Source: Candidatus Binatia bacterium (GTDB taxonomy: Bacteria > Desulfobacterota > Binatia > UBA1149 > CAITLU01). Taken from it: 64,000 nt of DNA. Below are positions 1 through 64,000 of this stretch, in pieces; the first letter of the stretch is position 1, and each line of letters starts with the position of its first letter. The notes beneath the pieces were generated by a model that saw only the letters and a program-made list of their open reading frames with translations, made no database searches and was not told the origin of the DNA. A program made the position numbers and the translations under genes. The DNA is taken from contig DASXOZ010000081.1 in assembly GCA_036493895.1 (NCBI GenBank), forward strand, positions 64,201 to 128,200, given 5' to 3'.

Positions 1-1309
1 CGGTCGGCTTCGCTGCGTCCGCGTCGGCTTTCTTCCTGGCTTCTTTCTGGGCATCGTCGCGCGCCTGGATGGCCTGGGCCGTCGTGCGCTGCGTCGTCGC
101 GTCGGCGGTCTTGCCGGCCTTTTCGAGGGAATCGGCCAGGGCCAGGCGGTTGTCGGCGACGTCGGGCGCCAGGTCTACCGACTTGCGCAGCGCATCGATG
201 CTCGAGTCGATGGTGCCGAGGTCGTAGCGGCAAAGGCCGATGTAGTACCACGCGAACGCGGCCAGCGACGGGTCGAGCTGCATCGCCTGCCACAGCGCAG
301 GCTCTGCGTCGGCCGGTTTTCCCAGCTCGCGATAGACGATGCCGCGGTTGTAGTAGATCTGCGCGGCGAGCTTTTTCGTCTCGGCGTCCTGCTTCGGCAG
401 CGGGCCGGGCATTTTCGAAAGCGCGATGTCGTAGGCCGCAAGCGCTTTCTGCGGCAGGCCGTGTCTCTGGAAAATGAACCCGAGCGCTGCCTGGTTGTCG
501 TAGGAATCCGGCCTCTCCTGCACGAGCTTGAGGTACGGAGCGAGGTTTTCCTTGAGCAGGCCGCGCGCAGAGTTGAGCGCGTCGGTCGTCATCGCGTTCG
601 CGGGCTCCATCGCGAGCGCACGCTCGAGAGTCTCGATGCCTTTGCCGTAGTTCTCGGCCTGGCAGTACGTGATGCCGAGGGCCTGCACGAATTCGGCGCG
701 CTTGGGGTCGAGTGCGATCGCGCGCTGCAGCGTTGCGATCGCCCTCGGATACTCCTGGCGGCCCCGGTACGACCACGCGAGATAGTAGAGCGCGACGGGA
801 TCGTTCGGCCGCGCCGCCAGTACCTTGTTCGCCGATTCCTCGGCGTCGCCGAAATCGCGCAGCGTCACGAGAAGGCGCATCAGCTCGACCTGGGGCTCGA
901 TCGACGAGGGATCGAGCTCGTAGGAGCGGCGGCAGTCGCCGACCGCGTCGAACCATTCTTTCCTGGCCGCGCGATCGCGGCAGCGTGCCAGCAGATGGGC
1001 AGGATTGTTGTTGTCGAACTTGTCGGGCGCAGGAGCAGTGGCCGGCGGCGCCGGACCTGCCTGCAACTGCACGTGTCCTTCGCCCGGAGCCAGCGACGGC
1101 ACCGGCGCCACGCTGCCTTGCGGCGCCGCACCGGGCTTGGCCTGCGCCTGTGCCTGCGCTTCGGCTGCATGACGGGCAGCAGCCGGCCCTTCCTCGACGC
1201 TCTCGACCTTGTGCATCGAAGCGCAGCCGGCGGCCACGCAGAGCATGGCCGCGCAGGAAGCCGCGCGCACGAAATACACGCTGGAGGAAACTGGACGAAA
1301 GGCGGTCAC
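1..1309 (-). CDS. TPR-repeat lipoprotein, 3' end beyond window
   Basis: Reading the minus strand from a GTG at 1309 gives an uninterrupted frame of more than 430 codons that runs off the window edge. The N-terminus has a hydrophobic stretch ending in V-A-A-G-C (Cys near residue 29), a plausible lipobox, so I expect an exported lipoprotein. An Ala/Pro/Gln-rich linker follows, then repeated TPR-like helices such as 'NDPVALYYLAWSYRGRQEY' and 'PADAEPALWQAMQLDPS'. TPR proteins of this kind act as protein-interaction scaffolds; no specific partner is evident. It starts 11 bp after the stop of the upstream serine hydrolase on the same strand, so co-transcription is likely. The start is uncertain: no strong ribosome binding site is visible, and an ATG at 1246 would leave too short a signal peptide. 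Confidence 0.75.
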   Translation of the reverse strand, partial: MTAFRPVSSSVYFVRAASCAAMLCVAAGCASMHKVESVEEGPAAARHAAEAQAQAQAKPGAAPQGSVAPVPSLAPGEGHVQLQAGPAPPATAPAPDKFDNNNPAHLLARCRDRAARKEWFDAVGDCRRSYELDPSSIEPQVELMRLLVTLRDFGDAEESANKVLAARPNDPVALYYLAWSYRGRQEYPRAIATLQRAIALDPKRAEFVQALGITYCQAENYGKGIETLERALAMEPANAMTTDALNSARGLLKENLAPYLKLVQERPDSYDNQAALGFIFQRHGLPQKALAAYDIALSKMPGPLPKQDAETKKLAAQIYYNRGIVYRELGKPADAEPALWQAMQLDPSLAAFAWYYIGLCRYDLGTIDSSIDALRKSVDLAPDVADNRLALADSLEKAGKTADATTQRTTAQAIQARDDAQKEARKKADADAAKPT

Positions 1310-1320
1310 GACGCGGGACT

Positions 1321-2601
1321 TCAGCGCCGGTCCGCGCAGCGCACCGCTGCGGTGCTGACACGCACGATGCGCAGATCGCCGAACGGAGTTCCGACCCCGC
1401 TGTTGAGCGTAAGCGCGACTGCCAGGTTGCGATCGAGGTCGGCCCAGGCCCCCGAGCCTCCGAATCCGAAATGGCCGATGCCGCGCCCGACGCCGACGCC
1501 GAGTCCCATCGTGAACGGGCGGTGATAACCGAGCCTCCACTGCATCGGGAACGGAACGACGCGGTCGATCGTGCGGTTCTGGACGGCCGATGCCTTGTGC
1601 AGCGTCTTCTCGGACATCAGGCGCACGCCGTTGCTCTCCCCGCCTGCCGCAAGCGTCGCATACATCGTCGCGAGCGCGCGGGCGGTGAACAAGCCGTTGG
1701 CCGACGGAATGCACGCTGCGGCGAACTCCGGCGAGTTGAAATCGAGCTCGTCGATGCCGTGGGGGATCAGCGCGCGCTCGGCTTCGCGAAGGTCCACGGG
1801 GATCCCGAGCATGCGCAGCCAGCGATTGACGACTCCAAGGTAGCTTCGCGTGCGGTCGGCGCCGCCTTTCTGCCCCTGCATGCCGCCGAGGATCAGCGGG
1901 GCCTTGTGCACCAGCGCGGCTTCCGGACAGCCGACGTGGAATCCCTCGAGACCGAGCGGCTGGGTGATCTCCTCGTCGAGCACCTGCGCGAACGGTTTTC
2001 CCGTCACGCGGCGCACGATCTCGCCGACGAGGTAGCCGTACGTCAGGCCGTGGTACCCGTGGTACTTGCCGGGCTCGTGAATGGGGTGGGCCGCCTCCAG
2101 GGCGTGCACCATGTATTCCCAGTCGAGCATCCGGCGCGCGTGATCGATCATCCCGCGGATGTCGTAGAGGCCCGCCTCGTGGCACATCACCTGGCGGATC
2201 GTGATCTTGTGCTTGCCGCCGTGCGCGAACTCGGGCCAGTGCTTCGCGACCGGCTCGTCGTAGTCGACGAGGCCCTTGTCGGCAAGGATGTGAAGCACCG
2301 TCGAGGCGACGCCCTTGGTCGTCGAGTACGAGATCGACGCCGTCTGCGCCGTCCACGGCGTGCCCCGGTCGTCGATGGTTCCTCCCCAGAGGTCGACGAC
2401 CTTGCGGCCGCGATGGAAGATGCAGAGCGCGGCTCCGCCGGGTCCCGGCGACGGGATCAGCGACTTGAACAGGCGCGCGACCGACCAGAAATCCGGGTGA
2501 ATGTAGCCTTCGACCTGGCTCGCGCTGCGCGAGCCGGACGCCAGGCGCAGCACCGGCGCCGCACCGGTTACCGCATCATTCGAAGAGAAAAACGAAGCCA
2601 T
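1321..2601 (-). CDS. Serine hydrolase, class C beta-lactamase/esterase fold
   Basis: 426 aa. The nucleophile motif S-x-x-K appears as S93-T-T-K96, followed by a Tyr-containing YHG segment in place of the Y-x-N motif ('KYHGYHGLTYGYLVGEIVRR'), and a late H-F-G segment ('GHFGFGGSGAW') in the position of the K-T-G box. This pattern is typical of the beta-lactamase-related family of esterases and carboxypeptidases (EstB/LACTB-like) rather than true beta-lactamases. No signal peptide is obvious, so it is probably cytoplasmic. It lies downstream of a WS/DGAT acyltransferase on the same strand with an 85-bp gap, so a role in ester or lipid hydrolysis is possible but not shown. Confidence 0.85.
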   Translation of the reverse strand: MASFFSSNDAVTGAAPVLRLASGSRSASQVEGYIHPDFWSVARLFKSLIPSPGPGGAALCIFHRGRKVVDLWGGTIDDRGTPWTAQTASISYSTTKGVASTVLHILADKGLVDYDEPVAKHWPEFAHGGKHKITIRQVMCHEAGLYDIRGMIDHARRMLDWEYMVHALEAAHPIHEPGKYHGYHGLTYGYLVGEIVRRVTGKPFAQVLDEEITQPLGLEGFHVGCPEAALVHKAPLILGGMQGQKGGADRTRSYLGVVNRWLRMLGIPVDLREAERALIPHGIDELDFNSPEFAAACIPSANGLFTARALATMYATLAAGGESNGVRLMSEKTLHKASAVQNRTIDRVVPFPMQWRLGYHRPFTMGLGVGVGRGIGHFGFGGSGAWADLDRNLAVALTLNSGVGTPFGDLRIVRVSTAAVRCADRR

Positions 2602-2686
2602 CTGGTTCCGACCGCCCTGCGGTTACTCCCAACCTATAATCATCGACCGGCGCCATGGCACGGCCCCCGCCCGATGCATCGCATCC

Positions 2687-4234
2687 TTACGAGTGGTGGG
2701 TGACACCATTGCTCGGGCGAACCTCCACCGACGGAGTCGCCTGCGCGGCGCGGCTGCCCGGTTTGGCCGGCTTCGCCGTTGCTCCACGTGCGGGATCCTC
2801 GGCGCGGTTGCCCGCGGCGGCAGCGGAGCGTGCGGCGATCTCGCGCAGCTCTTCGAACGACTCGCGGGTCGCCTTCACGTAAGCGGAAAGGTCGGGCACG
2901 AGGTCGTAGTCCGCGTTGAAACCCCAGCAGAGCTTGCCGTCGTAGCTGAGCAGCGCGATGCCGAGCCCGAGGTTGTCGACGAGCGGCACGTGAGGGAACG
3001 TCTCGAGCAGCTTGGCGCCGAGCATGTACATCGGGAACTGGGGGCCCGGCACGTTGGTCACGACCATGTTGAACGGCAGCAGCCGCGTGATGTTGCGGCC
3101 TGCCAGCGAGAGCAGCGTCGACGGCGTCCATTCGGCCACCTGCGTCAGCACTTCGGCTCCGACTGCGCGCTTGGAGGACTTGAGGTCGGCGGTCGTGCGC
3201 CGGATCGCGTCGAGCTGGCGGCGCGGATCTTCCTCTCCGACCGGCAGATCGACAGTCCAGGCCGAAACGCGATTGCCGAAGGAGCCGCGCTCGTCCTCGG
3301 TGCGCACGCTGACCGGCGTCATCACGCGGAAATCGATGCGGCGCGGATCGACCAGGCGCCGCTGCAGGAAGCGGCGCACCGCGCCGGTGACGATCGTCAG
3401 CACGATGTCGTTGAGCGAGCCGCCGAGACCTCGGCGGATCGTCTTGATGTCGGAGATGTTCATCGTCAGCCAGTCGAAGCGGCGATGAGGTCCGATCTCG
3501 CCGTTGAGCGGAGTGGCCGACGCGGTGCGGAACGACGCGCCGAGAGTCTCGGCAACGGCGCGACCGCGCGTGAGCAGGTCGCGCTGGGTGTCCTCGGCCG
3601 CCGCGATGAGGCTTCCTACTCCGCGCGCGGCCTCGAGCGGCAGGCGTGCCCAGTGTCCCACTTCGTCGCGGATCAACTCGAGCCCCGACGGCGAGGGGCG
3701 CGGAATGAACTGCGGCGTCTCCTGGACGTCGTGCGTTTCGTAGGGACTGAGCAGGATCTTCAGCATGTCGACGCCCGAGATGCCGTCGATCATGCAGTGG
3801 TGCACTTTCGAGATGAGCGCGAAGCGATTGCCGGAGAGCCCCTCGATGATCCACAGCTCCCACAGCGGCCTCTGGCGGTCGAGGTGCTGCTGCATGATGC
3901 GGCCCGACAGGCGCTTCAGCTGGACGTCGGAGCCGGGACGCGGAAGCGCGGAGTGGCGGATGTGGAAGTCGAGGTTGAAGCGATCGTCGTCGACCCACAC
4001 CGGCTGGCTGGTAAACGGCACGTACGCGAGCTTCTGGCGGTAGCGCGGGATCAGGTGCAGCGAAGACGCGAACACCTGCTTGATCGCGTCGGCGTCGATG
4101 CCGCCTTCGGCCGTGGCCAGCGGGCCGGCCTCGAAGATCATCGTCGAGGCCACGTGCATGTAGGCGTTGGGCTTCTCGAGGATCAGGAACGAGTTGTCGA
4201 GGGCGGTCAGACGGTCGTAGGAGTATCGCGCCAT
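2687..4234 (-). CDS. Wax ester synthase/diacylglycerol acyltransferase (WS/DGAT)
   Basis: 515 aa. The acyltransferase signature HHxxxDG is present as H145-H-C-M-I-D150-G, preceded by 'PLWELWIIEG', and the later 'SLNDIVL' matches the ND motif of the family. These enzymes transfer acyl groups from acyl-CoA to fatty alcohols or diacylglycerol, making wax esters or triacylglycerol as storage lipid at the membrane. Length is close to the family norm (about 450-520 aa). The C-terminal 60 residues are Ala/Arg/Gly-rich and probably disordered. It is first in a minus-strand run with the serine hydrolase and the TPR lipoprotein. Confidence 0.93.
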   Translation of the reverse strand: MARYSYDRLTALDNSFLILEKPNAYMHVASTMIFEAGPLATAEGGIDADAIKQVFASSLHLIPRYRQKLAYVPFTSQPVWVDDDRFNLDFHIRHSALPRPGSDVQLKRLSGRIMQQHLDRQRPLWELWIIEGLSGNRFALISKVHHCMIDGISGVDMLKILLSPYETHDVQETPQFIPRPSPSGLELIRDEVGHWARLPLEAARGVGSLIAAAEDTQRDLLTRGRAVAETLGASFRTASATPLNGEIGPHRRFDWLTMNISDIKTIRRGLGGSLNDIVLTIVTGAVRRFLQRRLVDPRRIDFRVMTPVSVRTEDERGSFGNRVSAWTVDLPVGEEDPRRQLDAIRRTTADLKSSKRAVGAEVLTQVAEWTPSTLLSLAGRNITRLLPFNMVVTNVPGPQFPMYMLGAKLLETFPHVPLVDNLGLGIALLSYDGKLCWGFNADYDLVPDLSAYVKATRESFEELREIAARSAAAAGNRAEDPARGATAKPAKPGSRAAQATPSVEVRPSNGVTHHS

Positions 4235-4690
4235 GGATTTTCCTCGAGGACTGCGCGGGGTGCCGGGCCGGATCCGGTCGGGGCCTCGCGCGGCCGGTTG
4301 CCTCTATAACCGCGGCCCTGCGGGCCGCTGCTGCTCTAACCGCGCCCTGCGGGCTGCTGCTCGTTTAACCGCGTCCCTGGGGCCCGCTGCTGTCGAAACA
4401 GCGGTCCCGTGGGGCCGCTGATCCATGCTATCGCGCGGTTTTGCGCCCGCTACAAGCAGGTCCGGCGGGGGCCGGCACCGCTCCGGACGAAGAATCGGGG
4501 GAGTTTCGGCAACTTGCGGAGCCTGGCGACTGCACAGTTGCGTCTTCGTTCGATGGCCAGCGACTTGCTGCCGGGTTGCGGGCTTGGCCTCGCGCTCGCG
4601 TCCCCGATACACGGGCTTTCCCCGGGCCGTCGCGGCACGGGACGGGTCGCGCCGCCGCACGGCCGGCGCGTTCAGCAGAAGAGGCAAGCG
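4235..4690. other. Divergent intergenic region with tandem hairpins
   Basis: A 456-bp gap between the divergent WS/DGAT (minus) and DUF4345-like (plus) genes. It contains four degenerate hairpin repeats (listed separately). Beyond them I see no convincing coding frame; the open frames here lack start signals and family resemblance. It presumably holds the promoters of both flanking genes, but I could not pick clear -35/-10 boxes. Confidence 0.5.
4308..4424. repeat. Four tandem ~30-bp hairpin units
   Basis: Four consecutive units begin at 4308, 4338, 4367 and 4397 (30, 29, 30 and about 28 bp), most starting AACCGCG. Each carries a GC-rich stem. The first is GCGGCCC-tgc-GGGCCGC. The fourth, GCGGTCCC-gtg-GGGGCCGC, keeps the stem through a G-T wobble. 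Copies differ by several substitutions, so the array is not recent. Confidence 0.75.
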
Positions 4691-5059
4691 ATGAATCTTC
4701 CGGTCAGCGTCAACACTCTCGGCTCCCTCGTCACCGCCGGTCTCGGAGTCTACGGCCTGTTCTGGCCGCTCGGGGCCGCAAAGCTGGTCGGCATTTCTCC
4801 CGTCGACGAGAAGGGAGTCTCGGAGATCCGCGCGACGTACGGCGGACTTTTCCTCGCTCTCGGCATCTTCGCGACGATCGCGCAGACGCACGACATCTTC
4901 CGCTGCGTGGCGATCGGATGGATCGGTGCGGGAGCGGCGCGCGCGTTCTCCTACGTGCGCGACAACAGCCGCTCGGGAGCCAACCTGGGCGCGATCGTCG
5001 TCGAGCTCATCGTCGGCATGTCGATGCTCGTGCCGTGGGACAGCTTTTTCGGCACCTGA
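4691..5059 (+). CDS. Small DUF4345-like integral membrane protein
   Basis: 122 aa, beginning at the ATG at 4691 with an AGAAGAGG ribosome binding site 6-13 nt upstream; a longer upstream frame exists but has no such signal. Four hydrophobic segments cover most of the chain (near residues 8-33, 46-65, 71-88 and 98-118). The motif 'SEIRATYGG' and overall layout resemble DUF4345 proteins, whose function is unknown. The next gene downstream (PhzF-like) is on the same strand after about 160 bp. Confidence 0.75.
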   Translation: MNLPVSVNTLGSLVTAGLGVYGLFWPLGAAKLVGISPVDEKGVSEIRATYGGLFLALGIFATIAQTHDIFRCVAIGWIGAGAARAFSYVRDNSRSGANLGAIVVELIVGMSMLVPWDSFFGT

Positions 5060-5218
5060 CGAGCGCACTCGCCCCGAGCGGACGGCCTCATCGACGGCGC
5101 CGACCCCGACTCCCCCTGAGCGGCCGGGCCTGCCGCCCGGCAATGCTCGCGCCGTTCCGGCTCCCGGAACGGGGCGCCCCGCGCTTTACGCGTCGCGAAG
5201 GTTCGCCACTATGCGGGC

Positions 5219-6112
5219 ATGAGCGCAGCCGCATCTTCCAGACCTTCGCTGCTCGTCGTCGACGTGTTCGCCGAGAAGCCGTACGCGGGCAACCAGCTCG
5301 CGGTGGTCGTCGGAGCCCGCGCCGACGACTGGCCGGCCTCGCGCATGCAGGCGTTCGCGCGCGAAATGAATTTCTCCGAGACGACGTTCGCGTCGCCGAC
5401 TGCGGTGGACGGTGCGTTCGACGTGCGCATCTTCACGCCGTCGGCGGAGCTTCCGTTTGCCGGGCATCCGACTCTCGGCACCGCGTGGGTACTGCGGCAC
5501 TTCTTCCACGCGTCGCTGCCGGCGTCGGTGGCGCTGCGGCTCGGAATCGGCGTCGTGCCGGTCGAATTCGACGAGACGGAGTCGGGCGAGCTGGTCCGCA
5601 TGCGGCCGCGGGCGCCGAAGCTCTGCGAGACGATGGACGGGCCGACGCTTGCGAGCCACCTTGGCATCGATCCGTCCGATATCGATCCGCGCCACCCGTG
5701 CCGCCGCGCCGACATCGGCATCCAGTTTGCGCTGGTGCCGCTCAGGAACCTCGCGTCGCTGCGCGCCGCTGCGCCGAAAACACTTCCGGCCGGCGAGCCG
5801 GGCACGACGCTCGGCGTGCTCGCATTCTGCCCCGAGACGTACGAGCCGGGCGGTGATTTCGCCGTGCGGATGTTCTTCGAGGCTTTGGGCGTGCGCGAAG
5901 ATCCGGCCACCGGCTCGGCCGCCGCGTGCCTTGCTGCGTATCTCAGCGCCGAGCGCTGGTTCGGCAGCGACCGCGTGCGCGCGCGTCTCCAGCAGGGCTA
6001 CCAAATCGGACGTCCTTCGTGCCTGTACATCGGGGCGGAGAGATCGGGCGATTCGACCACGGTGGAGGTGGCCGGCAAGGTCGTGCTGGTGGCACGAGGG
6101 GAGGTTTCTTGA
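5219..6112 (+). CDS. PhzF-family isomerase/epimerase
   Basis: 297 aa. The N-terminus 'VVDVFAEKPYAGNQLAVV' and the C-terminal 'EDPATGSAAACLAAYL' are signatures of the PhzF (diaminopimelate-epimerase-fold) family. The conserved catalytic Glu lies in 'NFSETTF' (E54). PhzF itself isomerises trans-2,3-dihydro-3-hydroxyanthranilate in phenazine synthesis, but no other phenazine genes are nearby, so this is more likely a family member of unknown substrate. Its stop overlaps the TTG start of the DUF2905 gene. Confidence 0.9.
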   Translation: MSAAASSRPSLLVVDVFAEKPYAGNQLAVVVGARADDWPASRMQAFAREMNFSETTFASPTAVDGAFDVRIFTPSAELPFAGHPTLGTAWVLRHFFHASLPASVALRLGIGVVPVEFDETESGELVRMRPRAPKLCETMDGPTLASHLGIDPSDIDPRHPCRRADIGIQFALVPLRNLASLRAAAPKTLPAGEPGTTLGVLAFCPETYEPGGDFAVRMFFEALGVREDPATGSAAACLAAYLSAERWFGSDRVRARLQQGYQIGRPSCLYIGAERSGDSTTVEVAGKVVLVARGEVS

Positions 6113-6321
6113 GCCCGGCGCCGCGCATCCTGATCATCGCCGGGCTCGTTCTCGTGGTGGTCGGCCTTGCGTGGCCTCTGCTCGGCCGTCTCGGGCTCGG
6201 GCGGCTGCCAGGCGACATCGCCATCGAGCGCGAGCACTTCCGCTTCTACTTTCCGCTGACGACGCTCGTCATCGTCAACGTGCTGCTGTGGCTGCTCGTG
6301 CGGCTGTTCGGCGGCCGCTGA
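6109..6321 (+). CDS. DUF2905 small membrane protein
   Basis: 70 aa from a TTG at 6109 that overlaps the PhzF stop codon and follows a GAGGGGAGG ribosome binding site. It has two membrane segments around the conserved sequence 'LGRLPGDIAIEREHFRFYFP', which is the hallmark of DUF2905. The family is widespread and of unknown function, and 70 aa is its usual size. I chose this start over the upstream ATG at 5926, which would make a long overlap with PhzF and add non-family residues. Confidence 0.88.
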   Translation: MSPAPRILIIAGLVLVVVGLAWPLLGRLGLGRLPGDIAIEREHFRFYFPLTTLVIVNVLLWLLVRLFGGR

Positions 6322-6337
6322 CGCAGCAGGGACGACG

Positions 6338-7405
6338 ATGCTCGAGCACCCGGAGACCGCAGGCGACACCGCCGCCGATGAGGCCGAGGTGGTGGTCGAA
6401 GGCATCGGCGTCGATGCAGTTGCCGCGCCCCCGGCGAATCGGGGACAGATACACGGGACGCAAGACCGCGTCCGCAGCGCCTGCCGGGTCCGCACCTCGC
6501 GCTCGAAGTGGGAGGTAGGGCCGGGCGTCTGGTACGTCGTCGCGAGCGCACTGGCGTTCAGCGTGATGACGTCGTTCGTCAAGATCGCAGGCCACAGGCT
6601 GCCGAGCCAGGAAGTGGTCGCTGCCAGGGGCGCCGTGAGCCTGCTTCTCAGCTGGATCCTCGTGCGCCGCGCCGGCCTGTCGCCATGGGGCACGCACCGC
6701 CGCCTGTTGCTGCTTCGCGGTTTCCTCGGCTACCTGGCGCTTTCGTGCGTCTTCCACGCCGTTGCGACGATGCCGCTGGCCGACGCGACGGTGCTCCAGT
6801 ACCTGTACCCGCTTTTCACGGCGATTCTCGCTACTGCGATCCTCGGCGAAAGGCCGAACGCACGCGTCGTCATTGCCGGCGCGGCCAGCCTCGCTGGTAT
6901 CCTGCTCGTGGCCAGGCCGTCGTTCCTGTTCGGCTCCGATGCCGCTGCGCTGAACCTCGTCGACGTCACCATTGCCGTCTGCGGCGCGCTGCTCACCGCG
7001 TTTGCTTACGTCGGCGTCAAGCACCTGACCGCGCTCGAGCATCCGCTGGTGATCGTCTTCTATTTCCCGCTCGTGACGTTCCCGGCGACGCTCCCCGCGC
7101 TCCTGCATTCGGCGCTGATGCCGACGCCGGCCGAGGCGCTCGCGCTGGTGGGTGTCGGCATCGCGACGCAGGCAGGACAGGTCTTCCTGACGCAGGGGCT
7201 GCAGCACCTTTCTGCGACCCGCGCGACCGCGCTGACGTACCTCCAGGTGGTGTTCGCGACGACGTGGGGTGCTGTCTTTTTCGGCGAAATTCCCGACCAC
7301 CGCTCCATGGTCGGTGCCATGCTCGTCGTCAGCGGCGCCTTCCTGCTCGGCATCACGCGAGTGCGCGACCAGCCGCGCGCATCCGGACCTTTTCGCGCCG
7401 CCTGA
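6338..7405 (+). CDS. EamA/DMT-family transporter
   Basis: 355 aa. From about residue 65 onward there are about ten hydrophobic segments in two repeated halves, with EamA-type motifs such as 'ADATVLQYLYPLFTAILATAILGER' and 'FFGEIPDHRSMVGAMLVVSGAFLLG'. Drug/metabolite transporters of this type move small metabolites across the inner membrane. The ATG at 6338 has a nearby AGGGA and lies 16 bp after DUF2905, but it adds about 60 unusual hydrophilic residues; part of that extension is encoded by a GGGGACAGATACA stretch like the dispersed repeats elsewhere. The N-terminal extension may therefore be a later acquisition. Confidence 0.85.
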   Translation: MLEHPETAGDTAADEAEVVVEGIGVDAVAAPPANRGQIHGTQDRVRSACRVRTSRSKWEVGPGVWYVVASALAFSVMTSFVKIAGHRLPSQEVVAARGAVSLLLSWILVRRAGLSPWGTHRRLLLLRGFLGYLALSCVFHAVATMPLADATVLQYLYPLFTAILATAILGERPNARVVIAGAASLAGILLVARPSFLFGSDAAALNLVDVTIAVCGALLTAFAYVGVKHLTALEHPLVIVFYFPLVTFPATLPALLHSALMPTPAEALALVGVGIATQAGQVFLTQGLQHLSATRATALTYLQVVFATTWGAVFFGEIPDHRSMVGAMLVVSGAFLLGITRVRDQPRASGPFRAA

Positions 7406-7460
7406 CGGGGCTGGTTTCCCGCAGCTTGAGTCTTCGCGGCACTTGCGGCCGACTGCATCC

Positions 7461-8276
7461 ATGCCGGCCGCCGCTGTCACGATCTTCGGCATCGTCAACG
7501 TCACTCGCGATTCGTTCTCGGACGGCGGTCGCTTCCTCGAGCCTCGAGCTGCGATCGAACACGCGCGAAGCCTGGTGGACGACGGCGCCGACGTGATCGA
7601 CGTCGGCGCGGCTTCGAGCCACCCCGAGGCGGAAGTTGTAACGGTCGCCGAGGAGATCCGGCGCCTGGAGCCGGTGATCGGAGCGCTCGTGGCAAGCGGC
7701 ATCGCAGTCAGCGTCGACTCGACGCAGCCGCAGGTTCAGCGCTTCGCGCTTGCCGCCGGTGCTTCGTGGATCAACGACATCCGCGGTTTTCCCGACCAGG
7801 CAATGTATCCGCACCTTGCGGCGTCGGGCGCTGCACTGGTCGTGATGCACTCGATCGCCCGCGCAGAGCGTGCCACCCGCGAGCACACGCAGCCCGCTGC
7901 GGTGTTGGACGGCATCGTCGAGTTTTTCGACGCCCGCATCGCGGCCCTGCAAGCCGCAGGCATCGCGCGCGAGCGCCTCGTCCTCGATCCCGGCATGGGC
8001 CTGTTCCTCGGCGCCGATCCTGAGCCGTCGGTGCTCGTGCTGCAGCGCCTCGGCGAGCTTCGCGATCGCTACGCTGTTCCGCTGATGATCAGCGTTTCGC
8101 GCAAATCGCTGGTCGGGCGACTTTCGGGCCGGCCGCGGTCGCCGCGCGACGCTTCGTCGCTGGCGACCGAGCTGTTCGCGGTCGAACGCGGCGCCACGTT
8201 CATTCGCACGCACGAGCCGCGGCTGCTTCGTGACGCGCTCGTGGCGCGCGAGGCGCTCGAGAGGCCGCTGGTGTGA
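7461..8276 (+). CDS. folP: Dihydropteroate synthase
   Basis: 271 aa from the ATG at 7461. The DHPS signatures are present: 'GIVNVTRDSFSDGG' near the N-terminus (dihydropterin-binding region), 'ADVIDVGAASSHP', 'VSVDS', and 'LDPGMGLFLG' followed by 'ISVSRKSLVG'. The enzyme condenses 4-aminobenzoate with dihydropterin diphosphate in folate synthesis and is the sulfonamide target. Some positions are unusual (RDSFSDGG rather than PDSFSDGG, ASSHP rather than ESTRP), so it may be a divergent or paralogous DHPS. Its stop overlaps the next start (GTGA), implying coupled translation with the DUF488 gene. Confidence 0.88.
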   Translation: MPAAAVTIFGIVNVTRDSFSDGGRFLEPRAAIEHARSLVDDGADVIDVGAASSHPEAEVVTVAEEIRRLEPVIGALVASGIAVSVDSTQPQVQRFALAAGASWINDIRGFPDQAMYPHLAASGAALVVMHSIARAERATREHTQPAAVLDGIVEFFDARIAALQAAGIARERLVLDPGMGLFLGADPEPSVLVLQRLGELRDRYAVPLMISVSRKSLVGRLSGRPRSPRDASSLATELFAVERGATFIRTHEPRLLRDALVAREALERPLV

Positions 8277-8824
8277 CGCCCGGCGCGCCGACGATCCACA
8301 CGGTAGGCCACTCCACGCGTTCGCTGGACGAGCTCGTCGCCCTGCTGCGCGCGCACGGCGTAACCGCCGTGGCCGACGTGCGGACGGTGCCTCGCTCGCG
8401 GCGCCACCCGCATTTTTGCGCGGATTCCCTCGCGATCGCTCTGCCGGAGCACGGCATCGAGTACCTTTCGCTGCGCTCCCTCGGAGGGCTGCGGCGCCCG
8501 CGGCCGGATTCGATCAACGGTGCGTGGCGCAACGACAGCTTTCGCGGTTATGCCGACTTCATGCAGACCGATGCATTCATCGAAGCGCTGGAGGAGCTGA
8601 CGTCGATCGCGCGCGAAAAACCGACCGCGACGATGTGCGCGGAGGCGGTTCCGTGGAGGTGCCACCGCTCGCTGATCAGCGATGCGCTCGTCGTGCGCGG
8701 CTGGCGCGTGCTGGACATCATGAGCCAGACGAAAGCCGCGGCCCATTCGCTGACGAAATTCGCGCTGGTCGACGGCACGACGGTGACGTACCCGCCGGAG
8801 CAGCCGGACTTATTGCCGGTCTGA
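8273..8824 (+). CDS. DUF488 family protein
   Basis: 183 aa from a GTG overlapping the folP stop by four bases. 'TVGHSTRSLDELVALLRAHG' and 'VADVRTVPRSRRHPHF' are the conserved opening of DUF488, and 'MCAEAVPWRCHRSLISDAL' holds the two conserved Cys/His-rich turns near the C-terminus. The biochemical role of the family is not established. It converges on, and overlaps by 15 bp, the hybrid histidine kinase gene on the other strand. Confidence 0.88.
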   Translation: MTPGAPTIHTVGHSTRSLDELVALLRAHGVTAVADVRTVPRSRRHPHFCADSLAIALPEHGIEYLSLRSLGGLRRPRPDSINGAWRNDSFRGYADFMQTDAFIEALEELTSIAREKPTATMCAEAVPWRCHRSLISDALVVRGWRVLDIMSQTKAAAHSLTKFALVDGTTVTYPPEQPDLLPV

Positions 8825-11449
8825 ATCGTTCGGCGGCAGCTGCGCGATGAGTGTCGTCAGCTCGGCGATGTTCACCGGTTTCACCAGGTGGTGATCGAAG
8901 CCGGCCTCCAGCGAGCGAAGCCGGTCTTCTTCCTGCCCCCAGCCGGTCAGCGCGACGATGCGCATCGCCGATCCCCATTCCTGGGCACGGATGCGGCGGC
9001 AGACGTCGAGGCCGTTCATGCGCGGGAGCCCGATGTCGAGCAGGACGATCTCCGGGCGGAACGTGCGCGCGGCCTCGACCGCTTCGACGCCGTCGCGCGC
9101 GATCTTCGTCTGGTGGCCCCTCATGCGCAGCAGCATCGACAGGGAGTCCGCACTGTCGACGTTGTCGTCGACGACGAGGACGCGGCGGGCTTCGCCGCGC
9201 TCGTGGTCGTTCGAAGCCGGCCGCGCGGCGTCTTCCGCTCCGCGATCGAGCACGGGCAACCGGACGGCGACCTCGGTGCCGAGGCCCGGCCCGGCGCTCG
9301 TCGCCTGGATGGTTCCCGAATGCATCTCGACCAGCTCCTTGGCGAGCGTCAGGCCGATGCCGAGGCCACCCTGCGACCTCTCGAGCGAGCGGTCGACCTG
9401 GGCGAACATTTCGAACACCGTCTCGAGCATTTCCGCGGGAATGCCGACCCCGGTGTCCTTGACGCGCACTTCCACGGTGCCGCCGCGGCGCTCGGCCACC
9501 AGGTCGATGCGCCCGCCGGGCTGCGTGTACTTGCACGCGTTGTTGATCAGGTTGCTCAGCACTTGCGCCAGGCGGACGCGGTCCGCCTGGAGGTAGACGG
9601 GCTCGTCGGGAAGCGAGACGTGTACTTCGTGGTGAAGGCATTCGGCCAGCGGCCGGCAGATCTCCATGGCCTGCTGCACGATCGCGCCGAGCTCGACGCG
9701 TTCGTTGCGAAGCTCGATCTTGCCGCGGCTGATGCGCGCGACGTCGAGGAGATCATCGACCAGGTGAACCATCTGCTCGACCTGGCGCTCCATCGTGCCG
9801 ATGGCTCTGTCGGTGGTCTCGTCGTCGGCGGTTGTCATTCTCAGGATCTGCAGGGAGTTGCGCATCGGCGCCAGCGGGTTGCGAAGCTCGTGGGCCAGCG
9901 TGGCGAGAAACTCGTTCTTGCGGCGGTCGGCTAGTTGCAGGCTTGCGCGCGAGTCGGCGATCTCGCGCTCGCTGCGGCGCCTCTCGGTAACGTCGCGGAA
10001 CACCAGCACACAGCCCGCCAGAGGATCTTCGGGCAGGCGAATCGGCGCCGCGCTGTCGTCGATCGGAATCTCGCGGGCGTCCTTTCGGATCAGGATGGTA
10101 TGGTTGGCCAGGCCGACGATCACGCCTTCGCGCAGTGCGCGGGCCGCCGGACTCTCGACCGTGCGGCGTGTCTGCTCGTTGACGATCCGGAACACCTCGT
10201 CCAGGCTTCGCCCCACCGCATCCTGTGCCGTCCAGCCGGTGAGCTGCTCGGCCACGGCGTTGATCGACATTACTCTGCCGCGCCTGTCCGTCGTCATGAC
10301 GCCGTCGCCGATGCTGGCCAGCGTCGTCGCGAGCAGTTCCTTCTCACGCTCGAGATCCCTTCGCGCGGCGATCCGCTCGGTGATGTCGTGGAGAATCTTC
10401 GATGCTCCGATCAACTCGCCTTCGGCGTTGCGCAGCGGCGAGACGCTGACGGCGACGGGAATCAGCCGGCCGTCGCTGGTCATCCGTTCGGTCTCGACGC
10501 GTTCGATCGGTTGCCCATTGCGCAGGCTCGCGAGGATCCGCGCCTCCTCGTCCAGGCGCCCCGCAGGGACCAGTGTCGCGACCGAGCGGCCGACGATCTC
10601 CTCGGCGGTGTAGCCGAACAGGGCCTCGGCGCTGACGTTCCAGGTCTGGATGATGCCGTCGAGATCCTTCGTGATGAACGCGTCCCCCGAATCGCGGACG
10701 ATGGTCGCGAGCCTTTCGCGGTCGTACTGCACGCGGCGCTGCTCGGTGACGTCGCGGAACACGAGGATGACGCCGAAGATCGAGCCCTCGTGATCGCGGA
10801 TCGGCGCAGCGCTGTCGTCGACGGGACATTCGCTGCCGTCCTTGCGCACCAGCAGCGTATGATTCGCAAGACCGATGGGCTTTCCTTCGTGCAGCGCCCT
10901 GGCCACCGGATCCTCCACCTCCCGGCGGGTGTGCTCGTGAAGGATCCGGAATACCTCCACGTGCGGCCTGCCCACCGCCTCCGCGCTGCGCCAGCCGCTG
11001 AGCTCTTCGGCGACTCCGTTGAGGAACGTGATGCGCCCCTCCGCATCGGTGACGATCACCGCGTCCCCGATGCTCGCCAGGATCGTCCGCGTCCGGTCGC
11101 CTTCGTGCTGGGCGCGCCGGCGCGCGCTGCGCATCGCGTGACCGAGCCCGATGATGACCGCATTGGTGGCAACGAAAATCGCGAGCCCTACCACCTGGCC
11201 GGGCGTCGCGACGCGCACTGCACCGCGCTGCGCAAAGAACAGGTAGCTGCAGGCCGCGAAGCCGAGGACGGCCGAAAGCAGCCCTCCGCGGATCCCGCCG
11301 AAATAGACGGCGAACGCGACGGCGCCGAAGACCGTGGAGTACGGCAGGTCACTGCCCAGCCATGGATCGATCAGCCATCGCAGCAGGACTGCGAAGGCGG
11401 TCACGCCGACGGCGAAAAGGATCTCTTCGGCATTGCGTTGCGCTTTCAT
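8810..11449 (-). CDS. Hybrid sensor histidine kinase (MASE/DUF4118, three PAS, HisKA, HATPase, REC)
   Basis: About 879 aa. Four N-terminal membrane segments of DUF4118 type (first ~105 residues) are followed by three PAS domains (about 115-235, 245-360 and 375-490), a HisKA box 'TLAHELRNPLAPM' (phospho-His near 520), an HATPase with 'DTGVGIPAEM' and 'GGLGIGLTLAKELVEMH', and a C-terminal receiver ('VLVVDDNVDSADS', phospho-acceptor in 'VLLDIGLPRMNG'). PAS1 and PAS3 are near-duplicates of each other (both with 'GLANHTxLxRKD' and 'DDSAAPIR'). It should phosphorylate its own receiver and perhaps a separate partner; none is adjacent. I chose the ATG at 11449; a TTG at 11476 would add nine residues. 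Confidence 0.92.
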   Translation of the reverse strand: MKAQRNAEEILFAVGVTAFAVLLRWLIDPWLGSDLPYSTVFGAVAFAVYFGGIRGGLLSAVLGFAACSYLFFAQRGAVRVATPGQVVGLAIFVATNAVIIGLGHAMRSARRRAQHEGDRTRTILASIGDAVIVTDAEGRITFLNGVAEELSGWRSAEAVGRPHVEVFRILHEHTRREVEDPVARALHEGKPIGLANHTLLVRKDGSECPVDDSAAPIRDHEGSIFGVILVFRDVTEQRRVQYDRERLATIVRDSGDAFITKDLDGIIQTWNVSAEALFGYTAEEIVGRSVATLVPAGRLDEEARILASLRNGQPIERVETERMTSDGRLIPVAVSVSPLRNAEGELIGASKILHDITERIAARRDLEREKELLATTLASIGDGVMTTDRRGRVMSINAVAEQLTGWTAQDAVGRSLDEVFRIVNEQTRRTVESPAARALREGVIVGLANHTILIRKDAREIPIDDSAAPIRLPEDPLAGCVLVFRDVTERRRSEREIADSRASLQLADRRKNEFLATLAHELRNPLAPMRNSLQILRMTTADDETTDRAIGTMERQVEQMVHLVDDLLDVARISRGKIELRNERVELGAIVQQAMEICRPLAECLHHEVHVSLPDEPVYLQADRVRLAQVLSNLINNACKYTQPGGRIDLVAERRGGTVEVRVKDTGVGIPAEMLETVFEMFAQVDRSLERSQGGLGIGLTLAKELVEMHSGTIQATSAGPGLGTEVAVRLPVLDRGAEDAARPASNDHERGEARRVLVVDDNVDSADSLSMLLRMRGHQTKIARDGVEAVEAARTFRPEIVLLDIGLPRMNGLDVCRRIRAQEWGSAMRIVALTGWGQEEDRLRSLEAGFDHHLVKPVNIAELTTLIAQLPPNDSDRQ

Positions 11450-11646
11450 CGATTCGGCATGACCCGCGGCGGCCAAACACGCACGTCCCGGCGACTTCGC
11501 GGTGAGGGCGCACCGCGGCGCGACCGGCGGCGAGACGCAAGAAGCCCTGACTCTATGACGTCAGGCGGGACGATGGAACCGGTATCCGGGCGAGTCCACC
11601 CGAACGACTGCGGAGAGGCCGCAGTTGAGCCTCGCGCGCGGCGACG

Positions 11647-12204
11647 TCAATGAATGCCGTGGGACGGCGCCAGCGTGATCGGCGCAACGTTCAGGCGGAG
11701 CAGGGCCGCCTCCCACATTTTCTCGGGCGGGGTCTCGAACAGGAAGTCGGCGTCTACGTCGCTGTTGACCCACGCCGTTTCGGTCAGCTCGCGCTCGAGC
11801 TGGGCCGGACCCCATCCCGAATAACCGAGCAGGAATCGGACGCGGCGCGGAGGATGCCTGGCCAGCTCGCGCAGGGCATCGGGCGCCGACGTAATGAAAA
11901 GCCCCGGAATCAGCTCGCGGGTGCCCAGGCCGTCGAGGCCTTCGACTCTCTCGTGAAGAATCCAGCCCGTCTCGGGTTGCACGGGACCGCCGGACCACGC
12001 GACGTCACCGGCGCCCCGCCAGTCGACGTCGATGGATTTGAGAAGGTCTCCGACCGGAGTGCGCGTCGGCCGGTTGATGACCAGCCCGAAGGAACCCTCC
12101 GTGCGGTGCTCGATCATCAGCACCACCGAGCGATCGAAGTTGGGATCGCGAAGCTGGGGCATCGCGATCAGCAGACCCGGAGCGACGTGCAACTCGCCGA
12201 GCAT
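11647..12204 (-). CDS. AlgH/YqgE family protein (UPF0301)
   Basis: 185 aa from the ATG at 12204. 'APGLLIAMPQLRDPNFDRSVVLMIEH' and 'GSFGLVINRPT' are the conserved N-terminal signature, and 'VRFLLGYSGWGPAQLERELTETAWVNSDVDADFLF' the conserved C-terminal one. The family's function is unresolved despite links to alginate regulation in Pseudomonas. A much longer open frame runs upstream to 13911, but the homologous part starts exactly here. Size matches the family (about 185 aa). Confidence 0.93.
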   Translation of the reverse strand: MLGELHVAPGLLIAMPQLRDPNFDRSVVLMIEHRTEGSFGLVINRPTRTPVGDLLKSIDVDWRGAGDVAWSGGPVQPETGWILHERVEGLDGLGTRELIPGLFITSAPDALRELARHPPRRVRFLLGYSGWGPAQLERELTETAWVNSDVDADFLFETPPEKMWEAALLRLNVAPITLAPSHGIH

Positions 12205-12363
12205 GACTGACTCTCTACACACGCTTTCGCCTGCGGGCAAGAGGGGGATTGGGCGGAACCTTTTGATTCGCCGCACTGGCGCAAGCATAGCTCCGGCCCG
12301 GCACCGCCAATTGAGCGGGGCGCTCTGGTCGATCGAGCGATCGAGCCGAGCCGGTCGATGCGC

Positions 12364-12480
12364 GGGTCGAAGAGCCGATCGAATCGCGGCTCGAAGAGCC
12401 GATGAACACCGGCTCGAAGAGCCGATTGAACCAAGGCTCGAAGAGCCGATGAACCAAGGCTCGAAGAGCCGATGAAAGGG
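12364..12480. repeat. Five tandem 23/24-bp hairpin units upstream of the LLM gene
   Basis: Units start at 12364, 12388, 12411, 12435 and 12458. The core is GGCTC-gaa-GAGCC, a perfect 5-bp stem with a 3-nt loop, followed by GATGAACCAA-like spacer. The first copy has one change (GGGTC). The last copy runs directly into the ribosome binding site of the downstream gene, so the array lies in its 5' leader. Confidence 0.85.
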
Positions 12481-12489
12481 AGAACGTCG

Positions 12490-13458
12490 ATGCAGTTCGG
12501 ATGCCTGGTTCCGCAGGGATGGCGCCTCGACCTGATGGGCGTCACCGGCGATCGAAACAAATGGGAGACCTGCGACCGCGTCGCCCGGGGCCTCGATGCC
12601 GCGGGATGGGAGTCGCTGTGGGTCTACGATCATTTCCACACGGTTCCTCGCAAGGAGATCGAGGCTACGTTCGAAGCGTGGACGCTGATGACGCACCTGG
12701 CGAGCGCGACCAGTCGCGCCCGCATCGGTCAGCTCGTCACCTGCAACGAGTACCGGCACCCGGCGCATCTCGCGAAGATCGCAGCCTGCGTCGACGTGAT
12801 GAGCGGCGGTCGCCTCGAGCTCGGCCTCGGCGCCGGCTGGTATCAGGAGGAATTCGACGCGTACGGCTACGAGTTCCGTCCGATCGGCGAAAGGCTCGGC
12901 CGGCTGCGCGAATCGCTGGAAGTGATTCGCGCGATGTGGAGCAACGAAAAAGCCAGCTACGAGGGCCGGCACTTCCGCCTGAAGGATGCCGTCTGCCAGC
13001 CGCAGCCGCTGCAGAAGCCGCACCCGCCGATCGTCATCGGGGGACGCGGCGAGAAAGTGCTGCTGCGCCTTGTTGCGCGCTTCGCCGACGTCTGGAACTA
13101 CAATGGCAACCGTGACGAGTTCGCGCGCTATCGCGACATCCTGAAGGAGCACTGCCGCGTCGTCGGCCGCGACTTCGACGAGATCCGCATTACCGCGATG
13201 GCCGGCGGAATCTGCTACGACAGCGAGCAGGAAAAGGAAGCCTTCCTCGAGAGCATTGCGGCGCAGAAGCTGCCCGCCGAGCGGCTGTTCGGCTTCGTCT
13301 CGTGCAAGGGATCGCGCGAGGAGTGTGCCGAGTTCCTCGACGGCTACGGCAAGCTCGGCGTCTCGGGCGTCGTCTTCTACTTCAACGACATCGCCAGCTT
13401 CGGCTCCGGCCGCTCCCAAGCCGAAAAGTTCCAGCGAGACGTATTTCCATTGTTGTAA
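12490..13458 (+). CDS. LLM-class F420-type oxidoreductase
   Basis: 322 aa from the ATG at 12490, preceded by AAAGGGAGA. It shows the luciferase-like TIM-barrel pattern: 'ESLWVYDHFHTVP', 'VTCNEYRHPAHLAKIAACVDVMSGGRLELGLGAGW' and 'PHPPIVIGGRGEKVLLRLVARFADVWN'. The absence of obvious flavin-monooxygenase partners and the close fit to the mycobacterial-type subgroup suggest coenzyme F420 as cofactor; this is family-level inference. Substrate unknown. An in-frame ATG at 12472 lies within the last repeat unit and would add six residues. Confidence 0.9.
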   Translation: MQFGCLVPQGWRLDLMGVTGDRNKWETCDRVARGLDAAGWESLWVYDHFHTVPRKEIEATFEAWTLMTHLASATSRARIGQLVTCNEYRHPAHLAKIAACVDVMSGGRLELGLGAGWYQEEFDAYGYEFRPIGERLGRLRESLEVIRAMWSNEKASYEGRHFRLKDAVCQPQPLQKPHPPIVIGGRGEKVLLRLVARFADVWNYNGNRDEFARYRDILKEHCRVVGRDFDEIRITAMAGGICYDSEQEKEAFLESIAAQKLPAERLFGFVSCKGSREECAEFLDGYGKLGVSGVVFYFNDIASFGSGRSQAEKFQRDVFPLL

Positions 13459-13459
13459 T

Positions 13460-13603
13460 GGGGTCAGGCACCAGCGGAATAGGGTCAGGCACCAGCGGAA
13501 TGGGGTCAGGCACCACAGGAATGGGGTCAGGCACCAGCGCGAGGCACCAGCGCGCATCGAACGGGCGACGTCCTCGGGCTTATTCGGCTGGTGCCTGACC
13601 CCA
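13460..13603. repeat. 21-bp GGGGTCAGGCACC repeats with an inverted copy
   Basis: Direct units start at 13460, 13481, 13502 and 13523, each GGGGTCAGGCACCAGC plus GGAAT or a variant, with 21-bp spacing. A full inverted unit occupies 13582-13602. The array starts one base after the stop of the LLM gene, and the inverted copy supplies the last codons of hemG (G-Q-A-P-A-E-stop) on the other strand. Transcripts of either gene would fold the arms together, so it may act as a two-way terminator. Confidence 0.88.
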
Positions 13604-15028
13604 CCGCTTGATCGCGCCCACCAGGCGCTCGGCGGCGGCTTCTCCGGAGCGGACGCAGTCGGGAATGCCCACGCCGCGATAGGCCGATCCGGCCAGCGCG
13701 AGCGTCGCGTAGCGGCCGGCCTCCTCCTCGATGCGGGCGACGCGCTCGAGGTGCCCGACGTTGTACTGCGGCATCGAGCGCGGCCACCTGGCGATGCGCA
13801 CGTCGCGAGGTGCGACCTTGATGCCGAGCAGCTCGCCGAGGTCGCGCGTGACGCCGCCCAGCATCTTGTCGTCGGCCTGGTCATAGGCGTCGGGAAACAG
13901 TGCGCCGCCAACGAACGCGCGCAGCAGCACCGTGCCTGCCGCCGCCCGCTGCTGGTACTTGACGCTGCTGAACGTGCACGCCAGCAGCGAGCGCTTCTCG
14001 ACCGCCGGCACGACGAAGCCGAATCCGTCGAGGGGATGCGGCACGTCGTCGCGACGGTAGACGAGGTTGACGGTTGCGGCGGATGCGTACTCGACGAGAT
14101 TCAGCGAGCGCGCGAGCTCCGGCGCGATTCCCTCGACCAGGCGCGAGGCCGCGTACGCAGGCGTCGCGATGCACACCGCGTCGGCGTCGATGCATTCGTC
14201 CAGCGTGTAGACCTTCCAGCGCCCGTCGTCGTGCTCGATTCTCTCGACGATCGTGTTCGTGCGGATCGAGGCGGCGGGCAGGATCTCGACCAGGCGCCGG
14301 GGCAGCACCGAAAGGCCCCGGTCCAGCGAGATGAACAGCGAGTAGCGGGGCCCGGAGGCCACGCCTTCGGCGCGCGCCGCCGCGCGCGCCCCGCCCCGCT
14401 GCGATTCCATCAGCCCGAGGATCAGGCTGCGGTGCTTTCGCTCCATCTCAATGAAGCGCGGCATCGTTGCGCGAAGGCTGAGCTTCTCGGGATCGGCCGT
14501 GTAGACGCCGCCTACCATCGGCTGCGCCGCCCGTTCGAGGGCCTGGCTGCCGAGCCGTCGCCGCACAAAGGACGCGAGGCTTTCGTCGGCGCCGTCGCTG
14601 CGCCGCGGCAGCACGAGATCGGCCGCCATGCGAAGCTTGGCAGGCCACGTGAACAACCGTGTCCCGACGAACGGCGCCAGCCGCGTCGGTGCCATCATGA
14701 AGAAGCCTTCGGGGATCGGGTGCAGTGTGCGGCCGAGCGCGACGAAGCTCTTGCGGAACTCCCCGCGCGTCCCGATGATCCGCTCTTCGAGCCCGATCTC
14801 CTCGCAGAGCGCGCGCGCCCACGGTTTCTCGGTGACGATGGAATCCGGTCCGAGCTCCATCGTGCAGCCGCTCTGCTCGGCGGTCTCGATCACGCCGCCG
14901 GCGCGGGCACCGGCTTCGAGCACCGAAACTTCGACGTCGAGGCCGGCCTCTTGCGCCAGCCGATGCGCGCGGTAGGCCGCCGACAGCCCGGCGATGCCGG
15001 CTCCGACGACGACGATGCGTCGCTTCAT
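13580..15028 (-). CDS. hemG: Protoporphyrinogen oxidase, FAD-dependent
   Basis: 482 aa. The N-terminus 'RIVVVGAGIAGLSAAYRAHRL' is a Rossmann FAD-binding motif, followed by 'VSVLEAGARAGGVIETAEQSGCTMELGPDSIVTEKPWA', which is characteristic of oxygen-dependent (HemY-type) protoporphyrinogen oxidases; the C-terminal 'LALAGSAYRGVGIPDCVRSGEAAAE' is the second FAD-contact motif. It converts protoporphyrinogen IX to protoporphyrin IX at the membrane. It follows hemDE by 77 bp on the same strand, so the two probably form a haem operon. Its last codons are made of the GGGGTCAGGCACC repeat. Confidence 0.93.
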   Translation of the reverse strand: MKRRIVVVGAGIAGLSAAYRAHRLAQEAGLDVEVSVLEAGARAGGVIETAEQSGCTMELGPDSIVTEKPWARALCEEIGLEERIIGTRGEFRKSFVALGRTLHPIPEGFFMMAPTRLAPFVGTRLFTWPAKLRMAADLVLPRRSDGADESLASFVRRRLGSQALERAAQPMVGGVYTADPEKLSLRATMPRFIEMERKHRSLILGLMESQRGGARAAARAEGVASGPRYSLFISLDRGLSVLPRRLVEILPAASIRTNTIVERIEHDDGRWKVYTLDECIDADAVCIATPAYAASRLVEGIAPELARSLNLVEYASAATVNLVYRRDDVPHPLDGFGFVVPAVEKRSLLACTFSSVKYQQRAAAGTVLLRAFVGGALFPDAYDQADDKMLGGVTRDLGELLGIKVAPRDVRIARWPRSMPQYNVGHLERVARIEEEAGRYATLALAGSAYRGVGIPDCVRSGEAAAERLVGAIKRWGQAPAE

Positions 15029-15105
15029 CGCGGAGGTCCCTGGTGCCGGCGGATCTCGCCGGAGCCCAAGACCGCAGCGGTCGGCTCGAAGTTGCGTACC
15101 ACCGC

Positions 15106-17103
15106 TCAGTTCCGCTGCGACAGCTCGTGCACGGCGTCGACGAGAGCGATGACGTTGTCGACCGGCGTACCCGGCAGGATCCCGTGGCCGAGATTGAAGA
15201 TGTGCCCGGCGCGGCCGCCGACCTCGTCGAGCACGCGAGCGCACTGGCGGCGGATCGTGTCGCGATCGGCGAACAGCAGCACGGGATCCAGGTTGCCCTG
15301 CACGGCGACGCCGGCGAAGCGGTCGAACACCGGTGCGATTGCCACGCGATGATCGATGCCGATCACCGAGCAGCCGGCTTCGACCTGCTGGTCGAGCAAC
15401 GTCGCGGTGTCAGTGCCGAAGCTGATCAGCGGGACCGAAGCGCCGATGCACGCGGCAATCGTTTTCATGTGCGGTGCGACGTAAGTCGCGTAATCGGACG
15501 GGGACAGGCATCCGACCCAGCTGTCGAAAAGCTGCACGGCCTGGGCGCCGGCATCGATCTGCGCGCGAAGGTAGGCGCCGACAGCGCGCGCCAGGCGGTC
15601 CATCATCGCGTCCCACGCGCCCTTGTCGGCGTACATGAAGCGCTTGGTCTGGATGTAGTTTCGCGACCCGCCGCCTTCGATGACGTAGGACGCCAGCGTG
15701 AACGGAGCGCCGCTGAAGCCGATCAGCGGCACCGACGGCGCCAGCTCGGCGCGTGTGCGCCGGAGCGCATCCATGACGAACGAAAGCTCGGCGGCAGGAT
15801 CGATTTCGCGAAGACGGTCGACGTCGCCGGGGCCGCGCACCAGGCGCGACAGGCTCGGTCCGTCGCCGTGGACGTACTCGAGGCCGAGGCCCATCGGCTC
15901 GAGGATCAGCAGGATGTCGGAGAAAAGGATCGCGGCATCGGCGCCGATGCGCTGCTGGGCCTCGACGGCGGCCTGGGCCGCGAGCTCGGGCGTCTTGCAC
16001 AGCTCGATGAACGAAGCGCGCGCCCGAAGCTCGCGGTATTCCTGCATGTAGCGGCCGGCCTGGCGCATCAGCCATACCGGCGTGTGCGGCACCGGCTCGC
16101 GTCGGCAGGCCTTGAGGAACACGCTGCCCTGCAGCGCGGCGGCAGCGCTGCCGTCGTGCGTTGCCGCGGCTCGTACCGTCGCGGGCGAAACCCGCGATGT
16201 GCGCATGCGGGCCCGCCGTTCCACGATGAGCGCGGGGGCGAGCGCGGAGGCTTCCTTGATCAACGTTCCGAGCTTCGGATGCGACGGCTCGAAGTCGACG
16301 CTCAGGCCCTGCTCCGCGAGCGTCTCGCTGCAGACGGGGCCAACCGAGCCGATGACCACTTCGGCCACGGCGCTGCGAAGCCCGTCCTCGACGCCGAGGC
16401 GGCGAGCGACCTCGAACAAGTGAAGGACCTGCGTCGAGCTGGTGAACAGCAGGACATCGGCCGTGCGCGCCAGCACCTGGCGGATTGCGTCTTGCAACGG
16501 CGCGAGATCGTCGGGAAGCGCCCAGCGATACACCTCGACGCGCGTCACGACGGCGCCGCGCGCCTCCAGGCCGCGCGCGAGCTCGTCGCTCGGTATTCCG
16601 TATTCCTGGATCGCGACGCGGGCGCCGGCCAGGTCCACCGACTCGGCGGCCTCGTCGAGCGTCGCGAGAATCTCGCGCCACGTGTTCGGCTCCGCGACCG
16701 TGATCGTGACCGGCAGGCCCACTTCGCGAAGCGCCTGCACGGGTTTCGGTCCGCGCGCGACGATCGTCGTGCGCGCAAGCGCAGCCAGCACCTGGTCGCG
16801 GTCGCCGCGGGCCTGCCACGCATCGAGCAGGGCGCGCGCGCCGACACCGGTAAGGAAGACGACGATGTCGATCTTCGCCGCGAGAAGGGAATCGGCAAAA
16901 GCGAGCGCGGCATCATTGGCTGCCAGCGGCACCTCCTTCATCGACGGCGCGGAAATCGCCACGCCCCCCGCGTTGTGCACAAGCCTGGCGGTCTCGGCGG
17001 CCATGCGGCTTTCGAACGTGACGACGCGAAGTCCTCCGAAACCGCGGCCGGTTTTGTCCTTCTCCTGGTTGCCGTCGTGGGGATGTGGCTCGCTGTGCGT
17101 CAT
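15106..17103 (-). CDS. HemD-HemE fusion: uroporphyrinogen-III synthase plus decarboxylase
   Basis: 665 aa from the ATG at 17103. Residues about 22-285 look like uroporphyrinogen-III synthase (HemD): 'LRVVTFESRMAAETARLV', 'VVFLTGVGARALL', 'VLLFTSSTQVLHLFEVARRLG' and 'GSVGPVCSETLAEQGL'. After a linker of about 30 residues, residues 316-665 are a full uroporphyrinogen decarboxylase (HemE): 'TPVWLMRQAGRYMQEYRELR', 'PLIGFSGAPFTLASYVIEGGG' and 'FNLGHGILPGTP'. The fusion would carry out two successive steps from hydroxymethylbilane to coproporphyrinogen III. There is no stop or frame change between the halves. A GTG at 17214 could extend it by 37 residues, but these look unrelated to HemD. Confidence 0.92.
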   Translation of the reverse strand: MTHSEPHPHDGNQEKDKTGRGFGGLRVVTFESRMAAETARLVHNAGGVAISAPSMKEVPLAANDAALAFADSLLAAKIDIVVFLTGVGARALLDAWQARGDRDQVLAALARTTIVARGPKPVQALREVGLPVTITVAEPNTWREILATLDEAAESVDLAGARVAIQEYGIPSDELARGLEARGAVVTRVEVYRWALPDDLAPLQDAIRQVLARTADVLLFTSSTQVLHLFEVARRLGVEDGLRSAVAEVVIGSVGPVCSETLAEQGLSVDFEPSHPKLGTLIKEASALAPALIVERRARMRTSRVSPATVRAAATHDGSAAAALQGSVFLKACRREPVPHTPVWLMRQAGRYMQEYRELRARASFIELCKTPELAAQAAVEAQQRIGADAAILFSDILLILEPMGLGLEYVHGDGPSLSRLVRGPGDVDRLREIDPAAELSFVMDALRRTRAELAPSVPLIGFSGAPFTLASYVIEGGGSRNYIQTKRFMYADKGAWDAMMDRLARAVGAYLRAQIDAGAQAVQLFDSWVGCLSPSDYATYVAPHMKTIAACIGASVPLISFGTDTATLLDQQVEAGCSVIGIDHRVAIAPVFDRFAGVAVQGNLDPVLLFADRDTIRRQCARVLDEVGGRAGHIFNLGHGILPGTPVDNVIALVDAVHELSQRN

Positions 17104-17371
17104 TTCGCGAAGTTGCCTCGTCTCGCCGGCATTCGCACAGCCTGACGCGTTGCGCCGTACCGGGAACTGCGCGCCGCGGCGCGATCGGGCGGTAGCGCAA
17201 TGTTTCAAGTTCACGGGGCGGCGGCAACCGGGCGAAATGTCCTCTCGTCCGCGCTGTTGACCGGTCCCGTTCGGAGTGCCTTACTCGAATTCGCTCGAAT
17301 CCCGCCCGACAGGAGTCGTCGAACAACATCCGGAACCACAGCGCCGCAGCCAGGCACAAGGAGCGAATCCG

Positions 17372-17812
17372 ATGAAGGTTCGTGACATTCGAAAAAGCTC
17401 TTCCGTCCCCCTCCAGACCGTCACTCCGGACCACACCGTTCGCGAAGCCGTCGAGGTCCTGTGCCGCTTCAACATCGGTGCGCTGCCGGTCCTCGACATC
17501 GAGGGCTCGCTGGTCGGCATCATCTCCGAGCGCGACGTCCTGCGGCTGTGCTGCCGCGACGACGGCCCGGCGATGCTTTCGACGCGGGTTCGCGACGTGA
17601 TGACGCGCGAGGTGGTCGTCGCGGTGCCCGACGACAGTGTCGAGTACGTGATGCGCGTAATGACCGAAAGGCGAGTGCGTCACTTGCCGGTGCTCGAGGA
17701 CCACAACCTCGTTGCGATCGTCTCGATCGGGGATGTCGTCAAGGCCCAGCACGACGAGAAGGACACCGAGATCCGCTATCTGCGCGACTACATGCAGGGC
17801 GCGCTGGCCTGA
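17372..17812 (+). CDS. Tandem CBS-domain protein
   Basis: 146 aa with an AAGGAG ribosome binding site 9 nt before the ATG at 17372. Two CBS motifs are visible: 'TVREAVEVLCRFNIGALPVLDIEGSLVGIISERDVLR' and 'SVEYVMRVMTERRVRHLPVLEDHNLVAIVSIGDVVK', separated by 'VRDVMTREVV'. Stand-alone CBS pairs usually bind adenine nucleotides and regulate a partner. It is divergent from the haem operon across 268 bp, and the DUF255 gene follows; no obvious partner is encoded next to it. Confidence 0.92.
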   Translation: MKVRDIRKSSSVPLQTVTPDHTVREAVEVLCRFNIGALPVLDIEGSLVGIISERDVLRLCCRDDGPAMLSTRVRDVMTREVVVAVPDDSVEYVMRVMTERRVRHLPVLEDHNLVAIVSIGDVVKAQHDEKDTEIRYLRDYMQGALA

Positions 17813-17847
17813 GGTGAAACCACACCGGGCGTGAGCTAGATCGCTGG

Positions 17848-19848
17848 ATGACGCCGCGCCGCCGACGGTGCGGCGTCCCCGCGATGCTGCACGACCAGGC
17901 AACGAGACGAGCTCCGTGCGCGGCGCGCATCGTCGCTGCAGCGGCGCTGCTGCTGCCGGCGTGCCAGTCGCACGCTCCCGCGCCGCCGGCGCGCCTGTGC
18001 AAGGCTCCCGCGGCGCTGCCGGGCTCGGTGCCGTTTCCCGATTCCGTCCGCTCGGCGCTCGACTCGACGCCGGTGCCAGAGGAGGCGGCGCCAGTGCCTG
18101 GTACCGCGGCGCCGGCATCCGATGACGCAGCGCCCGGAGACCACGCCGCCTGCAATCGCCTCGCGCTGGAGCCGGGCGCATTTGCGCGCCAGCACGCCCT
18201 GGACGCGATCGACTGGCGGTCCTGGTCGCCCGAAACCCTCGCGGAGGCCGCTTCGCTCAAGAGGCCGCTGCTCGTCGTAACCGGTTTTGCGGCGTGCGCG
18301 GCGTGCGGCTTCGCCGACGATCCGTCTCTCTTCGATTCCCGCGTGGTCACCGCGATCAACGCGCATTTCGTTCCCGTGCTCGTCGACCGCGACGAGCGGC
18401 CGGACGTGGACGCGTACCTGATGCTCGCGACCGAAGTGGTCACCGGCCAGGCGGGCTGGCCTGCCGCCGTGTTCCTGCAGAGTGACGCGAAACCGTTCGA
18501 CGCGCTGTCGTGGGGTGCGGCGGCCACCAGCGAAAAGAAGTTGTCGCGCTTCGCGGTCGAGGTGGTGCGCCGCATCGAGCTCGGCGGCGGCGTCATCGCC
18601 GACCGCGCCGAAGGCACGATGGAAAAGCTCGCGCGGCGCGCGGCTCTCGATACGACGGGACCGGTTCCGGCGGCGGCAGAGGTGGCGACCGCGCTGCGCG
18701 GCTACGTCGCGAAGTCGCTGGACGCGGCATCGGCGAGTTTTCCGCCGCCGCCGCTGTTCCCACGCGCCCCGCTGCTGGATTTCCTGCTGCGCTCGGCCGC
18801 GGGCGAAGCAGCCGACGGTGGCCGCACGGCGGCCGAAGCCGTTCTTGCCGGGCTGCGCGTCAGCGCGCTCGACGACGCGGTCGGAGGCGGCTTTTTCCGC
18901 TACGCCCGCAAAGCCGGGTGGCAGGAACCGTCGCACGAGAAGCTGCTCGCCGACAATGCTGCGCTCGCGAGCGCTTACCTCGAAGCGGCCGCCGCCACCG
19001 GCCGCGAGGATTTGCGCGCGGCGGCTGCGTCGATTCTCGATTTCCTGCTCCAGGACCTGCGCACCGATGGCGGAGCTTTTGCCGCATCCATCGACGCGCG
19101 AAGCCGCGACGCGGCGGGAGAGCCCTGCGACGGCTGCTACTACGCCGGACTCGACGACGAGCGCGCTGCGGCGCTCGCCTCCCCGGACGCACGCGAGAAA
19201 GACAGACAGAAACGTGCCTCGGTCGCCGCTCCCGCGCGCAACGATGTCGTGCTTGCCGATGCGAACGCACTGGCGATCTCGGCGCTCGTGCGCGGCGCAG
19301 CGGTGCTCGCCCAGCCTCGCTACCTGGACGCCGCGAAGGCTGCAGCCTCTTTCCTCGACGCGAAGCTGCGCGCCGGCGGCCGCGTGAAGCACTGCATCCA
19401 CGGCGACGGCCGCTCGTGCGCAGCGGGGTATCTTGCCGACCAGGCACTGGTCGCGCTCGCGTTCGTCGACCTCGACGCTGCGTCCAGGGACAACGGCAAG
19501 TGGCTCCAGGCTGCACGGGCGATTGCCGATGCGCTTCCCCGCGATTTCGAGCACTCCGGCAGCGGAGGCTTCTTCCAGACGGCGGCCGACGCCGAGCAGC
19601 TTCCGCTTCGCCTCGTTCCGGCTTTCGACGGCGCCGTTGCCAGCGGGAACTCGGCGGCGGCCCTGCTCTACACGAGGCTCGCGCAGGTCACGGGCGACGC
19701 CGCATACGCCGACACTGCGCGCCGCACGATCGGGGGACTGTCGGTCGTGCTCACGTTGCGCCCGCTCGAGCTTCCGCAGCTGGCGCTGGCGCTGGAGAAC
19801 CTGGAAAACGCAGGCGCCGCGCCGCGGCGCGCGAACGATGCGAAATGA
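17848..19848 (+). CDS. DUF255/thioredoxin-domain lipoprotein (YyaL/SPATA20-like)
   Basis: 666 aa. The N-terminus has a signal 'AARIVAAAALLLPAC' with a lipobox L-L-P-A-C, so it is probably a lipoprotein, whereas most YyaL-like proteins are cytoplasmic. Residues about 115-230 match the thioredoxin-like DUF255 domain: 'IDWRSWSPETLAEAASLKRPLLVV', 'VPVLVDRDERPDVDAYLM' and 'GQAGWPAAVFL'. The family C-H-W-C site is replaced by C-A-A-C ('FAACAACGF'). The remainder resembles the alpha/alpha barrel ('SHEKLLADNAALASAYLEAA', 'DANALAISALV'). The start is either 17848 or the ATG at 17884, which gives a shorter signal n-region. Confidence 0.8.
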   Translation: MTPRRRRCGVPAMLHDQATRRAPCAARIVAAAALLLPACQSHAPAPPARLCKAPAALPGSVPFPDSVRSALDSTPVPEEAAPVPGTAAPASDDAAPGDHAACNRLALEPGAFARQHALDAIDWRSWSPETLAEAASLKRPLLVVTGFAACAACGFADDPSLFDSRVVTAINAHFVPVLVDRDERPDVDAYLMLATEVVTGQAGWPAAVFLQSDAKPFDALSWGAAATSEKKLSRFAVEVVRRIELGGGVIADRAEGTMEKLARRAALDTTGPVPAAAEVATALRGYVAKSLDAASASFPPPPLFPRAPLLDFLLRSAAGEAADGGRTAAEAVLAGLRVSALDDAVGGGFFRYARKAGWQEPSHEKLLADNAALASAYLEAAAATGREDLRAAAASILDFLLQDLRTDGGAFAASIDARSRDAAGEPCDGCYYAGLDDERAAALASPDAREKDRQKRASVAAPARNDVVLADANALAISALVRGAAVLAQPRYLDAAKAAASFLDAKLRAGGRVKHCIHGDGRSCAAGYLADQALVALAFVDLDAASRDNGKWLQAARAIADALPRDFEHSGSGGFFQTAADAEQLPLRLVPAFDGAVASGNSAAALLYTRLAQVTGDAAYADTARRTIGGLSVVLTLRPLELPQLALALENLENAGAAPRRANDAK

Positions 19849-19911
19849 GCGGCGCAGGTCAACAAAAGCCCGCGAGTCGCGAGCCGGTTGCCTGAATCCG
19901 AGATCGGATCT

Positions 19912-20943
19912 TCAGCCGGCCAGCGCGCCGCCGCAGCTCGATCCCGCGCCCGCGGTGCATCCGTAGCAGTGCCGCGCCGTCTGGATCGACGTGCAGGCCA
20001 GCTCGTCGAACGAGTCGATCGACCACAGGGTCTGGGGCCGTTTTTCGCGCAGCAGCGGGATTTCGTCCATCTGGTGGAAGTCGCAGTCGTGAAGGCTGCC
20101 GTTGTACGCGACGCTCACCATGTCGCGGCACATCAGCCCCGCGACCGTCGCCGCATTGAAGTGCGCGACGAGCAGGCTCATGTAGCGCGCGTCATCGCCG
20201 CTTCGCGCAAGCATCTCGGCGAAGCGCTTGAGCGGGAGGTTCGCGAGCGTCAGCAGGCGGTGGAAGCGCACGCCGAAGAGACGGTCGAGCTCCTCGTGGT
20301 ACTTCGATTCCAGCGTCGACTGCTCCGGCGGAAGGAAAGCGCCGAGGGGGTTGTAGATGAGATCGAGCGTGAGAGGCGAGCCGGGCTGCCCGAACCCGAC
20401 AGAGTTGAGCAGCCGCAGCGCCGCGATGCTTTTGTCGAAGACGCCTCGGCCTCTTTGCTGGTCGACGTTCTCGGCGGTGTAGCACGGAAGCGAGCACACC
20501 AGGCCCACCTGGTTGTCGCTGTAAATGCGAGGCAGATCCTCCATCCCGGGCTCGAACAGCACGGTGAGATTGCAGCGCACGAGCACGCGCTTGCCGAGCG
20601 CGCGTGAGCCCTCGACGAGCCTCTGGAACGAGGGACAAAGCTCCGGTGCGCCGCCGGTGAGGTCGACGGTACGGACGCCGCTCGAGGCCGCGACGAGCTC
20701 GAGCACGCGCCGTGCGGTGGCCTCGGTCATGATTTCCGTGCGTTTCGGACCCGCTTCGACGTGGCAGTGGTGGCAGGCCTGGTTGCAGAGCTTGCCTACG
20801 TTGACCTGCACCGTCGAAAGCGACGTGCGCACCAGCGGCCACAGGCCGCTTCGGGCAAGCGTCGCGGCGAAATCGGGCTCCGACTGCACGTCGCGATCCG
20901 CGGCGGGAGTCGCGGCAAGAGTCGCAGTCGGGCCTTCGCTCAC
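19912..20943 (-). CDS. arsS: ArsS-like radical SAM protein with C-terminal Cys-rich domain
   Basis: 343 aa from a GTG at 20943 overlapping the upstream stop by four bases (GTGA). The radical SAM cluster is C53-N-Q-A-C57-H-H-C60 (CxxxCxxC), followed by 'VDLTGGAPEL'. The C-terminal domain has 'TARHCYGCTAGAGSSCGG', the DUF3641 Cys-rich tail of the arsenosugar-type ArsS family. In some relatives one of these C-terminal Cys is selenocysteine; here it is a normal TGC codon. ArsS is proposed to act after ArsM in arsenosugar synthesis, but no ArsM is seen here, so the substrate is open. Confidence 0.82.
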   Translation of the reverse strand: MSEGPTATLAATPAADRDVQSEPDFAATLARSGLWPLVRTSLSTVQVNVGKLCNQACHHCHVEAGPKRTEIMTEATARRVLELVAASSGVRTVDLTGGAPELCPSFQRLVEGSRALGKRVLVRCNLTVLFEPGMEDLPRIYSDNQVGLVCSLPCYTAENVDQQRGRGVFDKSIAALRLLNSVGFGQPGSPLTLDLIYNPLGAFLPPEQSTLESKYHEELDRLFGVRFHRLLTLANLPLKRFAEMLARSGDDARYMSLLVAHFNAATVAGLMCRDMVSVAYNGSLHDCDFHQMDEIPLLREKRPQTLWSIDSFDELACTSIQTARHCYGCTAGAGSSCGGALAG

Positions 20944-21554
20944 TTCCCGTCCTCGTGCACCTCGGTAACGCGCACCCTCTGGTTCTTGAACTTCGGAACT
21001 TCGTCGTGGAAGAAGACCATGCGGTAGCTGTCGGTGCCGCCTGCGGGAATCGCCTTCACTTCTTCCGGATGCGTGTTGCCTTCTTCGTCCGGCCTCATGC
21101 CTTCGGCGCTGCGATTGTAGCCTTCGACGTCCTGGAGAATCTTGCCGTTTTCGTCGAGCAGCTCGTAGCGCAGCACCACGTAGCGCACCGGCCTCCTGCT
21201 CTTGTTGCGAAGCTCGCCGCTCATCACGAACACGCTGCCCTCGGAGAACGCCGGCGCCGGAGCGCTGCTGAGGAAAAGCTCGGACAGGTTGTCCCACGAA
21301 GATTTGGTCGACGTGATCTCGATCTGCGACGGATCGGCCGCACCCGCTTTTGCGGCAGCAGGCTTCGCGTCGGTCTTTGCAGCAGCGGCCCCGGCCGCAG
21401 GCTTGGGTGCCGATGGCGCCGGCGAGGAGTTCTCGCCCGCGCCGCAGCGCGACGGCAGCGCGACGACGCCCGTCATCACCAGCGCGGCGGCCAGTGCGCG
21501 CAACGGGCGAACGCTCCGCGGCCGGGTTGCGCGCCGACCTGCGTGCATTTTCAT
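20940..21554 (-). CDS. Secreted protein with FxLYD/DUF3426-like domain
   Basis: 204 aa from the ATG at 21554 (another ATG at 21548 is two codons later). A signal peptide is clear ('RPLRALAAALVMTGVVALPSRCGAGE'), then an Ala/Pro/Lys-rich linker, then a domain with 'VMSGELRNKSRRPVRYVVLRYELLDENGKIL', which fits the FxLYD-type immunoglobulin-like fold, and 'IPAGGTDSYRMVFFHDEVP'. It is translationally coupled to the ArsS-like gene. The function is unknown. The open frame extends upstream to 21719 without a recognisable family or start signal. Confidence 0.7.
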   Translation of the reverse strand: MKMHAGRRATRPRSVRPLRALAAALVMTGVVALPSRCGAGENSSPAPSAPKPAAGAAAAKTDAKPAAAKAGAADPSQIEITSTKSSWDNLSELFLSSAPAPAFSEGSVFVMSGELRNKSRRPVRYVVLRYELLDENGKILQDVEGYNRSAEGMRPDEEGNTHPEEVKAIPAGGTDSYRMVFFHDEVPKFKNQRVRVTEVHEDGK

Positions 21555-21700
21555 CGAATCCGAACATCGGTCGGCCTGCATCGGACTGAACGACAATTCA
21601 GCCTTTTTGGCGCGTTGCAGCGCGATCATTGACAATGACGGCGCTGCCGGAGCAGGTTGTCTTGCGCCCAGTCGGGTGCCATGAATGCAGCGGTCAGGGG

Positions 21701-22336
21701 GTGTCATTGGCCAGCTCATTTTCAGGCCCGGAACATAGCGTCGGGCGCGGGGTCTCGCGAGCGGCGCGGCGGACCCGCTTCGCCGTCGTGGTGATCGCCG
21801 TGGCCGCTGCGGCCGCCATCGGGGTCGCTGCCGCGCGAGCCGGATCCTGCCGCGTGCTCGTCGCGCTCGGCTCCGTCGACATCGAGCCGTCTCCGGCCGG
21901 AATGTCGCTGCGGGTCTCGGGGAACTGGGAATTCGACAACATCATCCAGGTCGCCACCGGCCTTGCGTTCAACGTGCTGCTGGTGCGAGGCGACAATTTC
22001 GTACGCTACCGCTACCCGGACCAGACGTTCTCGGGAGAGCTCGCAGGGCTCGCCTCTTCGATCGACGCCGGCATCGACGGCAAGGAGATCCTCAGCGTCG
22101 AGTCTGCGGGAGCGACCGAGCCGGCGGCGCGCTGGGTGACGCTCGAGGCCGAGCGCATGAAGCTGACGAGCCCGGTTCTTTCGGGCGACGGACCGATCAG
22201 CATCGTCGCCTACATCGTCCTCGACGGCGATTACATGTCGCCGATCATCAGCAACACGATCACGCGCCCGATCGAATTGCCGGTGATCGATCCGAACCAG
22301 GGCGGCGATCCGGGTGGCACGGTGACGACGCGATGA
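21701..22336 (+). CDS. Hypothetical secreted protein
   Basis: About 211 aa. A single hydrophobic N-terminal segment 'RFAVVVIAVAAAAAIGVAAARAGS' looks like a cleavable signal peptide, followed by a beta-rich domain and a Gly/Thr-rich tail. I do not recognise the family. Its stop overlaps the next start (ATGA), so it is translated together with the thrombospondin-type protein. The start is unsure: GTG 21701 (after CAGGGG), TTG 21707 and ATG 21635 are all in frame. Confidence 0.6.
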   Translation: MSLASSFSGPEHSVGRGVSRAARRTRFAVVVIAVAAAAAIGVAAARAGSCRVLVALGSVDIEPSPAGMSLRVSGNWEFDNIIQVATGLAFNVLLVRGDNFVRYRYPDQTFSGELAGLASSIDAGIDGKEILSVESAGATEPAARWVTLEAERMKLTSPVLSGDGPISIVAYIVLDGDYMSPIISNTITRPIELPVIDPNQGGDPGGTVTTR

Positions 22337-24447
22337 GCGGCCAAGCGACACGTCGTGGCCGCGCGACGCGTGTCGCGCTCGTCTCGTGTATTGCGCTTGC
22401 CACGGCGGCGCTCTGCGTCGGTGCCAGCCCGGGACGCGCCCGCGCGGGCGATCTTTGCGCGTCGCTTCCACCGGTGTTCGACGGCGATCCCTGCGATCCG
22501 GCCAACGGCCCTTATCCGATGCTGCCCGGCCTTCCGCTGGTGCTGCCGATCAAGGGTCCGTCGGGACGCTGGTCCGACGGCCCGCCGACGATCTCGACAG
22601 GCTTTACCGGCGACGTCGATCTCGCGGTGCGCATCGGATCTTTCCCGACGGTGACGCAGATTCCGCCTCCGGCCGGAAGCACCGACAATCCGACGCTGCT
22701 CCAGAACACTGCCGGCGGCGGAGGCAACAGCCAGGGCAACGCCGTCACGTTCACGACGTTCGTCACCGACGGGCCGGGAACCTTTCCGTACGGCGCGCCT
22801 CTGGCGGGACTGGACCAGAGGCCGGTCGCGGTGTTCGCGTACGCCGACCTCGACGGCGACGGCGTCATCGGCCCCACCGACGCCGACGGCACCCTCGACA
22901 ACCAGGTCGAGGCGCAGGAAGCGGTGGGACACGTCGGGCGCCAGGTCGGCCAGATTTCCACCGACCGTTTCTCGAGCCAGCTTGCGGTGCGCCTCGGAGC
23001 GCCGGCGAGCATCGGCGGGCTGCGCGTCGTGCTCGTCGCCGGCATGTACACCGGCGACGATCCGAACCAGCTCTGGTCCGACCGCACGCCGATCTTCACG
23101 AGCTGGCCGTTCTTCCCGCCGCTCGATCCGCTGCAGGTCGCTTTTCTTGCCGAGGCCAACCCGCCGGATCCGAACGGTCCGAACATCCTGTTCTACCAGC
23201 CGTCGGAGTTCCTGCTGACCGATCCTTCCGAGCCCGGTCTCGTCGAAGCGTTCGCGGTTCACGCCGACGGTAGCAACCCGTCCACCGACCAGTTCGTTTC
23301 GATCAGCGGGCCGGCCGTCGGCGTGCAGATGTTCCGCGACGTCAATCCGGCCACGTTCACGCCGTCGTCGCGCACCATCGTTCGCCCGGCACCCGCCGTC
23401 ACCGGTCCCGACCGGCGCCTGGTGCAAGCGGCAGGAGAAATCGCCGTTCCATCGGGAAACACGGTGCAGCTGCGGCTGCTGCCGGTCGATTCCCTCGGAA
23501 ACATCGCTGATCCGGATCCTTCTGGTGTACCCGCCAGGCTGCGCGCCGAAGGCGGGCTGCGCATCCTTTCGCCGGATGCCGACGGCGATCCTTACGCCGA
23601 GACTCTCAACATCGATTCGGCGCGCGGCACGACCGTCGTGATCGGTACCGACGGCGTCGTCGGTCGCGCGCGCGTGACGCTGTTCGATCCTCCGCCGGCC
23701 GTGCCGACGGGCCTCGACCAGGCGCTCGTGTTCGTGACTCCGAGCGGCAACGTCGACGCGGACGACGACGGGGTTCCCGACGACGGCGACGGCGACGGCA
23801 TCATCGGCGATCATCCGTGCACTGCCGCCAAGATCCTCAGCCACACGCCGTGCGACGACAACTGCCCGACCGTCGTCAATCCCTCGCAGAACGACAGCGA
23901 CGGCGACGGGCAGGGCAACTGCTGCGACGGTACCTGCGTGCTCAACGACTCCGAAGCCGGCTGCAGCGAATGTCCGCAGTCGGCGTCGCGGTTCCAGGGG
24001 ATCACGACGCGTGCGCGCATGACGATCCAGCCTCGCGCCGGCATCAAGCCCGACGGGTTCCGCCTGAGAACCACGCTGATGCTGCAGAATGGCGAGACGA
24101 TCTCGCCCGACATCGAGCAGGTGGAGATCGCCGTGGCCGAAGGCGACCAGCTCCACTACTTCGCGCAGCTGCCGGGAGTGTTCCACCTGGTAAACGGTGC
24201 GCCGTCATGGAGCTTCGAGGACACGTCCGGCAGCTTTGCCGGCATCCTCAAGGCCGAGCTGAAGACGACGAAGGACGGCGTCAAGGCGAGCTTCCTTGCG
24301 CGCCAGCTGAACCTCGTCACGACCCAGCCGGCGCAGGCGCTGCCGAACGGCCTCGTCGTCGCCGTCACCATCGGGGACGACACCTTCACCCGGCACGTCA
24401 AGTGCTCGTCCTCGCTGCAGGCGGTGCGCTGCAAGAGCACGAACTGA
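22333..24447 (+). CDS. Secreted protein with thrombospondin type-3/calcium-binding repeats
   Basis: 704 aa with a signal peptide ('RVALVSCIALATAALCVGASPGRARAGD'). Mid-chain 'YADLDGDGVIGPTDADGTLDN' is an EF-hand/dockerin-like calcium loop. Residues about 475-530 carry thrombospondin type-3 style Asp-rich repeats ('DADDDGVPDDGDGDGIIGD', 'CDDNCPTVVNPSQNDSDGDG') followed by a Cys-rich stretch. The C-terminal ~170 residues look like a separate beta-domain. Such proteins are exported and calcium-stabilised; the target is unknown. It is coupled to the upstream secreted protein. Confidence 0.85.
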   Translation: MSGQATRRGRATRVALVSCIALATAALCVGASPGRARAGDLCASLPPVFDGDPCDPANGPYPMLPGLPLVLPIKGPSGRWSDGPPTISTGFTGDVDLAVRIGSFPTVTQIPPPAGSTDNPTLLQNTAGGGGNSQGNAVTFTTFVTDGPGTFPYGAPLAGLDQRPVAVFAYADLDGDGVIGPTDADGTLDNQVEAQEAVGHVGRQVGQISTDRFSSQLAVRLGAPASIGGLRVVLVAGMYTGDDPNQLWSDRTPIFTSWPFFPPLDPLQVAFLAEANPPDPNGPNILFYQPSEFLLTDPSEPGLVEAFAVHADGSNPSTDQFVSISGPAVGVQMFRDVNPATFTPSSRTIVRPAPAVTGPDRRLVQAAGEIAVPSGNTVQLRLLPVDSLGNIADPDPSGVPARLRAEGGLRILSPDADGDPYAETLNIDSARGTTVVIGTDGVVGRARVTLFDPPPAVPTGLDQALVFVTPSGNVDADDDGVPDDGDGDGIIGDHPCTAAKILSHTPCDDNCPTVVNPSQNDSDGDGQGNCCDGTCVLNDSEAGCSECPQSASRFQGITTRARMTIQPRAGIKPDGFRLRTTLMLQNGETISPDIEQVEIAVAEGDQLHYFAQLPGVFHLVNGAPSWSFEDTSGSFAGILKAELKTTKDGVKASFLARQLNLVTTQPAQALPNGLVVAVTIGDDTFTRHVKCSSSLQAVRCKSTN

Positions 24448-24542
24448 CGGCCCGCCGCGTTCGCCCACGACATGCGCCGGGCGGCCGGCGACGCTGCCCG
24501 CGTGCGTCGATGCTTCGGCCCCGTGTATAGTTGCGCCTTGCG

Positions 24543-27056
24543 ATGACCCAGAGCGCCGACGCGAGCAGTCCGACCGGCCCCGCCTCCCGCACCGCAGGCA
24601 GGCGGCTGTTCGCGCCCGGCTACGTTCGCGTCGCCGCCTTGGCGGCGGCGCTGGTCGTGGTCTCCGTCTGCGGCTTCGACTCGGTGCGCGGGCTCGGCCG
24701 CCCGTTCCCCGGATTCTTCGTCTGGGAGAACCTGTTCGTTCCGGCCATCGGTGCCTCCTCGTGGAGCGGCGTGCGCTCGGGGCTTCCTTACCAGTCGTGG
24801 GTGCTGACTGCGGACGGCCGCGACGTTCGCACGGCCGCCGACCTCGAAGGCGTGCTGCACGACAAGCGTGTCGGCGACATCGTCCGCTACGAAGTGCAGA
24901 AGAACGGCCAGAGGACGATCGTCAACGTGCCGGTCGAGACGTTCACGCTTCGCCATTACGTCGAGAGCACCGGGATCTTCCTCTTCGACGCGCTCGCGTT
25001 GATGACGCTGGCGGTCGTGATGCTCTACCTGAAGCCGGTCGGTGCCGACTCGGCATCGCTGTCTGCATTCGCGACGGCGCTGGCCCTGTTCCTGGCGACG
25101 GCGATCGATCTGTTCGGCCCTTATCTTTTCCGGCGCGCGTATTTTTTCTTTGCGGCCGCCGCACCGACGACGGCGTTCGTCGTGCTCAGCTTTTTTCCCA
25201 TCCGCAGGCAGCGCCGCGCGTGGGAGACGCCGGTGCTTGCGCTGCTCGCGGTGCTGTCGGTCGCGTTCGGAGTCGCCTCGAACGCGACGTTTTTCGGAAA
25301 CCGCGACGCGCTGCTGCTTCTCGACCGCCTGTTCCACGTCTACCTGGCCTCGGCGATCCTCGGCTCGATGCTGTTCTTCTCGTGGAACTTCGCGACGACG
25401 CGCGACCAGAACGTGCGGCAAAGGACCAAGGTCGTGCTGTTGTCGAGCCTGGGTGCTTTCCTGCCCGTGCTTGCGCTCGTGGCCGTGTACGCCGGTTTTG
25501 TCGACATCCCGTTCAACGTGCTGACGGTGTTCTTCGTCGCGTTCCCTGCGGGCATCGGTTACGCGATCGCGCAGCACGACCTCTTCGACGTCGACCGCCT
25601 GATCAAGCGCGCGATGGCGTACCTGCTGCTGAGCGCCGCGGTGATCGTCAGCTACGGCCTGGTGATCTCGCTGCTGGAGGCCCTGTTCGAGAACATGACC
25701 GGCGCCGCGCAGCGCCTGACGTCCGGCCTGATCGTGCTCGTGCTGCTGACGCTGCTCAATCCGAGCCGCGACCGCCTGCAGGCCCTCGTCGACCGCCTCT
25801 ACGACCGCCGTCGCTACGAGTACCGCGACGTCGTGCGCAACGCTTCGAGGCGCTTCAGCTCCATCCTGGACTTCGAAGCGCTGGTTCGAAGCTCGCTCGA
25901 GCTGATCGACGAGACGGTGCAGCCGCTGTCGGCCGAGCTCGTCACCGTCGCAAGCGACGGCGTGCCGGTGCGGCGCGGCGCGCTGCTGTATCGCGAAGGT
26001 CCCGGGTCGCCGGGGACGATCGTGGTCGCCGACGCTGCCGTCCCGGAGCTCGCGGCCGTCGTCGACGAGCTGCGCAGCGCCGATTTCTTCGCCGGCTCCA
26101 TCGCACCCGGCAGCGGGCGTGACGGAGCGGTCGAGCGCGTGCTCGCGACGGGCATGCACCTGGAAGGGCGCGAGACGGGTTTCCTCGTCGTCGGTCGAAA
26201 GCGCGCCGGCGGCTATCACACCGGAGACGATGCCGAGCTTTTGCGCACCATTTCGGACCAGCTCGCCGTCGCGCTCGAGAATGCGCAGGCCTACGACACG
26301 ATCGGGCGCCTCAACGTCGATCTCGGAGCGAAAGCTGCGGCTCTCGAGGAAGCCAACCGCGAGCTGCGCGACGCCCAGGACCAGCTGATCCGCGCCGAGC
26401 GCCTTGCCGCCATCGGCGAGCTTTCGGGAGCCGTCGCCCACGCGATGCGCAACCCGCTGGCCGCGATCAAGATGGCGGCCGATTTCGGCAGCATGGAGTT
26501 CAGCGAGCAGGCGGCCGGCGAGAATTTCCGCGACATCAGCTCGGAAGCCGGCCGTCTCGAAAAACGCATTCGCGACCTGCTCGATTTCTCGCGGCCGTTC
26601 GAGCCGAGGCCCGAGCGGCTCGACCTTCACGCGCTGGTTTCGCGCGCCGTCGACGTTTCGCGAGGCAGGGCTGCGCAAAAAGGCATCCAGCTCGCGCTGG
26701 ATGGCGAGCCCGTCGGCGTGCACGTCGATGGAGCGTTGTTCGAGCAGGTCGTCGTCGAGCTTCTCGCCAACGCGATCGACGCATCACCCGAGCGTGCCCG
26801 CGTCGAAGTGGTCACCGGAGGGGGCGGTGCGTCGGCCAACGGCAGTGCGTGGTTCTCGGTGACCGATCACGGCTCGGGCATCGCCGAAGAGAAAAAACCC
26901 CGCATCTTCGAGCTGTTCTTCACGACGAAAAAAGCCGGTACGGGCTTCGGTCTGGCCACCGTCAAGAAAATCGTCGACCGTCACCGTGGCAGGATCGAAG
27001 TCGACAGCGCCGACGGCGGCGGCACGCGCTTCACGATCCACGTGCCTCGCGCCTGA
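24543..27056 (+). CDS. Membrane sensor histidine kinase with PDZ-like and GAF domains
   Basis: 837 aa. After an N-terminal membrane segment comes an extracytoplasmic PDZ-like region ('SGLPYQSWVLTADGRDVRTAADLEGVLH'), then about eight membrane segments, a GAF-like domain (about residues 430-590), a coiled coil ('ALEEANRELRDAQDQLIRAERLAAIGEL'), a HisKA box with 'VAHAMRNPLAAIKM' and an HATPase ('FFTTKKAGTGFGLATVKKIVDRHRGRI'). The residue after the phospho-His is Ala rather than the common Glu, a variant seen in the NtrB-like group. No response regulator is adjacent. Its 3' end overlaps the convergent YfhO-like gene by 26 bp. Confidence 0.9.
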   Translation: MTQSADASSPTGPASRTAGRRLFAPGYVRVAALAAALVVVSVCGFDSVRGLGRPFPGFFVWENLFVPAIGASSWSGVRSGLPYQSWVLTADGRDVRTAADLEGVLHDKRVGDIVRYEVQKNGQRTIVNVPVETFTLRHYVESTGIFLFDALALMTLAVVMLYLKPVGADSASLSAFATALALFLATAIDLFGPYLFRRAYFFFAAAAPTTAFVVLSFFPIRRQRRAWETPVLALLAVLSVAFGVASNATFFGNRDALLLLDRLFHVYLASAILGSMLFFSWNFATTRDQNVRQRTKVVLLSSLGAFLPVLALVAVYAGFVDIPFNVLTVFFVAFPAGIGYAIAQHDLFDVDRLIKRAMAYLLLSAAVIVSYGLVISLLEALFENMTGAAQRLTSGLIVLVLLTLLNPSRDRLQALVDRLYDRRRYEYRDVVRNASRRFSSILDFEALVRSSLELIDETVQPLSAELVTVASDGVPVRRGALLYREGPGSPGTIVVADAAVPELAAVVDELRSADFFAGSIAPGSGRDGAVERVLATGMHLEGRETGFLVVGRKRAGGYHTGDDAELLRTISDQLAVALENAQAYDTIGRLNVDLGAKAAALEEANRELRDAQDQLIRAERLAAIGELSGAVAHAMRNPLAAIKMAADFGSMEFSEQAAGENFRDISSEAGRLEKRIRDLLDFSRPFEPRPERLDLHALVSRAVDVSRGRAAQKGIQLALDGEPVGVHVDGALFEQVVVELLANAIDASPERARVEVVTGGGGASANGSAWFSVTDHGSGIAEEKKPRIFELFFTTKKAGTGFGLATVKKIVDRHRGRIEVDSADGGGTRFTIHVPRA

Positions 27057-29166
27057 GCGGCGCCGGCGCGCCTCGACGCAGGCCGAGCAATGCGAGGAAC
27101 AGTGCGGCGGCGACGCTGATCATCGCGCCGATCGCGAACGACGCCGGCTCGTAGACGAGCTCGACGATCGAGCGGCCCTCGGGAACCTCGACGCCCTGCA
27201 CGAGGCCGTCGACGCGCCAGATCCTGGCCGGCGCACCCCCGACGCGGGCTTTCCACCCCGGCAGGTCGCTCTGGCTGAGGACGACGAGGGAGCGATCGGC
27301 GACGGTGGTCCGAAGCACGATCCGGCCTGGAACCGCTTCGAGCACATCGACGTTCGACGAAGAGTCGGGCGCGCTGGCCGTCGGAGCTTCTTCGCCATCG
27401 CCGCAGGAGACGAGCGCGACTTCGGCCGGATCCGGATCTGCGCGGTGCAGGCTGCGCTCGATCTGCGCGGCGGTGCCGCATTGCGCATCTGCCGCCAGCC
27501 GGTAGCGCGGGAGGGCGTCGGGCCTGCGCAGAACGCGCACGTCGTCCGTCTCGAGCACGGTTCGGTAGAAGGCGAGATCGACGGGCGGGGCGAAGGCGCC
27601 GTCACGCCTGGCCTGCACGACATAGCCGCACGAAAGAACCGGCAGAGTCTTGTCGCCCGCGTCGAGCAGCCCGCGTCGCAGCGTCGTCTCTTCTTCGACG
27701 AGGCCCGTCGCCTCGGCCAGCGCGGACCAGAGATAAGGCCCGGCGCCGTGCACCGCGGGCACTTCGAACTGGCTCGGATAGTCGCCGAGAAGAAAGGAAG
27801 GATCGCGCTTCTCGAAGAACGAGCGTGTCGTCAGCACCCGGGATTCCGGGTCGATCGCACCTGCTGTTTGCGGCGTCGCGCCGGAAGTATCGACGCCCGG
27901 CGGATTGCCGATCGCGAGCAGGACGTGGCCGGACCACAGCGTCAGTGTCGTCGCCACGACGGCTACGCCAACGACCGCCAGTGGCCAGCGTGCGCCGCGT
28001 CCTGCACGGTCGAGCAGGCGCTGCATGCCGAGCGCTGCCAGCGCTGCGATCGCGAACGAGACTTCGACGAGGTGCTTGAACGGGTGGCGAAACGCACTGG
28101 CCACCGGAAGATGCCAGGCCCAGCCGCTCACCGGCGTCGCGTTGCCGATCGCGAGCAGGTAGCCGGTGCCGAGCACGGCGCAGAAAAACAGGGAGCGGCG
28201 CGATCTCCCGATGCCGGCAACGGCCGCAAGGATGGCAATGGCGCCGAAGCGGTACGCCGGCAGTGGAGGAAACTCCATGCCGCTGCCGGGGGCCGGCATC
28301 ACCCACGACGTGAACATCCAGGCCGAGGCGGGAAGCGACTGGAAGACCTCGAGGGACAAGGAGCCCGGCCGCCGCGACAGCGATTGCAACTCGAGCGCCG
28401 GGATGAGCTGCACGGCGGCAAGCGCGAGGCCGCCGGCGTAGATCGCCGCGACGGTGCCGAGCGCTGCGAGCATGCGGCCGCGACGCGCGAGAGCCAGCGC
28501 GAAGAGCACGGCGAGGATTGCCGTGTAGAGACTGATCTCCGGATACCCCGCCAGCCACTGCAGGGCCACGGCCAGCGCGCCTGCGGAGATCCACGCGCGG
28601 CGTCGCGGATCGTCGGTGGCGGCACGCTGGACGCAGGCGAGCACCAGCGGAAGCCAGACGGCGGCGTTCTGCATCTGGATGTAGAACGCCGCCAGCCACT
28701 GCATCGTGCCGCTGCATCCGAACAGCAGGCCTCCGAACAGCGCGGCAGCGACATCGACGTGAAGCCCGCGCAGCAACACGAACATGAACACGGCACCGAG
28801 CGCCGCGTGAACGGCCGCGACGATATCCATGACGCGAAGCGCGGATGTCGCCGGCGCCTGCGCGGGGCTTCCGTCCGCGGTTCTCGCCGGTGCCGCGGCG
28901 AGAACGTACGCGAGATTGAACGGATACGCGGCGCCTGCCGTCGTGTCGGCGAGCAGCGGCATGCCCGCCCGTTTGAACGGATTCCACAGCGGAAAGTGAC
29001 CGGTCTTCCACTGGCGCGCGGCCTCGATGCGCAGCGGGGCCGCGCCGTCGAGGTTGTCGTGGTGAGCGGTAAGCGACAGCGTTCCGACGAGCGACGGCTG
29101 GTACACGACCCCGACGCATGCGAGGAGCGCGAATGCGGCGGCAACGCTCGAAGCGGTCGCTTTCAT
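27031..29166 (-). CDS. YfhO-like multi-pass membrane protein
   Basis: 711 aa with about a dozen membrane segments. 'HFPLWNPFKRAGMPLLADTTAGAAYPFNL' near the N-terminus and the C-terminal 'GWKARVGGAPARIWRVDGLVQGVEVPEGRSIVELVYEP' are typical of YfhO-type proteins, which have a GT-C-like glycosyltransferase architecture and take part in glycosylating surface polymers in Gram-positive models. Its start is one base after the stop of the upstream alkaline-phosphatase-fold gene, so the two are co-expressed. Confidence 0.85.
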   Translation of the reverse strand: MKATASSVAAAFALLACVGVVYQPSLVGTLSLTAHHDNLDGAAPLRIEAARQWKTGHFPLWNPFKRAGMPLLADTTAGAAYPFNLAYVLAAAPARTADGSPAQAPATSALRVMDIVAAVHAALGAVFMFVLLRGLHVDVAAALFGGLLFGCSGTMQWLAAFYIQMQNAAVWLPLVLACVQRAATDDPRRRAWISAGALAVALQWLAGYPEISLYTAILAVLFALALARRGRMLAALGTVAAIYAGGLALAAVQLIPALELQSLSRRPGSLSLEVFQSLPASAWMFTSWVMPAPGSGMEFPPLPAYRFGAIAILAAVAGIGRSRRSLFFCAVLGTGYLLAIGNATPVSGWAWHLPVASAFRHPFKHLVEVSFAIAALAALGMQRLLDRAGRGARWPLAVVGVAVVATTLTLWSGHVLLAIGNPPGVDTSGATPQTAGAIDPESRVLTTRSFFEKRDPSFLLGDYPSQFEVPAVHGAGPYLWSALAEATGLVEEETTLRRGLLDAGDKTLPVLSCGYVVQARRDGAFAPPVDLAFYRTVLETDDVRVLRRPDALPRYRLAADAQCGTAAQIERSLHRADPDPAEVALVSCGDGEEAPTASAPDSSSNVDVLEAVPGRIVLRTTVADRSLVVLSQSDLPGWKARVGGAPARIWRVDGLVQGVEVPEGRSIVELVYEPASFAIGAMISVAAALFLALLGLRRGAPAPLRREARGS

Positions 29167-29167
29167 T

Positions 29168-30622
29168 TCAGTCGGCGTACCCGAGGGCTTTCAGGCCGCT
29201 CAGCTTTTCGGCGTCCGCGTTGGTCGCCGTCTTCGGACCTTTGAGCGTGGCGCCGAACGCCCACGTCTTCGGTACGCCGGCCGGATCGGGATCCTGCTGG
29301 CAGAGGCGAAGCAGCGAGCGCGGCGCCTCGCCGTCTTCGTTCCAGACCTTGATCGTCAGCTCGTCGGGATCCGCGGCGAGGTCGTAACGGCGAAGCTCGG
29401 CGCGGCAGTCGCCCGGACGCACGCCGATCGCCCATTTCCGGTTGTTCTGGATCGCGGCGCGCCACTGGTCGCCGCCGTCGCGGGCAGGAAACGAGGCCTC
29501 GGTATAGATGATGCGCGAAGCATCGAGGCCGCGTCCGCTGCGAAGGTCCACGTCGGGCGTCGACGGCAGCGGCGGCGCCCCCGCAGCCGCGAGGATCGTC
29601 GGCGCGACGTCGAGGCCGCTCGTCGGCAGGTCGCTGCGACCGCTTTGGACGCCGGGCCCGCGCAGCATCAGCGGTACCCTGGTCATCGTGTCGTAAACCT
29701 GCACCGCGTGCCGGAACCAGTCCTCGTGGTCCATCAGGCTTTCGCCGTGATCTGCCGTCAGGATCGTCAGCGTCGAATCGCCGCCGAGTCGCTGGTCGAC
29801 GCCCTCGAGAAGACGGCCGACCTGCGAATCCACGTACGCGATCTCCTCGTCGTACGCGTCGACGTAAGCGAGCCCGTCGTCGACGTCCGGCTCGCGCTCG
29901 TACGGGAGGATGCGCGAAACGTCGATCGGGAGCGGGGAATCGTGATGGAAGCGCCGCGGCCAGTCGTCGGGCGGGTGGTAGGGACCGTGCGGGTCCATGT
30001 AGTGCACCCACAGCAGCAGCGGGCGCGACGGGTCCCTCGGTTTGTCGAGCCACGCCAGGACGGCGTCGGTAGTGCGTGCGGCATCGCGCTCGTAGGTGTT
30101 GCCGCGATACTTCTCTTTCTCGTCGACGAAGTCGTCGTAGTAGCCGAAGCGCGAGCCGATGCCGCTGGTTTCGGTCGTCAGCATCATGTTCGAGACGAAA
30201 CCCGCGCTCTGCCATGCGGGAGGCATCAGCTCCGGCAGGATCTTCTGACCCTGGGGCAGGAGCTGGATGAGCTGTCGCACGCCGTGCTGCTGCGGAAGCA
30301 GGCCCGTCAGCAGGCTGACGACGCTCGGAGTCGTCGATGCCTCGGCCGACCAGCAGTGCGTGTACAGACGACCCTTCGCGAACCAGCGGTCGATGTTCGG
30401 CGTGGTCGCGCGCCCGTAGCCGTAGAGACCGACGTGGTCGGCGCGAAGAGTGTCGATCGTGACGAGGACGACGCTTTTCGTCTGTGCCGGGTGGCAGGAG
30501 CACGCGAAGACCGCCGCCGCGACAACGAGGGCGACGCGCCGTGTCGCTGCGACCAGGCGGCCACACGACGATCGCGGCGCGCGGCGGAGCAGCCGCCAGG
30601 AGCAGATCGGGCTTCCGGCCAT
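29168..30622 (-). CDS. Sulfatase-like (alkaline phosphatase fold) lipoprotein
   Basis: 484 aa. A probable lipoprotein signal ends in 'AAAVFACSC' (V-F-A-C41). The catalytic domain starts with 'SVVLVTIDTLRADHVGLYGYGR', and 'DPHGPYHPP' and 'TILTADHGESLMDHEDWFRHA' contribute metal ligands of the fold. In true sulfatases the nucleophile motif is C/S-x-P-S-R; here it is S96-T-T-P-S-V, with no Cys and no Arg, so formylglycine maturation is unlikely. It may be a phosphodiesterase or phosphotransferase, consistent with its coupling to the YfhO-like gene, perhaps decorating an envelope glycan. Confidence 0.85.
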   Translation of the reverse strand: MAGSPICSWRLLRRAPRSSCGRLVAATRRVALVVAAAVFACSCHPAQTKSVVLVTIDTLRADHVGLYGYGRATTPNIDRWFAKGRLYTHCWSAEASTTPSVVSLLTGLLPQQHGVRQLIQLLPQGQKILPELMPPAWQSAGFVSNMMLTTETSGIGSRFGYYDDFVDEKEKYRGNTYERDAARTTDAVLAWLDKPRDPSRPLLLWVHYMDPHGPYHPPDDWPRRFHHDSPLPIDVSRILPYEREPDVDDGLAYVDAYDEEIAYVDSQVGRLLEGVDQRLGGDSTLTILTADHGESLMDHEDWFRHAVQVYDTMTRVPLMLRGPGVQSGRSDLPTSGLDVAPTILAAAGAPPLPSTPDVDLRSGRGLDASRIIYTEASFPARDGGDQWRAAIQNNRKWAIGVRPGDCRAELRRYDLAADPDELTIKVWNEDGEAPRSLLRLCQQDPDPAGVPKTWAFGATLKGPKTATNADAEKLSGLKALGYAD

Positions 30623-30775
30623 CGCGCGAGTATACGGTCCCCGTCGCCGGTGCGCGATTGCAGCGGTCGGGGTTCGCGGCGCACGTTCGCCTGCGCGGGC
30701 CGTTTGCGCGGCGCTGCGGCAGCCCGCTTGAGCGCTCTGCGGATGCGGTGGGCAAAGCGACCGCTGCGATGGTAT

Positions 30776-30790
30776 CGTAAGCCGGTTACG
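30776..30790. promoter_or_regulatory. 15-bp dyad CGTAA-N5-TTACG
   Basis: A perfect 5-bp inverted repeat with a 5-bp spacer lies in the 254-bp region between the divergent sulfatase-like and GT2 genes. The position suits a transcription-factor operator, but a dyad this short can occur by chance and no nearby -10/-35 pair is convincing. Confidence 0.25.
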
Positions 30791-30876
30791 GGCAAGGCGG
30801 CTCGCCCGGCTCCGGCCAGCGCCGGTCGTGACGCCGCGACTGCCGGCGAGACCGCCACTCCGGCAACGACGAAGCC

Positions 30877-31623
30877 ATGCGCAAGCTCATCATCATCCCG
30901 GCGTGGAACGAGGCCCGCTCGATCGCCGACGTCGTCGCGCGCTGCCGCCGCGAGGCGGGTGGCTTCGACGTTCTCGTGATCGACGACGGCTCCGGCGACG
31001 CTACCGCGTCGCTGGCGGCAAGCGCCGGTGCGGCCGTCGTCTCGCATCCGTTCAATATCCGCTACGGCGCCGCGCTGCAGACCGGCTACCTCTACGCCCT
31101 GCGCCACGGCTACGACCTCGTCGTGCAGATCGACGCCGACGGACAGCACGACCCGGCCGACGCGTCGGTGCTGGCCGCGCCCATTCTTGCCGGCACGGCC
31201 GACCTCGTCGTCGGATCGCGTTTCCACGCAGCGTCGACTTATGAAATGCCGCCTCTTCGAAGACTCGGCAGCGCGTGGTTCCGTACCCTCGTGCGGACCC
31301 TCGTCGGACTCGAGCTGAGTGATCCGACCTCCGGCCTCCAGGCCCTGTCGCGCGGAGTCCTCGAGCTCTACGCCACCGATTCCTTTCCCCTCGACTATCC
31401 GGACGCCGACGTGCTCGTGCTCGCTGCGCGCAGCGGCTTTCGCATAGTCGACGTGCCGGCCAACATGCGCTCGGCAGCGGGCTCGCCGTCGATGCACGCG
31501 GGCATCGGCGTGCTGTACTACGTCTACAAGATGACGCTGTCGGTCGTCATGAACGCGATTCGCCCGGTGACGGTCCGGCGCCGCGACACGCGGGATGCGG
31601 CCGGCCGCGCAGAGGCGGCATGA
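30877..31623 (+). CDS. Glycosyltransferase family 2 (polyprenyl-phosphate type)
   Basis: 248 aa. 'KLIIIPAWNEARSIADVVARC' and 'DVLVIDDGSGDATASLAASAGAAVVSHPFNIRYGAALQTGYLYAL' are the GT-A nucleotide-binding motifs, and the metal-binding D-A-D is in 'VVQIDADGQHDP'. It most resembles the dolichyl-phosphate-mannose synthase-like group, which charges polyprenyl phosphate with sugar at the cytoplasmic membrane face. It heads a four-gene coupled run (DUF2304, methyltransferase, large membrane protein), which suggests synthesis of an envelope glycan. Confidence 0.93.
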   Translation: MRKLIIIPAWNEARSIADVVARCRREAGGFDVLVIDDGSGDATASLAASAGAAVVSHPFNIRYGAALQTGYLYALRHGYDLVVQIDADGQHDPADASVLAAPILAGTADLVVGSRFHAASTYEMPPLRRLGSAWFRTLVRTLVGLELSDPTSGLQALSRGVLELYATDSFPLDYPDADVLVLAARSGFRIVDVPANMRSAAGSPSMHAGIGVLYYVYKMTLSVVMNAIRPVTVRRRDTRDAAGRAEAA

Positions 31624-32009
31624 CCGAGGAACAGCTTCGCAACCTGCTGCTTGCCGAGTCCGACACGACGGCCGTGCGCGTGGTTGCACTGATGGTGGCG
31701 CTCGCGCTTTTCGCCGCCGTCTTCGAAGCGGTGCGGCGCCGTCGTCTTTCCGAAAGCCTGACGCCGATCTGGCTTACCTGCGCCCTGGCCGTGCTCGTGC
31801 TCGCCATCGACCTCAAGCTGCTCGAGAGGATGACGGGCCTCATCGGAGCGTGGACGCCGAGCTCGACGGTATTTTTCTTCGCGCTGCTGTTCCTGCTCGC
31901 GATCGCGCTGTCGTACGGTGTCGTGCTCACCCGGCTCGGCCGCCAGGTGACGCGGCTGACCCAGGAAATCGCCATGCTGCGCGCAAGGCTGCGCGATGAC
32001 GGCGACTGA
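31620..32009 (+). CDS. DUF2304 membrane protein
   Basis: 129 aa overlapping the GT2 stop by four bases (ATGA). It has hydrophobic segments near residues 18-37, 50-65 and 84-105 and a C-terminal amphipathic helix 'LTRLGRQVTRLTQEIAMLRARL'. DUF2304 proteins are regularly found next to polyprenyl-phosphate GT2 enzymes, which fits here. They may anchor or regulate the transferase; this is inferred from context. Confidence 0.88.
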   Translation: MTEEQLRNLLLAESDTTAVRVVALMVALALFAAVFEAVRRRRLSESLTPIWLTCALAVLVLAIDLKLLERMTGLIGAWTPSSTVFFFALLFLLAIALSYGVVLTRLGRQVTRLTQEIAMLRARLRDDGD

Positions 32010-32892
32010 CGCTGCCGCGGCCACTGTTCCATGCCCGCTGTGCGGCGATCCCGGGCAACGCCGCACGCGCTACGCGCTCTCCGCGTTCGACGTCGTCGAG
32101 TGCCCGCGCTGCGGCGGGCTGCAGCGGGACCCTCTTCCCGGGCCCGCGGAAATGGCCGGGTATTACAGCGATCCCCGTTACATCGACGGCAGTTACTTCG
32201 ACGTCGATGACGGCGGAGTCGAGGCGCGGATCTTCTCGGAGACTCTCGGTGCGCTCGCGACGCGCAGGACCTCCTTGCAGCTTGCGCCGACGGGCCGTCT
32301 TCTGGATGTCGGAGCGGGATCGGGAGCCTTCCTGCGTATGGCCATGCACAGAAGCTGGGATGCCCAGGGCGTCGAGCTTTCGCCGGAGCTCGCGGCAAGG
32401 GCCGCGGCAACCAGCGCCGCCGTTGTCGTCTGCGGCGATTTCGAGACCGCTGCGCTTCCGTCTTCGAGCTACGACGCGATCACGATGTGGGACGTGCTCG
32501 AGCATACGATCGACCCGGGCCGGGTGCTCGATCGCGCCCGCGCACTGCTCGCCGACCGCGGCGTTCTCGTCGTGCTGACCATCGATGCCGCCAGCCTCTT
32601 CAACGTCGTCGCCGACCTCGCCTGGCGCGCGAGCGCGCATCTGGTCAAGTCTCCGCTCGAGCTGCTCTACGACAAGAGGCACAACCATTACTTCACCGGG
32701 GCGAGCCTTTCGGTGCTGCTCGGCCGCCACGGGTTTCGCGTCGAGCAGAGTCGAAGCCATCGCGCGCACCTCGGCCGCTGGCTGAGCGAGCCCGCGCCGG
32801 CCGCCGTCGTCGCCGGAGGTGCAATTCTCGATGCGCTGTCGGTGCCGCTGCGGCGCTGCTATCGCCAGCTCCTGTTCTGCGTGGGCGCATGA
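31996..32892 (+). CDS. Class I SAM methyltransferase with N-terminal zinc ribbon
   Basis: 298 aa. Two C-x2-C pairs ('VPCPLCGD' and 'VECPRCGG') form a probable zinc ribbon, followed by the SAM-binding motif 'GRLLDVGAGSGAFLRMA' and 'YDAITMWDVLEHTIDP'. Zinc-ribbon methyltransferases of this layout commonly methylate sugars in glycan clusters. It overlaps DUF2304 by 14 bp and the next gene by four bases. Confidence 0.9.
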   Translation: MTATDAAAATVPCPLCGDPGQRRTRYALSAFDVVECPRCGGLQRDPLPGPAEMAGYYSDPRYIDGSYFDVDDGGVEARIFSETLGALATRRTSLQLAPTGRLLDVGAGSGAFLRMAMHRSWDAQGVELSPELAARAAATSAAVVVCGDFETAALPSSSYDAITMWDVLEHTIDPGRVLDRARALLADRGVLVVLTIDAASLFNVVADLAWRASAHLVKSPLELLYDKRHNHYFTGASLSVLLGRHGFRVEQSRSHRAHLGRWLSEPAPAAVVAGGAILDALSVPLRRCYRQLLFCVGA

Positions 32893-34976
32893 TCGAAGAG
32901 ATTGCGGTACAGCCGCCCGGGCCGCGCCGCCGCGGGCGCGCGCTGCTGGTGGCATGCGCTCTGGTCGTCGCGGTGCCGGTGTGGTGGTCGTGGCCGCTGG
33001 CTCTCCACCTGAAGACCCACACGCTGGTGCGTGAGCCTGCCGCGCCGGCCCTCGATGCCGCGAGCCTGTCCCACGCCGACTGGGACCTCATCCTGGCCAA
33101 CGACCAGAACCTTTCGCTGTGGGGAGCGTCGGCCAATGCGCGGGCGCTGCTGCACGCAGACCTTGGCACCTTGCTCACCCAGGGTCAGTGCTACCCGACG
33201 CCCGACTCGACGATGCTCGGCGAGCACATGTTCGAGCTCGGCGTGCTGGCCGCGCCGTGGTGGGTCCTGACGCACGATCCGGTGGCCACCTACAATCTCG
33301 CGCTGCTGACGGCGCTGCTGGTTGCCGCCAGCGGAATGTTCCTGTTCGTCGAGCGCCACACGGCGAGCACGGCGGCGGCGATCGTCGGCGCCGTCGCATT
33401 CGCGCTGGCGGTGCCGCGAATCTCCGACCTTCCGTATCATCCGGCCGTCGTCGGCACCGAGTGGATTCCGTGGGTACTGTGGGCTTTCGACGCCGCGCTC
33501 GACGGAAAGCATCGCGGCCCTGCGCTGGTGCTGATGGGAATCACGCTCGCGCTGGCGATGCTCGTCGGATCCTATCCGCTGGTCGCGATCGGCATCGTCG
33601 GCGGTGCCTACGGAACCGTGGACATCGGCGTGCGCTGGTATCGCGGCCGTCTCGCGCTTCGAACCATCGTCGAATGCGTCGTCGCCGCATTGCCGGCATT
33701 CGTGCTGACCGGCGCGCTGCTGCTGCGCTACGCCGCCGTCCAGCGCGAGTGGATGCTGCCGCCGATCGCCGCGCCGAAATTCTTCGTCGATCTGCCGGAT
33801 TACCTGCCGGGCGGACTGATGTCGCCGGGACTGGCGGCGCTGGCGGGCGTCACCCTGCTGGCAGCGCTTTGGCGCGGCGCGGGCGGACGTGCCATTGCGG
33901 GCCTCATCGCCGCGACGCTGGCCGCGGCCTTGATTGCGACCCGCGTCGAGCTCGGCGGGCAGCCGGTGAGCGTCTACGAATCGCTCGCGCGCGTCGTGCC
34001 GCTTCTCGATTTCGTCCGCGCGCCGGGCAAGGCCGCGCTGGCCGTCTGCTTCGGGATCCAGGCGCTCGGAGCGATCGGCTGGAGCCGCTGCTTCGAGAGA
34101 ATGCAGGGGCGCAGTGTCGCGGCGCTCGCCGCCATTCTGGTCGCGATCACCTGCCTCGAGATCCGTCCGCCGGCGTTCGCGAGCGTCGTCCTCGGCAGCG
34201 GCGCACCGGTGCAGCTTCGCGAAGTGGCACCCGAGCGCAGCCGCATCGATGCAATGGCCGCCGTGCTGACGAGCTCACTCGATCCAAGACCCGTGCTCGA
34301 CCTGCCGACCGGTCGCATGGTCAAGGCCCCCGTTGCCCTGCTCGACGCCGCGTACCACGGCCATGCGACGTCGGCCTGCTACAATTCCCTGATTCCTCCG
34401 GTGATGCGCCAGGTCTACGCGCTCGCCGACCGCAGCCACAGCCGCGAAGGCGTCGACGAGCTGGCCGCCGCAGGCTTCGGCTTCGTGATCGAAAGGGCAC
34501 TGCACTCGGCGGCCGCGCTTTCGCCGATGTCGTTTCCCGCGCCCGCGCGACTTCTGACGTTCGAGGAAGGAATGGCGATCTGGGGCCTGCCCCAGCCGAT
34601 CCTGGTGCACCGCGATCCGTCGAAGCTCGCGCTCGTCGTGACCGGCGGCTCGACGCGAAGCACAGCGTTTGCACCCGATCCTCCGTTCGAGCTCGACGTC
34701 GAGGTGACCAACCGCAGCGATGCCGTGTGGGCTTTGCCGCAGCCGGTCGCGCCGGTGGTTGCCGACGTCGAGATGCACGGCGAAGGCGGCGCCGAGTTCC
34801 ATTCCCAGGCCCGTGGGGTACTTCCGCTCGCCCTTGCCGGCGGGGCGACGACGCGATTTCCGCTGGTGATGCCGGAGGCCCCGGCCGCCGGCAGCTGGAA
34901 AGCGACTGTGCGGATCGAAGGCTTGCCGCAGATCAGCGTCGCCCCGGATTTTCGATGGACGGACGAAGAGCGCTGA
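32889..34976 (+). CDS. Large multi-pass membrane protein, YfhO/GT-C-like
   Basis: 695 aa from the ATG at 32889, which overlaps the methyltransferase stop (ATGA). About ten to twelve membrane segments fill residues 20-430; an extracytoplasmic C-terminal half follows, with a beta-rich end ('PPFELDVEVTNRSDAVWALP'). The early 'NLSLWGASANARALLHADLGTLLTQGQCYPTP' corresponds to the loop that carries catalytic acids in GT-C enzymes. It resembles the YfhO-like protein at 27031-29166 in plan but not closely in sequence. It probably transfers sugar from a polyprenyl donor. Confidence 0.78.
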   Translation: MIEEIAVQPPGPRRRGRALLVACALVVAVPVWWSWPLALHLKTHTLVREPAAPALDAASLSHADWDLILANDQNLSLWGASANARALLHADLGTLLTQGQCYPTPDSTMLGEHMFELGVLAAPWWVLTHDPVATYNLALLTALLVAASGMFLFVERHTASTAAAIVGAVAFALAVPRISDLPYHPAVVGTEWIPWVLWAFDAALDGKHRGPALVLMGITLALAMLVGSYPLVAIGIVGGAYGTVDIGVRWYRGRLALRTIVECVVAALPAFVLTGALLLRYAAVQREWMLPPIAAPKFFVDLPDYLPGGLMSPGLAALAGVTLLAALWRGAGGRAIAGLIAATLAAALIATRVELGGQPVSVYESLARVVPLLDFVRAPGKAALAVCFGIQALGAIGWSRCFERMQGRSVAALAAILVAITCLEIRPPAFASVVLGSGAPVQLREVAPERSRIDAMAAVLTSSLDPRPVLDLPTGRMVKAPVALLDAAYHGHATSACYNSLIPPVMRQVYALADRSHSREGVDELAAAGFGFVIERALHSAAALSPMSFPAPARLLTFEEGMAIWGLPQPILVHRDPSKLALVVTGGSTRSTAFAPDPPFELDVEVTNRSDAVWALPQPVAPVVADVEMHGEGGAEFHSQARGVLPLALAGGATTRFPLVMPEAPAAGSWKATVRIEGLPQISVAPDFRWTDEER

Positions 34977-35033
34977 CTGGTCCAACAGCGCACGAAGTGC
35001 GCTCGCTGGTGATGGACCTGCTCTCGTGAACAG

Positions 35034-35486
35034 ATGAAGGCCATGCTGAGAGTCTCTCCGCTTGCGCTGGCTGGCGTCCTTGCGATGGCCGGTCCGGCCG
35101 CTGCCGCCGGCGCGGTTCCCGCCAGTTATTCGAAGGCCCTGCAGACGGCCGATGCCTTTCTCCACGCGTGGCTGGTCCGCGACGCTGCCGCGGGGCGCGG
35201 CCTGATGGCTTCGTCGCTGCTCGATCCTCCCGGCGGCGTCGATGCCGCGGCGTACTCCTCGTGGCTCAGTCTCTACATGACCGGCGAGAGCAGCCCGCGC
35301 CACCAGGCCTACGAGCTGCATCCGGGCCAGTGCGCAGACGAAAGCTCGTGCTCGTTTCCGGTGACGCTTTTCGAGTACGCGAGCGGCGACGCCTCGGCCT
35401 TCGGCCAACCCGGCCAAATCGAGCTGGTGCACGAAAGGGAAGGCTGGCGGGTGACGCGCCTGCCGCGCAGCTCCGACAACCGCTGA
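35034..35486 (+). CDS. Small secreted protein of unknown function
   Basis: 150 aa with a clear signal peptide ('RVSPLALAGVLAMAGPAAAAG', cleavage near residue 25). The mature part has 'TADAFLHAWLVRDAAAGRGLM' and 'GQIELVHEREGWRVTRLP', which recall small NTF2-like lipoproteins but are too weak to name. It has two Cys ('QCADESSCSF') that may form a disulfide. It lies 57 bp after the glycan-type membrane protein and is followed by the repeat cruciform, so it probably ends that operon. Confidence 0.75.
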   Translation: MKAMLRVSPLALAGVLAMAGPAAAAGAVPASYSKALQTADAFLHAWLVRDAAAGRGLMASSLLDPPGGVDAAAYSSWLSLYMTGESSPRHQAYELHPGQCADESSCSFPVTLFEYASGDASAFGQPGQIELVHEREGWRVTRLPRSSDNR

Positions 35487-35498
35487 TCCGGCCGAATT

Positions 35499-35587
35499 GG
35501 GGGGCAGGCACCAGCGCGTGGGGACAGGCACCAGCGCGCATCAACTGGGCGATGTTGCCCGCTCGATGCGCGCTGGTGCCTGTCCCC
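35499..35587. repeat. 21-bp GGGGACAGGCACC repeat with perfect 23-bp inverted arms
   Basis: A partial direct unit at 35499-35519 is followed by a full unit at 35520-35542, whose exact reverse complement occupies 35565-35587. The 22-nt loop holds its own small stem (GGGC-gatgtt-GCCC). The structure sits between the converging stops of the secreted protein (35486) and the sigma-54 activator (35604) and should act as a two-way terminator. It belongs to the same family as 13460-13603. Confidence 0.9.
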
Positions 35588-35603
35588 GGCCACGTTGTCG
35601 GCG

Positions 35604-37043
35604 TCAGCCGATCTGGAATTTCTCCAGGCGGTAGCGCAGCGTGTCTTTCGACATGTCCAGAAGCTTTGCGGCCACCGTGCGGTTTCCGTCGGCGTGCTCG
35701 AAGGCCTGGCGCAGCGCAAGCTGCTCGATCTCCTCCAGCGAGATCGGTCCCGACGAAAAATCGAGGCGAAATTCTCCGGGAGAGCGGATCGAGCGCGGAG
35801 CGGTCGATCCGTCGCCGGCGGCCGGCCTGGCGTCGCCGATCGAGAACAGGCTGATGTCTTCCGCGTCAATCACGTCGCGCTGGCTCAGCACGACGGCGCG
35901 CTCCATCGCGTGCGCCAGCTCGCGCACGTTGCCCGGCCACGAATAGGCGGCCAGCGCCGCCCTCGCGCGCTCGGTGAGCTGCGGGGGAGTAAGGCCGTAC
36001 TCTGCCGCGTGGCGTGTCAGGAAATGGTCTGCGAGCAGCACGATGTCGTCTCCGCGTTCGCGAAGCGGCGGTGACTGGATGCGGAACACGTTGATGCGGT
36101 GGTAGAGGTCGGGCAGGAAGCTGCCGCGCTGCACCGCAGCCTCCAGATCCAGGTGCGAGGCCGTGACGACCGAGCAGCGCAGCACGCGGTCGCGCGTGCT
36201 GCCGAGCCTTCGCAGCACCCTTTCGTCGATGACCTTCAGGATCTTGGCCTGCAGGTCGAGGCTCATGCGGCCGATCTCGTCGAGGAAGATCGTTCCGCCT
36301 TCGGCCGCTTCGAAAAGGCCCGGCTTGGAACGAATCGCACCGGTGAAAGCGCCGCGCTCGTAGCCCATCAGCTCGGCTTCGAGAAGATGGTCGGGGAGCG
36401 CGGCGCAGTTCACCTCGATGAACGGCGCGTCGTGGCGCGGAGCTGCGCGGTGGAGCGCGCGCGCGATCAAGCCCTTGCCGGTTCCAGTTTCTCCGGTGAT
36501 GAGGACGGTCGGCCCGCCGCCGCCGCGCTTCTGGTGTGCGGCAAGGCGCAGCAGCAATTCGCGAAGCGCTCGCACGGAGGCAGCTTCGCCGACGAGCCCG
36601 ACGGTATCGGGCTCCGCATCGTCGTGCGCCGAGCCGGGCGCGAGATCGCGCTTGCGGTAGTAGTCGAGCTCGTTGCGCAGGCCCTTGCTCGCCAGGCAGC
36701 GATCGATGATCAGGCCGAGCTCCTGGAGGTTGACCGGCTTGGTGAGATAGTCGCTGGCGCCGGCGCGCATCGCGGCCACGGCATCTTCGACCGTTCCGTG
36801 CGCGGTCAGCAGCACCACCGAGACCGACGGAAACGATTCCTTGACGGATTGGAGAAGTTCGTAGCCGGTCATGCCCGGCAACCGGAAGTCGCTCAGCAGG
36901 ATGTCCGGCTCTCCTTCTTCGATCAGGCGCAGTCCGTCCTCGGCGGTCTCGGCCGCCCGGACGGTGTGCTCGAGCCTTTGCAGGGTGCCGGCGAGATAGC
37001 GCCGCAGGACATCCTCGTCTTCGACCAGAACGATATCGGCCAT
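35604..37043 (-). CDS. NtrC-family sigma-54-dependent response regulator
   Basis: 479 aa from the ATG at 37043, with a strong AAGGAGG site upstream; the frame continues upstream but without a start signal. The receiver domain has the acceptor D52 ('LLSDFRLPGMTG') and Lys in 'YLTKPVN'. The AAA+ domain has Walker A 184-191 ('GETGTGKG'), the sigma-54 contact loop GAFTGA at 231-236 and Walker B 'GGTIFLDEIG'. A Fis-type helix-turn-helix ends the protein ('NRTVAAKLLDMSKDTLRYRLEKF'). A perfect sigma-54 promoter lies in the divergent intergenic region, so the TetR gene is a likely target. The cognate kinase is not adjacent. Confidence 0.95.
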   Translation of the reverse strand: MADIVLVEDEDVLRRYLAGTLQRLEHTVRAAETAEDGLRLIEEGEPDILLSDFRLPGMTGYELLQSVKESFPSVSVVLLTAHGTVEDAVAAMRAGASDYLTKPVNLQELGLIIDRCLASKGLRNELDYYRKRDLAPGSAHDDAEPDTVGLVGEAASVRALRELLLRLAAHQKRGGGGPTVLITGETGTGKGLIARALHRAAPRHDAPFIEVNCAALPDHLLEAELMGYERGAFTGAIRSKPGLFEAAEGGTIFLDEIGRMSLDLQAKILKVIDERVLRRLGSTRDRVLRCSVVTASHLDLEAAVQRGSFLPDLYHRINVFRIQSPPLRERGDDIVLLADHFLTRHAAEYGLTPPQLTERARAALAAYSWPGNVRELAHAMERAVVLSQRDVIDAEDISLFSIGDARPAAGDGSTAPRSIRSPGEFRLDFSSGPISLEEIEQLALRQAFEHADGNRTVAAKLLDMSKDTLRYRLEKFQIG

Positions 37044-37100
37044 GGTCCCCCTCCTTGCCGGGGATCCGGCGCCGGAGCGCATCATCTTGGCACCCGCGTC

Positions 37101-37148
37101 GATTCGATGCGCGCTCGCGCCGGACCACGGGCCGGTACCTGACCCCAC
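37101..37148. repeat. Degenerate copy of the GGGGTCAGGCACC repeat
   Basis: The sequence GATTCGATGCGCGC at the left and GGTACCTGACCCCA at the right correspond to the inverted arm of the repeats at 13.5 and 35.5 kb, with internal changes. It lies just upstream of the sigma-54 activator gene and supplies the apparent N-terminal extension of its open frame. Confidence 0.5.
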
Positions 37149-37168
37149 CCCCGAGCCAAACGGCGGCG

Positions 37169-37207
37169 GGTGGGCAAATGCCCACCGGGCGGGCTTCTCA
37201 CCCGCCC
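37169..37207. promoter_or_regulatory. Two adjacent dyads, candidate activator-binding sites
   Basis: 37169-37186 reads GGTGGGCAAATGCCCACC (8-bp arms around AA). It is followed directly by GGGCGGG-N7-CCCGCCC (37187-37207). The first dyad ends 71 bp before the -24 element of the sigma-54 promoter, within the usual range for upstream activator sites of NtrC-type proteins. Alternatively they are RNA hairpins of a longer leader. Confidence 0.5.
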
Positions 37208-37257
37208 GCCTGACGATACGCTCAGGCTAACCCGCGGGAAAAGCTCAAAGAAGGATT

Positions 37258-37273
37258 TGGCACGACGGTTGCT
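37258..37273 (+). promoter_or_regulatory. Sigma-54 (-24/-12) promoter for the TetR gene
   Basis: TGGCACG-N4-TTGCT matches the -24/-12 consensus (TGGCACG-N4-TTGCW) exactly, in the orientation of the TetR gene. Transcription should start about 12 nt after the -12 GC, near 37284, while the TetR ATG is at 37285. The transcript would therefore be leaderless or nearly so. Confidence 0.8.
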
Positions 37274-37284
37274 CAGGTGGGAGC

Positions 37285-38025
37285 ATGACTTCCACACGCC
37301 TCGCAGAGCGCGCCCAGCAGGCCCAGTCGGGCCGACCGTCCGGAGCTGTCCGCCCCGGCGTTCGCAACCAGATCCTGGAGGCAGCCCTCGTCGAGTTCGC
37401 CGAGAAGGGGTTCCAGGAGGCCTCGCTGGCCGCCATCGCACGGCGCCTCGGCGTCACCGCGCCGCTGGTGCTCTATCACTTCGGATCCAAGGCCAACCTG
37501 TGGCGCGAGGCCCTCGAAGTCTTCTGCGCCAGCTTTGCGGCCACCGTCAACGAGGCCATCGCCCAGGGCAACGAGCTCGAGGGCCGCGATGCGCTGCGCC
37601 TGATCGTGCGCCGCCTCGTGCACTTCTTCGCTGCCAACCGCGCCGCCTACCGGCTCATGCGTGACGAAGGCGGCGTCGATTCCGGTCACGACGAGTGGTT
37701 CGCGACGCGCAACCTGAACCCCGTGATCCGCCGCATCGAGAACGTCTACAACCGCGCGATCCAGGAAGGCGCAATGCGCGCGGCGCCGTTCGAGACGACG
37801 TTCTTCATGATCCTCGGTGCGATCTCCTGCTACCTCGAGTCGCGGGCACTGGCTGCCCATCTTTTCGGCGCAAGCGACGAGCGTGAGCACTGGATCGACG
37901 ACTACGCCGACCAGGTCGTCGGACTCTGCTTCGAGGGCCTGCTCATTGCGCCGCGGCGCGAGCGCCCGATGCTCGCTGCGCTTCGCGCGGCGACGATGAC
38001 GGTTTCGGAGGCTTCACTGCGATGA
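37285..38025 (+). CDS. TetR/AcrR-family transcriptional regulator
   Basis: 246 aa. The N-terminal helix-turn-helix is typical: 'RNQILEAALVEFAEKGFQEASLAAIARRLGVTAPLVLYHFGSKANLWREAL'. The C-terminal ligand-binding part is hydrophobic and of unknown specificity. The ATG at 37285 is the only good start. It is divergent from the NtrC-type activator and preceded by a perfect sigma-54 promoter, which is unusual for a TetR gene. Its stop overlaps the next start (ATGA). Confidence 0.93.
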   Translation: MTSTRLAERAQQAQSGRPSGAVRPGVRNQILEAALVEFAEKGFQEASLAAIARRLGVTAPLVLYHFGSKANLWREALEVFCASFAATVNEAIAQGNELEGRDALRLIVRRLVHFFAANRAAYRLMRDEGGVDSGHDEWFATRNLNPVIRRIENVYNRAIQEGAMRAAPFETTFFMILGAISCYLESRALAAHLFGASDEREHWIDDYADQVVGLCFEGLLIAPRRERPMLAALRAATMTVSEASLR

Positions 38026-38174
38026 GCGACCAGGCCGCGATGAACCAGGGTGTGGCCGCGTTCGTTTCGCTGCACGAGACGCTGCCGCCGGTGGCGATGC
38101 TGCTCGGCGGAGTACCCGCGCTGACGATTCTCGTGATGACGGCCGTGCGCTATGTCGCCAGCGGCACGATCTGA
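38022..38174 (+). CDS. 50-aa single-span membrane protein
   Basis: A short open frame starts at 38022, overlapping the TetR stop by four bases. The translated product is soluble for about 20 residues ('MSDQAAMNQGVAAFVSLHET'), then has one hydrophobic span ('VAMLLGGVPALTILVMTAVRYV'). I do not recognise it. Translational coupling to tetR and the clean membrane span argue that it is real. Function unknown. Confidence 0.6.
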   Translation: MSDQAAMNQGVAAFVSLHETLPPVAMLLGGVPALTILVMTAVRYVASGTI

Positions 38175-38226
38175 CGGTCGATCTGCGGTCGAGCGAACGG
38201 TCGAGAAGGATATCGGGGGAGACGGC

Positions 38227-38568
38227 ATGACGACCGGAAGAGAAAAGGGCGCTGCGGACGGGAGGTCCGCGACGACCACAGCAAGCAGCGCTGCCAGCGG
38301 CACGACCTTGCTGGCAGCAATCGGCTTCGGCGTGGGAGTTCTCGGGCTGCTCGCGCTGCTCGTCGTCGCTTCGCTCACGCCGGTCGCTGCCCACGCGAGT
38401 CTTTCGGCGTCCGCGCCGGGACTGGACGTGCTGGTGAGCGACACCGTGCTGCGCTGCGCGGCGGTCGTGATCTTCCTCTCGGTTGCCGGCGTGCTGTTCC
38501 TCTCGAGCGCGCGCCAGTGGAGCGTGCTCGCGCAGCGGGAGAATGCAGCGCAGCCGCGGCAGCGCTGA
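38227..38568 (+). CDS. 113-aa membrane protein of unknown function
   Basis: It starts at the ATG at 38227 after a GGGGGAGA site. A polar, Thr/Ser/Ala-rich N-terminus is followed by two membrane spans ('LLAAIGFGVGVLGLLALLVVASLT' and 'CAAVVIFLSVAGVLFLSS') and a short basic tail. No family is recognised. It is the last gene of the sigma-54/TetR-led run and is followed after about 260 bp by a strong terminator. Confidence 0.65.
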   Translation: MTTGREKGAADGRSATTTASSAASGTTLLAAIGFGVGVLGLLALLVVASLTPVAAHASLSASAPGLDVLVSDTVLRCAAVVIFLSVAGVLFLSSARQWSVLAQRENAAQPRQR

Positions 38569-38900
38569 AGGAGAAGCACGAGGAAGCGCGCAGCGCTGAC
38601 GGAAAAAATAAGGGCGCGCGACGAGGGAGGCTGTCAGCGGAAACGTCGGGCCTCGGGTCGGGGGAAACGCCGTTTGGGGACGGCGACGGGGACGCGGTGT
38701 CCTGCGCAGGGGAAGCGCGGGGCACCGCGGATTCCCGAAATCCCCGGGATCCGGGGGAGAGGCACGCGGCCGCGAGAGGGCGTTCGACACGGGGGCGTTG
38801 ATTCGATCGCCACCTCTCCGGTCGCGACAGGGCCGGGCAACTTCGCGGTTGCCCGGCCCTTCTTTCTTGTCGCGTCCAGTCTGCTGCGTCTTGCCGTTGC
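38569..38900. other. Non-coding gap with one terminator
   Basis: 332 bp between the small membrane protein (plus) and DoxX (minus). The first 200 bp is purine-rich and G-rich with no supported coding frame. The strong terminator at 38829-38866 is the only feature I can identify. Confidence 0.5.
38829..38866 (+). terminator. Rho-independent terminator
   Basis: A perfect 13-bp stem (AGGGCCGGGCAAC, loop TTCGCG, GTTGCCCGGCCCT) is followed by TCTTTCTT. It ends the tetR/small-protein transcript. Since it also lies 41 bp after the DoxX stop on the other strand, it could stop that transcript as well, though without a T-tract on that side. Confidence 0.88.
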
Positions 38901-39281
38901 TCAGCGCGGCGCGAGCATGTCCTGGTACTTCGGCAGGTTCGCGACGAGCAGGTAGAGCGTCGCTGCGCCGACGAACAGTCCCGGTCCCGCTCCGCTGAGA
39001 TCGAGCATGACGTGGAACAGCACGATGTTGAGCGCCAGCGGCGCCAGCACGACGGTTGCAAGCGCGACGTAACGCCCGGCGAGGAAAGCAAGGCCGGTCG
39101 CGATCTCGACGATCGCGACGAGCCGGAGCAGGTAGCCGGTGGCGACGAGAGCGCCGAGGAAGGCCGAGGCTTCCGCGTTGTGCTGGGGATTGGGCGCGAA
39201 TCCGAAAAATTTATTGAGGCCGGCGAACACGAGCAGCAGTCCGAGAAGGATGCGAATCACCTTGGTGAGCATGCTTTCCAT
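38901..39281 (-). CDS. DoxX-family membrane protein
   Basis: 126 aa with four membrane helices. 'IRILLGLLLVFAGLNKFFGF' and 'FLGALVATGYLLRLVAIVEIATGLAFLAGRYVALATVVLAPLALNIVLFHVM' match the DoxX/SURF4-like family, whose members are quinone-linked or redox-stress-related membrane proteins of uncertain activity. AAAGGA precedes the ATG at 39281; an ATG three codons later (39272) is also possible. Confidence 0.88.
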   Translation of the reverse strand: MESMLTKVIRILLGLLLVFAGLNKFFGFAPNPQHNAEASAFLGALVATGYLLRLVAIVEIATGLAFLAGRYVALATVVLAPLALNIVLFHVMLDLSGAGPGLFVGAATLYLLVANLPKYQDMLAPR

Positions 39282-39395
39282 CTTTGGTCCTTTGCGCTGG
39301 GCGCCTCAGTGGTTGCGGGAAAACTCGAAATGACCTGCTCCATATTGGACGCCGGCGCTGCGCTTGTCGATTCGGCGCTCGCGCCGGGCAACGCG

Positions 39396-39419
39396 ACCCG
39401 CTCGTCTTGCCGAGCGGGT
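39396..39419. promoter_or_regulatory. Hairpin in the leader of the acyl-CoA ligase gene
   Basis: ACCCGCTCG-tcttgc-CGAGCGGGT forms a perfect 9-bp stem ending 22 nt before the GTG start at 39442. It has no T-tract. It could be a 5'-leader structure or an operator; nothing else in the sequence distinguishes these. Confidence 0.4.
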
Positions 39420-39441
39420 GCCATGCCGCTAGTTTCCCGCC

Positions 39442-41112
39442 GTGCAGATCAAATACGAGGACATTCTTCAGCAGATGACGGGTCCCGGGGGCCCTTTCGA
39501 GATCGCCGTCGAGATGGTCGGCGGCAGGCCGATGAAGAATTTCGTCGCGCGCGAGCGCTCGATCCGCGAAAAAATCGTTGCCGCCTCGGCGCGGGACGGG
39601 CAGACCCTCCTGGTCTACGGGGACCGCCGCTACAGCGATCGCGATTTCGCGCGCCTCGTCTTCGGCGTCGGCGAGCGCCTGGTCGCCGACCACGGGCTGC
39701 AAAAAGGTGACCGCGTCGCCGTGCTCGCGGTCAACCGGCCCGAGTGGCTGCTGGCTGCGTTTGGCGCAACGTCGGTTGCCGGCATCGGCGTCGCGCTCAA
39801 CGGCTGGTGGCAGACCGACGAGCTCGAGTACGGCCTCCGCGACTCCGGCTCTCGCTTCCTCGTCGTCGACGACCGGCTTTTCGCCCGCGTCGCGCCCGTG
39901 CTCGGCCGCATCCCGACGCTCGAGAAAGTCTTCTACGTCGGAGAGCACGCGCCGGCCGGCACGACTCCGTTCTCGTCACTGATGCAGCCGACCGACACGG
40001 TGCCCACGCAGCCCATCGACGAAGACGATCCGTTCATGATCCTCTACACGTCGGGTACGACGGGGCGCTCCAAAGGTTGCATCACCACGCATCGCGGAAC
40101 GATCGCTCAGGTGCTCGGCATCCTGTTCGCGGGCATTGCAGGCTCGATCCTGTCGGGCAGCGAGCTGATTCCTTCGGGCGGCGAGCCTTCGGCGCTCGTC
40201 ACTTCGCCGCTGTTCCACGTCGGCGGACTGCATTCGGGCATCTGCACGCAGATCACGGCCGGCATCAAGATCGTGCTGCTCGAGGGCAAGTTCGATCCCG
40301 ACCGCGTAATGCAGATGATCGAGAAGGAAAAAATCACGATGTGGCCGGCGATCCCGACGATGCTCCACCGCGTCGTGCACTCGCCGAACATCGCCGACTA
40401 CGACCTGTCGAGCCTTCTCAGCGTCTCGTTCGGCGGCGCGCCCACGGCGCCGGAGACCATCGACAGGGCGCGCGCAGTGCTGCCGGTGGAGCCGAGTTTT
40501 TCGAACGCGTACGGCCTTACCGAAACCCACGGCGTCGCGACGGTGAACGCCGGAAAGGCGCTGCTCGGCCGCAAGACCTCGGCCGGCCGCGTCGCGCCGA
40601 TGCTCGACTGCAGGATCGTCGACAGCGACGGTCGCGAAGTCGCCGCAGGCTCGCTCGGCGAAGTGCTGTTTTACGGGCCGACGATCACGCCCGGCTACTG
40701 GAACCGTCCCGACGCGACCGCCGAGACGGTGCGCGACGGCTGGCTGCATACCGGGGACCTCGGCTACCTCGACGAAGAGGGATTTCTCTACATCGTCGAC
40801 CGCGTCAAGGACATGATCCTGCGCGGAGGCGAGAACGTGTACTGCGTCGAGATCGAGAACCTCCTCGCCGAGCACCCGGAGATCGACGAAGCCGCAATCG
40901 TCGGCGTGCCCGACGCCGAGATGGGAGAGCGCGTCAAGGCGATCGTACGCCGTGTCGCCGGCTCGACGATCGATGCCGAAGCGGTGCGCCGCCACGTCGC
41001 CTCGCGCATGGCGGCGTTCAAGGTGCCGGAGTTCGTCGAGTTCACGAACGAGCCGCTGCCGCGAAATCCGGCGGGGAAGATCCTGAAGAACGAGCTTCGA
41101 AAGACGACGTGA
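39442..41112 (+). CDS. Acyl-CoA synthetase (AMP-binding, class I adenylate-forming)
   Basis: 556 aa from a GTG at 39442. The adenylate-forming motifs are complete: 'ILYTSGTTGRSKG' (A3, about 200-213), 'YGLTETHG', 'GWLHTGDLGYLDEEGFLYIVDRVKDMI' and the catalytic Lys region 'PRNPAGKILKNELRK' at the end. It activates a carboxylic acid, most likely a fatty or aromatic acid, to its CoA thioester; specificity is not evident. It stands alone between DoxX (divergent) and the convergent glycan exporter. Confidence 0.92.
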   Translation: MQIKYEDILQQMTGPGGPFEIAVEMVGGRPMKNFVARERSIREKIVAASARDGQTLLVYGDRRYSDRDFARLVFGVGERLVADHGLQKGDRVAVLAVNRPEWLLAAFGATSVAGIGVALNGWWQTDELEYGLRDSGSRFLVVDDRLFARVAPVLGRIPTLEKVFYVGEHAPAGTTPFSSLMQPTDTVPTQPIDEDDPFMILYTSGTTGRSKGCITTHRGTIAQVLGILFAGIAGSILSGSELIPSGGEPSALVTSPLFHVGGLHSGICTQITAGIKIVLLEGKFDPDRVMQMIEKEKITMWPAIPTMLHRVVHSPNIADYDLSSLLSVSFGGAPTAPETIDRARAVLPVEPSFSNAYGLTETHGVATVNAGKALLGRKTSAGRVAPMLDCRIVDSDGREVAAGSLGEVLFYGPTITPGYWNRPDATAETVRDGWLHTGDLGYLDEEGFLYIVDRVKDMILRGGENVYCVEIENLLAEHPEIDEAAIVGVPDAEMGERVKAIVRRVAGSTIDAEAVRRHVASRMAAFKVPEFVEFTNEPLPRNPAGKILKNELRKTT

Positions 41113-41174
41113 GCAGAATGAAGCTACCTTCCTGGCTCATACCGCGTCGGTTGGGCCGCTTCGGGGGTGTAGTT

Positions 41175-41921
41175 TCAGGCTGCGGAAAAAGTGCGCAGGG
41201 CGCAGGCCGGCGGCGCGTGCATCGCGCGACCGTAAGCGTCCAGCACATCGGCAGGATCGCCCGCCGCTGCCACCAGCCCGTCCTCGATCCACAGGCAGCG
41301 GTCGCACAGCTCGGCAATCGTCGCGGCGTCGTGGGAAACGAGCACGCAGGTGCGGTCGGAACGGATTCGCTCGCGCATCGCGGCCGCCGATTTCTCGTGG
41401 AAGGCCGCGTCGCCGGTGCCGAGCGCTTCGTCGAGCAACAGCAGCTCCGGGTCCGCGTGCCACGCGACCGAGAAGCCGAGACGTGCCCTCATGCCGTCCG
41501 ACCACGTCGAGATCGGGTCGTCGATCACCGCTGCGAGCCCGGCGAAGGCGATGATCGAATCCATCTTGGCGTCCACTTCGGCGCGGCGAAGTCCGAGCAG
41601 CATTCCCGACAGTGTCGCGTTCTCGAGGCCGGTGAGCTGAGGCAGGAATCCGACCTGGAGTCCGAGCAGCGACGCGCGGATTCCCGGCGCTCGTTCGATT
41701 ACGCCGCGATCCGGTCCGAGAATTCCCGCGAGAAGCCTCAGCAAGGTCGTCTTGCCCGCGCCGTTTCGTCCGACGATGCCGAGGGTCTCGCCGGCATGCA
41801 CGTCGAAATCGACGCCGCGCAGTGCCCAGCGGTCGCTGCGGCCGCGCGTGAAGATGCGTCCGCGCACGATGTAGCGCACGGCAACGTCGCGCACTCGCAG
41901 AAGTGCAGGAGCGTTCTTCAC
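41175..41921 (-). CDS. ABC transporter ATPase, polysaccharide/O-antigen export type
   Basis: 248 aa from a GTG overlapping the permease stop (GTGA). Walker A is '[17 protein letters not shown]', the signature is '[16 protein letters not shown]' (the S-x-G-M-x-x-R-L-x-F form typical of Wzt/TagH-like exporters) and Walker B '[12 protein letters not shown]'. It powers export of a lipid-linked glycan by the adjacent ABC-2 permease. It lacks the C-terminal carbohydrate-binding extension of some Wzt proteins. Confidence 0.93.
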
Positions 41922-42688
41922 GCCGGCAATCTCGGATAGAGAAGCTCGCGCTTTCGCACGAAGGCGCGAGCTGCCGCGATGGCGACGAGCGAGACGGCAG
42001 CGACCGCCGCCAGTGCAGCGAGGTCCGGAAGGCGCCCATGCATCAGCACGTCGCGCCACGCGCCGAGCACCACCGCCATCGGGTTGAGCGAAAGCCAGGC
42101 CCGCAGCGGATCGGGCACCCGCGAAAGCTCGAAGAACACGCCCGAGACGAACATCCCGAAACGCAGCGCGACGTCGAGCCCGACGAGAATGCTGCGAAGA
42201 AACGGCACCAGCGCCGCCGTCCACAGCGCCAGCGCCGCGATCAGCAGGAACTGCACGAGAAGCACGAGAGGAAACGTCACCAGCGCCGGCGCCCGCAACA
42301 GGCCGTCGGCCGCGAGAAAGACGAAAAGCACGAACAGGCCGATGCCGAACTTGGCGGCATCGACGATCAACATCGCTGCAGGGAAAACCAGCTTCGGAAC
42401 GAACACCTGCATCGCCAGCGGCTGGTTGACGAGGATCGTCGGCGCCGCGCGCGTGATGCTCTGCGCCAGCCAGCGCCACGACACCAGGCCGCACAGCAGG
42501 AAGGAGACATAGTGCTCGACGGGAACGCCGAGGATGCGGCCGAACACGACGTAGAGCACGGCCATCTCGAGCAGCGTCTCCAGCGGCCACCAGAGGTAAC
42601 CGATGTAGAGGCGCTCGGACTCCAGGCGAAGCTGGCAGTAGGCCTGGTAGAAAAGGATCTCGCGGGTGCGTGCGGCCGCGCCGGTCAC
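41918..42688 (-). CDS. ABC-2 permease, polysaccharide export type
   Basis: 256 aa with about six membrane helices. '[45 protein letters not shown]' is the conserved start of ABC-2 O-antigen/teichoic acid permeases, and '[28 protein letters not shown]' is the conserved end. I chose the GTG at 42688 because it overlaps the pdxH stop (GTGA), as most coupled genes here do, and gives the usual family length; the ATG at 42712 is an alternative. Confidence 0.88.
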
Positions 42689-43353
42689 GGCTGCAGGATC
42701 TCGCTTTCCCATCTCGAGCGCGCGCTGCGCGACTTGGACCACGCGGTGCGCGAACTGGAGCCCGCGGTGCGCGTTTTGGAACCTGTGGTGGGCGATGCGG
42801 ACCCCGCCGTGCGAACTCGCGTGAACCGCTCGCGCCGGTGAAGGCGCGGCTCGGCGCGAGTCCAGAATTCGATCGTATCGGGCACCACGAGGTAGCCCTT
42901 CCAATGCGCGGGGCGCGGGATCTCGCCGTCGGGATACTGCTGCTGCAACTTCGAGTAGCGACGCAGCAGCTCGCGGCGCGACGCGATCGGGCGACTCTGG
43001 TCGGATGCCGCGGACGCGTAGCGGCTGCCGACGGGGCGTTCCTGCCAGTACTCGTCGGCTTCGCAGGCGCTGAGCACGCGAACCTTGCCGTCGATGCGCA
43101 CCTGCCGCCCGGTAACGTGCCAGTAGAACACGAGCGAGACGTACGGGTTGCCCGCCATCTCGCGCCCCTTGCGGCTGGCGGCGTTGGTGTAGAACACGAA
43201 GCCGCGCTCGCTCGCCTCCTTCAGGAGCACGTAGCGCGACGACGGACGCCCGCGGCGATCGGCGGTGGCCAGCACCATGGCCTCCGCAATCGGGGCCCCC
43301 GCCTTGGAGGCGGCCCGGAACCAGGCGCGAAAGCGGGCGATGGGGTCGGTCAT
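42685..43353 (-). CDS. pdxH: Pyridoxamine 5'-phosphate oxidase with repeat-extended C-terminus
   Basis: 222 aa from the ATG at 43353, after GGAGACGAACGC. It carries the PdxH motifs '[22 protein letters not shown]', '[20 protein letters not shown]', 'RQVRIDGKV' and '[15 protein letters not shown]'. The enzyme makes pyridoxal phosphate with FMN. The conserved C-terminal strand is split: '[10 protein letters not shown]' and 'WESEILQP' are separated by about 35 residues made of five heptads such as R-T-A-G-S-x-S, encoded by a 21-bp tandem repeat. Whether the enzyme stays active is unknown; the insert falls in a surface turn in known structures. Confidence 0.88.
42721..42825. repeat. Five 21-bp tandem units inside pdxH
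   Basis: Units start at 42721, 42742, 42763, 42784 and 42805, each like CGCGGTGCGCGAACTGGAGCC. Divergence between units is moderate. Because 21 is a multiple of three, the array adds five heptapeptides to PdxH without breaking the frame. Confidence 0.88.
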
Positions 43354-43472
43354 GCGTTCGTCTCCGGGCAAGGATTCGAGTGGGGAATCGAGCGTTCTTC
43401 TAGGGTTGAGGGAAACGGCGGTCAAAACCCACAATTGCGCGAAACAGCCCCGGGCCGAAGCGGCGAAAGCCG

Positions 43473-43502
43473 TTGACGCTCCGGTGTTAGCGGTGCTAAC
43501 TT
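43473..43502. promoter_or_regulatory. Candidate promoter with 15-bp palindromic operator
   Basis: GTTAGC-ggt-GCTAAC (43486-43500) is a perfect 6-bp dyad. It sits between a TTGACG box (43473-43478) and a weak TAACTT box (43497-43502), pointing toward the carotenoid oxygenase gene. The region is divergent from pdxH. The dyad resembles operators of TetR/GntR-type repressors; the regulator is unknown. Confidence 0.45.
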
Positions 43503-43633
43503 CCGCGCCCGTACCGCTTGCAGCGGTTGCCTGGGGCCGGGTTTTCCGCATTTTTCGTGCCTTTTCCGGCACGAAGGCAGAAAAAGGATCCCGGGACAAA
43601 ACCTGACTCCCCTGCCGGGGAAGGAGCCGACCC

Positions 43634-45091
43634 ATGAACGGACTCGAGACTGGGGCCGAGGCCACTGCTTCCCGCCAAACCGCGCTCGACGCGCGCCAGT
43701 ACTGGATCAACGCCTGGCGGCCTTCGACCGTGCAGCGCAGCTACCGGGTGACGCGCATCGACGGCGAAATCCCGCGCGAGCTCCACGGGACGTTGTACCG
43801 CAACGGTCCTTCCCAGCAGGTGCTGCCGGCCGAAGGCTACCGAGCGCTGCACTTGTTCGACGGGGACGGCCTGGTGCACGCGTTCCGTTTCGACGACGGG
43901 CGCCTCGATTACACCGGCCGCGTCGTCGAGCATCCGTGCACGCTGCGCGAGCGCGACGAGGGACGCTTCTGCATGAACGCGATCGGTGTCCAGGTCGCCG
44001 ATCCGGTCGATCCGTTCCGCATCCAGCCGAATACGAACGTCGTTTTCCACGGCGGCAAGCTGATGGCGCTCGTCGAGAACGCATTCCCGTTCGAGATCGA
44101 CCGCCGCACGCTCGCTCCGATCGGGGTCAACGATTTCCAGGGCAAGATGCTCGGCATGAGCACGACGGCGCACCCGAAGATCGACGCGCGCACCGGCCAG
44201 ATGATCATCCACGGCTACCAGCCGTTCGAGCCTTACCTTCAGTACTACGTCGTCGAGCCCGACGGCTCCTGCTCGCTGGCCGAAGCGGTGGACGCCCCGT
44301 ACGCAGTGATGGCGCACGACATCGCGATCACCGAGCATTACGCGATCTTCATCTGGGGCGCGGTCCACTTCGATGGGATGGCACTGATGAACGCCGGCGG
44401 TTTCAACGAAGCGATCTCGTGGAAGCCCGAGCTGGGGCTGCGCTTCGGCGTACGCCGCCGCGAAGCCGGGGCGAAGACCCAGTGGTTCACGGCGCCGACG
44501 CCCGGCTTCATTTTCCATCCCGGCAACGCATACGAAGACAACGGCAGGATCATGATGGATGCGGTGACCTACCGCGACGGCGATGCGCTGCTCGATTCGC
44601 TGCGCAATGCACGCGACGGCAGGGCCACTCCCGGTTTTGCGGGAGTCCCGTTCCTCTACGAGCTCGACCTTGCGACGGGAGTCTGCAGCGAGCGCCAGCT
44701 CGACGAGCGCGGCGCAGAGTTCCCGCGCCTGGACGACCGCCTCGTCGGTTACCGCAACCGCTACGGCTACGCGGCGCTCGACCGCAGCATCGGAAATCTC
44801 GAAGACACGTGGGCGACCATCGTGCGTTACGATCGCCAGGGCGGCGCGAACCAGGTGCAGGACTTCGGTCGCTGGCACTGGCCGAGCGAGCCGGTCTTCG
44901 TGCCGCGAAGCGCGACTTCGGCCGAGGACGACGGCTTCGTGCTGTGCACCGTCTACGACGGAGTGAACGACACGAGCTTCGTTGCAATTCTCGATGCCGC
45001 CGATGTCGGCGCCAAGCCCCTGGCCGTCTGCCATCTCGAGCACCGCGTGCCGATGGGGTTCCACGGCAGCTTCGCCGGCGGGATCGTCTGA
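43634..45091 (+). CDS. Carotenoid oxygenase family protein
   Basis: 485 aa with AAGGAG upstream of the ATG at 43634. The four iron-binding His of the RPE65/carotenoid cleavage family are in place: H180 ('TTAHPK'), H228 ('VMAHDIAIT'), H295 ('FIFHPGNAYED') and H477 ('GFHGSF'). 'LHGTLYRNGPS' and 'HLFDGDGLVHAFRF' are the conserved N-terminal motifs. It should cleave a double bond in an apocarotenoid or in a stilbene/isoeugenol-type substrate, using Fe(II) and O2. No carotenoid synthesis genes are in the window. Confidence 0.94.
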   Translation: MNGLETGAEATASRQTALDARQYWINAWRPSTVQRSYRVTRIDGEIPRELHGTLYRNGPSQQVLPAEGYRALHLFDGDGLVHAFRFDDGRLDYTGRVVEHPCTLRERDEGRFCMNAIGVQVADPVDPFRIQPNTNVVFHGGKLMALVENAFPFEIDRRTLAPIGVNDFQGKMLGMSTTAHPKIDARTGQMIIHGYQPFEPYLQYYVVEPDGSCSLAEAVDAPYAVMAHDIAITEHYAIFIWGAVHFDGMALMNAGGFNEAISWKPELGLRFGVRRREAGAKTQWFTAPTPGFIFHPGNAYEDNGRIMMDAVTYRDGDALLDSLRNARDGRATPGFAGVPFLYELDLATGVCSERQLDERGAEFPRLDDRLVGYRNRYGYAALDRSIGNLEDTWATIVRYDRQGGANQVQDFGRWHWPSEPVFVPRSATSAEDDGFVLCTVYDGVNDTSFVAILDAADVGAKPLAVCHLEHRVPMGFHGSFAGGIV

Positions 45092-45104
45092 TCGGGTCTC
45101 ATGA

Positions 45105-45138
45105 GCGCTGCGCGACGCCACCCGGCGTCGCGCAGCGC
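45105..45138. terminator. Perfect 15-bp hairpin after the carotenoid oxygenase gene
   Basis: GCGCTGCGCGACGCC pairs exactly with GGCGTCGCGCAGCGC across the loop ACCC, 13 bp after the stop codon at 45091. There is no T-tract, so termination would need Rho or a purely structural block. No other role is evident. Confidence 0.55.
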
Positions 45139-45302
45139 GGCTCCTCACCGCCGAACCCGCTGCTGCAAAATTTGTCGCGGCGGGCGCCAGTCCGATGCCG
45201 CCGCTCGATCGGTCCCGCCTGAGGGTGCGCTTGCTCCGAGCCCGTGCGGCACGCTAGTGTCGCTGCCGTGCGGCGCCGTCCGCCGCACGGGAGAAGCGCT
45301 TG

Positions 45303-45689
45303 ATGCGATGGCTCGATCGTTACCAGGGGGAAGCCTACGCGCTGCTGCGCATCGTGACCGGCTTCATGTTCGCATTCCACGGCCTGCAGAAGATCTTCGG
45401 CGTGCTTGCGACATTCTCGCCGCCTCTCGGAAGCCAGATCTGGTTCGGAGGGCTGATCGAGCTCCTCGGCGGCCTGGCCGTGCTCGTCGGATTCCAGACT
45501 CGCCTGGCGGCGTTCCTCTGCAGCGGCGAGATGGCAGTGGCGTATTTCCAGTTCCACTGGAAATTCGAGGGCGGCGCGAAGGTGTTCCCCGCGATCAACG
45601 AAGGCGAAATGGCGGCGCTCTACTGCTTCGTCTTCCTGTTCATCGCGACGCGCGGAGCGGGAAAGTTCAGTCTCGACCGCGGGCTCTGA
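45303..45689 (+). CDS. DoxX-family membrane protein
   Basis: 128 aa with GGGAG upstream of the ATG at 45303. 'ALLRIVTGFMFAFHGLQKIFG', 'WFGGLIELLGGLAVLVGFQTRLAAFLCSGEMAVAYFQFHW' and a final helix give the four-helix DoxX plan, with the conserved Glu/Gly of 'GxxELxGGLxxxxG'. Unlike the 38.9-kb DoxX it ends with the extended hydrophilic loop 'PAINEGEMAALYCFVFLFIA'. Physiological role uncertain. Confidence 0.9.
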   Translation: MRWLDRYQGEAYALLRIVTGFMFAFHGLQKIFGVLATFSPPLGSQIWFGGLIELLGGLAVLVGFQTRLAAFLCSGEMAVAYFQFHWKFEGGAKVFPAINEGEMAALYCFVFLFIATRGAGKFSLDRGL

Positions 45690-45712
45690 TTCGACCGCGC
45701 CTCGCGCTTCGG

Positions 45713-45748
45713 GCCGCGCTCGCCATACACGCCGCGCTCGCCATACAC
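45713..45748. repeat. Perfect 18-bp tandem duplication
   Basis: GCCGCGCTCGCCATACAC occurs twice in direct succession (45713-45730 and 45731-45748), between the convergent DoxX and enoyl-CoA hydratase genes. The exact identity suggests a recent slippage event. Confidence 0.9.
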
Positions 45749-45762
45749 GCCTCGCCCCGCAG

Positions 45763-46572
45763 TCAGCGGCCTTTCCAGACGGGCGCGCGCTTCTCGACGA
45801 AAGCCCGCTGCGCCTCGCGCGCATCCTCGGTTCGACGCAGCGGCCGCCCGAGCTCTTCCTGGCGCCGGTAAGCTTCTTCGAGCGACAGGTGCAGCATCTC
45901 GCGAACTCCGGCGCGCGTCGCGCGCACGGCCAGCGGCGCGTTCGATGCGACGCGGTCGGCAAGCTCGAACGCGGAGTCGAGAAGCTTCTCGCTCGAAACC
46001 ACTCGATTGAGGATTCCGATTTCCAGAGCACGCTGCGCCGAGAAAGGCCGCGCGCCGAGCATGATCTCCTGCGCGTGCACCCACGCGATCTGGCGCGGCA
46101 GCATCACCGCCGCGTGGCCGGTCGGGAAAAGGCCGAGCGCGACTTCTTCGAGCGCGAACGTCGCTTCCGGCACCGCCACGCGCATCTCGCTCGCGAGCAT
46201 CAGGTCGAAGCCGCCTCCGCGGCAGTGTCCATTGACGGCAACGACGAGCGGCTTGCCGAGATCGAACGCCGCGAGCGTCGCGGTTCCTGCCGAGCGCAGG
46301 CCTTCGAACGCTGCGTCGTCGATCTTCTCGCCGCGCGCGAGCGCCTGAGCCGCCGGAATCGTCTCGCGCAGATCCATGCCGCTGCAGAACACCCGGTCGC
46401 CGGCACCGGTCAGCACGACTGCGCGCACTTCGTCGTCCGCGGCCAGGGCTCGCCAGGCTTGCGCCAGCTCGCGCAGGGCGATGGGGTCGAGGGAATTGGC
46501 GCGATCGGGCCGGTCGATCGTGACCAGTGCGACGTGAGGGTGCTCGGGGGGCCGCTCTGTGCGTATCCGCAT
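45763..46572 (-). CDS. Enoyl-CoA hydratase/isomerase family protein
   Basis: 269 aa. Crotonase motifs are present: 'VVLTGAGDRVFCSGMDLRE' (oxyanion hole) and 'VVAVNGHCRGGGFDLMLASEMRVAVPEATFALEEVALGLFP'. Of the two catalytic acids of enoyl-CoA hydratase, the second Glu is kept ('LEEVALG'), while the first is replaced by Asp ('GGFDLM'), and the usual P-G-x-G-G turn is P-T-G-H-A. This points to an isomerase, hydrolase or other crotonase activity. Confidence 0.9.
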   Translation of the reverse strand: MRIRTERPPEHPHVALVTIDRPDRANSLDPIALRELAQAWRALAADDEVRAVVLTGAGDRVFCSGMDLRETIPAAQALARGEKIDDAAFEGLRSAGTATLAAFDLGKPLVVAVNGHCRGGGFDLMLASEMRVAVPEATFALEEVALGLFPTGHAAVMLPRQIAWVHAQEIMLGARPFSAQRALEIGILNRVVSSEKLLDSAFELADRVASNAPLAVRATRAGVREMLHLSLEEAYRRQEELGRPLRRTEDAREAQRAFVEKRAPVWKGR

Positions 46573-46637
46573 GCCGCCACGATAGCACCGGGGCCGACGT
46601 TGCCGCAGGCCCCGCTACTGCGTTAGGATCGCCCCCC

Positions 46638-47402
46638 ATGGCAGACTCGAACAGACCGTCCGCCGCAGCCAATTTCGGCGCCTCCCTCGGGATGGCCGCC
46701 GCGGCTCTCCTCGTCATCGGGGTCGGCGCCGCCACGATGCAGATCCTGCCGGCCTTCGGCGGGTTCCTCATGATGGTATTCGGCCTCGGGCTGGCGCTGA
46801 TCGGTATCGTCACGTCCATCGTCGGTGTCGTCGCCACTGCGCCTGGCAAACGGCGTGAGGGACGCAGGCTTGCGCTTCGCGGGCTCGCGCTCTCGATCGC
46901 CGTGCTCGTCGTGGTGATGGTGGCGGCTTCGAAGGGCCAGGGCCTGCCGCGCATCAACGACATCACGACCAACGTCGACGATCCGCCGGTCTTCGTCACG
47001 GCGACCAAGGCTCCGCCCAACCAGGACCGCGACATGAACTACCCGGGCGCGAGCTTCGCGTTCCAGCAGCACCAGGCGTATCCGGACCTGGCCACGCTGG
47101 TCACCCATGACAGTCCGGGCGCTGCGTTCGAGCACGTGCATTCGGTGCTCTCGTCGCTGCCGCGCACGCAGATCACCGGTGAAGACCGCACCGACGGTCG
47201 CATCGAGGCGACCGAAACGTCGCGGATCTTCCATTTCTCCGACGACGTGGTCGTTCGCATCCGTCCGAACGACGGCGGCGGCAGCCGCGTCGATATTCGC
47301 TCCAAGTCGCGCGACGGCCAGGGAGACCTCGGCGTAAACGCGGCGCGCATCCGCACGATCCTTGCGCGGCTTCGCAACGACAGCCCGCCGCCCGGTGATT
47401 GA
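46638..47402 (+). CDS. DUF1499 membrane protein
   Basis: 254 aa from the ATG at 46638. Three membrane spans in the first 100 residues are followed by the DUF1499 domain: 'LPRINDITTNVDDPPVFV', 'HQAYPDLATLV' and 'RVDIRSKSRDGQGDLGVNAARIRTILARL'. The family's function is unknown. It is immediately upstream of the AddAB-like pair on the same strand. Confidence 0.88.
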   Translation: MADSNRPSAAANFGASLGMAAAALLVIGVGAATMQILPAFGGFLMMVFGLGLALIGIVTSIVGVVATAPGKRREGRRLALRGLALSIAVLVVVMVAASKGQGLPRINDITTNVDDPPVFVTATKAPPNQDRDMNYPGASFAFQQHQAYPDLATLVTHDSPGAAFEHVHSVLSSLPRTQITGEDRTDGRIEATETSRIFHFSDDVVVRIRPNDGGGSRVDIRSKSRDGQGDLGVNAARIRTILARLRNDSPPPGD

Positions 47403-47428
47403 AGCTTGACGCCGCGCGGGGGGACTCC

Positions 47429-50146
47429 GTGTTGAAGCCGGGCCTGCGCGACGAGGCACTGCTCGCGCTCCTCGAACCCGGCCGGCGCCCGCTCGTCTTC
47501 ACGCGGACGCGGCGCCTGGCTCGCGCACTGCGGCTGCGCGTCGCCGAGCTTCGCGGCGAAGGCGTCGCCGTAACGCCCCCGATCCACACGTTCGATGCCT
47601 GGCTCCTTGAAAACGGGCCGAAAGTGCTCGCCGCCGAGCACGCGGGCGGCGCAGCGGGACGCTTGCTGCTGACGCGCGCTGCCGAGCAGCTGCTGTGGGA
47701 GAGGGTGATCGTCGCGAATCCGGGCAAGCTGCCGCGCGAGCTGCTCGACGCGTCGGCGCTTGCGGCGACGGCCGCCGAGGCGTGGCGTCGCGTCCGCGTA
47801 TGGGAACGGCCTGGTAACGACGAGTTCGTGACCGAGGACGTCGACGCCTTCCGCGCGTGGCTGCCGAAGTTCGAAGAGCAGCTCGAGAAGGGCGGGTTCG
47901 TCACTGCCGCCGATCTTTCGCGGCTGGTCGAAACGGCCATTATCGCGGCATCGCCGGCAATCGAGATTCCTTCGGACCTGCTCGTCGCCGGTTTCGAGCG
48001 CTGGGATCCCGCAATCCGGCGCGTCGTCGATGCTTTCATCGCACGCGGCGCGAAGCTGCACGAGGATGCGGACCCGCTCTCGCGCACGCCTGCGCCGATT
48101 CACCTATGGACCGCGACGACGACGGGCGGCGAGCTGCGCGAGGTCGCGCTGCGCATCCGCCGCCTGCTGCGCGAGGCCCCCGACCTTCGCATCGGGGTTC
48201 TCGCTCCCGCGGTTGCGCCTTTTGCGGCCCGTCTCGAGAGGATCTTCGAGGAAGAGCTGGACCCGGTGGGCACGAGCGGCGACGGCAATCGCGCCGTGCG
48301 CTGTTTCGACCTGTCGACTGCTCCGACGCTCGACAGCTACCCGCTGATCGCGGATGCGATCGATCTGCTGTCGCTTCCGTCGCGGCGCGTACCGTTCGCG
48401 CTGGTATCGCGCGTGCTTCTGTCGGGCCGCCTCTGCGGCAGCGCGCGCGGCGCGGAGCTGGAACGTCAACGCGCGAACATGGGTGCCGTCGAAGCGCGCC
48501 TTCGCCGCCGGCGCGCCGCCGTCCTCAGCCTGAACGATCTGGGCGACGTGCTCCGGCAGGCCGGGATCAAGGGTGCTCCTGACCGGCTGGCCAGGCTCAC
48601 GTCCCGTCTCGAAGAAAAGGCCGCTCCGAAGCGTTCGCCGTCGCAGTGGCGAAGCGAATGGATCAAGCGCCTGGAAATCCTCGAATGGACTTCGACGGTG
48701 GACGGCGAGGTCGAGGGGCTCGCGTTCAAGCATTGGCGCGATGCGGTCGACGAGCTCGCGATGCTCGAGACCGTCGAGACGTCGATGAGCGCCGACGAAG
48801 CGCTTGCGCGGCTGCGCGCGATCTGCGGTGCCATGCAGGTGCAGCCCGCATCGACGGGACTCGGCGTGCAGGTTCTCGACCTGCTGGATGCGACCGGCCT
48901 CGAATTCGACGTCGTGTTCGCGATCGCGATGACTTCGAGCGCGTTTCCTGCGCCGCCGCGTCCGAATCCGCTGCTGCCGGTGCGCTGGCAGCGAAGACAG
49001 GAAGGCATGCCGCGCGTTTCGGTCGAATCCGAACGCGAGCTGGCCGGGATCGTCTGGGAGCGAGTGGTTCGCAGCGCGCGCGAGGTGCACGCGAGCTACG
49101 CGGTGCTCGGCGACGGCGACGAAGAGCAGATGCCGAGCGCGCATCTCGACCGCAGCGGTGAACATCCGCCTGCGGCGCCGCAACCGTGGTGGCTGGAAGC
49201 GTGGGACGACGCGCAGCGCGAGCCGAGGCCCGCCGATGTCGCCGGTGCTGCGCGGGTGCGGCGCGGCAGCGCGACCCTGTTCGCCCACCAGTCCGACTGC
49301 CCGTTCCGTGCGTTCGCCTCGCGGCGCCTCGGTGCCGAGGCTCTCGCTGCGATGCAGCCGCAGCCCGACCGCGCGCGTCGCGGCGAGCTCGTCCACGACG
49401 CTCTCAAACACGCGTACGGCGAGATCGAATCGAAAACGGATCTGGACGGCCTGAGCGACGGGAATATCGACGAACACGCGCAGAGGGCGGCGGCCGCCGC
49501 GATTGATGCGAACACAGAGTTCTTTGCCGATGCATTGCATCTGAAAGCTTCGGCGCAAGGCTGGCTTTCGGCGCTGGTGGCGAGCTGGATGCGCTACGAA
49601 AAAGGCGCAAGGACCGCTGCGTGGACGGTCGAATCCCTGGAGAGCTCGTTCACCGAGCGATTCCCGCCGGGAGTTGCCGATCCGCTGACGATCTCGTTCC
49701 GGACCGACCGCATCGATGCAGTCGACGGCGACGGAATCCTCGTCCTCGACTACAAGACGTCGCCGAAGTCGGCGTCGGTGTGGAGAGGAGAGAGGCCCGA
49801 GCAGCCCCAGCTGCCGCTGTACCAGGTGCTGCTCTCGATTCTGGGTCGTCGTGTCGAGGGAATCGCGTTCGCCAACGTCGCGGCGCGCGATCGCTGCGAG
49901 CTGACGGGACTTTCCACGCAGCGCCTTGCCGACAAGCTTCCTGCCCCGAGCGCGAAGATCGACTATGCAACCGGGTCGCGCGACTGGCAGGCCGCGCTCG
50001 ATGCGCTGGCGCGAGACTACCTGGCCGGAGTGACGGCGCCCGATCCGCGCAAGCCCTCCGTCTGCAAGCAGTGCCGCGCCGATGCGCTGTGCCGCATCCG
50101 CGAAACTGCCGGCGCAGACGCGGACGAAGCCGAGGGCGACGAATGA
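47429..50146 (+). CDS. AddB-like PD-(D/E)XK nuclease (DNA repair)
   Basis: About 905 aa from a GTG at 47429 with GGGGGA upstream (a TTG at 47399 is also open). The N-terminal 'RRPLVFTRTRRLARALRLRVAEL' and 'GLGVQVLDLLDATGLEFDVVFAIAM' resemble an inactivated helicase of AddB/TIGR03623 type. The C-terminal nuclease has 'RRGELVHDALKHAYG', 'RTDRIDAVDGDGILVLDYKTS' (the D-x-K core) and a four-Cys iron-sulfur staple ('DCPFRAF' plus 'CKQCRADALCRI'). It should work with the helicase encoded immediately downstream (ATGA overlap) in resecting double-strand breaks. Confidence 0.88.
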   Translation: MLKPGLRDEALLALLEPGRRPLVFTRTRRLARALRLRVAELRGEGVAVTPPIHTFDAWLLENGPKVLAAEHAGGAAGRLLLTRAAEQLLWERVIVANPGKLPRELLDASALAATAAEAWRRVRVWERPGNDEFVTEDVDAFRAWLPKFEEQLEKGGFVTAADLSRLVETAIIAASPAIEIPSDLLVAGFERWDPAIRRVVDAFIARGAKLHEDADPLSRTPAPIHLWTATTTGGELREVALRIRRLLREAPDLRIGVLAPAVAPFAARLERIFEEELDPVGTSGDGNRAVRCFDLSTAPTLDSYPLIADAIDLLSLPSRRVPFALVSRVLLSGRLCGSARGAELERQRANMGAVEARLRRRRAAVLSLNDLGDVLRQAGIKGAPDRLARLTSRLEEKAAPKRSPSQWRSEWIKRLEILEWTSTVDGEVEGLAFKHWRDAVDELAMLETVETSMSADEALARLRAICGAMQVQPASTGLGVQVLDLLDATGLEFDVVFAIAMTSSAFPAPPRPNPLLPVRWQRRQEGMPRVSVESERELAGIVWERVVRSAREVHASYAVLGDGDEEQMPSAHLDRSGEHPPAAPQPWWLEAWDDAQREPRPADVAGAARVRRGSATLFAHQSDCPFRAFASRRLGAEALAAMQPQPDRARRGELVHDALKHAYGEIESKTDLDGLSDGNIDEHAQRAAAAAIDANTEFFADALHLKASAQGWLSALVASWMRYEKGARTAAWTVESLESSFTERFPPGVADPLTISFRTDRIDAVDGDGILVLDYKTSPKSASVWRGERPEQPQLPLYQVLLSILGRRVEGIAFANVAARDRCELTGLSTQRLADKLPAPSAKIDYATGSRDWQAALDALARDYLAGVTAPDPRKPSVCKQCRADALCRIRETAGADADEAEGDE

Positions 50147-53100
50147 GCACGGCGCAGCTCGAGCAGGTTCCCGACGATGCGGCCACGCGCGAGCGCTGCC
50201 TCGACCCGACGCGCAGCTTCATCGTCCAGGCTCCGGCGGGATCGGGGAAGACGGGACTGCTGGTGCTGCGATTTCTCGCGCTGCTCGCGCGAGTCGATGA
50301 ACCCGAAGCGGTGCTTGCGATCACGTTTTCGCGCAAGGCGGCGGCAGAGATGCGCCATCGCATCGAGACCGCGCTCCTCGACGCGCAAATCTCCGACGCG
50401 CCGCCGCCGACGAGCGAGCACGACCGCCGCCGTCGCGAGCTGGCGCTGGCGGTGCTCGAGCGCGACCGCGAGAAACAGTGGAACCTCGCAAAATCGCCGT
50501 CGCGGCTGCAGGTATTCACGATCGACAGCTTCTGCGCGCGCATCGTCGCCTCCACCCCGCTCGTCTCGCGTCTCGGGAGCACGCCGGCGGTCGTCGAGGA
50601 TGCGTCCGCGCTGTACCGCGAGGCGGCGCGTCGCGCGCTCTCGGATACGGGTGACGACGCCGCGACGTCGCCGCTGCGAGTGCTTCTCGAGCGCTACGAG
50701 ATGGGGCTCGACGTCCTCGAAAAAGAGCTGGTCGACATGCTGGCCCGCCGCGACCAGTGGCTCGCCGGCGCGTTCGGTCACCGCCGCAGCCGCGACGAAT
50801 GGACCACGCAGATCGAGCAGGGGTTCCGCGACGTGATGCAGGCGGAAATTTCAGCGGTCGCCGCGGGGCTCGAGCCACAACTGATCGCGCGGATCCATCG
50901 GCTGGCATGCCGCAGCCGCGACGTTACCGGCAACGACGGGAATTGGCCTACGCTCGGCAGCGGCGACCTGCTCGGCGACACCGTCGAATCTGCGTGGGCG
51001 TGGCGCCAGGCCGCGACGCTGCTGACGAAGGGCAAACCTGTAAAGCTGAGATCGCGCAAGACGAGGGATCCGGAAGTCCACGCGGGCGATGCGACGGTCA
51101 AGCAGATGCTCGTGGATCTTGCCGAAGAGCTTGAAGATTCGCCGCACGACTGGCTCGGGCGCCTGCAAAGGGCCAGCCGTCTTCCGCGCAGCCCGGTCTT
51201 TTCGGACGACGGGCGAGAGGGCCTCGGCGCGCTGCTGGCCGTGCTGCTCCATGCGAATGCGGCGCTGTGGACGATCTTCCGCGAGCGAAAGGAAGTCGAT
51301 TTCACGCAGATTGCGCTCGCCGCCCTCGACGCGCTGGAGCCCGGCGAAACCCTCGAGAGGCTCGACGCGACGATCGAGCACATCCTCGTCGACGAATTCC
51401 AGGACACCAACGTGCTGCAGTACGAGATGCTTCGCTGGCTCGTCTTCGGATGGCAGCGAAGCGGCCGGCGCACCGTGTTCCTCGTCGGCGACCCCATGCA
51501 GTCGATTTACCGTTTCCGCAAGGCCGAGGTCGGCCTGTTTCTCGCTGCGCGCAGCTCGCGCGATTTCCTCGAAGGTTGCGACCTCGAATCCGAATCGCTG
51601 TCGGTCAACTTTCGTTCGACGTGCTCGCTGATCTCATGGGTCAACGATGCATTCGCGACGCTGATGGGCAGCGAAGACGATCCCCAGCGCTCGCTGGTGC
51701 GTTTCGCGGATGCGGCGCCCGGGCCTGCGGCGCAGCAGGGAAGCCCCGTCGAGTTCATCCTCTGGTCGGATCCGGCCGGCGCCGGCGGCGGCGAAGTCGA
51801 AGCTGCAGGGCTCGCCGACTGGATTTCCCGCGAACTGGCAGCGCGTCCCGCCGACGGCGCGGCCGGCAGCAACGGCACGAAGCCCGCCGCCCCGCGAACG
51901 CCGCCCCCGGTTGCCGTGCTTGTCCGCGCGCGAAGCCACGCTCTTCCGCTGCTGCGCGCCCTGGAAACGCGGGCTCCGCATCTCAGCGTTCGCGCGACCG
52001 GACTCGACCAGCTCGCGGATCGCCAGACCGTCCTCGACCTGGAAGCGCTGACGCGTGCGCTCCTGCATCCGGGCGACCGCGTGAGCTGGCTCGCGCTGCT
52101 GCGATCGCCGTGGGTCGGGCTTTCGCTCGGCGATCTTGCAAGCCTGGTCGAGCCGGACGTCGTGCAGAAAGGGTCAGATCGCGCGACGCCGATCGCGCTG
52201 CTGCTGGGTGATGCGTCGGCGCTCGAACGGATCAGCGCCGACGCGCGGATTCGCATCGACAGGCTGAAATCGGTCATGGCGCTCGGCGCGATCGAGCTGC
52301 GCGCCAGGCGTCTCGACATCGTCGTGCGTTCCGCATGGCTGCGGCTCGGCGGTCCTGCGTCGGGGTACGCGAACGCCTCTCTGGCAGCGCTCGATGCAGA
52401 GGCGTTTTTCGATGTTCTCGCCGCGCGCGCGCAGCGAGGCGGCATCGACCTCGACGAGCTGGCCGAGATGCTGCGCAAGGCCGATGCTCCGGCCGACCGC
52501 GATGCGAAAGTCGACGTGGAGATCCTGACGATCCACAAGGCCAAGGGCCTCGAGTTCGACATCGTCGTGCTGCCTGGGCTGGGGCGCGTGCCGAGATTGT
52601 CCGGGCAGGCAGGCGCGCTGGCGATGGAAACACAGGCGAGCAGCGGACGGCTTTCGCTCGTCGCACCGAGGGCGGCTCGTGGACGAGAAGACATCGACGA
52701 AGACAAGTACAGTTTCGTCAGCGATCGCGAAGCAGGGCGCGGCAGTGCCGAGACGCTTCGACTTCTCTACGTCGCCGCGACGCGCGCAAAAAAACGCCTC
52801 CTGCTCTCCGCCGGCCACGGCAGCCTGAAGAAAGACGGCAGCCCGAGAGCCCACAGCCTTCTTGCGGCGCTCGACCCGGCCTGCCCGGTCGCGACCGCAA
52901 CGATCGTGGACGCCGCCGCAGGACCGCCTCTCGCCGTTGCATTGCCGCTGCGCCTCGTCGCCGCGCCCGTCGCCCGTGCGCCCAAAAGCGTCGCGACTCG
53001 TGTCGTCGTCTCCGAGATTCCTTCGACGCTGGCGAGCGAAGAGCCGGAGTTTTTTGCCGAGGGAAAGCTTCCCGAGCACATCGGCAAGGTCTACCACTGG

Positions 53101-53658
53101 TTCGTCGAGAAAATCGCGACCGACGGCGTCGCCAAATGGGACGCGCAGCGCATCCGCGACGAGCGCCGCCAGGTCGAATACGCGCTGCGAAGCGAAGGCG
53201 CGCTCCCGGGCGAAGTCGCCGATGCGACTGCCCGGGTCATCGCCGCCCTCGTTGCCACGGTCGACGACGAGAAAGGACGCTGGATCCTCGCTGCTCACGA
53301 TGACGCGCGCTCGGAATGGGGCCTGACGCGCTGGCAGGACGGCACGCTTACCTCCGCGCGTTTCGATCGTACGTTCCTTGCTGACGGGAAGCGCTGGATC
53401 GTCGACTACAAGACCGGCCCGCTGCGCGGCGGCGCCGCAAACAGCGAAGCGCAGGTCGAGGTGCATCGCGCCCGGCACGCGGCCCAGCTCGCGAGCTATC
53501 GCGAGCTGCTCCTGGCTTTGCCCGGCGAAGAGGCCCACCCGGTTCACCTCGGCCTGTTCTTTGCGGAGTGGCCGGCGGGCCGGCGCTGGCAGGACATCAC
53601 CGACCTCGTGGGCACGATCGTGGCAGAAAAAAATCGGGCGGCGGAAGTTTCGGCGTAA
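50143..53658 (+). CDS. UvrD/AddA-like helicase-nuclease
   Basis: 1171 aa from the ATG at 50143, overlapping the nuclease stop. Helicase motifs: Walker A 'APAGSGKTGLL' (30-40), motif Ia 'AITFSRKAAAEM', motif II 'VDEFQDTN', motif III 'VFLVGDPMQSIYRFRKAE', motif IV 'LSVNFRS', motif V 'LTIHKAKGLEFDIVVLP' and motif VI 'YVAATRAKKRL'. The C-terminus has a PD-(D/E)XK nuclease with 'RFDRTFLADGKRWIVDYKTG'. It is the AddA/RecB-like partner: an ATP-driven 3'-5' helicase with nuclease for recombinational repair. Confidence 0.95.
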   Translation: MSTAQLEQVPDDAATRERCLDPTRSFIVQAPAGSGKTGLLVLRFLALLARVDEPEAVLAITFSRKAAAEMRHRIETALLDAQISDAPPPTSEHDRRRRELALAVLERDREKQWNLAKSPSRLQVFTIDSFCARIVASTPLVSRLGSTPAVVEDASALYREAARRALSDTGDDAATSPLRVLLERYEMGLDVLEKELVDMLARRDQWLAGAFGHRRSRDEWTTQIEQGFRDVMQAEISAVAAGLEPQLIARIHRLACRSRDVTGNDGNWPTLGSGDLLGDTVESAWAWRQAATLLTKGKPVKLRSRKTRDPEVHAGDATVKQMLVDLAEELEDSPHDWLGRLQRASRLPRSPVFSDDGREGLGALLAVLLHANAALWTIFRERKEVDFTQIALAALDALEPGETLERLDATIEHILVDEFQDTNVLQYEMLRWLVFGWQRSGRRTVFLVGDPMQSIYRFRKAEVGLFLAARSSRDFLEGCDLESESLSVNFRSTCSLISWVNDAFATLMGSEDDPQRSLVRFADAAPGPAAQQGSPVEFILWSDPAGAGGGEVEAAGLADWISRELAARPADGAAGSNGTKPAAPRTPPPVAVLVRARSHALPLLRALETRAPHLSVRATGLDQLADRQTVLDLEALTRALLHPGDRVSWLALLRSPWVGLSLGDLASLVEPDVVQKGSDRATPIALLLGDASALERISADARIRIDRLKSVMALGAIELRARRLDIVVRSAWLRLGGPASGYANASLAALDAEAFFDVLAARAQRGGIDLDELAEMLRKADAPADRDAKVDVEILTIHKAKGLEFDIVVLPGLGRVPRLSGQAGALAMETQASSGRLSLVAPRAARGREDIDEDKYSFVSDREAGRGSAETLRLLYVAATRAKKRLLLSAGHGSLKKDGSPRAHSLLAALDPACPVATATIVDAAAGPPLAVALPLRLVAAPVARAPKSVATRVVVSEIPSTLASEEPEFFAEGKLPEHIGKVYHWFVEKIATDGVAKWDAQRIRDERRQVEYALRSEGALPGEVADATARVIAALVATVDDEKGRWILAAHDDARSEWGLTRWQDGTLTSARFDRTFLADGKRWIVDYKTGPLRGGAANSEAQVEVHRARHAAQLASYRELLLALPGEEAHPVHLGLFFAEWPAGRRWQDITDLVGTIVAEKNRAAEVSA

Positions 53659-53726
53659 CTTTTGCGGCGTAGCGGCGTCGCAGTCGTCGGGCCGCACCGC
53701 GTCCGACGGTTCAGGAGCAGGCGGAC

Positions 53727-54260
53727 TTGAGGAACGAGGCAGACTTCGCGTCACTGATGCTCGCGGCCCAGGGCGGCGACCAGGACGCGTATCGCTCGCT
53801 GCTCGAAGGGCTGCAGCCGCTGCTACGCTCCTACGTCAAGCGGCGAGTCCGCGACGAGGAAGCCGTGGCCGACATCTGCCAGGACGCGCTGCTGACGATG
53901 CACAGGGTTCGACACACGTTCGAGCCCGGTCGCGCGTTCGAGCCGTGGTTCTACGCGATCGCACGCAGCCGCTTCATCGACCACCTGAGACGGCGCCGCA
54001 GGCGCGGCGACCTGGAAGTCGCCGCCGAGGAGGCGCCCGAGCCGGTCGCCGACGGTGCGAGCGCAGGTTGGGAGCTGTTCCTCGAAGTGCTCGAGAATCT
54101 TCCCCCTGGCCAGCGCGAGGCATTTTCGCTGCTGAAGCTGGACGGACTGTCGGTGGAAGAGGCCGCCGAAAAGGCCGGCGTGACCGTCGCCGCCCTCAAG
54201 GTGCGTGCGCATCGCGCGTACGGGGCACTGCGGCGCGGGCTGCTCGGAGGCGAAACGTGA
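53727..54260 (+). CDS. ECF-type RNA polymerase sigma factor
   Basis: 177 aa from a TTG at 53727 with AGGAG eight nt upstream. Region 2 is visible as 'LLRSYVKRRVRDEEAVADICQDALLTMHRVRHTFEPGRAFEPWFYAIARSRFIDHLRRRRRR', and region 4 as 'ENLPPGQREAFSLLKLDGLSVEEAAEKAGVTVAALKVRAHRAYGALRR'. It lacks sigma-70 regions 1 and 3. Its stop overlaps the start of the DUF1109 gene (GTGA), which is the arrangement of SigF/NrsF pairs. Confidence 0.94.
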   Translation: MRNEADFASLMLAAQGGDQDAYRSLLEGLQPLLRSYVKRRVRDEEAVADICQDALLTMHRVRHTFEPGRAFEPWFYAIARSRFIDHLRRRRRRGDLEVAAEEAPEPVADGASAGWELFLEVLENLPPGQREAFSLLKLDGLSVEEAAEKAGVTVAALKVRAHRAYGALRRGLLGGET

Positions 54261-54928
54261 GCGCAGGTCCCGGCAGCACCCGCGGCAGCGGAAGTTTCGT
54301 CGACTCGCTCGTCTCCGACCTCGAGCCGGTACGACCCATTCGACTGGCGCGCATGATCACGCTCGCGCTCGTCGTCGAGGCGGCCGTCGTGCTCCTGGTC
54401 GCGTGGCTGCTCGGCGTGCGCGTCGTCGAGGCCGAGCGGCTCCATGATCCCGCGTTCGTCGGCCTGCTTGCCGCTCTCGCGCTCGGTGCCGGCGCCAGTG
54501 CGGCGGCAATGACGGCGTTGTCGATCCCGGGCCGCGACGTTCCCGCATCCTCGCGCATCGGCCTGGTCGCGCTCCCGCTGGTGCTCGCGGTGGTGGTCGC
54601 GGTGTTCTCGCCGTGGGGCGGAACCTGGAAAGGGTTCTTTGCGGTGCTGATCGAAGGTTTCGGTTGCACCAGGACCACGCTCCTCGTTGCGACTCCTGCG
54701 TGGATTGCCGGACTGCTGATGATGCGACGGCTCGGACCTCTCGATGCCGCCAGTGTCGGGCTCTTCTGTGCATCGACCGCACTGCTTGCCGCGGCGCTCG
54801 TCGTGCAGATGGGCTGCGCCCAGTGCGACTCCTGGCACATCGCGCTTGCTCACTACCTGCCGGTCGCGCTTGCGGCATCGGTCGCCGCGCTTCTCTCGCC
54901 GCTTTTGTTGCGCTCGCCTCCGCGGTAG
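54257..54928 (+). CDS. NrsF-type (DUF1109) membrane anti-sigma factor
   Basis: 223 aa from a GTG coupled to the sigma factor. Six membrane helices follow a short cytoplasmic N-terminus ('FVDSLVSDLEPVRPIRLARMI'), as in NrsF of Caulobacter, the membrane regulator of sigma factor SigF that responds to chromium, cadmium and oxidative stress through Cys residues. Cys are kept here in 'GFGCTRTT' and 'MGCAQCDSWHIALAHYLP'. It presumably holds the sigma factor at the membrane until a metal or redox signal arrives. Confidence 0.88.
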   Translation: MSAGPGSTRGSGSFVDSLVSDLEPVRPIRLARMITLALVVEAAVVLLVAWLLGVRVVEAERLHDPAFVGLLAALALGAGASAAAMTALSIPGRDVPASSRIGLVALPLVLAVVVAVFSPWGGTWKGFFAVLIEGFGCTRTTLLVATPAWIAGLLMMRRLGPLDAASVGLFCASTALLAAALVVQMGCAQCDSWHIALAHYLPVALAASVAALLSPLLLRSPPR

Positions 54929-55085
54929 CGGGCAACGCCGTCACTCGCCGAGTGCGCAATCTCAGCGTAGTTCCCCCCGTTCGAGCGACCGCATCGGCCG
55001 TTGCGATCCCGCTTCACCCACCGGGGGGCTTTGTCTTGCAACCACGCCGCAGCTATTTGCCGAGGACCCGGCGGAGCGGGGTTTC

Positions 55086-55778
55086 ATGACGCCAGAAGTT
55101 TCCGTTTCGATCGACGAAGGCATCGCGACCGTCGCAGTGGACGACGGCAAGGCCAATGCGCTGTCGATGAACGTGCTCGACGGGCTCGAGGCCGCGCTCG
55201 ACCGCGCGGAGCGCGAACAGGCGGCGGCGATCGTGATGCACGGCCGCGCAGGCCGGTTTTCGGCGGGTTTCGACCTCACCGTGATGATGGGCGGCGCTCG
55301 CGAGCGGCGCGTGCTCGTCGAAAAAGGCGCGCGACTGTTCCTGAGAATGGCCGACTTCGCGCGACCGATCGTCGTCGCGTGCACCGGTCATGCGCTGGCG
55401 GCCGGGGCGGTGTGGCTGACGTCGGTGGACTGGCGCATCGGCGCCGATATCGACGCGAAGATCGGCCTGAACGAGGTCGCCATCGGCCTGCCGTTGCCGG
55501 TGTTCGCACTGGAGCTGGCACGCGAGCGCTTGTCGAAGCGACATTTCCTCGCTGCCACGGTTCACGCCCGCATCTATTCGCCCCGCGACGCCGTCGACGC
55601 GGGCTACCTTGACGACGTCGTCCCCGCCTCCGAGCTGCTTGCGGCTGCGCGCTCGAAGGCTGCCGCCCTTGGCGCGCTGAAGGAGCCGGCCTACTCGCTG
55701 ACGAAGAGGTCGGCGCTGCGCGCGACGTTGCGCCACATCCGCGACACGCTCGAAGAAGACATGGACAGGATCGGGTAG
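55086..55778 (+). CDS. Crotonase-family enoyl-CoA hydratase/isomerase
   Basis: 230 aa from the ATG at 55086. 'AIVMHGRAGRFSAGFDL' forms the oxyanion hole, and 'VVACTGHALAAGAVWLTSVDWRIGADIDAKIGLNEVAIGLPLP' is the second crotonase motif, with Glu in 'LNEVAIG' but no Glu at the first acid position (A-G-A-V). It is shorter than usual at the N-terminus. The gene begins a run with the PNPOx-like, selenoprotein and M20 genes. Confidence 0.9.
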   Translation: MTPEVSVSIDEGIATVAVDDGKANALSMNVLDGLEAALDRAEREQAAAIVMHGRAGRFSAGFDLTVMMGGARERRVLVEKGARLFLRMADFARPIVVACTGHALAAGAVWLTSVDWRIGADIDAKIGLNEVAIGLPLPVFALELARERLSKRHFLAATVHARIYSPRDAVDAGYLDDVVPASELLAAARSKAAALGALKEPAYSLTKRSALRATLRHIRDTLEEDMDRIG

Positions 55779-55785
55779 GGCACCG

Positions 55786-56340
55786 ATGGAGCTTTTCGAC
55801 AGCATCACCGACGAGCTTGCGGCATTCATCGCCGAGCAGCCTTTGTTCTTCGTTGCAACCGCGCCGTCGGACGGAGGCCACATCAACCTGTCGCCGAAAG
55901 GGCTCGACACGCTGAGGGTGATCGATCCGCGCACGGTCGCCTGGCTCGATCTCACGGGAAGCGGCAACGAAACCTCCGCGCACACCGCGGAGAACGGACG
56001 CCTGACGATGATGTTCTGCAGCTTCGGTGCGACGGCGCGGATCCTTCGTCTCTACGGCCGCGGACGCACGGTGCTTCCGTCCGACGCGGAGTTCGCGCGC
56101 CTGAGGCCGCAATTTGGTGCGGCGCTGCCCGGAGAGCGCCAGATCCTCGTGCTCGAAGTCGTGCGCGTGCAGACGTCGTGCGGCTACGCCGTGCCGCGCC
56201 TGGACAACCCGCGATCGCGCGACACGCTGCTGCGATGGGCGGAGAACAAGGGTCCCGATGGTGTCCGCACCTACCAGCAGGCGAAGAACACCGTCAGCAT
56301 CGACGGCCTCCCCGCGCCGATCGCAGCGAAGAAAAGCTGA
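55786..56340 (+). CDS. Pyridoxamine 5'-phosphate oxidase-like flavoprotein
   Basis: 184 aa, seven bp after the crotonase gene. 'AEQPLFFVATAPSDGGHINLSPKGLDTLRVIDPRTVAWLDLTGSGNETSAH' is the typical opening of the PNPOx-like split-barrel group, and 'GYAVPRLDNPRSRD' and 'LLRWAENKGPDGVRTYQQAKN' its end. The FMN-dependent substrate is unknown; it is not a pdxH orthologue, which is present elsewhere in the window. Confidence 0.9.
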   Translation: MELFDSITDELAAFIAEQPLFFVATAPSDGGHINLSPKGLDTLRVIDPRTVAWLDLTGSGNETSAHTAENGRLTMMFCSFGATARILRLYGRGRTVLPSDAEFARLRPQFGAALPGERQILVLEVVRVQTSCGYAVPRLDNPRSRDTLLRWAENKGPDGVRTYQQAKNTVSIDGLPAPIAAKKS

Positions 56341-56412
56341 GCGGCAGCACCGTTCCCGCGCTGATCGCGACGTCCTTGCCGTCGCACCGACGAGGTGACA
56401 GCATCCGCCGCG

Positions 56413-57033
56413 ATGCCTGTCGTCGTGCGCTTTACCGTCTGGTCGGACGTCCTTTGACCCTGGTGCTACAACGCGGCCGTGTGCCTCGAACGAGTCCAGC
56501 AGGATGTCCGTGACGTCGCCCGCCTCGAGCTGGTGTGGAAGAGCTATCTTCTGCGCCCGTACGCGGAGCCGAAGCCGCTCGATCGATTCCGCCGCTACAC
56601 CGAGTCGTGGATGCGTCCCGCTGCGCATGCCGATGCCGGAGAGTTCCGCGTCTGGGCCACCGACGAGAGCCCGCCGTCGCACTCGGTCCCGTCGGCCGTT
56701 GCCGTCAAGGCCGCGGCGAGGCAGGACGCGTTCGATCGCTACCATCGTGCCCTGATGCACGCGTACTTCGCTCGCAATCTCGACGTCAGCTCGCGCGCGA
56801 CCATTCTCGCCGTTGCCGAAGAGTGCTCGATCGACCTCGGGCTTTTCGAGCGTGACCTCGACGACCCTGCGCTGGCGCGTCTCGTCGGGGACGAGCACAA
56901 CGAAGGCATCGGTCTCGGCATCAGCGGCGTGCCCTGCGTCGTGCTCGACGGCGGGTTCCAGCTTCCCGGCGCGCAGGAACGTGCCGTCTACGCCCGCATC
57001 GTCCATCGCCTCGTCAGCCAAGGAACCGCATGA
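56413..57033 (+). CDS. DsbA-family selenoprotein, U-P-W-C active site
   Basis: 206 aa if the in-frame TGA at 56455-56457 is read as selenocysteine. The N-terminus M-P-V-V-V-R-F-T-V-W-S-D-V-L-U15-P-W-C18-Y fits the first strand and active site of FrnE/DsbA-type oxidoreductases (normally D-x-x-C-P-W-C-Y). The rest continues without interruption: 'LVWKSYLLRPYAEPK', a helical domain, and the cis-Pro loop 'GISGVPCVVLDGGFQLPGAQ'. Translation from the GTG at 56479 would lose the whole active site. A SECIS-like hairpin follows. It probably catalyses thiol-disulfide exchange. Its stop overlaps the M20 start (ATGA). The alternative, a point-mutated pseudogene, is discussed in the findings. Confidence 0.85.
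56472..56488 (+). promoter_or_regulatory. Putative bacterial SECIS element
   Basis: CGCGGC and GCCTCG pair around the loop CGTGT, with one C-T mismatch at the fourth base pair from the loop. The loop begins 20 nt after the TGA and has G at its second position, which meets the usual rules for bacterial SECIS elements (loop 16-37 nt from the UGA, G among its first two bases). The structure has not been tested by computation. Confidence 0.6.
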
Positions 57034-58226
57034 GCGTACTCGTCGGTGATTTTCCGCTCCTTTCGTCGCTTCGCGAATACGGCAGCGGGCTTTCCGAGCG
57101 CCTCGTCGCCAACCGCCGGCGCATCCACGAATTCCCCGAGCTCGGGCTCGATCTTCCGCGCACCCAGGCGGTCGTGCTCGAGCAACTCGAGCGCATCGGC
57201 GTCGATTCGGTCCGCATGGGCACGGCGCTGACGTCAGTGGTCGCCGAAGTGCGTGGCAGCGCCGCGCAGTCGTCGCGCTGCGTGGCTCTTCGCGCCGACA
57301 TGGATGCGCTGCCGCTGCGCGAGCACAACGAGCTCGGGTTTTCGTCGCGCAACGCCGGCTGCATGCACGCGTGCGGCCACGACGCGCACGTCTCGATGCT
57401 TCTCGGCGCAGTGGAGCTGCTGGCGTCGATGCGCGACCGCTTTGCCGGCACCGTGCGGTTCCTGTTCCAGCCTGGAGAAGAGGGCTTCGGCGGCGCGCGG
57501 TTGATGATCGAGGAGGGCGCCCTCGACGGCGTGGACGCCGCATTTGCGCTGCACGTCGATCCGAGCACGCCGTCGGGTGTCGTCTGCGTTCGCAAATCCA
57601 CGATCATGGCCTCTGCCGACTCCTTCATGGTGACGTTCAAGGGCGCCGGAGGACACGCCTCGATGCCGCATCACGCGCGCGATCCGATTCCTGCGATCGG
57701 TCCCTTCGTCGATGGTCTGTCGCACGTCGCGGCGCGCGAGACGGATCCCGACGATCGCGTCGTATTCAGCGTCACGCAGGTGAAGGCCGGAACGACGAAC
57801 AACGTGATTCCGCCGACCGCCGAGTGCGGCGGTACGATCCGCGCTCTCAGCGCCAAAAGGCGTTCCGAGGCCCACGAGCAGCTTCGAAGGGTCGCGCGCG
57901 GCGTCGCGGCTGCGCGCGGGATCCACGTCGACGTTGCGCTTCACGAAGGGTATCCACCGACCGTCAATCACGATGCGCCCGTGGACCTCATCGCTGCGAC
58001 GGCCGAGCGCATCGGTTTGCATGTCGTCACGATCCCGTCGCCGGTAATGGGGGCCGAGGATTTCTCGTACATGCTCGAGAAGGTACCGGGTGCCTTCGCA
58101 TTCCTCGGTGCGAACACCGACGGGGCGGGACCCCTGCATTCCGACCTGATGAAGCTCGACGAGAACGTGCTGCCACTCGGCGCGTCGCTGCACGCGGCGA
58201 TTGCGCTGTCGTTCCTCGCGTCCTGA
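57030..58226 (+). CDS. M20-family amidohydrolase (hippurate hydrolase-like)
   Basis: 398 aa, start overlapping the selenoprotein stop. Metal-binding motifs are complete: 'RRIHEFPELGLDLPRTQ', 'RADMDALPLREHN', 'CMHACGHDAHVSMLLGAVELL' and 'QPGEEGFGGARLMIEEGAL'. 'VMGAEDFSYMLEKVPGAFAFLG' is the last ligand region. The family hydrolyses N-acyl amino acids such as hippurate. The coupling to a thiol-redox selenoprotein may be coincidental. Confidence 0.92.
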   Translation: MSVLVGDFPLLSSLREYGSGLSERLVANRRRIHEFPELGLDLPRTQAVVLEQLERIGVDSVRMGTALTSVVAEVRGSAAQSSRCVALRADMDALPLREHNELGFSSRNAGCMHACGHDAHVSMLLGAVELLASMRDRFAGTVRFLFQPGEEGFGGARLMIEEGALDGVDAAFALHVDPSTPSGVVCVRKSTIMASADSFMVTFKGAGGHASMPHHARDPIPAIGPFVDGLSHVAARETDPDDRVVFSVTQVKAGTTNNVIPPTAECGGTIRALSAKRRSEAHEQLRRVARGVAAARGIHVDVALHEGYPPTVNHDAPVDLIAATAERIGLHVVTIPSPVMGAEDFSYMLEKVPGAFAFLGANTDGAGPLHSDLMKLDENVLPLGASLHAAIALSFLAS

Positions 58227-58431
58227 AGCGAGCGGCCGCCAAGGGCGACGGAGTCGATCTGTCCCAAGGGACGACGACGTCGACCTGTCTGAAGGCGCGA
58301 CATCGTCGTCTCTTGTGACTGGACGACATTGTCATTCCGGGCCAATTCGACGACCACGTCCGCCGATTGCCAGCGAGTCGGCCGCCGTTCTGGCAGGATC
58401 CTGACGAAATATTGTAATCCGGGAGACGACG

Positions 58432-59238
58432 ATGACGAGCAATGCCGACCTTTTCCGCCAACTCCACTCCGGTCCGGACCTGCTGATGCTGCCGAATTGC
58501 TGGGATGCCGGCAGTGCGCGCCTGCTCGAAAGCCTCGGAGCGCGGGCGGTCGCGACGACGAGCGCAGGGCTCGACTGGTCCCGGGGCTACCCCGACGGCA
58601 ACCACCTTCCGGTCGCAGAGCTGGTTGCTGCCATCCGCGCCATCGCGCGCGTGATCGACGTCCCGCTCACGGTGGACATGGAAGCCGGCTATTCCAATGA
58701 GCCTGGCGAAGTGGGCGATACGGTTGCGGCCGTCGTTGATGCAGGCGCAGTCGGCATCAACCTCGAGGACGGCACGGCGCCGGCTGAGCTTCTCGCGCGA
58801 AAAATTGCCGCGGCCAGGCGCGCCGCCGAAGTGGCCGGTGTTGCGCTGTTCATCAACGCGCGCACGGATGTCTATCTGAAGGACCTCGCGCCCGAAGACA
58901 GGCGGCTCGAGGAGACACTCGCGCGTGCGACGATGTATCGCGACGCGGGAGCCGACGGGCTGTTCGTGCCGAAGCTCACGCTCGAGAGCGCAGTTCGCGA
59001 AGTGGCCGCACGCGCGAAGATGCCGCTGAACGTCCTGTTATGGCCGGGACTTGCGCGCCCCGCGCGCCTTCGCGAGCTCGGCGTGCGCCGGCTCAGCTCC
59101 GGTGCAGCGATCGCGCAGGCGGCCTGGACGCGGGCCAGGACTTTTGCCACGGCGTTTCTCGCCGGGGAAGAGGATCCCCGTGCCGAGGCTGCGGTGCCGA
59201 CGTCGGAGATCAATGCGCTTTTGGCGCAGCGGATGTAA
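58432..59238 (+). CDS. Isocitrate lyase/PEP mutase-family enzyme
   Basis: 268 aa with GGGAG nine nt before the ATG at 58432. 'LLMLPNCWDAGSARLLESLGARAVATTSAGLDWSRGYPDGN', 'PLTVDMEAGYS', 'AGAVGINLEDG' and 'FINARTDVYL' match the oxaloacetate decarboxylase/PEP-mutase-like subfamily of the isocitrate lyase superfamily. It probably cleaves or decarboxylates a 2-hydroxy or 2-oxo acid; exact substrate unknown. The lyase K-K-C-G-H box is absent, so it is not isocitrate lyase itself. Confidence 0.92.
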   Translation: MTSNADLFRQLHSGPDLLMLPNCWDAGSARLLESLGARAVATTSAGLDWSRGYPDGNHLPVAELVAAIRAIARVIDVPLTVDMEAGYSNEPGEVGDTVAAVVDAGAVGINLEDGTAPAELLARKIAAARRAAEVAGVALFINARTDVYLKDLAPEDRRLEETLARATMYRDAGADGLFVPKLTLESAVREVAARAKMPLNVLLWPGLARPARLRELGVRRLSSGAAIAQAAWTRARTFATAFLAGEEDPRAEAAVPTSEINALLAQRM

Positions 59239-59323
59239 TTTCCAATCGGAGAGAAAACTCGTAACTTGTGACCGCTTCCTGTGGCGTCATCTGCGCAAGA
59301 GGCCGAAAAAACCGGGCGATCCG

Positions 59324-59566
59324 CTACTCGCGCTTCGCCTCCTCGTAGAGGAATTCCGGCGCGAGATCCGCGCCGTTCGGCCAGACAATGGTGTGCAGCT
59401 CCGGATCGAGCCGGAATTCCCGGAACGCTTTCGGATCGCGAAGTGGCTCGAACATTTCGCCCCACAGCTCGGCTTCGAGATCGATCTCGCCACGGGTACC
59501 GTCGTCGAACGCGAGCTCGATCCTGTATCCGCCGAGATGCCGAGCGTGAGTAAGATGTGGGGTCAT
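59324..59566 (-). CDS. DUF2442 protein
   Basis: 80 aa from the ATG at 59566. 'GYRIELAFDDGTRGEIDLEAELWGEMFEPLRDPKAFREFRLDPELHTIVWPNGADLAPEFLYE' is a full DUF2442 domain. It begins four bp after the stop of the DUF4160 gene, a pairing seen in many bacteria; a toxin-antitoxin or regulatory role has been suggested for such pairs but is not shown. An open frame extends to 59656 with no family match. Confidence 0.9.
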   Translation of the reverse strand: MTPHLTHARHLGGYRIELAFDDGTRGEIDLEAELWGEMFEPLRDPKAFREFRLDPELHTIVWPNGADLAPEFLYEEAKRE

Positions 59567-59570
59567 GACG

Positions 59571-59948
59571 CTACTCCAGCGGATCGATTCTCTTGAGCGG
59601 CTCTCGTCGCTGCGCGCGTTCCCAGTCGTCGAGCAGTTCCCGGCGGTGCCGGTCAAGCCATTCGAGGACCAGCTTCTGGGCGCGGCCCGGCACTGTCCCG
59701 CTCACGACCTCGCCGGCTCGGATGCTAAAGCAGATTTCCGAGTCGTGGTAGCGGGCGTAAAAACGCGGGGGCTGATGCTCGCGATAATACATCGCGATGA
59801 CGATCCCGAAGAAACGTGAAATTTTCCGCCGTGGTGCACTGCTGCACCACGACGACGCATCAGCGCTACTGCAGGAAACTCGTATTTTGCGGCGTTGCCG
59901 GCCAGGCCGGCGACGCACTTCGCGGCGGAGTTCAGGGGCATCCTGCAC
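59571..59948 (-). CDS. DUF4160 protein, start unclear
   Basis: The frame ends at 59571. From 59822 down it reads as a DUF4160 domain ('ISRFFGIVIAMYYREHQPPRFYARYHDSEICFSIRAGEV' to 'LVLEWLDRHRRELLDDWERAQRREPLKRIDPL'). Family members normally begin a few residues before this with Met, but here the nearest upstream Met is at 59948, about 40 codons away, and the next is at 59773 inside the domain. It may start at a non-standard codon such as the ATT at 59822. It is paired with DUF2442. Confidence 0.65.
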   Translation of the reverse strand: MQDAPELRREVRRRPGRQRRKIRVSCSSADASSWCSSAPRRKISRFFGIVIAMYYREHQPPRFYARYHDSEICFSIRAGEVVSGTVPGRAQKLVLEWLDRHRRELLDDWERAQRREPLKRIDPLE

Positions 59949-60039
59949 GCCGGGGGCGTGGAGACCGTCAAGCAGTTGCGTGCCGCGAGAGGCTCGGTGC
60001 GTGTTGAAATTCTACGATCGCGCGGCCGCGTGGTGTCCG

Positions 60040-60675
60040 TCAGCCGACCTTTGGTACCGACATCCCGCGCACCACGGCTTCTCGTGCACCGAGGCGCACC
60101 AGCCATGCTCCGATCGCCGGTATTCCGGCAACCTTGTCGGGCATCATCGCCGAGAACGGCGTCCATGCGGCCGCGATCCACGGATAGCTGGCCATGTCGG
60201 CGATCGAGTATTCGCCGGCGATGAAATCGCGACCGCCAAGCGCGCCGTTGAAGACCGTCATGAGGCGCAGCGATTCATCGAGATAGCGCTGAATAGCCGG
60301 CGCGAGTTTTTCGGGCGCGTTGTTCATCCAGTAATTGACCTGGCCGAGGAACGGCCCGATGCCGCTCATCTGGAACATCAGCCATTCCATCGCCACCGCC
60401 CGCGCGCGCGGCTCGCTGGAAAGGAATCGCCGGTGCTGCTCCGCCAGATGAATCATGATCGCGCCCGACTCGAAGATCGCCAGCGGGCCTCCAGCCGCGT
60501 CGTGATCCACGATCGCGGGAATTTTGCCGTTCGGATTGATCGCCCGGAACTCCGGCGTGTTCTGTTCACCCTGGCCGATGTCGACCGCAATGGCGCGGTA
60601 CGGGATGCCGAGTTCTTCCAGAAGAATGGAAACCTTGCGGCCGTTCGGCGTTGTCCAGGTATAGAGGTCGATCAT
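60040..60675 (-). CDS. Glutathione S-transferase
   Basis: 211 aa from the ATG at 60675 with GGAGGA upstream. 'MIDLYTWTTPNGRKVSILLEELGIPYRAIAVDIGQGEQNTPEF' and 'NPNGKIPAIVDHD...FESGAIMIHLAE' give the thioredoxin-fold glutathione site of the YghU/YfcG-like GSTs; the all-helical C-terminal domain has 'GGRDFIAGEYSIADMASYPWI'. These act on disulfides or organic hydroperoxides using glutathione. It is divergent from the MOSC gene across 250 bp. Confidence 0.93.
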   Translation of the reverse strand: MIDLYTWTTPNGRKVSILLEELGIPYRAIAVDIGQGEQNTPEFRAINPNGKIPAIVDHDAAGGPLAIFESGAIMIHLAEQHRRFLSSEPRARAVAMEWLMFQMSGIGPFLGQVNYWMNNAPEKLAPAIQRYLDESLRLMTVFNGALGGRDFIAGEYSIADMASYPWIAAAWTPFSAMMPDKVAGIPAIGAWLVRLGAREAVVRGMSVPKVG

Positions 60676-60925
60676 GGGCGGTCCTCCGATGAGGACGTCG
60701 CTGACGTGTTTTGCGCGGCGTTGCAAGCCGGTGGCGGCCGCCGGGGCTCGGGCACGTCCGCGCGCAACGTCGATGACGAGGCTGCTTCTCGTTGATCGTG
60801 CGGCGGCCAGGTAGTCCCGCCGCCAGGCAAGGCGAATCCCGTCAGCCCCGCATTTGCGATTGCCGGATCCCGTCCGTCCGGCATCCGGGATTGCCGTGCT
60901 CCGGCAAGCCCGCTACACCGCCCGC

Positions 60926-61855
60926 ATGAGCACCGTCGGACGAATCCGCGAGATCTGGCGCTACCCGGTCAAGTCGATGGGGGGCGAGAAGCTCGATCGC
61001 TGTTCGATCGGATCCCTCGGCATTCCCGGCGACCGCGGCTGGGCTCTGCGCGACGACACCCTCGGCGAGATCCGCGGTGCGCGCCGAATGCCCGTCCTGA
61101 TGAAGTGCTCCGCGCGCTATCGGAAACCGCCGACCGAATCGGAAATTCCTCACGTCGATATCACGCTGCCCGATGGTTCGACGCTCGGCAGCGATGATCC
61201 TCAGGTGTCGGCCGTGCTGTCGCGACTGGTGGATCGACCAGTCACGCTGTGGCCCCGTCAACCGGCAAGCAACAAGGCCCACTACCGTCGTGCGCAACCG
61301 GGCGCGGCGCTGATGGCGCGCCTCGGGCGTACGGCGGCGATACGAAGGTTCTTTCTTACGATCCTGCGCGTGACCGGCATGGACGCCGACATCCGCGAAG
61401 AGATGAGCCGCGAGCCAGGCGAATCGCTGCCGGATCTGGCGGTGCATCCGGCCGAGCTGCTGGAATTCGTCTCGCCGCCCGGCACCTATTTCGATGCGTT
61501 CCCGATTCACGTCCTCACCACGGCAGCGCTCGAAGCGATGGCCACCGCGAACTCCGCGGCAATCTGGGACGTGCGGCGCTTCCGTCCGAACCTTCTGGTC
61601 GAAACTCCTGCGGGTGCGAGCGGGATCGTCGAGAACGGCTGGAGCAACCGGACTCTTGCCGTCGGTCGCATGCATCTGAGCTGCCAGATGCCGACGGTGC
61701 GCTGTGGAATGACCACGCACGCGCAGGGCGAGTTGCCCAAGGACCCGTCCGTGTTGCGCACGATCGTGCGCGACGCCGGACAGAGTCTCGGCATCTACGC
61801 CGGTATCGCCACCGCCGGTGACGTCGCGGCGGGCGACGAGGTGGAGTTGCTTTAG
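60926..61855 (+). CDS. MOSC-domain protein
   Basis: 309 aa from the ATG at 60926. The N-terminal MOSC beta-barrel ('STVGRIREIWRYPVKSMGGEKLDRCSIGSLGIPGDRGWALRD') and the C-terminal MOSC domain ('DVRRFRPNLLVETP', 'PTVRCGMTTHAQGELPKDPSVLRTI') with its conserved Cys are present. MOSC proteins bind molybdenum cofactor, as in mARC N-hydroxylamine reductases and YiiM/YcbX. Electron donors are not encoded nearby. Confidence 0.93.
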   Translation: MSTVGRIREIWRYPVKSMGGEKLDRCSIGSLGIPGDRGWALRDDTLGEIRGARRMPVLMKCSARYRKPPTESEIPHVDITLPDGSTLGSDDPQVSAVLSRLVDRPVTLWPRQPASNKAHYRRAQPGAALMARLGRTAAIRRFFLTILRVTGMDADIREEMSREPGESLPDLAVHPAELLEFVSPPGTYFDAFPIHVLTTAALEAMATANSAAIWDVRRFRPNLLVETPAGASGIVENGWSNRTLAVGRMHLSCQMPTVRCGMTTHAQGELPKDPSVLRTIVRDAGQSLGIYAGIATAGDVAAGDEVELL

Positions 61856-62082
61856 CGCGGAGTCTTCCATCCGCCGCGCCTTTCGACGATGGCGAGGCGT
61901 TTCGCGGTCCCGGCCGAATTCACCCCCTCACCGCGCGTTACTTCTGGATGCTTTTCACCTTCGACCGCCCGCGGGACAAACCGTGTTTGCGAGTCCGCGC
62001 ATCCACCTTCGCTAGCAACACCAGTTGTCGGGGCACTTTTGTTTGCGGCGTCGCATGAGCAGTACGAAGGACGGGAAAGGAC

Positions 62083-63720
62083 TCACGATCCCTGCCGCGT
62101 GCGGCCGAGGCCGAGCACGCCCGGATTCATGATCCCGGCAGGATCCAGCTCTGCCCGCGCTGCTTCGAGCGCACGCCCGAACAGCGCCGGTCTCTGCTCG
62201 CAGTACCATGGCGCGTGATCGCGGCCGACCGCGTGGTGGTGCGTGATCGTTCCGCCAAGGCGCATCAACGCGTTGGATGCGACTTCTTTGATCGCATCCC
62301 AATCTTCGAGCTGGCGCTCCGGCGCCGACGGCGCGAGGATCGTGAAGTAAGGCGCCGGACCGTCGGGATAGACGTGCGTGAAGCGGCAGCTCACGCTGCC
62401 GCCGCCGCACCGGCGGCCGAGCTCGCCGCGCACGGCATCAACGATGCCTGCATGGAACTCTTCGAAGCGATCCCACGTGATCGCCGTCTCGAAGGTATCA
62501 CTGATCATTCCGAGCCCGACCAGCGCGTCGCGAAGGTACGGCGCGCGCAGGAACGCATCGCGCCACGCACCTTCGGCGCCTTCGCGTCCTGCTTCGTTAT
62601 TGTTGCTGCGCGTTTTGCCGGCGCCTGGCGCGAACCGGCCGCCATGGTCAGCAACCAGCTCGAGCGCGCGCGCCATCCACGCGTCCGGTGGATGATCGGC
62701 CGACTCGAACGCGACGATCAGCACGGCGTGGCTTCCGTCGCCGGCGCCGGTGGTCAGTGCTTCGCCGGCATCCAGCAGGCGACAGTTGGTCGGGAACAGC
62801 GCGGACTGGGACAGCGCGCGAACGGCGCCCGCTGCAGCGTAAAAATCGGCAAACTTTACGCTCGCCGACGCGCGGTACTTCGGTCTGTCCTGCAGCCGCA
62901 TCCACGCTTCGGTGATGATGCCGATCGTGCCTTCGGAGCCGATCACGTAGCGGTCGGGACTCGGACCGGCTCCCGATCCGGGCAGCCGCCGACTCTCGAG
63001 CACTCCAGCCGGCGTGACGGTGCGGATGCTCTCGACGAAATCGTCGATGTGCGTGTACAGCGAAGCGTAGTGCCCGCCCGAGCGCGTCGCGATCCAGCCG
63101 CCGAGAGTCGAGAACTCGAACGACTGGGGAAAATGCCGCAGCGTCAGGTCGTGGGGACGAAGTGCCGCTTCGAGCGCGGGGCCATAGATGCCGGCCTGGA
63201 TGTGCGCTGCACGCGACTTCCGGTCGATCTCGAGCACGCGGCCGAGCCCGGCCAGGTCGATCGAGACGACGCCGGCGTAGTCGTCGAGCCCTCGCGCTTC
63301 GACGCCGCCGACGACCGAGGATCCGCCGCCGTACGGAATCGCCGCGACGCGGGCGCTCGCGCACCAGTCGAGAAGGCGCACGACGTCCGCTTCGCCCTGC
63401 GGATGCGCGACGAGATCGGGAGCGCACGCAAAGTCGCGTCGATAGGCACGCACGACGTCGCGGAAAGCCTTGCCATAGGTGTGCGAGGCGCGGTCTTCCT
63501 TTCCATCGGACAGGATGGCCTGGAGAGCCGAAGGCGCGACGACACGAGCCGGCCTCAATTCGATCTCGCCGATCTGCGGCTCCGGCCGGGGCTCGCCGGC
63601 TTCGAAGCCGAAACGCGCCGCGAGCATGCCGCCGATCGCGCGCTGGTGGTCGATCGACGGACCTTCGCTTTCATGGCCCCAGCCCCAGAATTTGCGTCGT
63701 TTGCCGGTCGCGCCGTCCAT
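62083..63720 (-). CDS. FAD-binding oxidase, alkyl-dihydroxyacetonephosphate synthase-like
   Basis: 545 aa from the ATG at 63720. The opening 'KRRKFWGWGHESE' and 'SHTYGKAFRDVVRAYRRDF' are seen in alkyl-DHAP synthase-type proteins. FAD motifs include 'AIPYGGGSSVVGGVEA' and 'LPGSGAGPSPDRYVIGSEGTIGIITEAWMRL'; the C-terminal 'ITHHHAVGRDHAPWYCEQRP' holds the conserved His-His of that enzyme. AGPS makes ether-linked glycerolipids by swapping an acyl for an alkyl chain. Ether lipid synthesis in this organism is therefore possible; related bacterial proteins can instead be lactate or glycolate dehydrogenases. Confidence 0.9.
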   Translation of the reverse strand: MDGATGKRRKFWGWGHESEGPSIDHQRAIGGMLAARFGFEAGEPRPEPQIGEIELRPARVVAPSALQAILSDGKEDRASHTYGKAFRDVVRAYRRDFACAPDLVAHPQGEADVVRLLDWCASARVAAIPYGGGSSVVGGVEARGLDDYAGVVSIDLAGLGRVLEIDRKSRAAHIQAGIYGPALEAALRPHDLTLRHFPQSFEFSTLGGWIATRSGGHYASLYTHIDDFVESIRTVTPAGVLESRRLPGSGAGPSPDRYVIGSEGTIGIITEAWMRLQDRPKYRASASVKFADFYAAAGAVRALSQSALFPTNCRLLDAGEALTTGAGDGSHAVLIVAFESADHPPDAWMARALELVADHGGRFAPGAGKTRSNNNEAGREGAEGAWRDAFLRAPYLRDALVGLGMISDTFETAITWDRFEEFHAGIVDAVRGELGRRCGGGSVSCRFTHVYPDGPAPYFTILAPSAPERQLEDWDAIKEVASNALMRLGGTITHHHAVGRDHAPWYCEQRPALFGRALEAARAELDPAGIMNPGVLGLGRTRQGS

Positions 63721-63785
63721 GCGGGAGCCATTCGCACTACGGCCAATGCGTTGCAAGGCCGCCGCGCCTCCGGGAGAAACCAGCG

Positions 63786-64000
63786 GTGTCTTTGTACGAC
63801 GAGCCGCGGATTTCGGTCGCGATGCCGGTGCGCGACGGTGCGCCGTGGCTGCGCGAGAGCGTCGAGTCGCTGCTTGCGCAGAGCGAGCGGCGTTTCGAGC
63901 TGATCGCCGTCGACGACGGCAGCGTCGATGCGAGTCGCGACATTCTCGAATCGTTTGCGTCGGCCGATTCGCGCATCCGCATTCTCGAGACTTCGCGCGA
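63786..64000 (+). CDS. Glycosyltransferase family 2, 3' end beyond window
   Basis: The first 71 codons from a GTG at 63786 (GGGAGA nearby) read 'PRISVAMPVRDGAPWLRESVESLL...FELIAVDDGSVDASRDILESF', the standard GT2 nucleotide-binding start. It is divergent from the FAD oxidase gene. The substrate cannot be judged from the fragment. A TTG at 63792 is an alternative start. Confidence 0.9.
   Translation, partial: MSLYDEPRISVAMPVRDGAPWLRESVESLLAQSERRFELIAVDDGSVDASRDILESFASADSRIRILETSR

Follow-up and report, generated by a model that had tools for sequence, protein, structure and literature searches.

A predicted enhancer-dependent sigma-54 control region, conserved within its family, between a response regulator gene and a tetR operon in a Candidatus Binatia bacterium

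Does the 241-bp intergenic region that separates a response regulator gene from a divergently oriented tetR gene in a Candidatus Binatia bacterium work as a sigma-54-dependent switch, and if so, what would it switch on? We addressed this question in a 64,000-nucleotide stretch of the genome of this bacterium (here, the window; the genome is designated G000) and in the corresponding loci of related genomes.

The intergenic region and its predicted activator

The putative sigma-54 promoter is located at positions 37258 to 37273 of the forward strand (TGGCACGACGGTTGCT, TGGCACG-ACGG-TTGCT). It contains the GG-N10-GC core within TGGCAYN5TTGCW, has a predicted +1 at about 37284, and points at the tetR ATG at 37285. 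Further upstream, at 37169 to 37186, we found the dyad GGTGGGCA-AA-TGCCCACC, a perfect 8+2+8 palindrome (8 of 8 arm positions matching) that is centered at about -106 and separated from the -24 element by 71 bp. The original prediction, which had proposed an exact -24/-12 consensus at these coordinates and an 18-bp dyad about 70 bp upstream, was thus correct on both elements. A second, G+C-rich inverted repeat lies next to the dyad (CGGGCGGG-N7-CCCGCCCG, 37186 to 37208), and the intergenic alignment showed no conservation of this repeat in the relatives.

The gene on the reverse strand (35604 to 37043) encodes an NtrC-family response regulator, named RR1 here, which is the predicted activator, with the dyad as its predicted enhancer. 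RR1 harbors a REC domain (PF00072), a sigma-54 AAA+ domain (PF00158) with the GAFTGA motif, and a Fis-type helix-turn-helix (HTH) domain (PF02954), which is the domain set of an NtrC-type bacterial enhancer-binding protein and agrees with the activator with a GAFTGA loop claimed at the outset. This architecture is common to RR1 and to NtrC, AtoC, ZraR, and PrsR-type regulators, and RR1 aligns with solved NtrC-family structures over REC and AAA+. Its best NCBIfam scores, 362 for AtoC (cut-off, 714) and 360 for NtrC (cut-off, 559), were far below the equivalog cut-offs, thus ruling out RR1 as an NtrC or AtoC equivalog, and its predicted site, GTGGGCA-N2-TGCCCAC, is its own. RpoN is encoded in G000 (PF04552 at C28:107248-107721) and was detected in 12 of the 13 genomes of the order that were examined, G000 included.

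An exact promoter match on one strand of the shuffled intergenic region has a probability of only about 0.00015. Across the G000 genome, on the other hand, the exact sigma-54 motif occurred twice, as often as its reversed control, so the motif match alone is weak. The exact dyad sequence occurs a single time in this genome. At up to two mismatches, we obtained 15 dyad matches versus 16 for the control, and when these near matches were examined as loci, none had a sigma-54 element at the right distance. A genome-wide regulon in G000 was therefore rejected, and the additional dyad copies near -24/-12 promoters for which the original prediction had proposed to search were not found there. With one confident module copy, G000 offers no internal support for a regulon; as far as sequence can tell, the significance of the promoter and the dyad derives from their conservation in relatives.

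Conservation of the module across the family

Our sample comprised seven genomes of the family among 148 genomes of the class (141 outside the family). Several genomes are fragmented, and absence from one genome is therefore weak evidence. RR1 orthologues were found in six of the seven family genomes (including G000), with 79 to 84% identity in G001, G002, and G004, 62% in G005, and 74% in G006, where a contig end cuts the gene. In all six, RR1 faces a -24/-12 element with a palindrome upstream. The elements are TGGCATGGTGGTTGCT in G001, TGGCACACCAGTTGCT in G004, TGGCATGCGTGTTGCA in G002, and, with one mismatch each, TGGCTCGGGAATTGCT in G005 and TGGCACACTACTTGCG in G006. G002 carries two additional copies of the module, with spacings of 89 and 88 bp, in front of unrelated small genes. 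From the start of GTGGG to the start of the -24 element, we counted 88 bp in G000, G001, G005, G006, and loci a and c of G002, 89 bp in locus b of G002, and 90 bp in G004. G003, a 97% complete genome of the same genus as G002, is devoid of RR1, tetR, the dyad, and the small protein described below. The palindrome is thus conserved, kept at a set distance of 88 to 90 bp in six genomes, present together with the activator, and absent together with it in G003, as expected of an upstream enhancer.

Alignment of the region from G000, G001, G002, and G004 showed that every fixed -24/-12 base (9 of 9) is invariant, as are 13 of the 18 dyad bases, versus 37 of 241 positions overall (hypergeometric p of about 2e-8 for promoter and dyad each, a value that overstates independence, two of the four genomes being congeners). 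In G005 and G006, both arms of the dyad (GGGGATATCCCC) are altered together, GTGGGCA..TGCCCAC having become GTGGGGA..TCCCCAC, which argues that the symmetry of the palindrome itself matters. A combined dyad-plus-promoter pattern, which G004 escapes through one dyad mismatch, gave 7 matches in the seven family genomes (5 at RR1 loci and 2 at the extra G002 copies) versus 9 scattered matches among the 141 class genomes outside the family; with the reversed control, we obtained four. In the wider phylum, matches outside the family were scattered and had no consistent dyad or spacing. Taken together, these comparisons show at the sequence level that the module is kept throughout the family and that it co-occurs with RR1. 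It is very probable that the region as a whole is an enhancer-dependent sigma-54 control region and that the switch exists as predicted.

We also considered an IHF site between the dyad and the promoter. G004 and the three G002 copies share a YAA-N4-TTGAAA-like element at one offset, but it was unconvincing in G001, G005, G006, and G000, where its lack of clarity counts against the enhancer reading, and this candidate was rejected.

The operon, its transcript, and the signal

The tetR gene (37285 to 38025, forward strand) encodes a regulator of 246 amino acids with TetR_N (PF00440) and TetR_C_29 (PF17938) domains, that is, an HTH domain plus a TetR-like C-terminal domain, as in other TetR-family regulators; the nearest solved chain is 2qtq. 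It differs from known members of the family in having no equivalog match in NCBIfam and in its predicted sigma-54 control, and its relatives from named genomes are distant. The tetR stop codon overlaps, as ATGA, the start of a gene for a 50-residue single-pass membrane peptide (LPPVAMLLGGVPALTILVM, 38022 to 38174, forward strand), an overlap seen in G000 and G001. It is followed on the same strand by a gene for a second small membrane protein (38152 to 38568), of 138 amino acids from the listed open reading frame or 86 from position 38308, and G004 and G002 have a similar gene in this place. Both small proteins have hydropathy typical of membrane segments.

The membrane peptide (about 48 residues; consensus, ETLPxVxLLLGGVPxLTVLVMTAARYVA) was found in 6 of the 148 genomes of the class, each time at the RR1 locus. 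The promoter faces tetR in G000, G001, G002, G004, and G005. At the G006 locus, the peptide and a histidine kinase stand behind the promoter and tetR is missing; the G005 locus has tetR, peptide, and kinase. Since G006 lacks tetR at this locus, tetR is not the constant target; from the genome comparison, the constant member of the operon and its predicted output is the peptide of about 48 residues and not tetR. The original prediction of an activator turning on a repressor and two small membrane proteins therefore holds in part: comparison supports the sigma-54 promoter, the local NtrC-type activator, the palindrome at an enhancer position, and the two genes, but the repressor as target is incomplete, given the G006 locus. 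Beside the operon are a gene for a DoxX-family membrane protein (38901 to 39281, reverse strand) and an acyl-CoA ligase gene (39442 to 41112, forward strand), the best NCBIfam match of which, steroid-24-oyl-CoA synthetase, is below the cut-off; G004 has a similar ligase gene downstream of its operon. Both neighbors are possible candidate targets of TetR.

Sigma-54 promoters start transcription 11 to 14 nucleotides past the -12 element, with +1 about 12 nucleotides past the -12 base. Counting 12 nucleotides places the predicted +1 at 37284, give or take about 2. In the tetR frame, a stop codon occurs at 37228 to 37230, and no ATG, GTG, or TTG occurs between this stop and 37285 or between 37285 and the HTH. 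The predicted start thus falls at the tetR ATG, the only in-frame start available, and, judged from this spacing, the tetR mRNA should be leaderless. The distance from the -12 box to the first usable ATG or GTG is 11 to 13 nucleotides in the five tetR copies of the family and 10 to 12 nucleotides in the extra G002 copies. For G004 and G002, the true tetR start may instead be an in-frame ATG lying a few codons further on. In Sinorhizobium meliloti, leaderless transcripts and sigma-54 promoters have both been mapped, each separately (PMC3616915).

No kinase gene lies beside RR1 in G000, and a kinase occurs in the RR1-linked operon of two relatives, G005 and G006. The G005 kinase used as a query gave 29 matches in G000 (there are dozens per genome), with no clear orthologue and, among the matches listed, none on the window contig. 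The description of RR1 as sensor-linked in the original prediction thus has its basis only in the REC domain and not in an adjoining kinase, and the signal would have to come from a kinase that this search did not single out.

Competing explanations and known systems

We consider it likely that phosphorylated RR1, acting from the dyad, activates sigma-54 transcription of tetR and the two small membrane protein genes. Bound to the dyad as an enhancer, RR1 would contact, by looping as in the NtrC family, a sigma-54 polymerase held at 37258 to 37273, and its GAFTGA-containing AAA+ domain would open the promoter at the expense of ATP. The transcript would begin on the tetR ATG or no more than a few bases from it and would extend over tetR and both of the overlapping small genes, so that the module would deliver TetR and membrane peptides. 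More tentatively, and with less than even confidence, we propose a sigma-54 circuit specific to this family, in which the undescribed membrane peptide (LPxVxLLLGGVPxLTxLVM), made from mRNAs that would start at their own initiation codons, would be the constant output and tetR and the kinase would be interchangeable feedback parts.

Since TetR proteins often bind 16- to 20-bp palindromes near their own genes, and since the dyad and tetR adjoin in five genomes, the dyad might instead be a TetR operator serving autoregulation, with RR1 activating from another site. This is unlikely. In G006 the dyad is retained, at 88 bp, although the locus has no tetR; two copies of the dyad in G002 precede unrelated genes; and a dyad centered at about -106 relative to the predicted start, at constant spacing from the -24 element, is placed like an enhancer rather than a promoter-blocking operator. 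Also improbable is activation of the -24/-12 element by another NtrC-type regulator bound at the dyad. Such regulators are numerous in these genomes, and one of them, the RR1 paralogue RR2, is 55 to 62% identical to RR1. The module nevertheless tracks RR1: G007 and G009 to G012, which have RR2 and in which RR1 was not detected, gave no module match, and the recognition segments of the Fis-type HTH differ between RR1 and RR2. That the consensus arose by chance, with sigma-70-dependent transcription of tetR and a dyad that is a hairpin or an unrelated site, would fit the genome-wide count of exact sigma-54 matches, no higher than that of the reversed control, but is very hard to reconcile with the position, fixed spacing, and conservation of the elements in six family genomes, and we regard it as highly improbable.

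The proposed activation by RR1 from the dyad has its closest parallel in sigma-54 regulons of Desulfovibrio vulgaris, reconstructed by comparative genomics, whose enhancer-binding proteins are encoded locally (PMC4641369). As here, the activator gene lies beside the target operon and a palindrome stands upstream of a conserved sigma-54 promoter; the main text of that paper makes no mention of TetR, whereas the operon in the window consists of tetR and small membrane protein genes and its promoter abuts the start codon. In a literature search with partial coverage, titles and abstracts on sigma-54 and TetR, and on RpoN and leaderless mRNAs, revealed no matching circuit. The circuit joins a familiar class as a new member. 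A few of its features are uncommon; its mechanism is not new. It supplies a specific cis-regulatory code (site, spacing, and activator) for a regulator in a family with seven genomes in the collection. It also draws attention to a conserved membrane peptide and to the coincidence of sigma-54 promoters with start codons, and it is a useful lead in annotating genomes and in asking whether sigma-54 transcripts can be leaderless.

RR2, too, is divergent from other genes with -24/-12-like sites, exact in G007, with one mismatch in G000 (CGGCACGGCGGTTGCT) and with one or two elsewhere, and because of this a divergent sigma-54 target looks like a habit of the RR1/RR2 group of regulators. Palindromes at the RR2 loci differ from one another in sequence, have no fixed spacing, and do not clearly match the RR1 dyad. 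The neighbors of RR2 (L105 to L115; G001, G002, G004, G006, G007, and G009 to G012) are largely conserved across the order and include a membrane protein of about 840 residues, a secreted protein of about 670 residues starting near GDPVDPATG..YP, and a secreted protein of about 170 residues.

At one extra G002 copy (L116:5409-5552, L052:9409-9480), the module is followed by an open reading frame of 47 amino acids that starts with MMFQPTTTK, resembling the TetR N terminus of the same genome (MIYQPTAK), and by a gene for 137 amino acids that resembles one found downstream of tetR, which suggests a duplication of the promoter and 5' end. On contig C213 of G002 (L117:3922-4086), three CRISPR-like direct repeats, with about 29 bp conserved and a spacing of 60 to 61, abut an extra module copy, and the last of these repeats supplies one arm of the dyad (GTGGGGAAAT).
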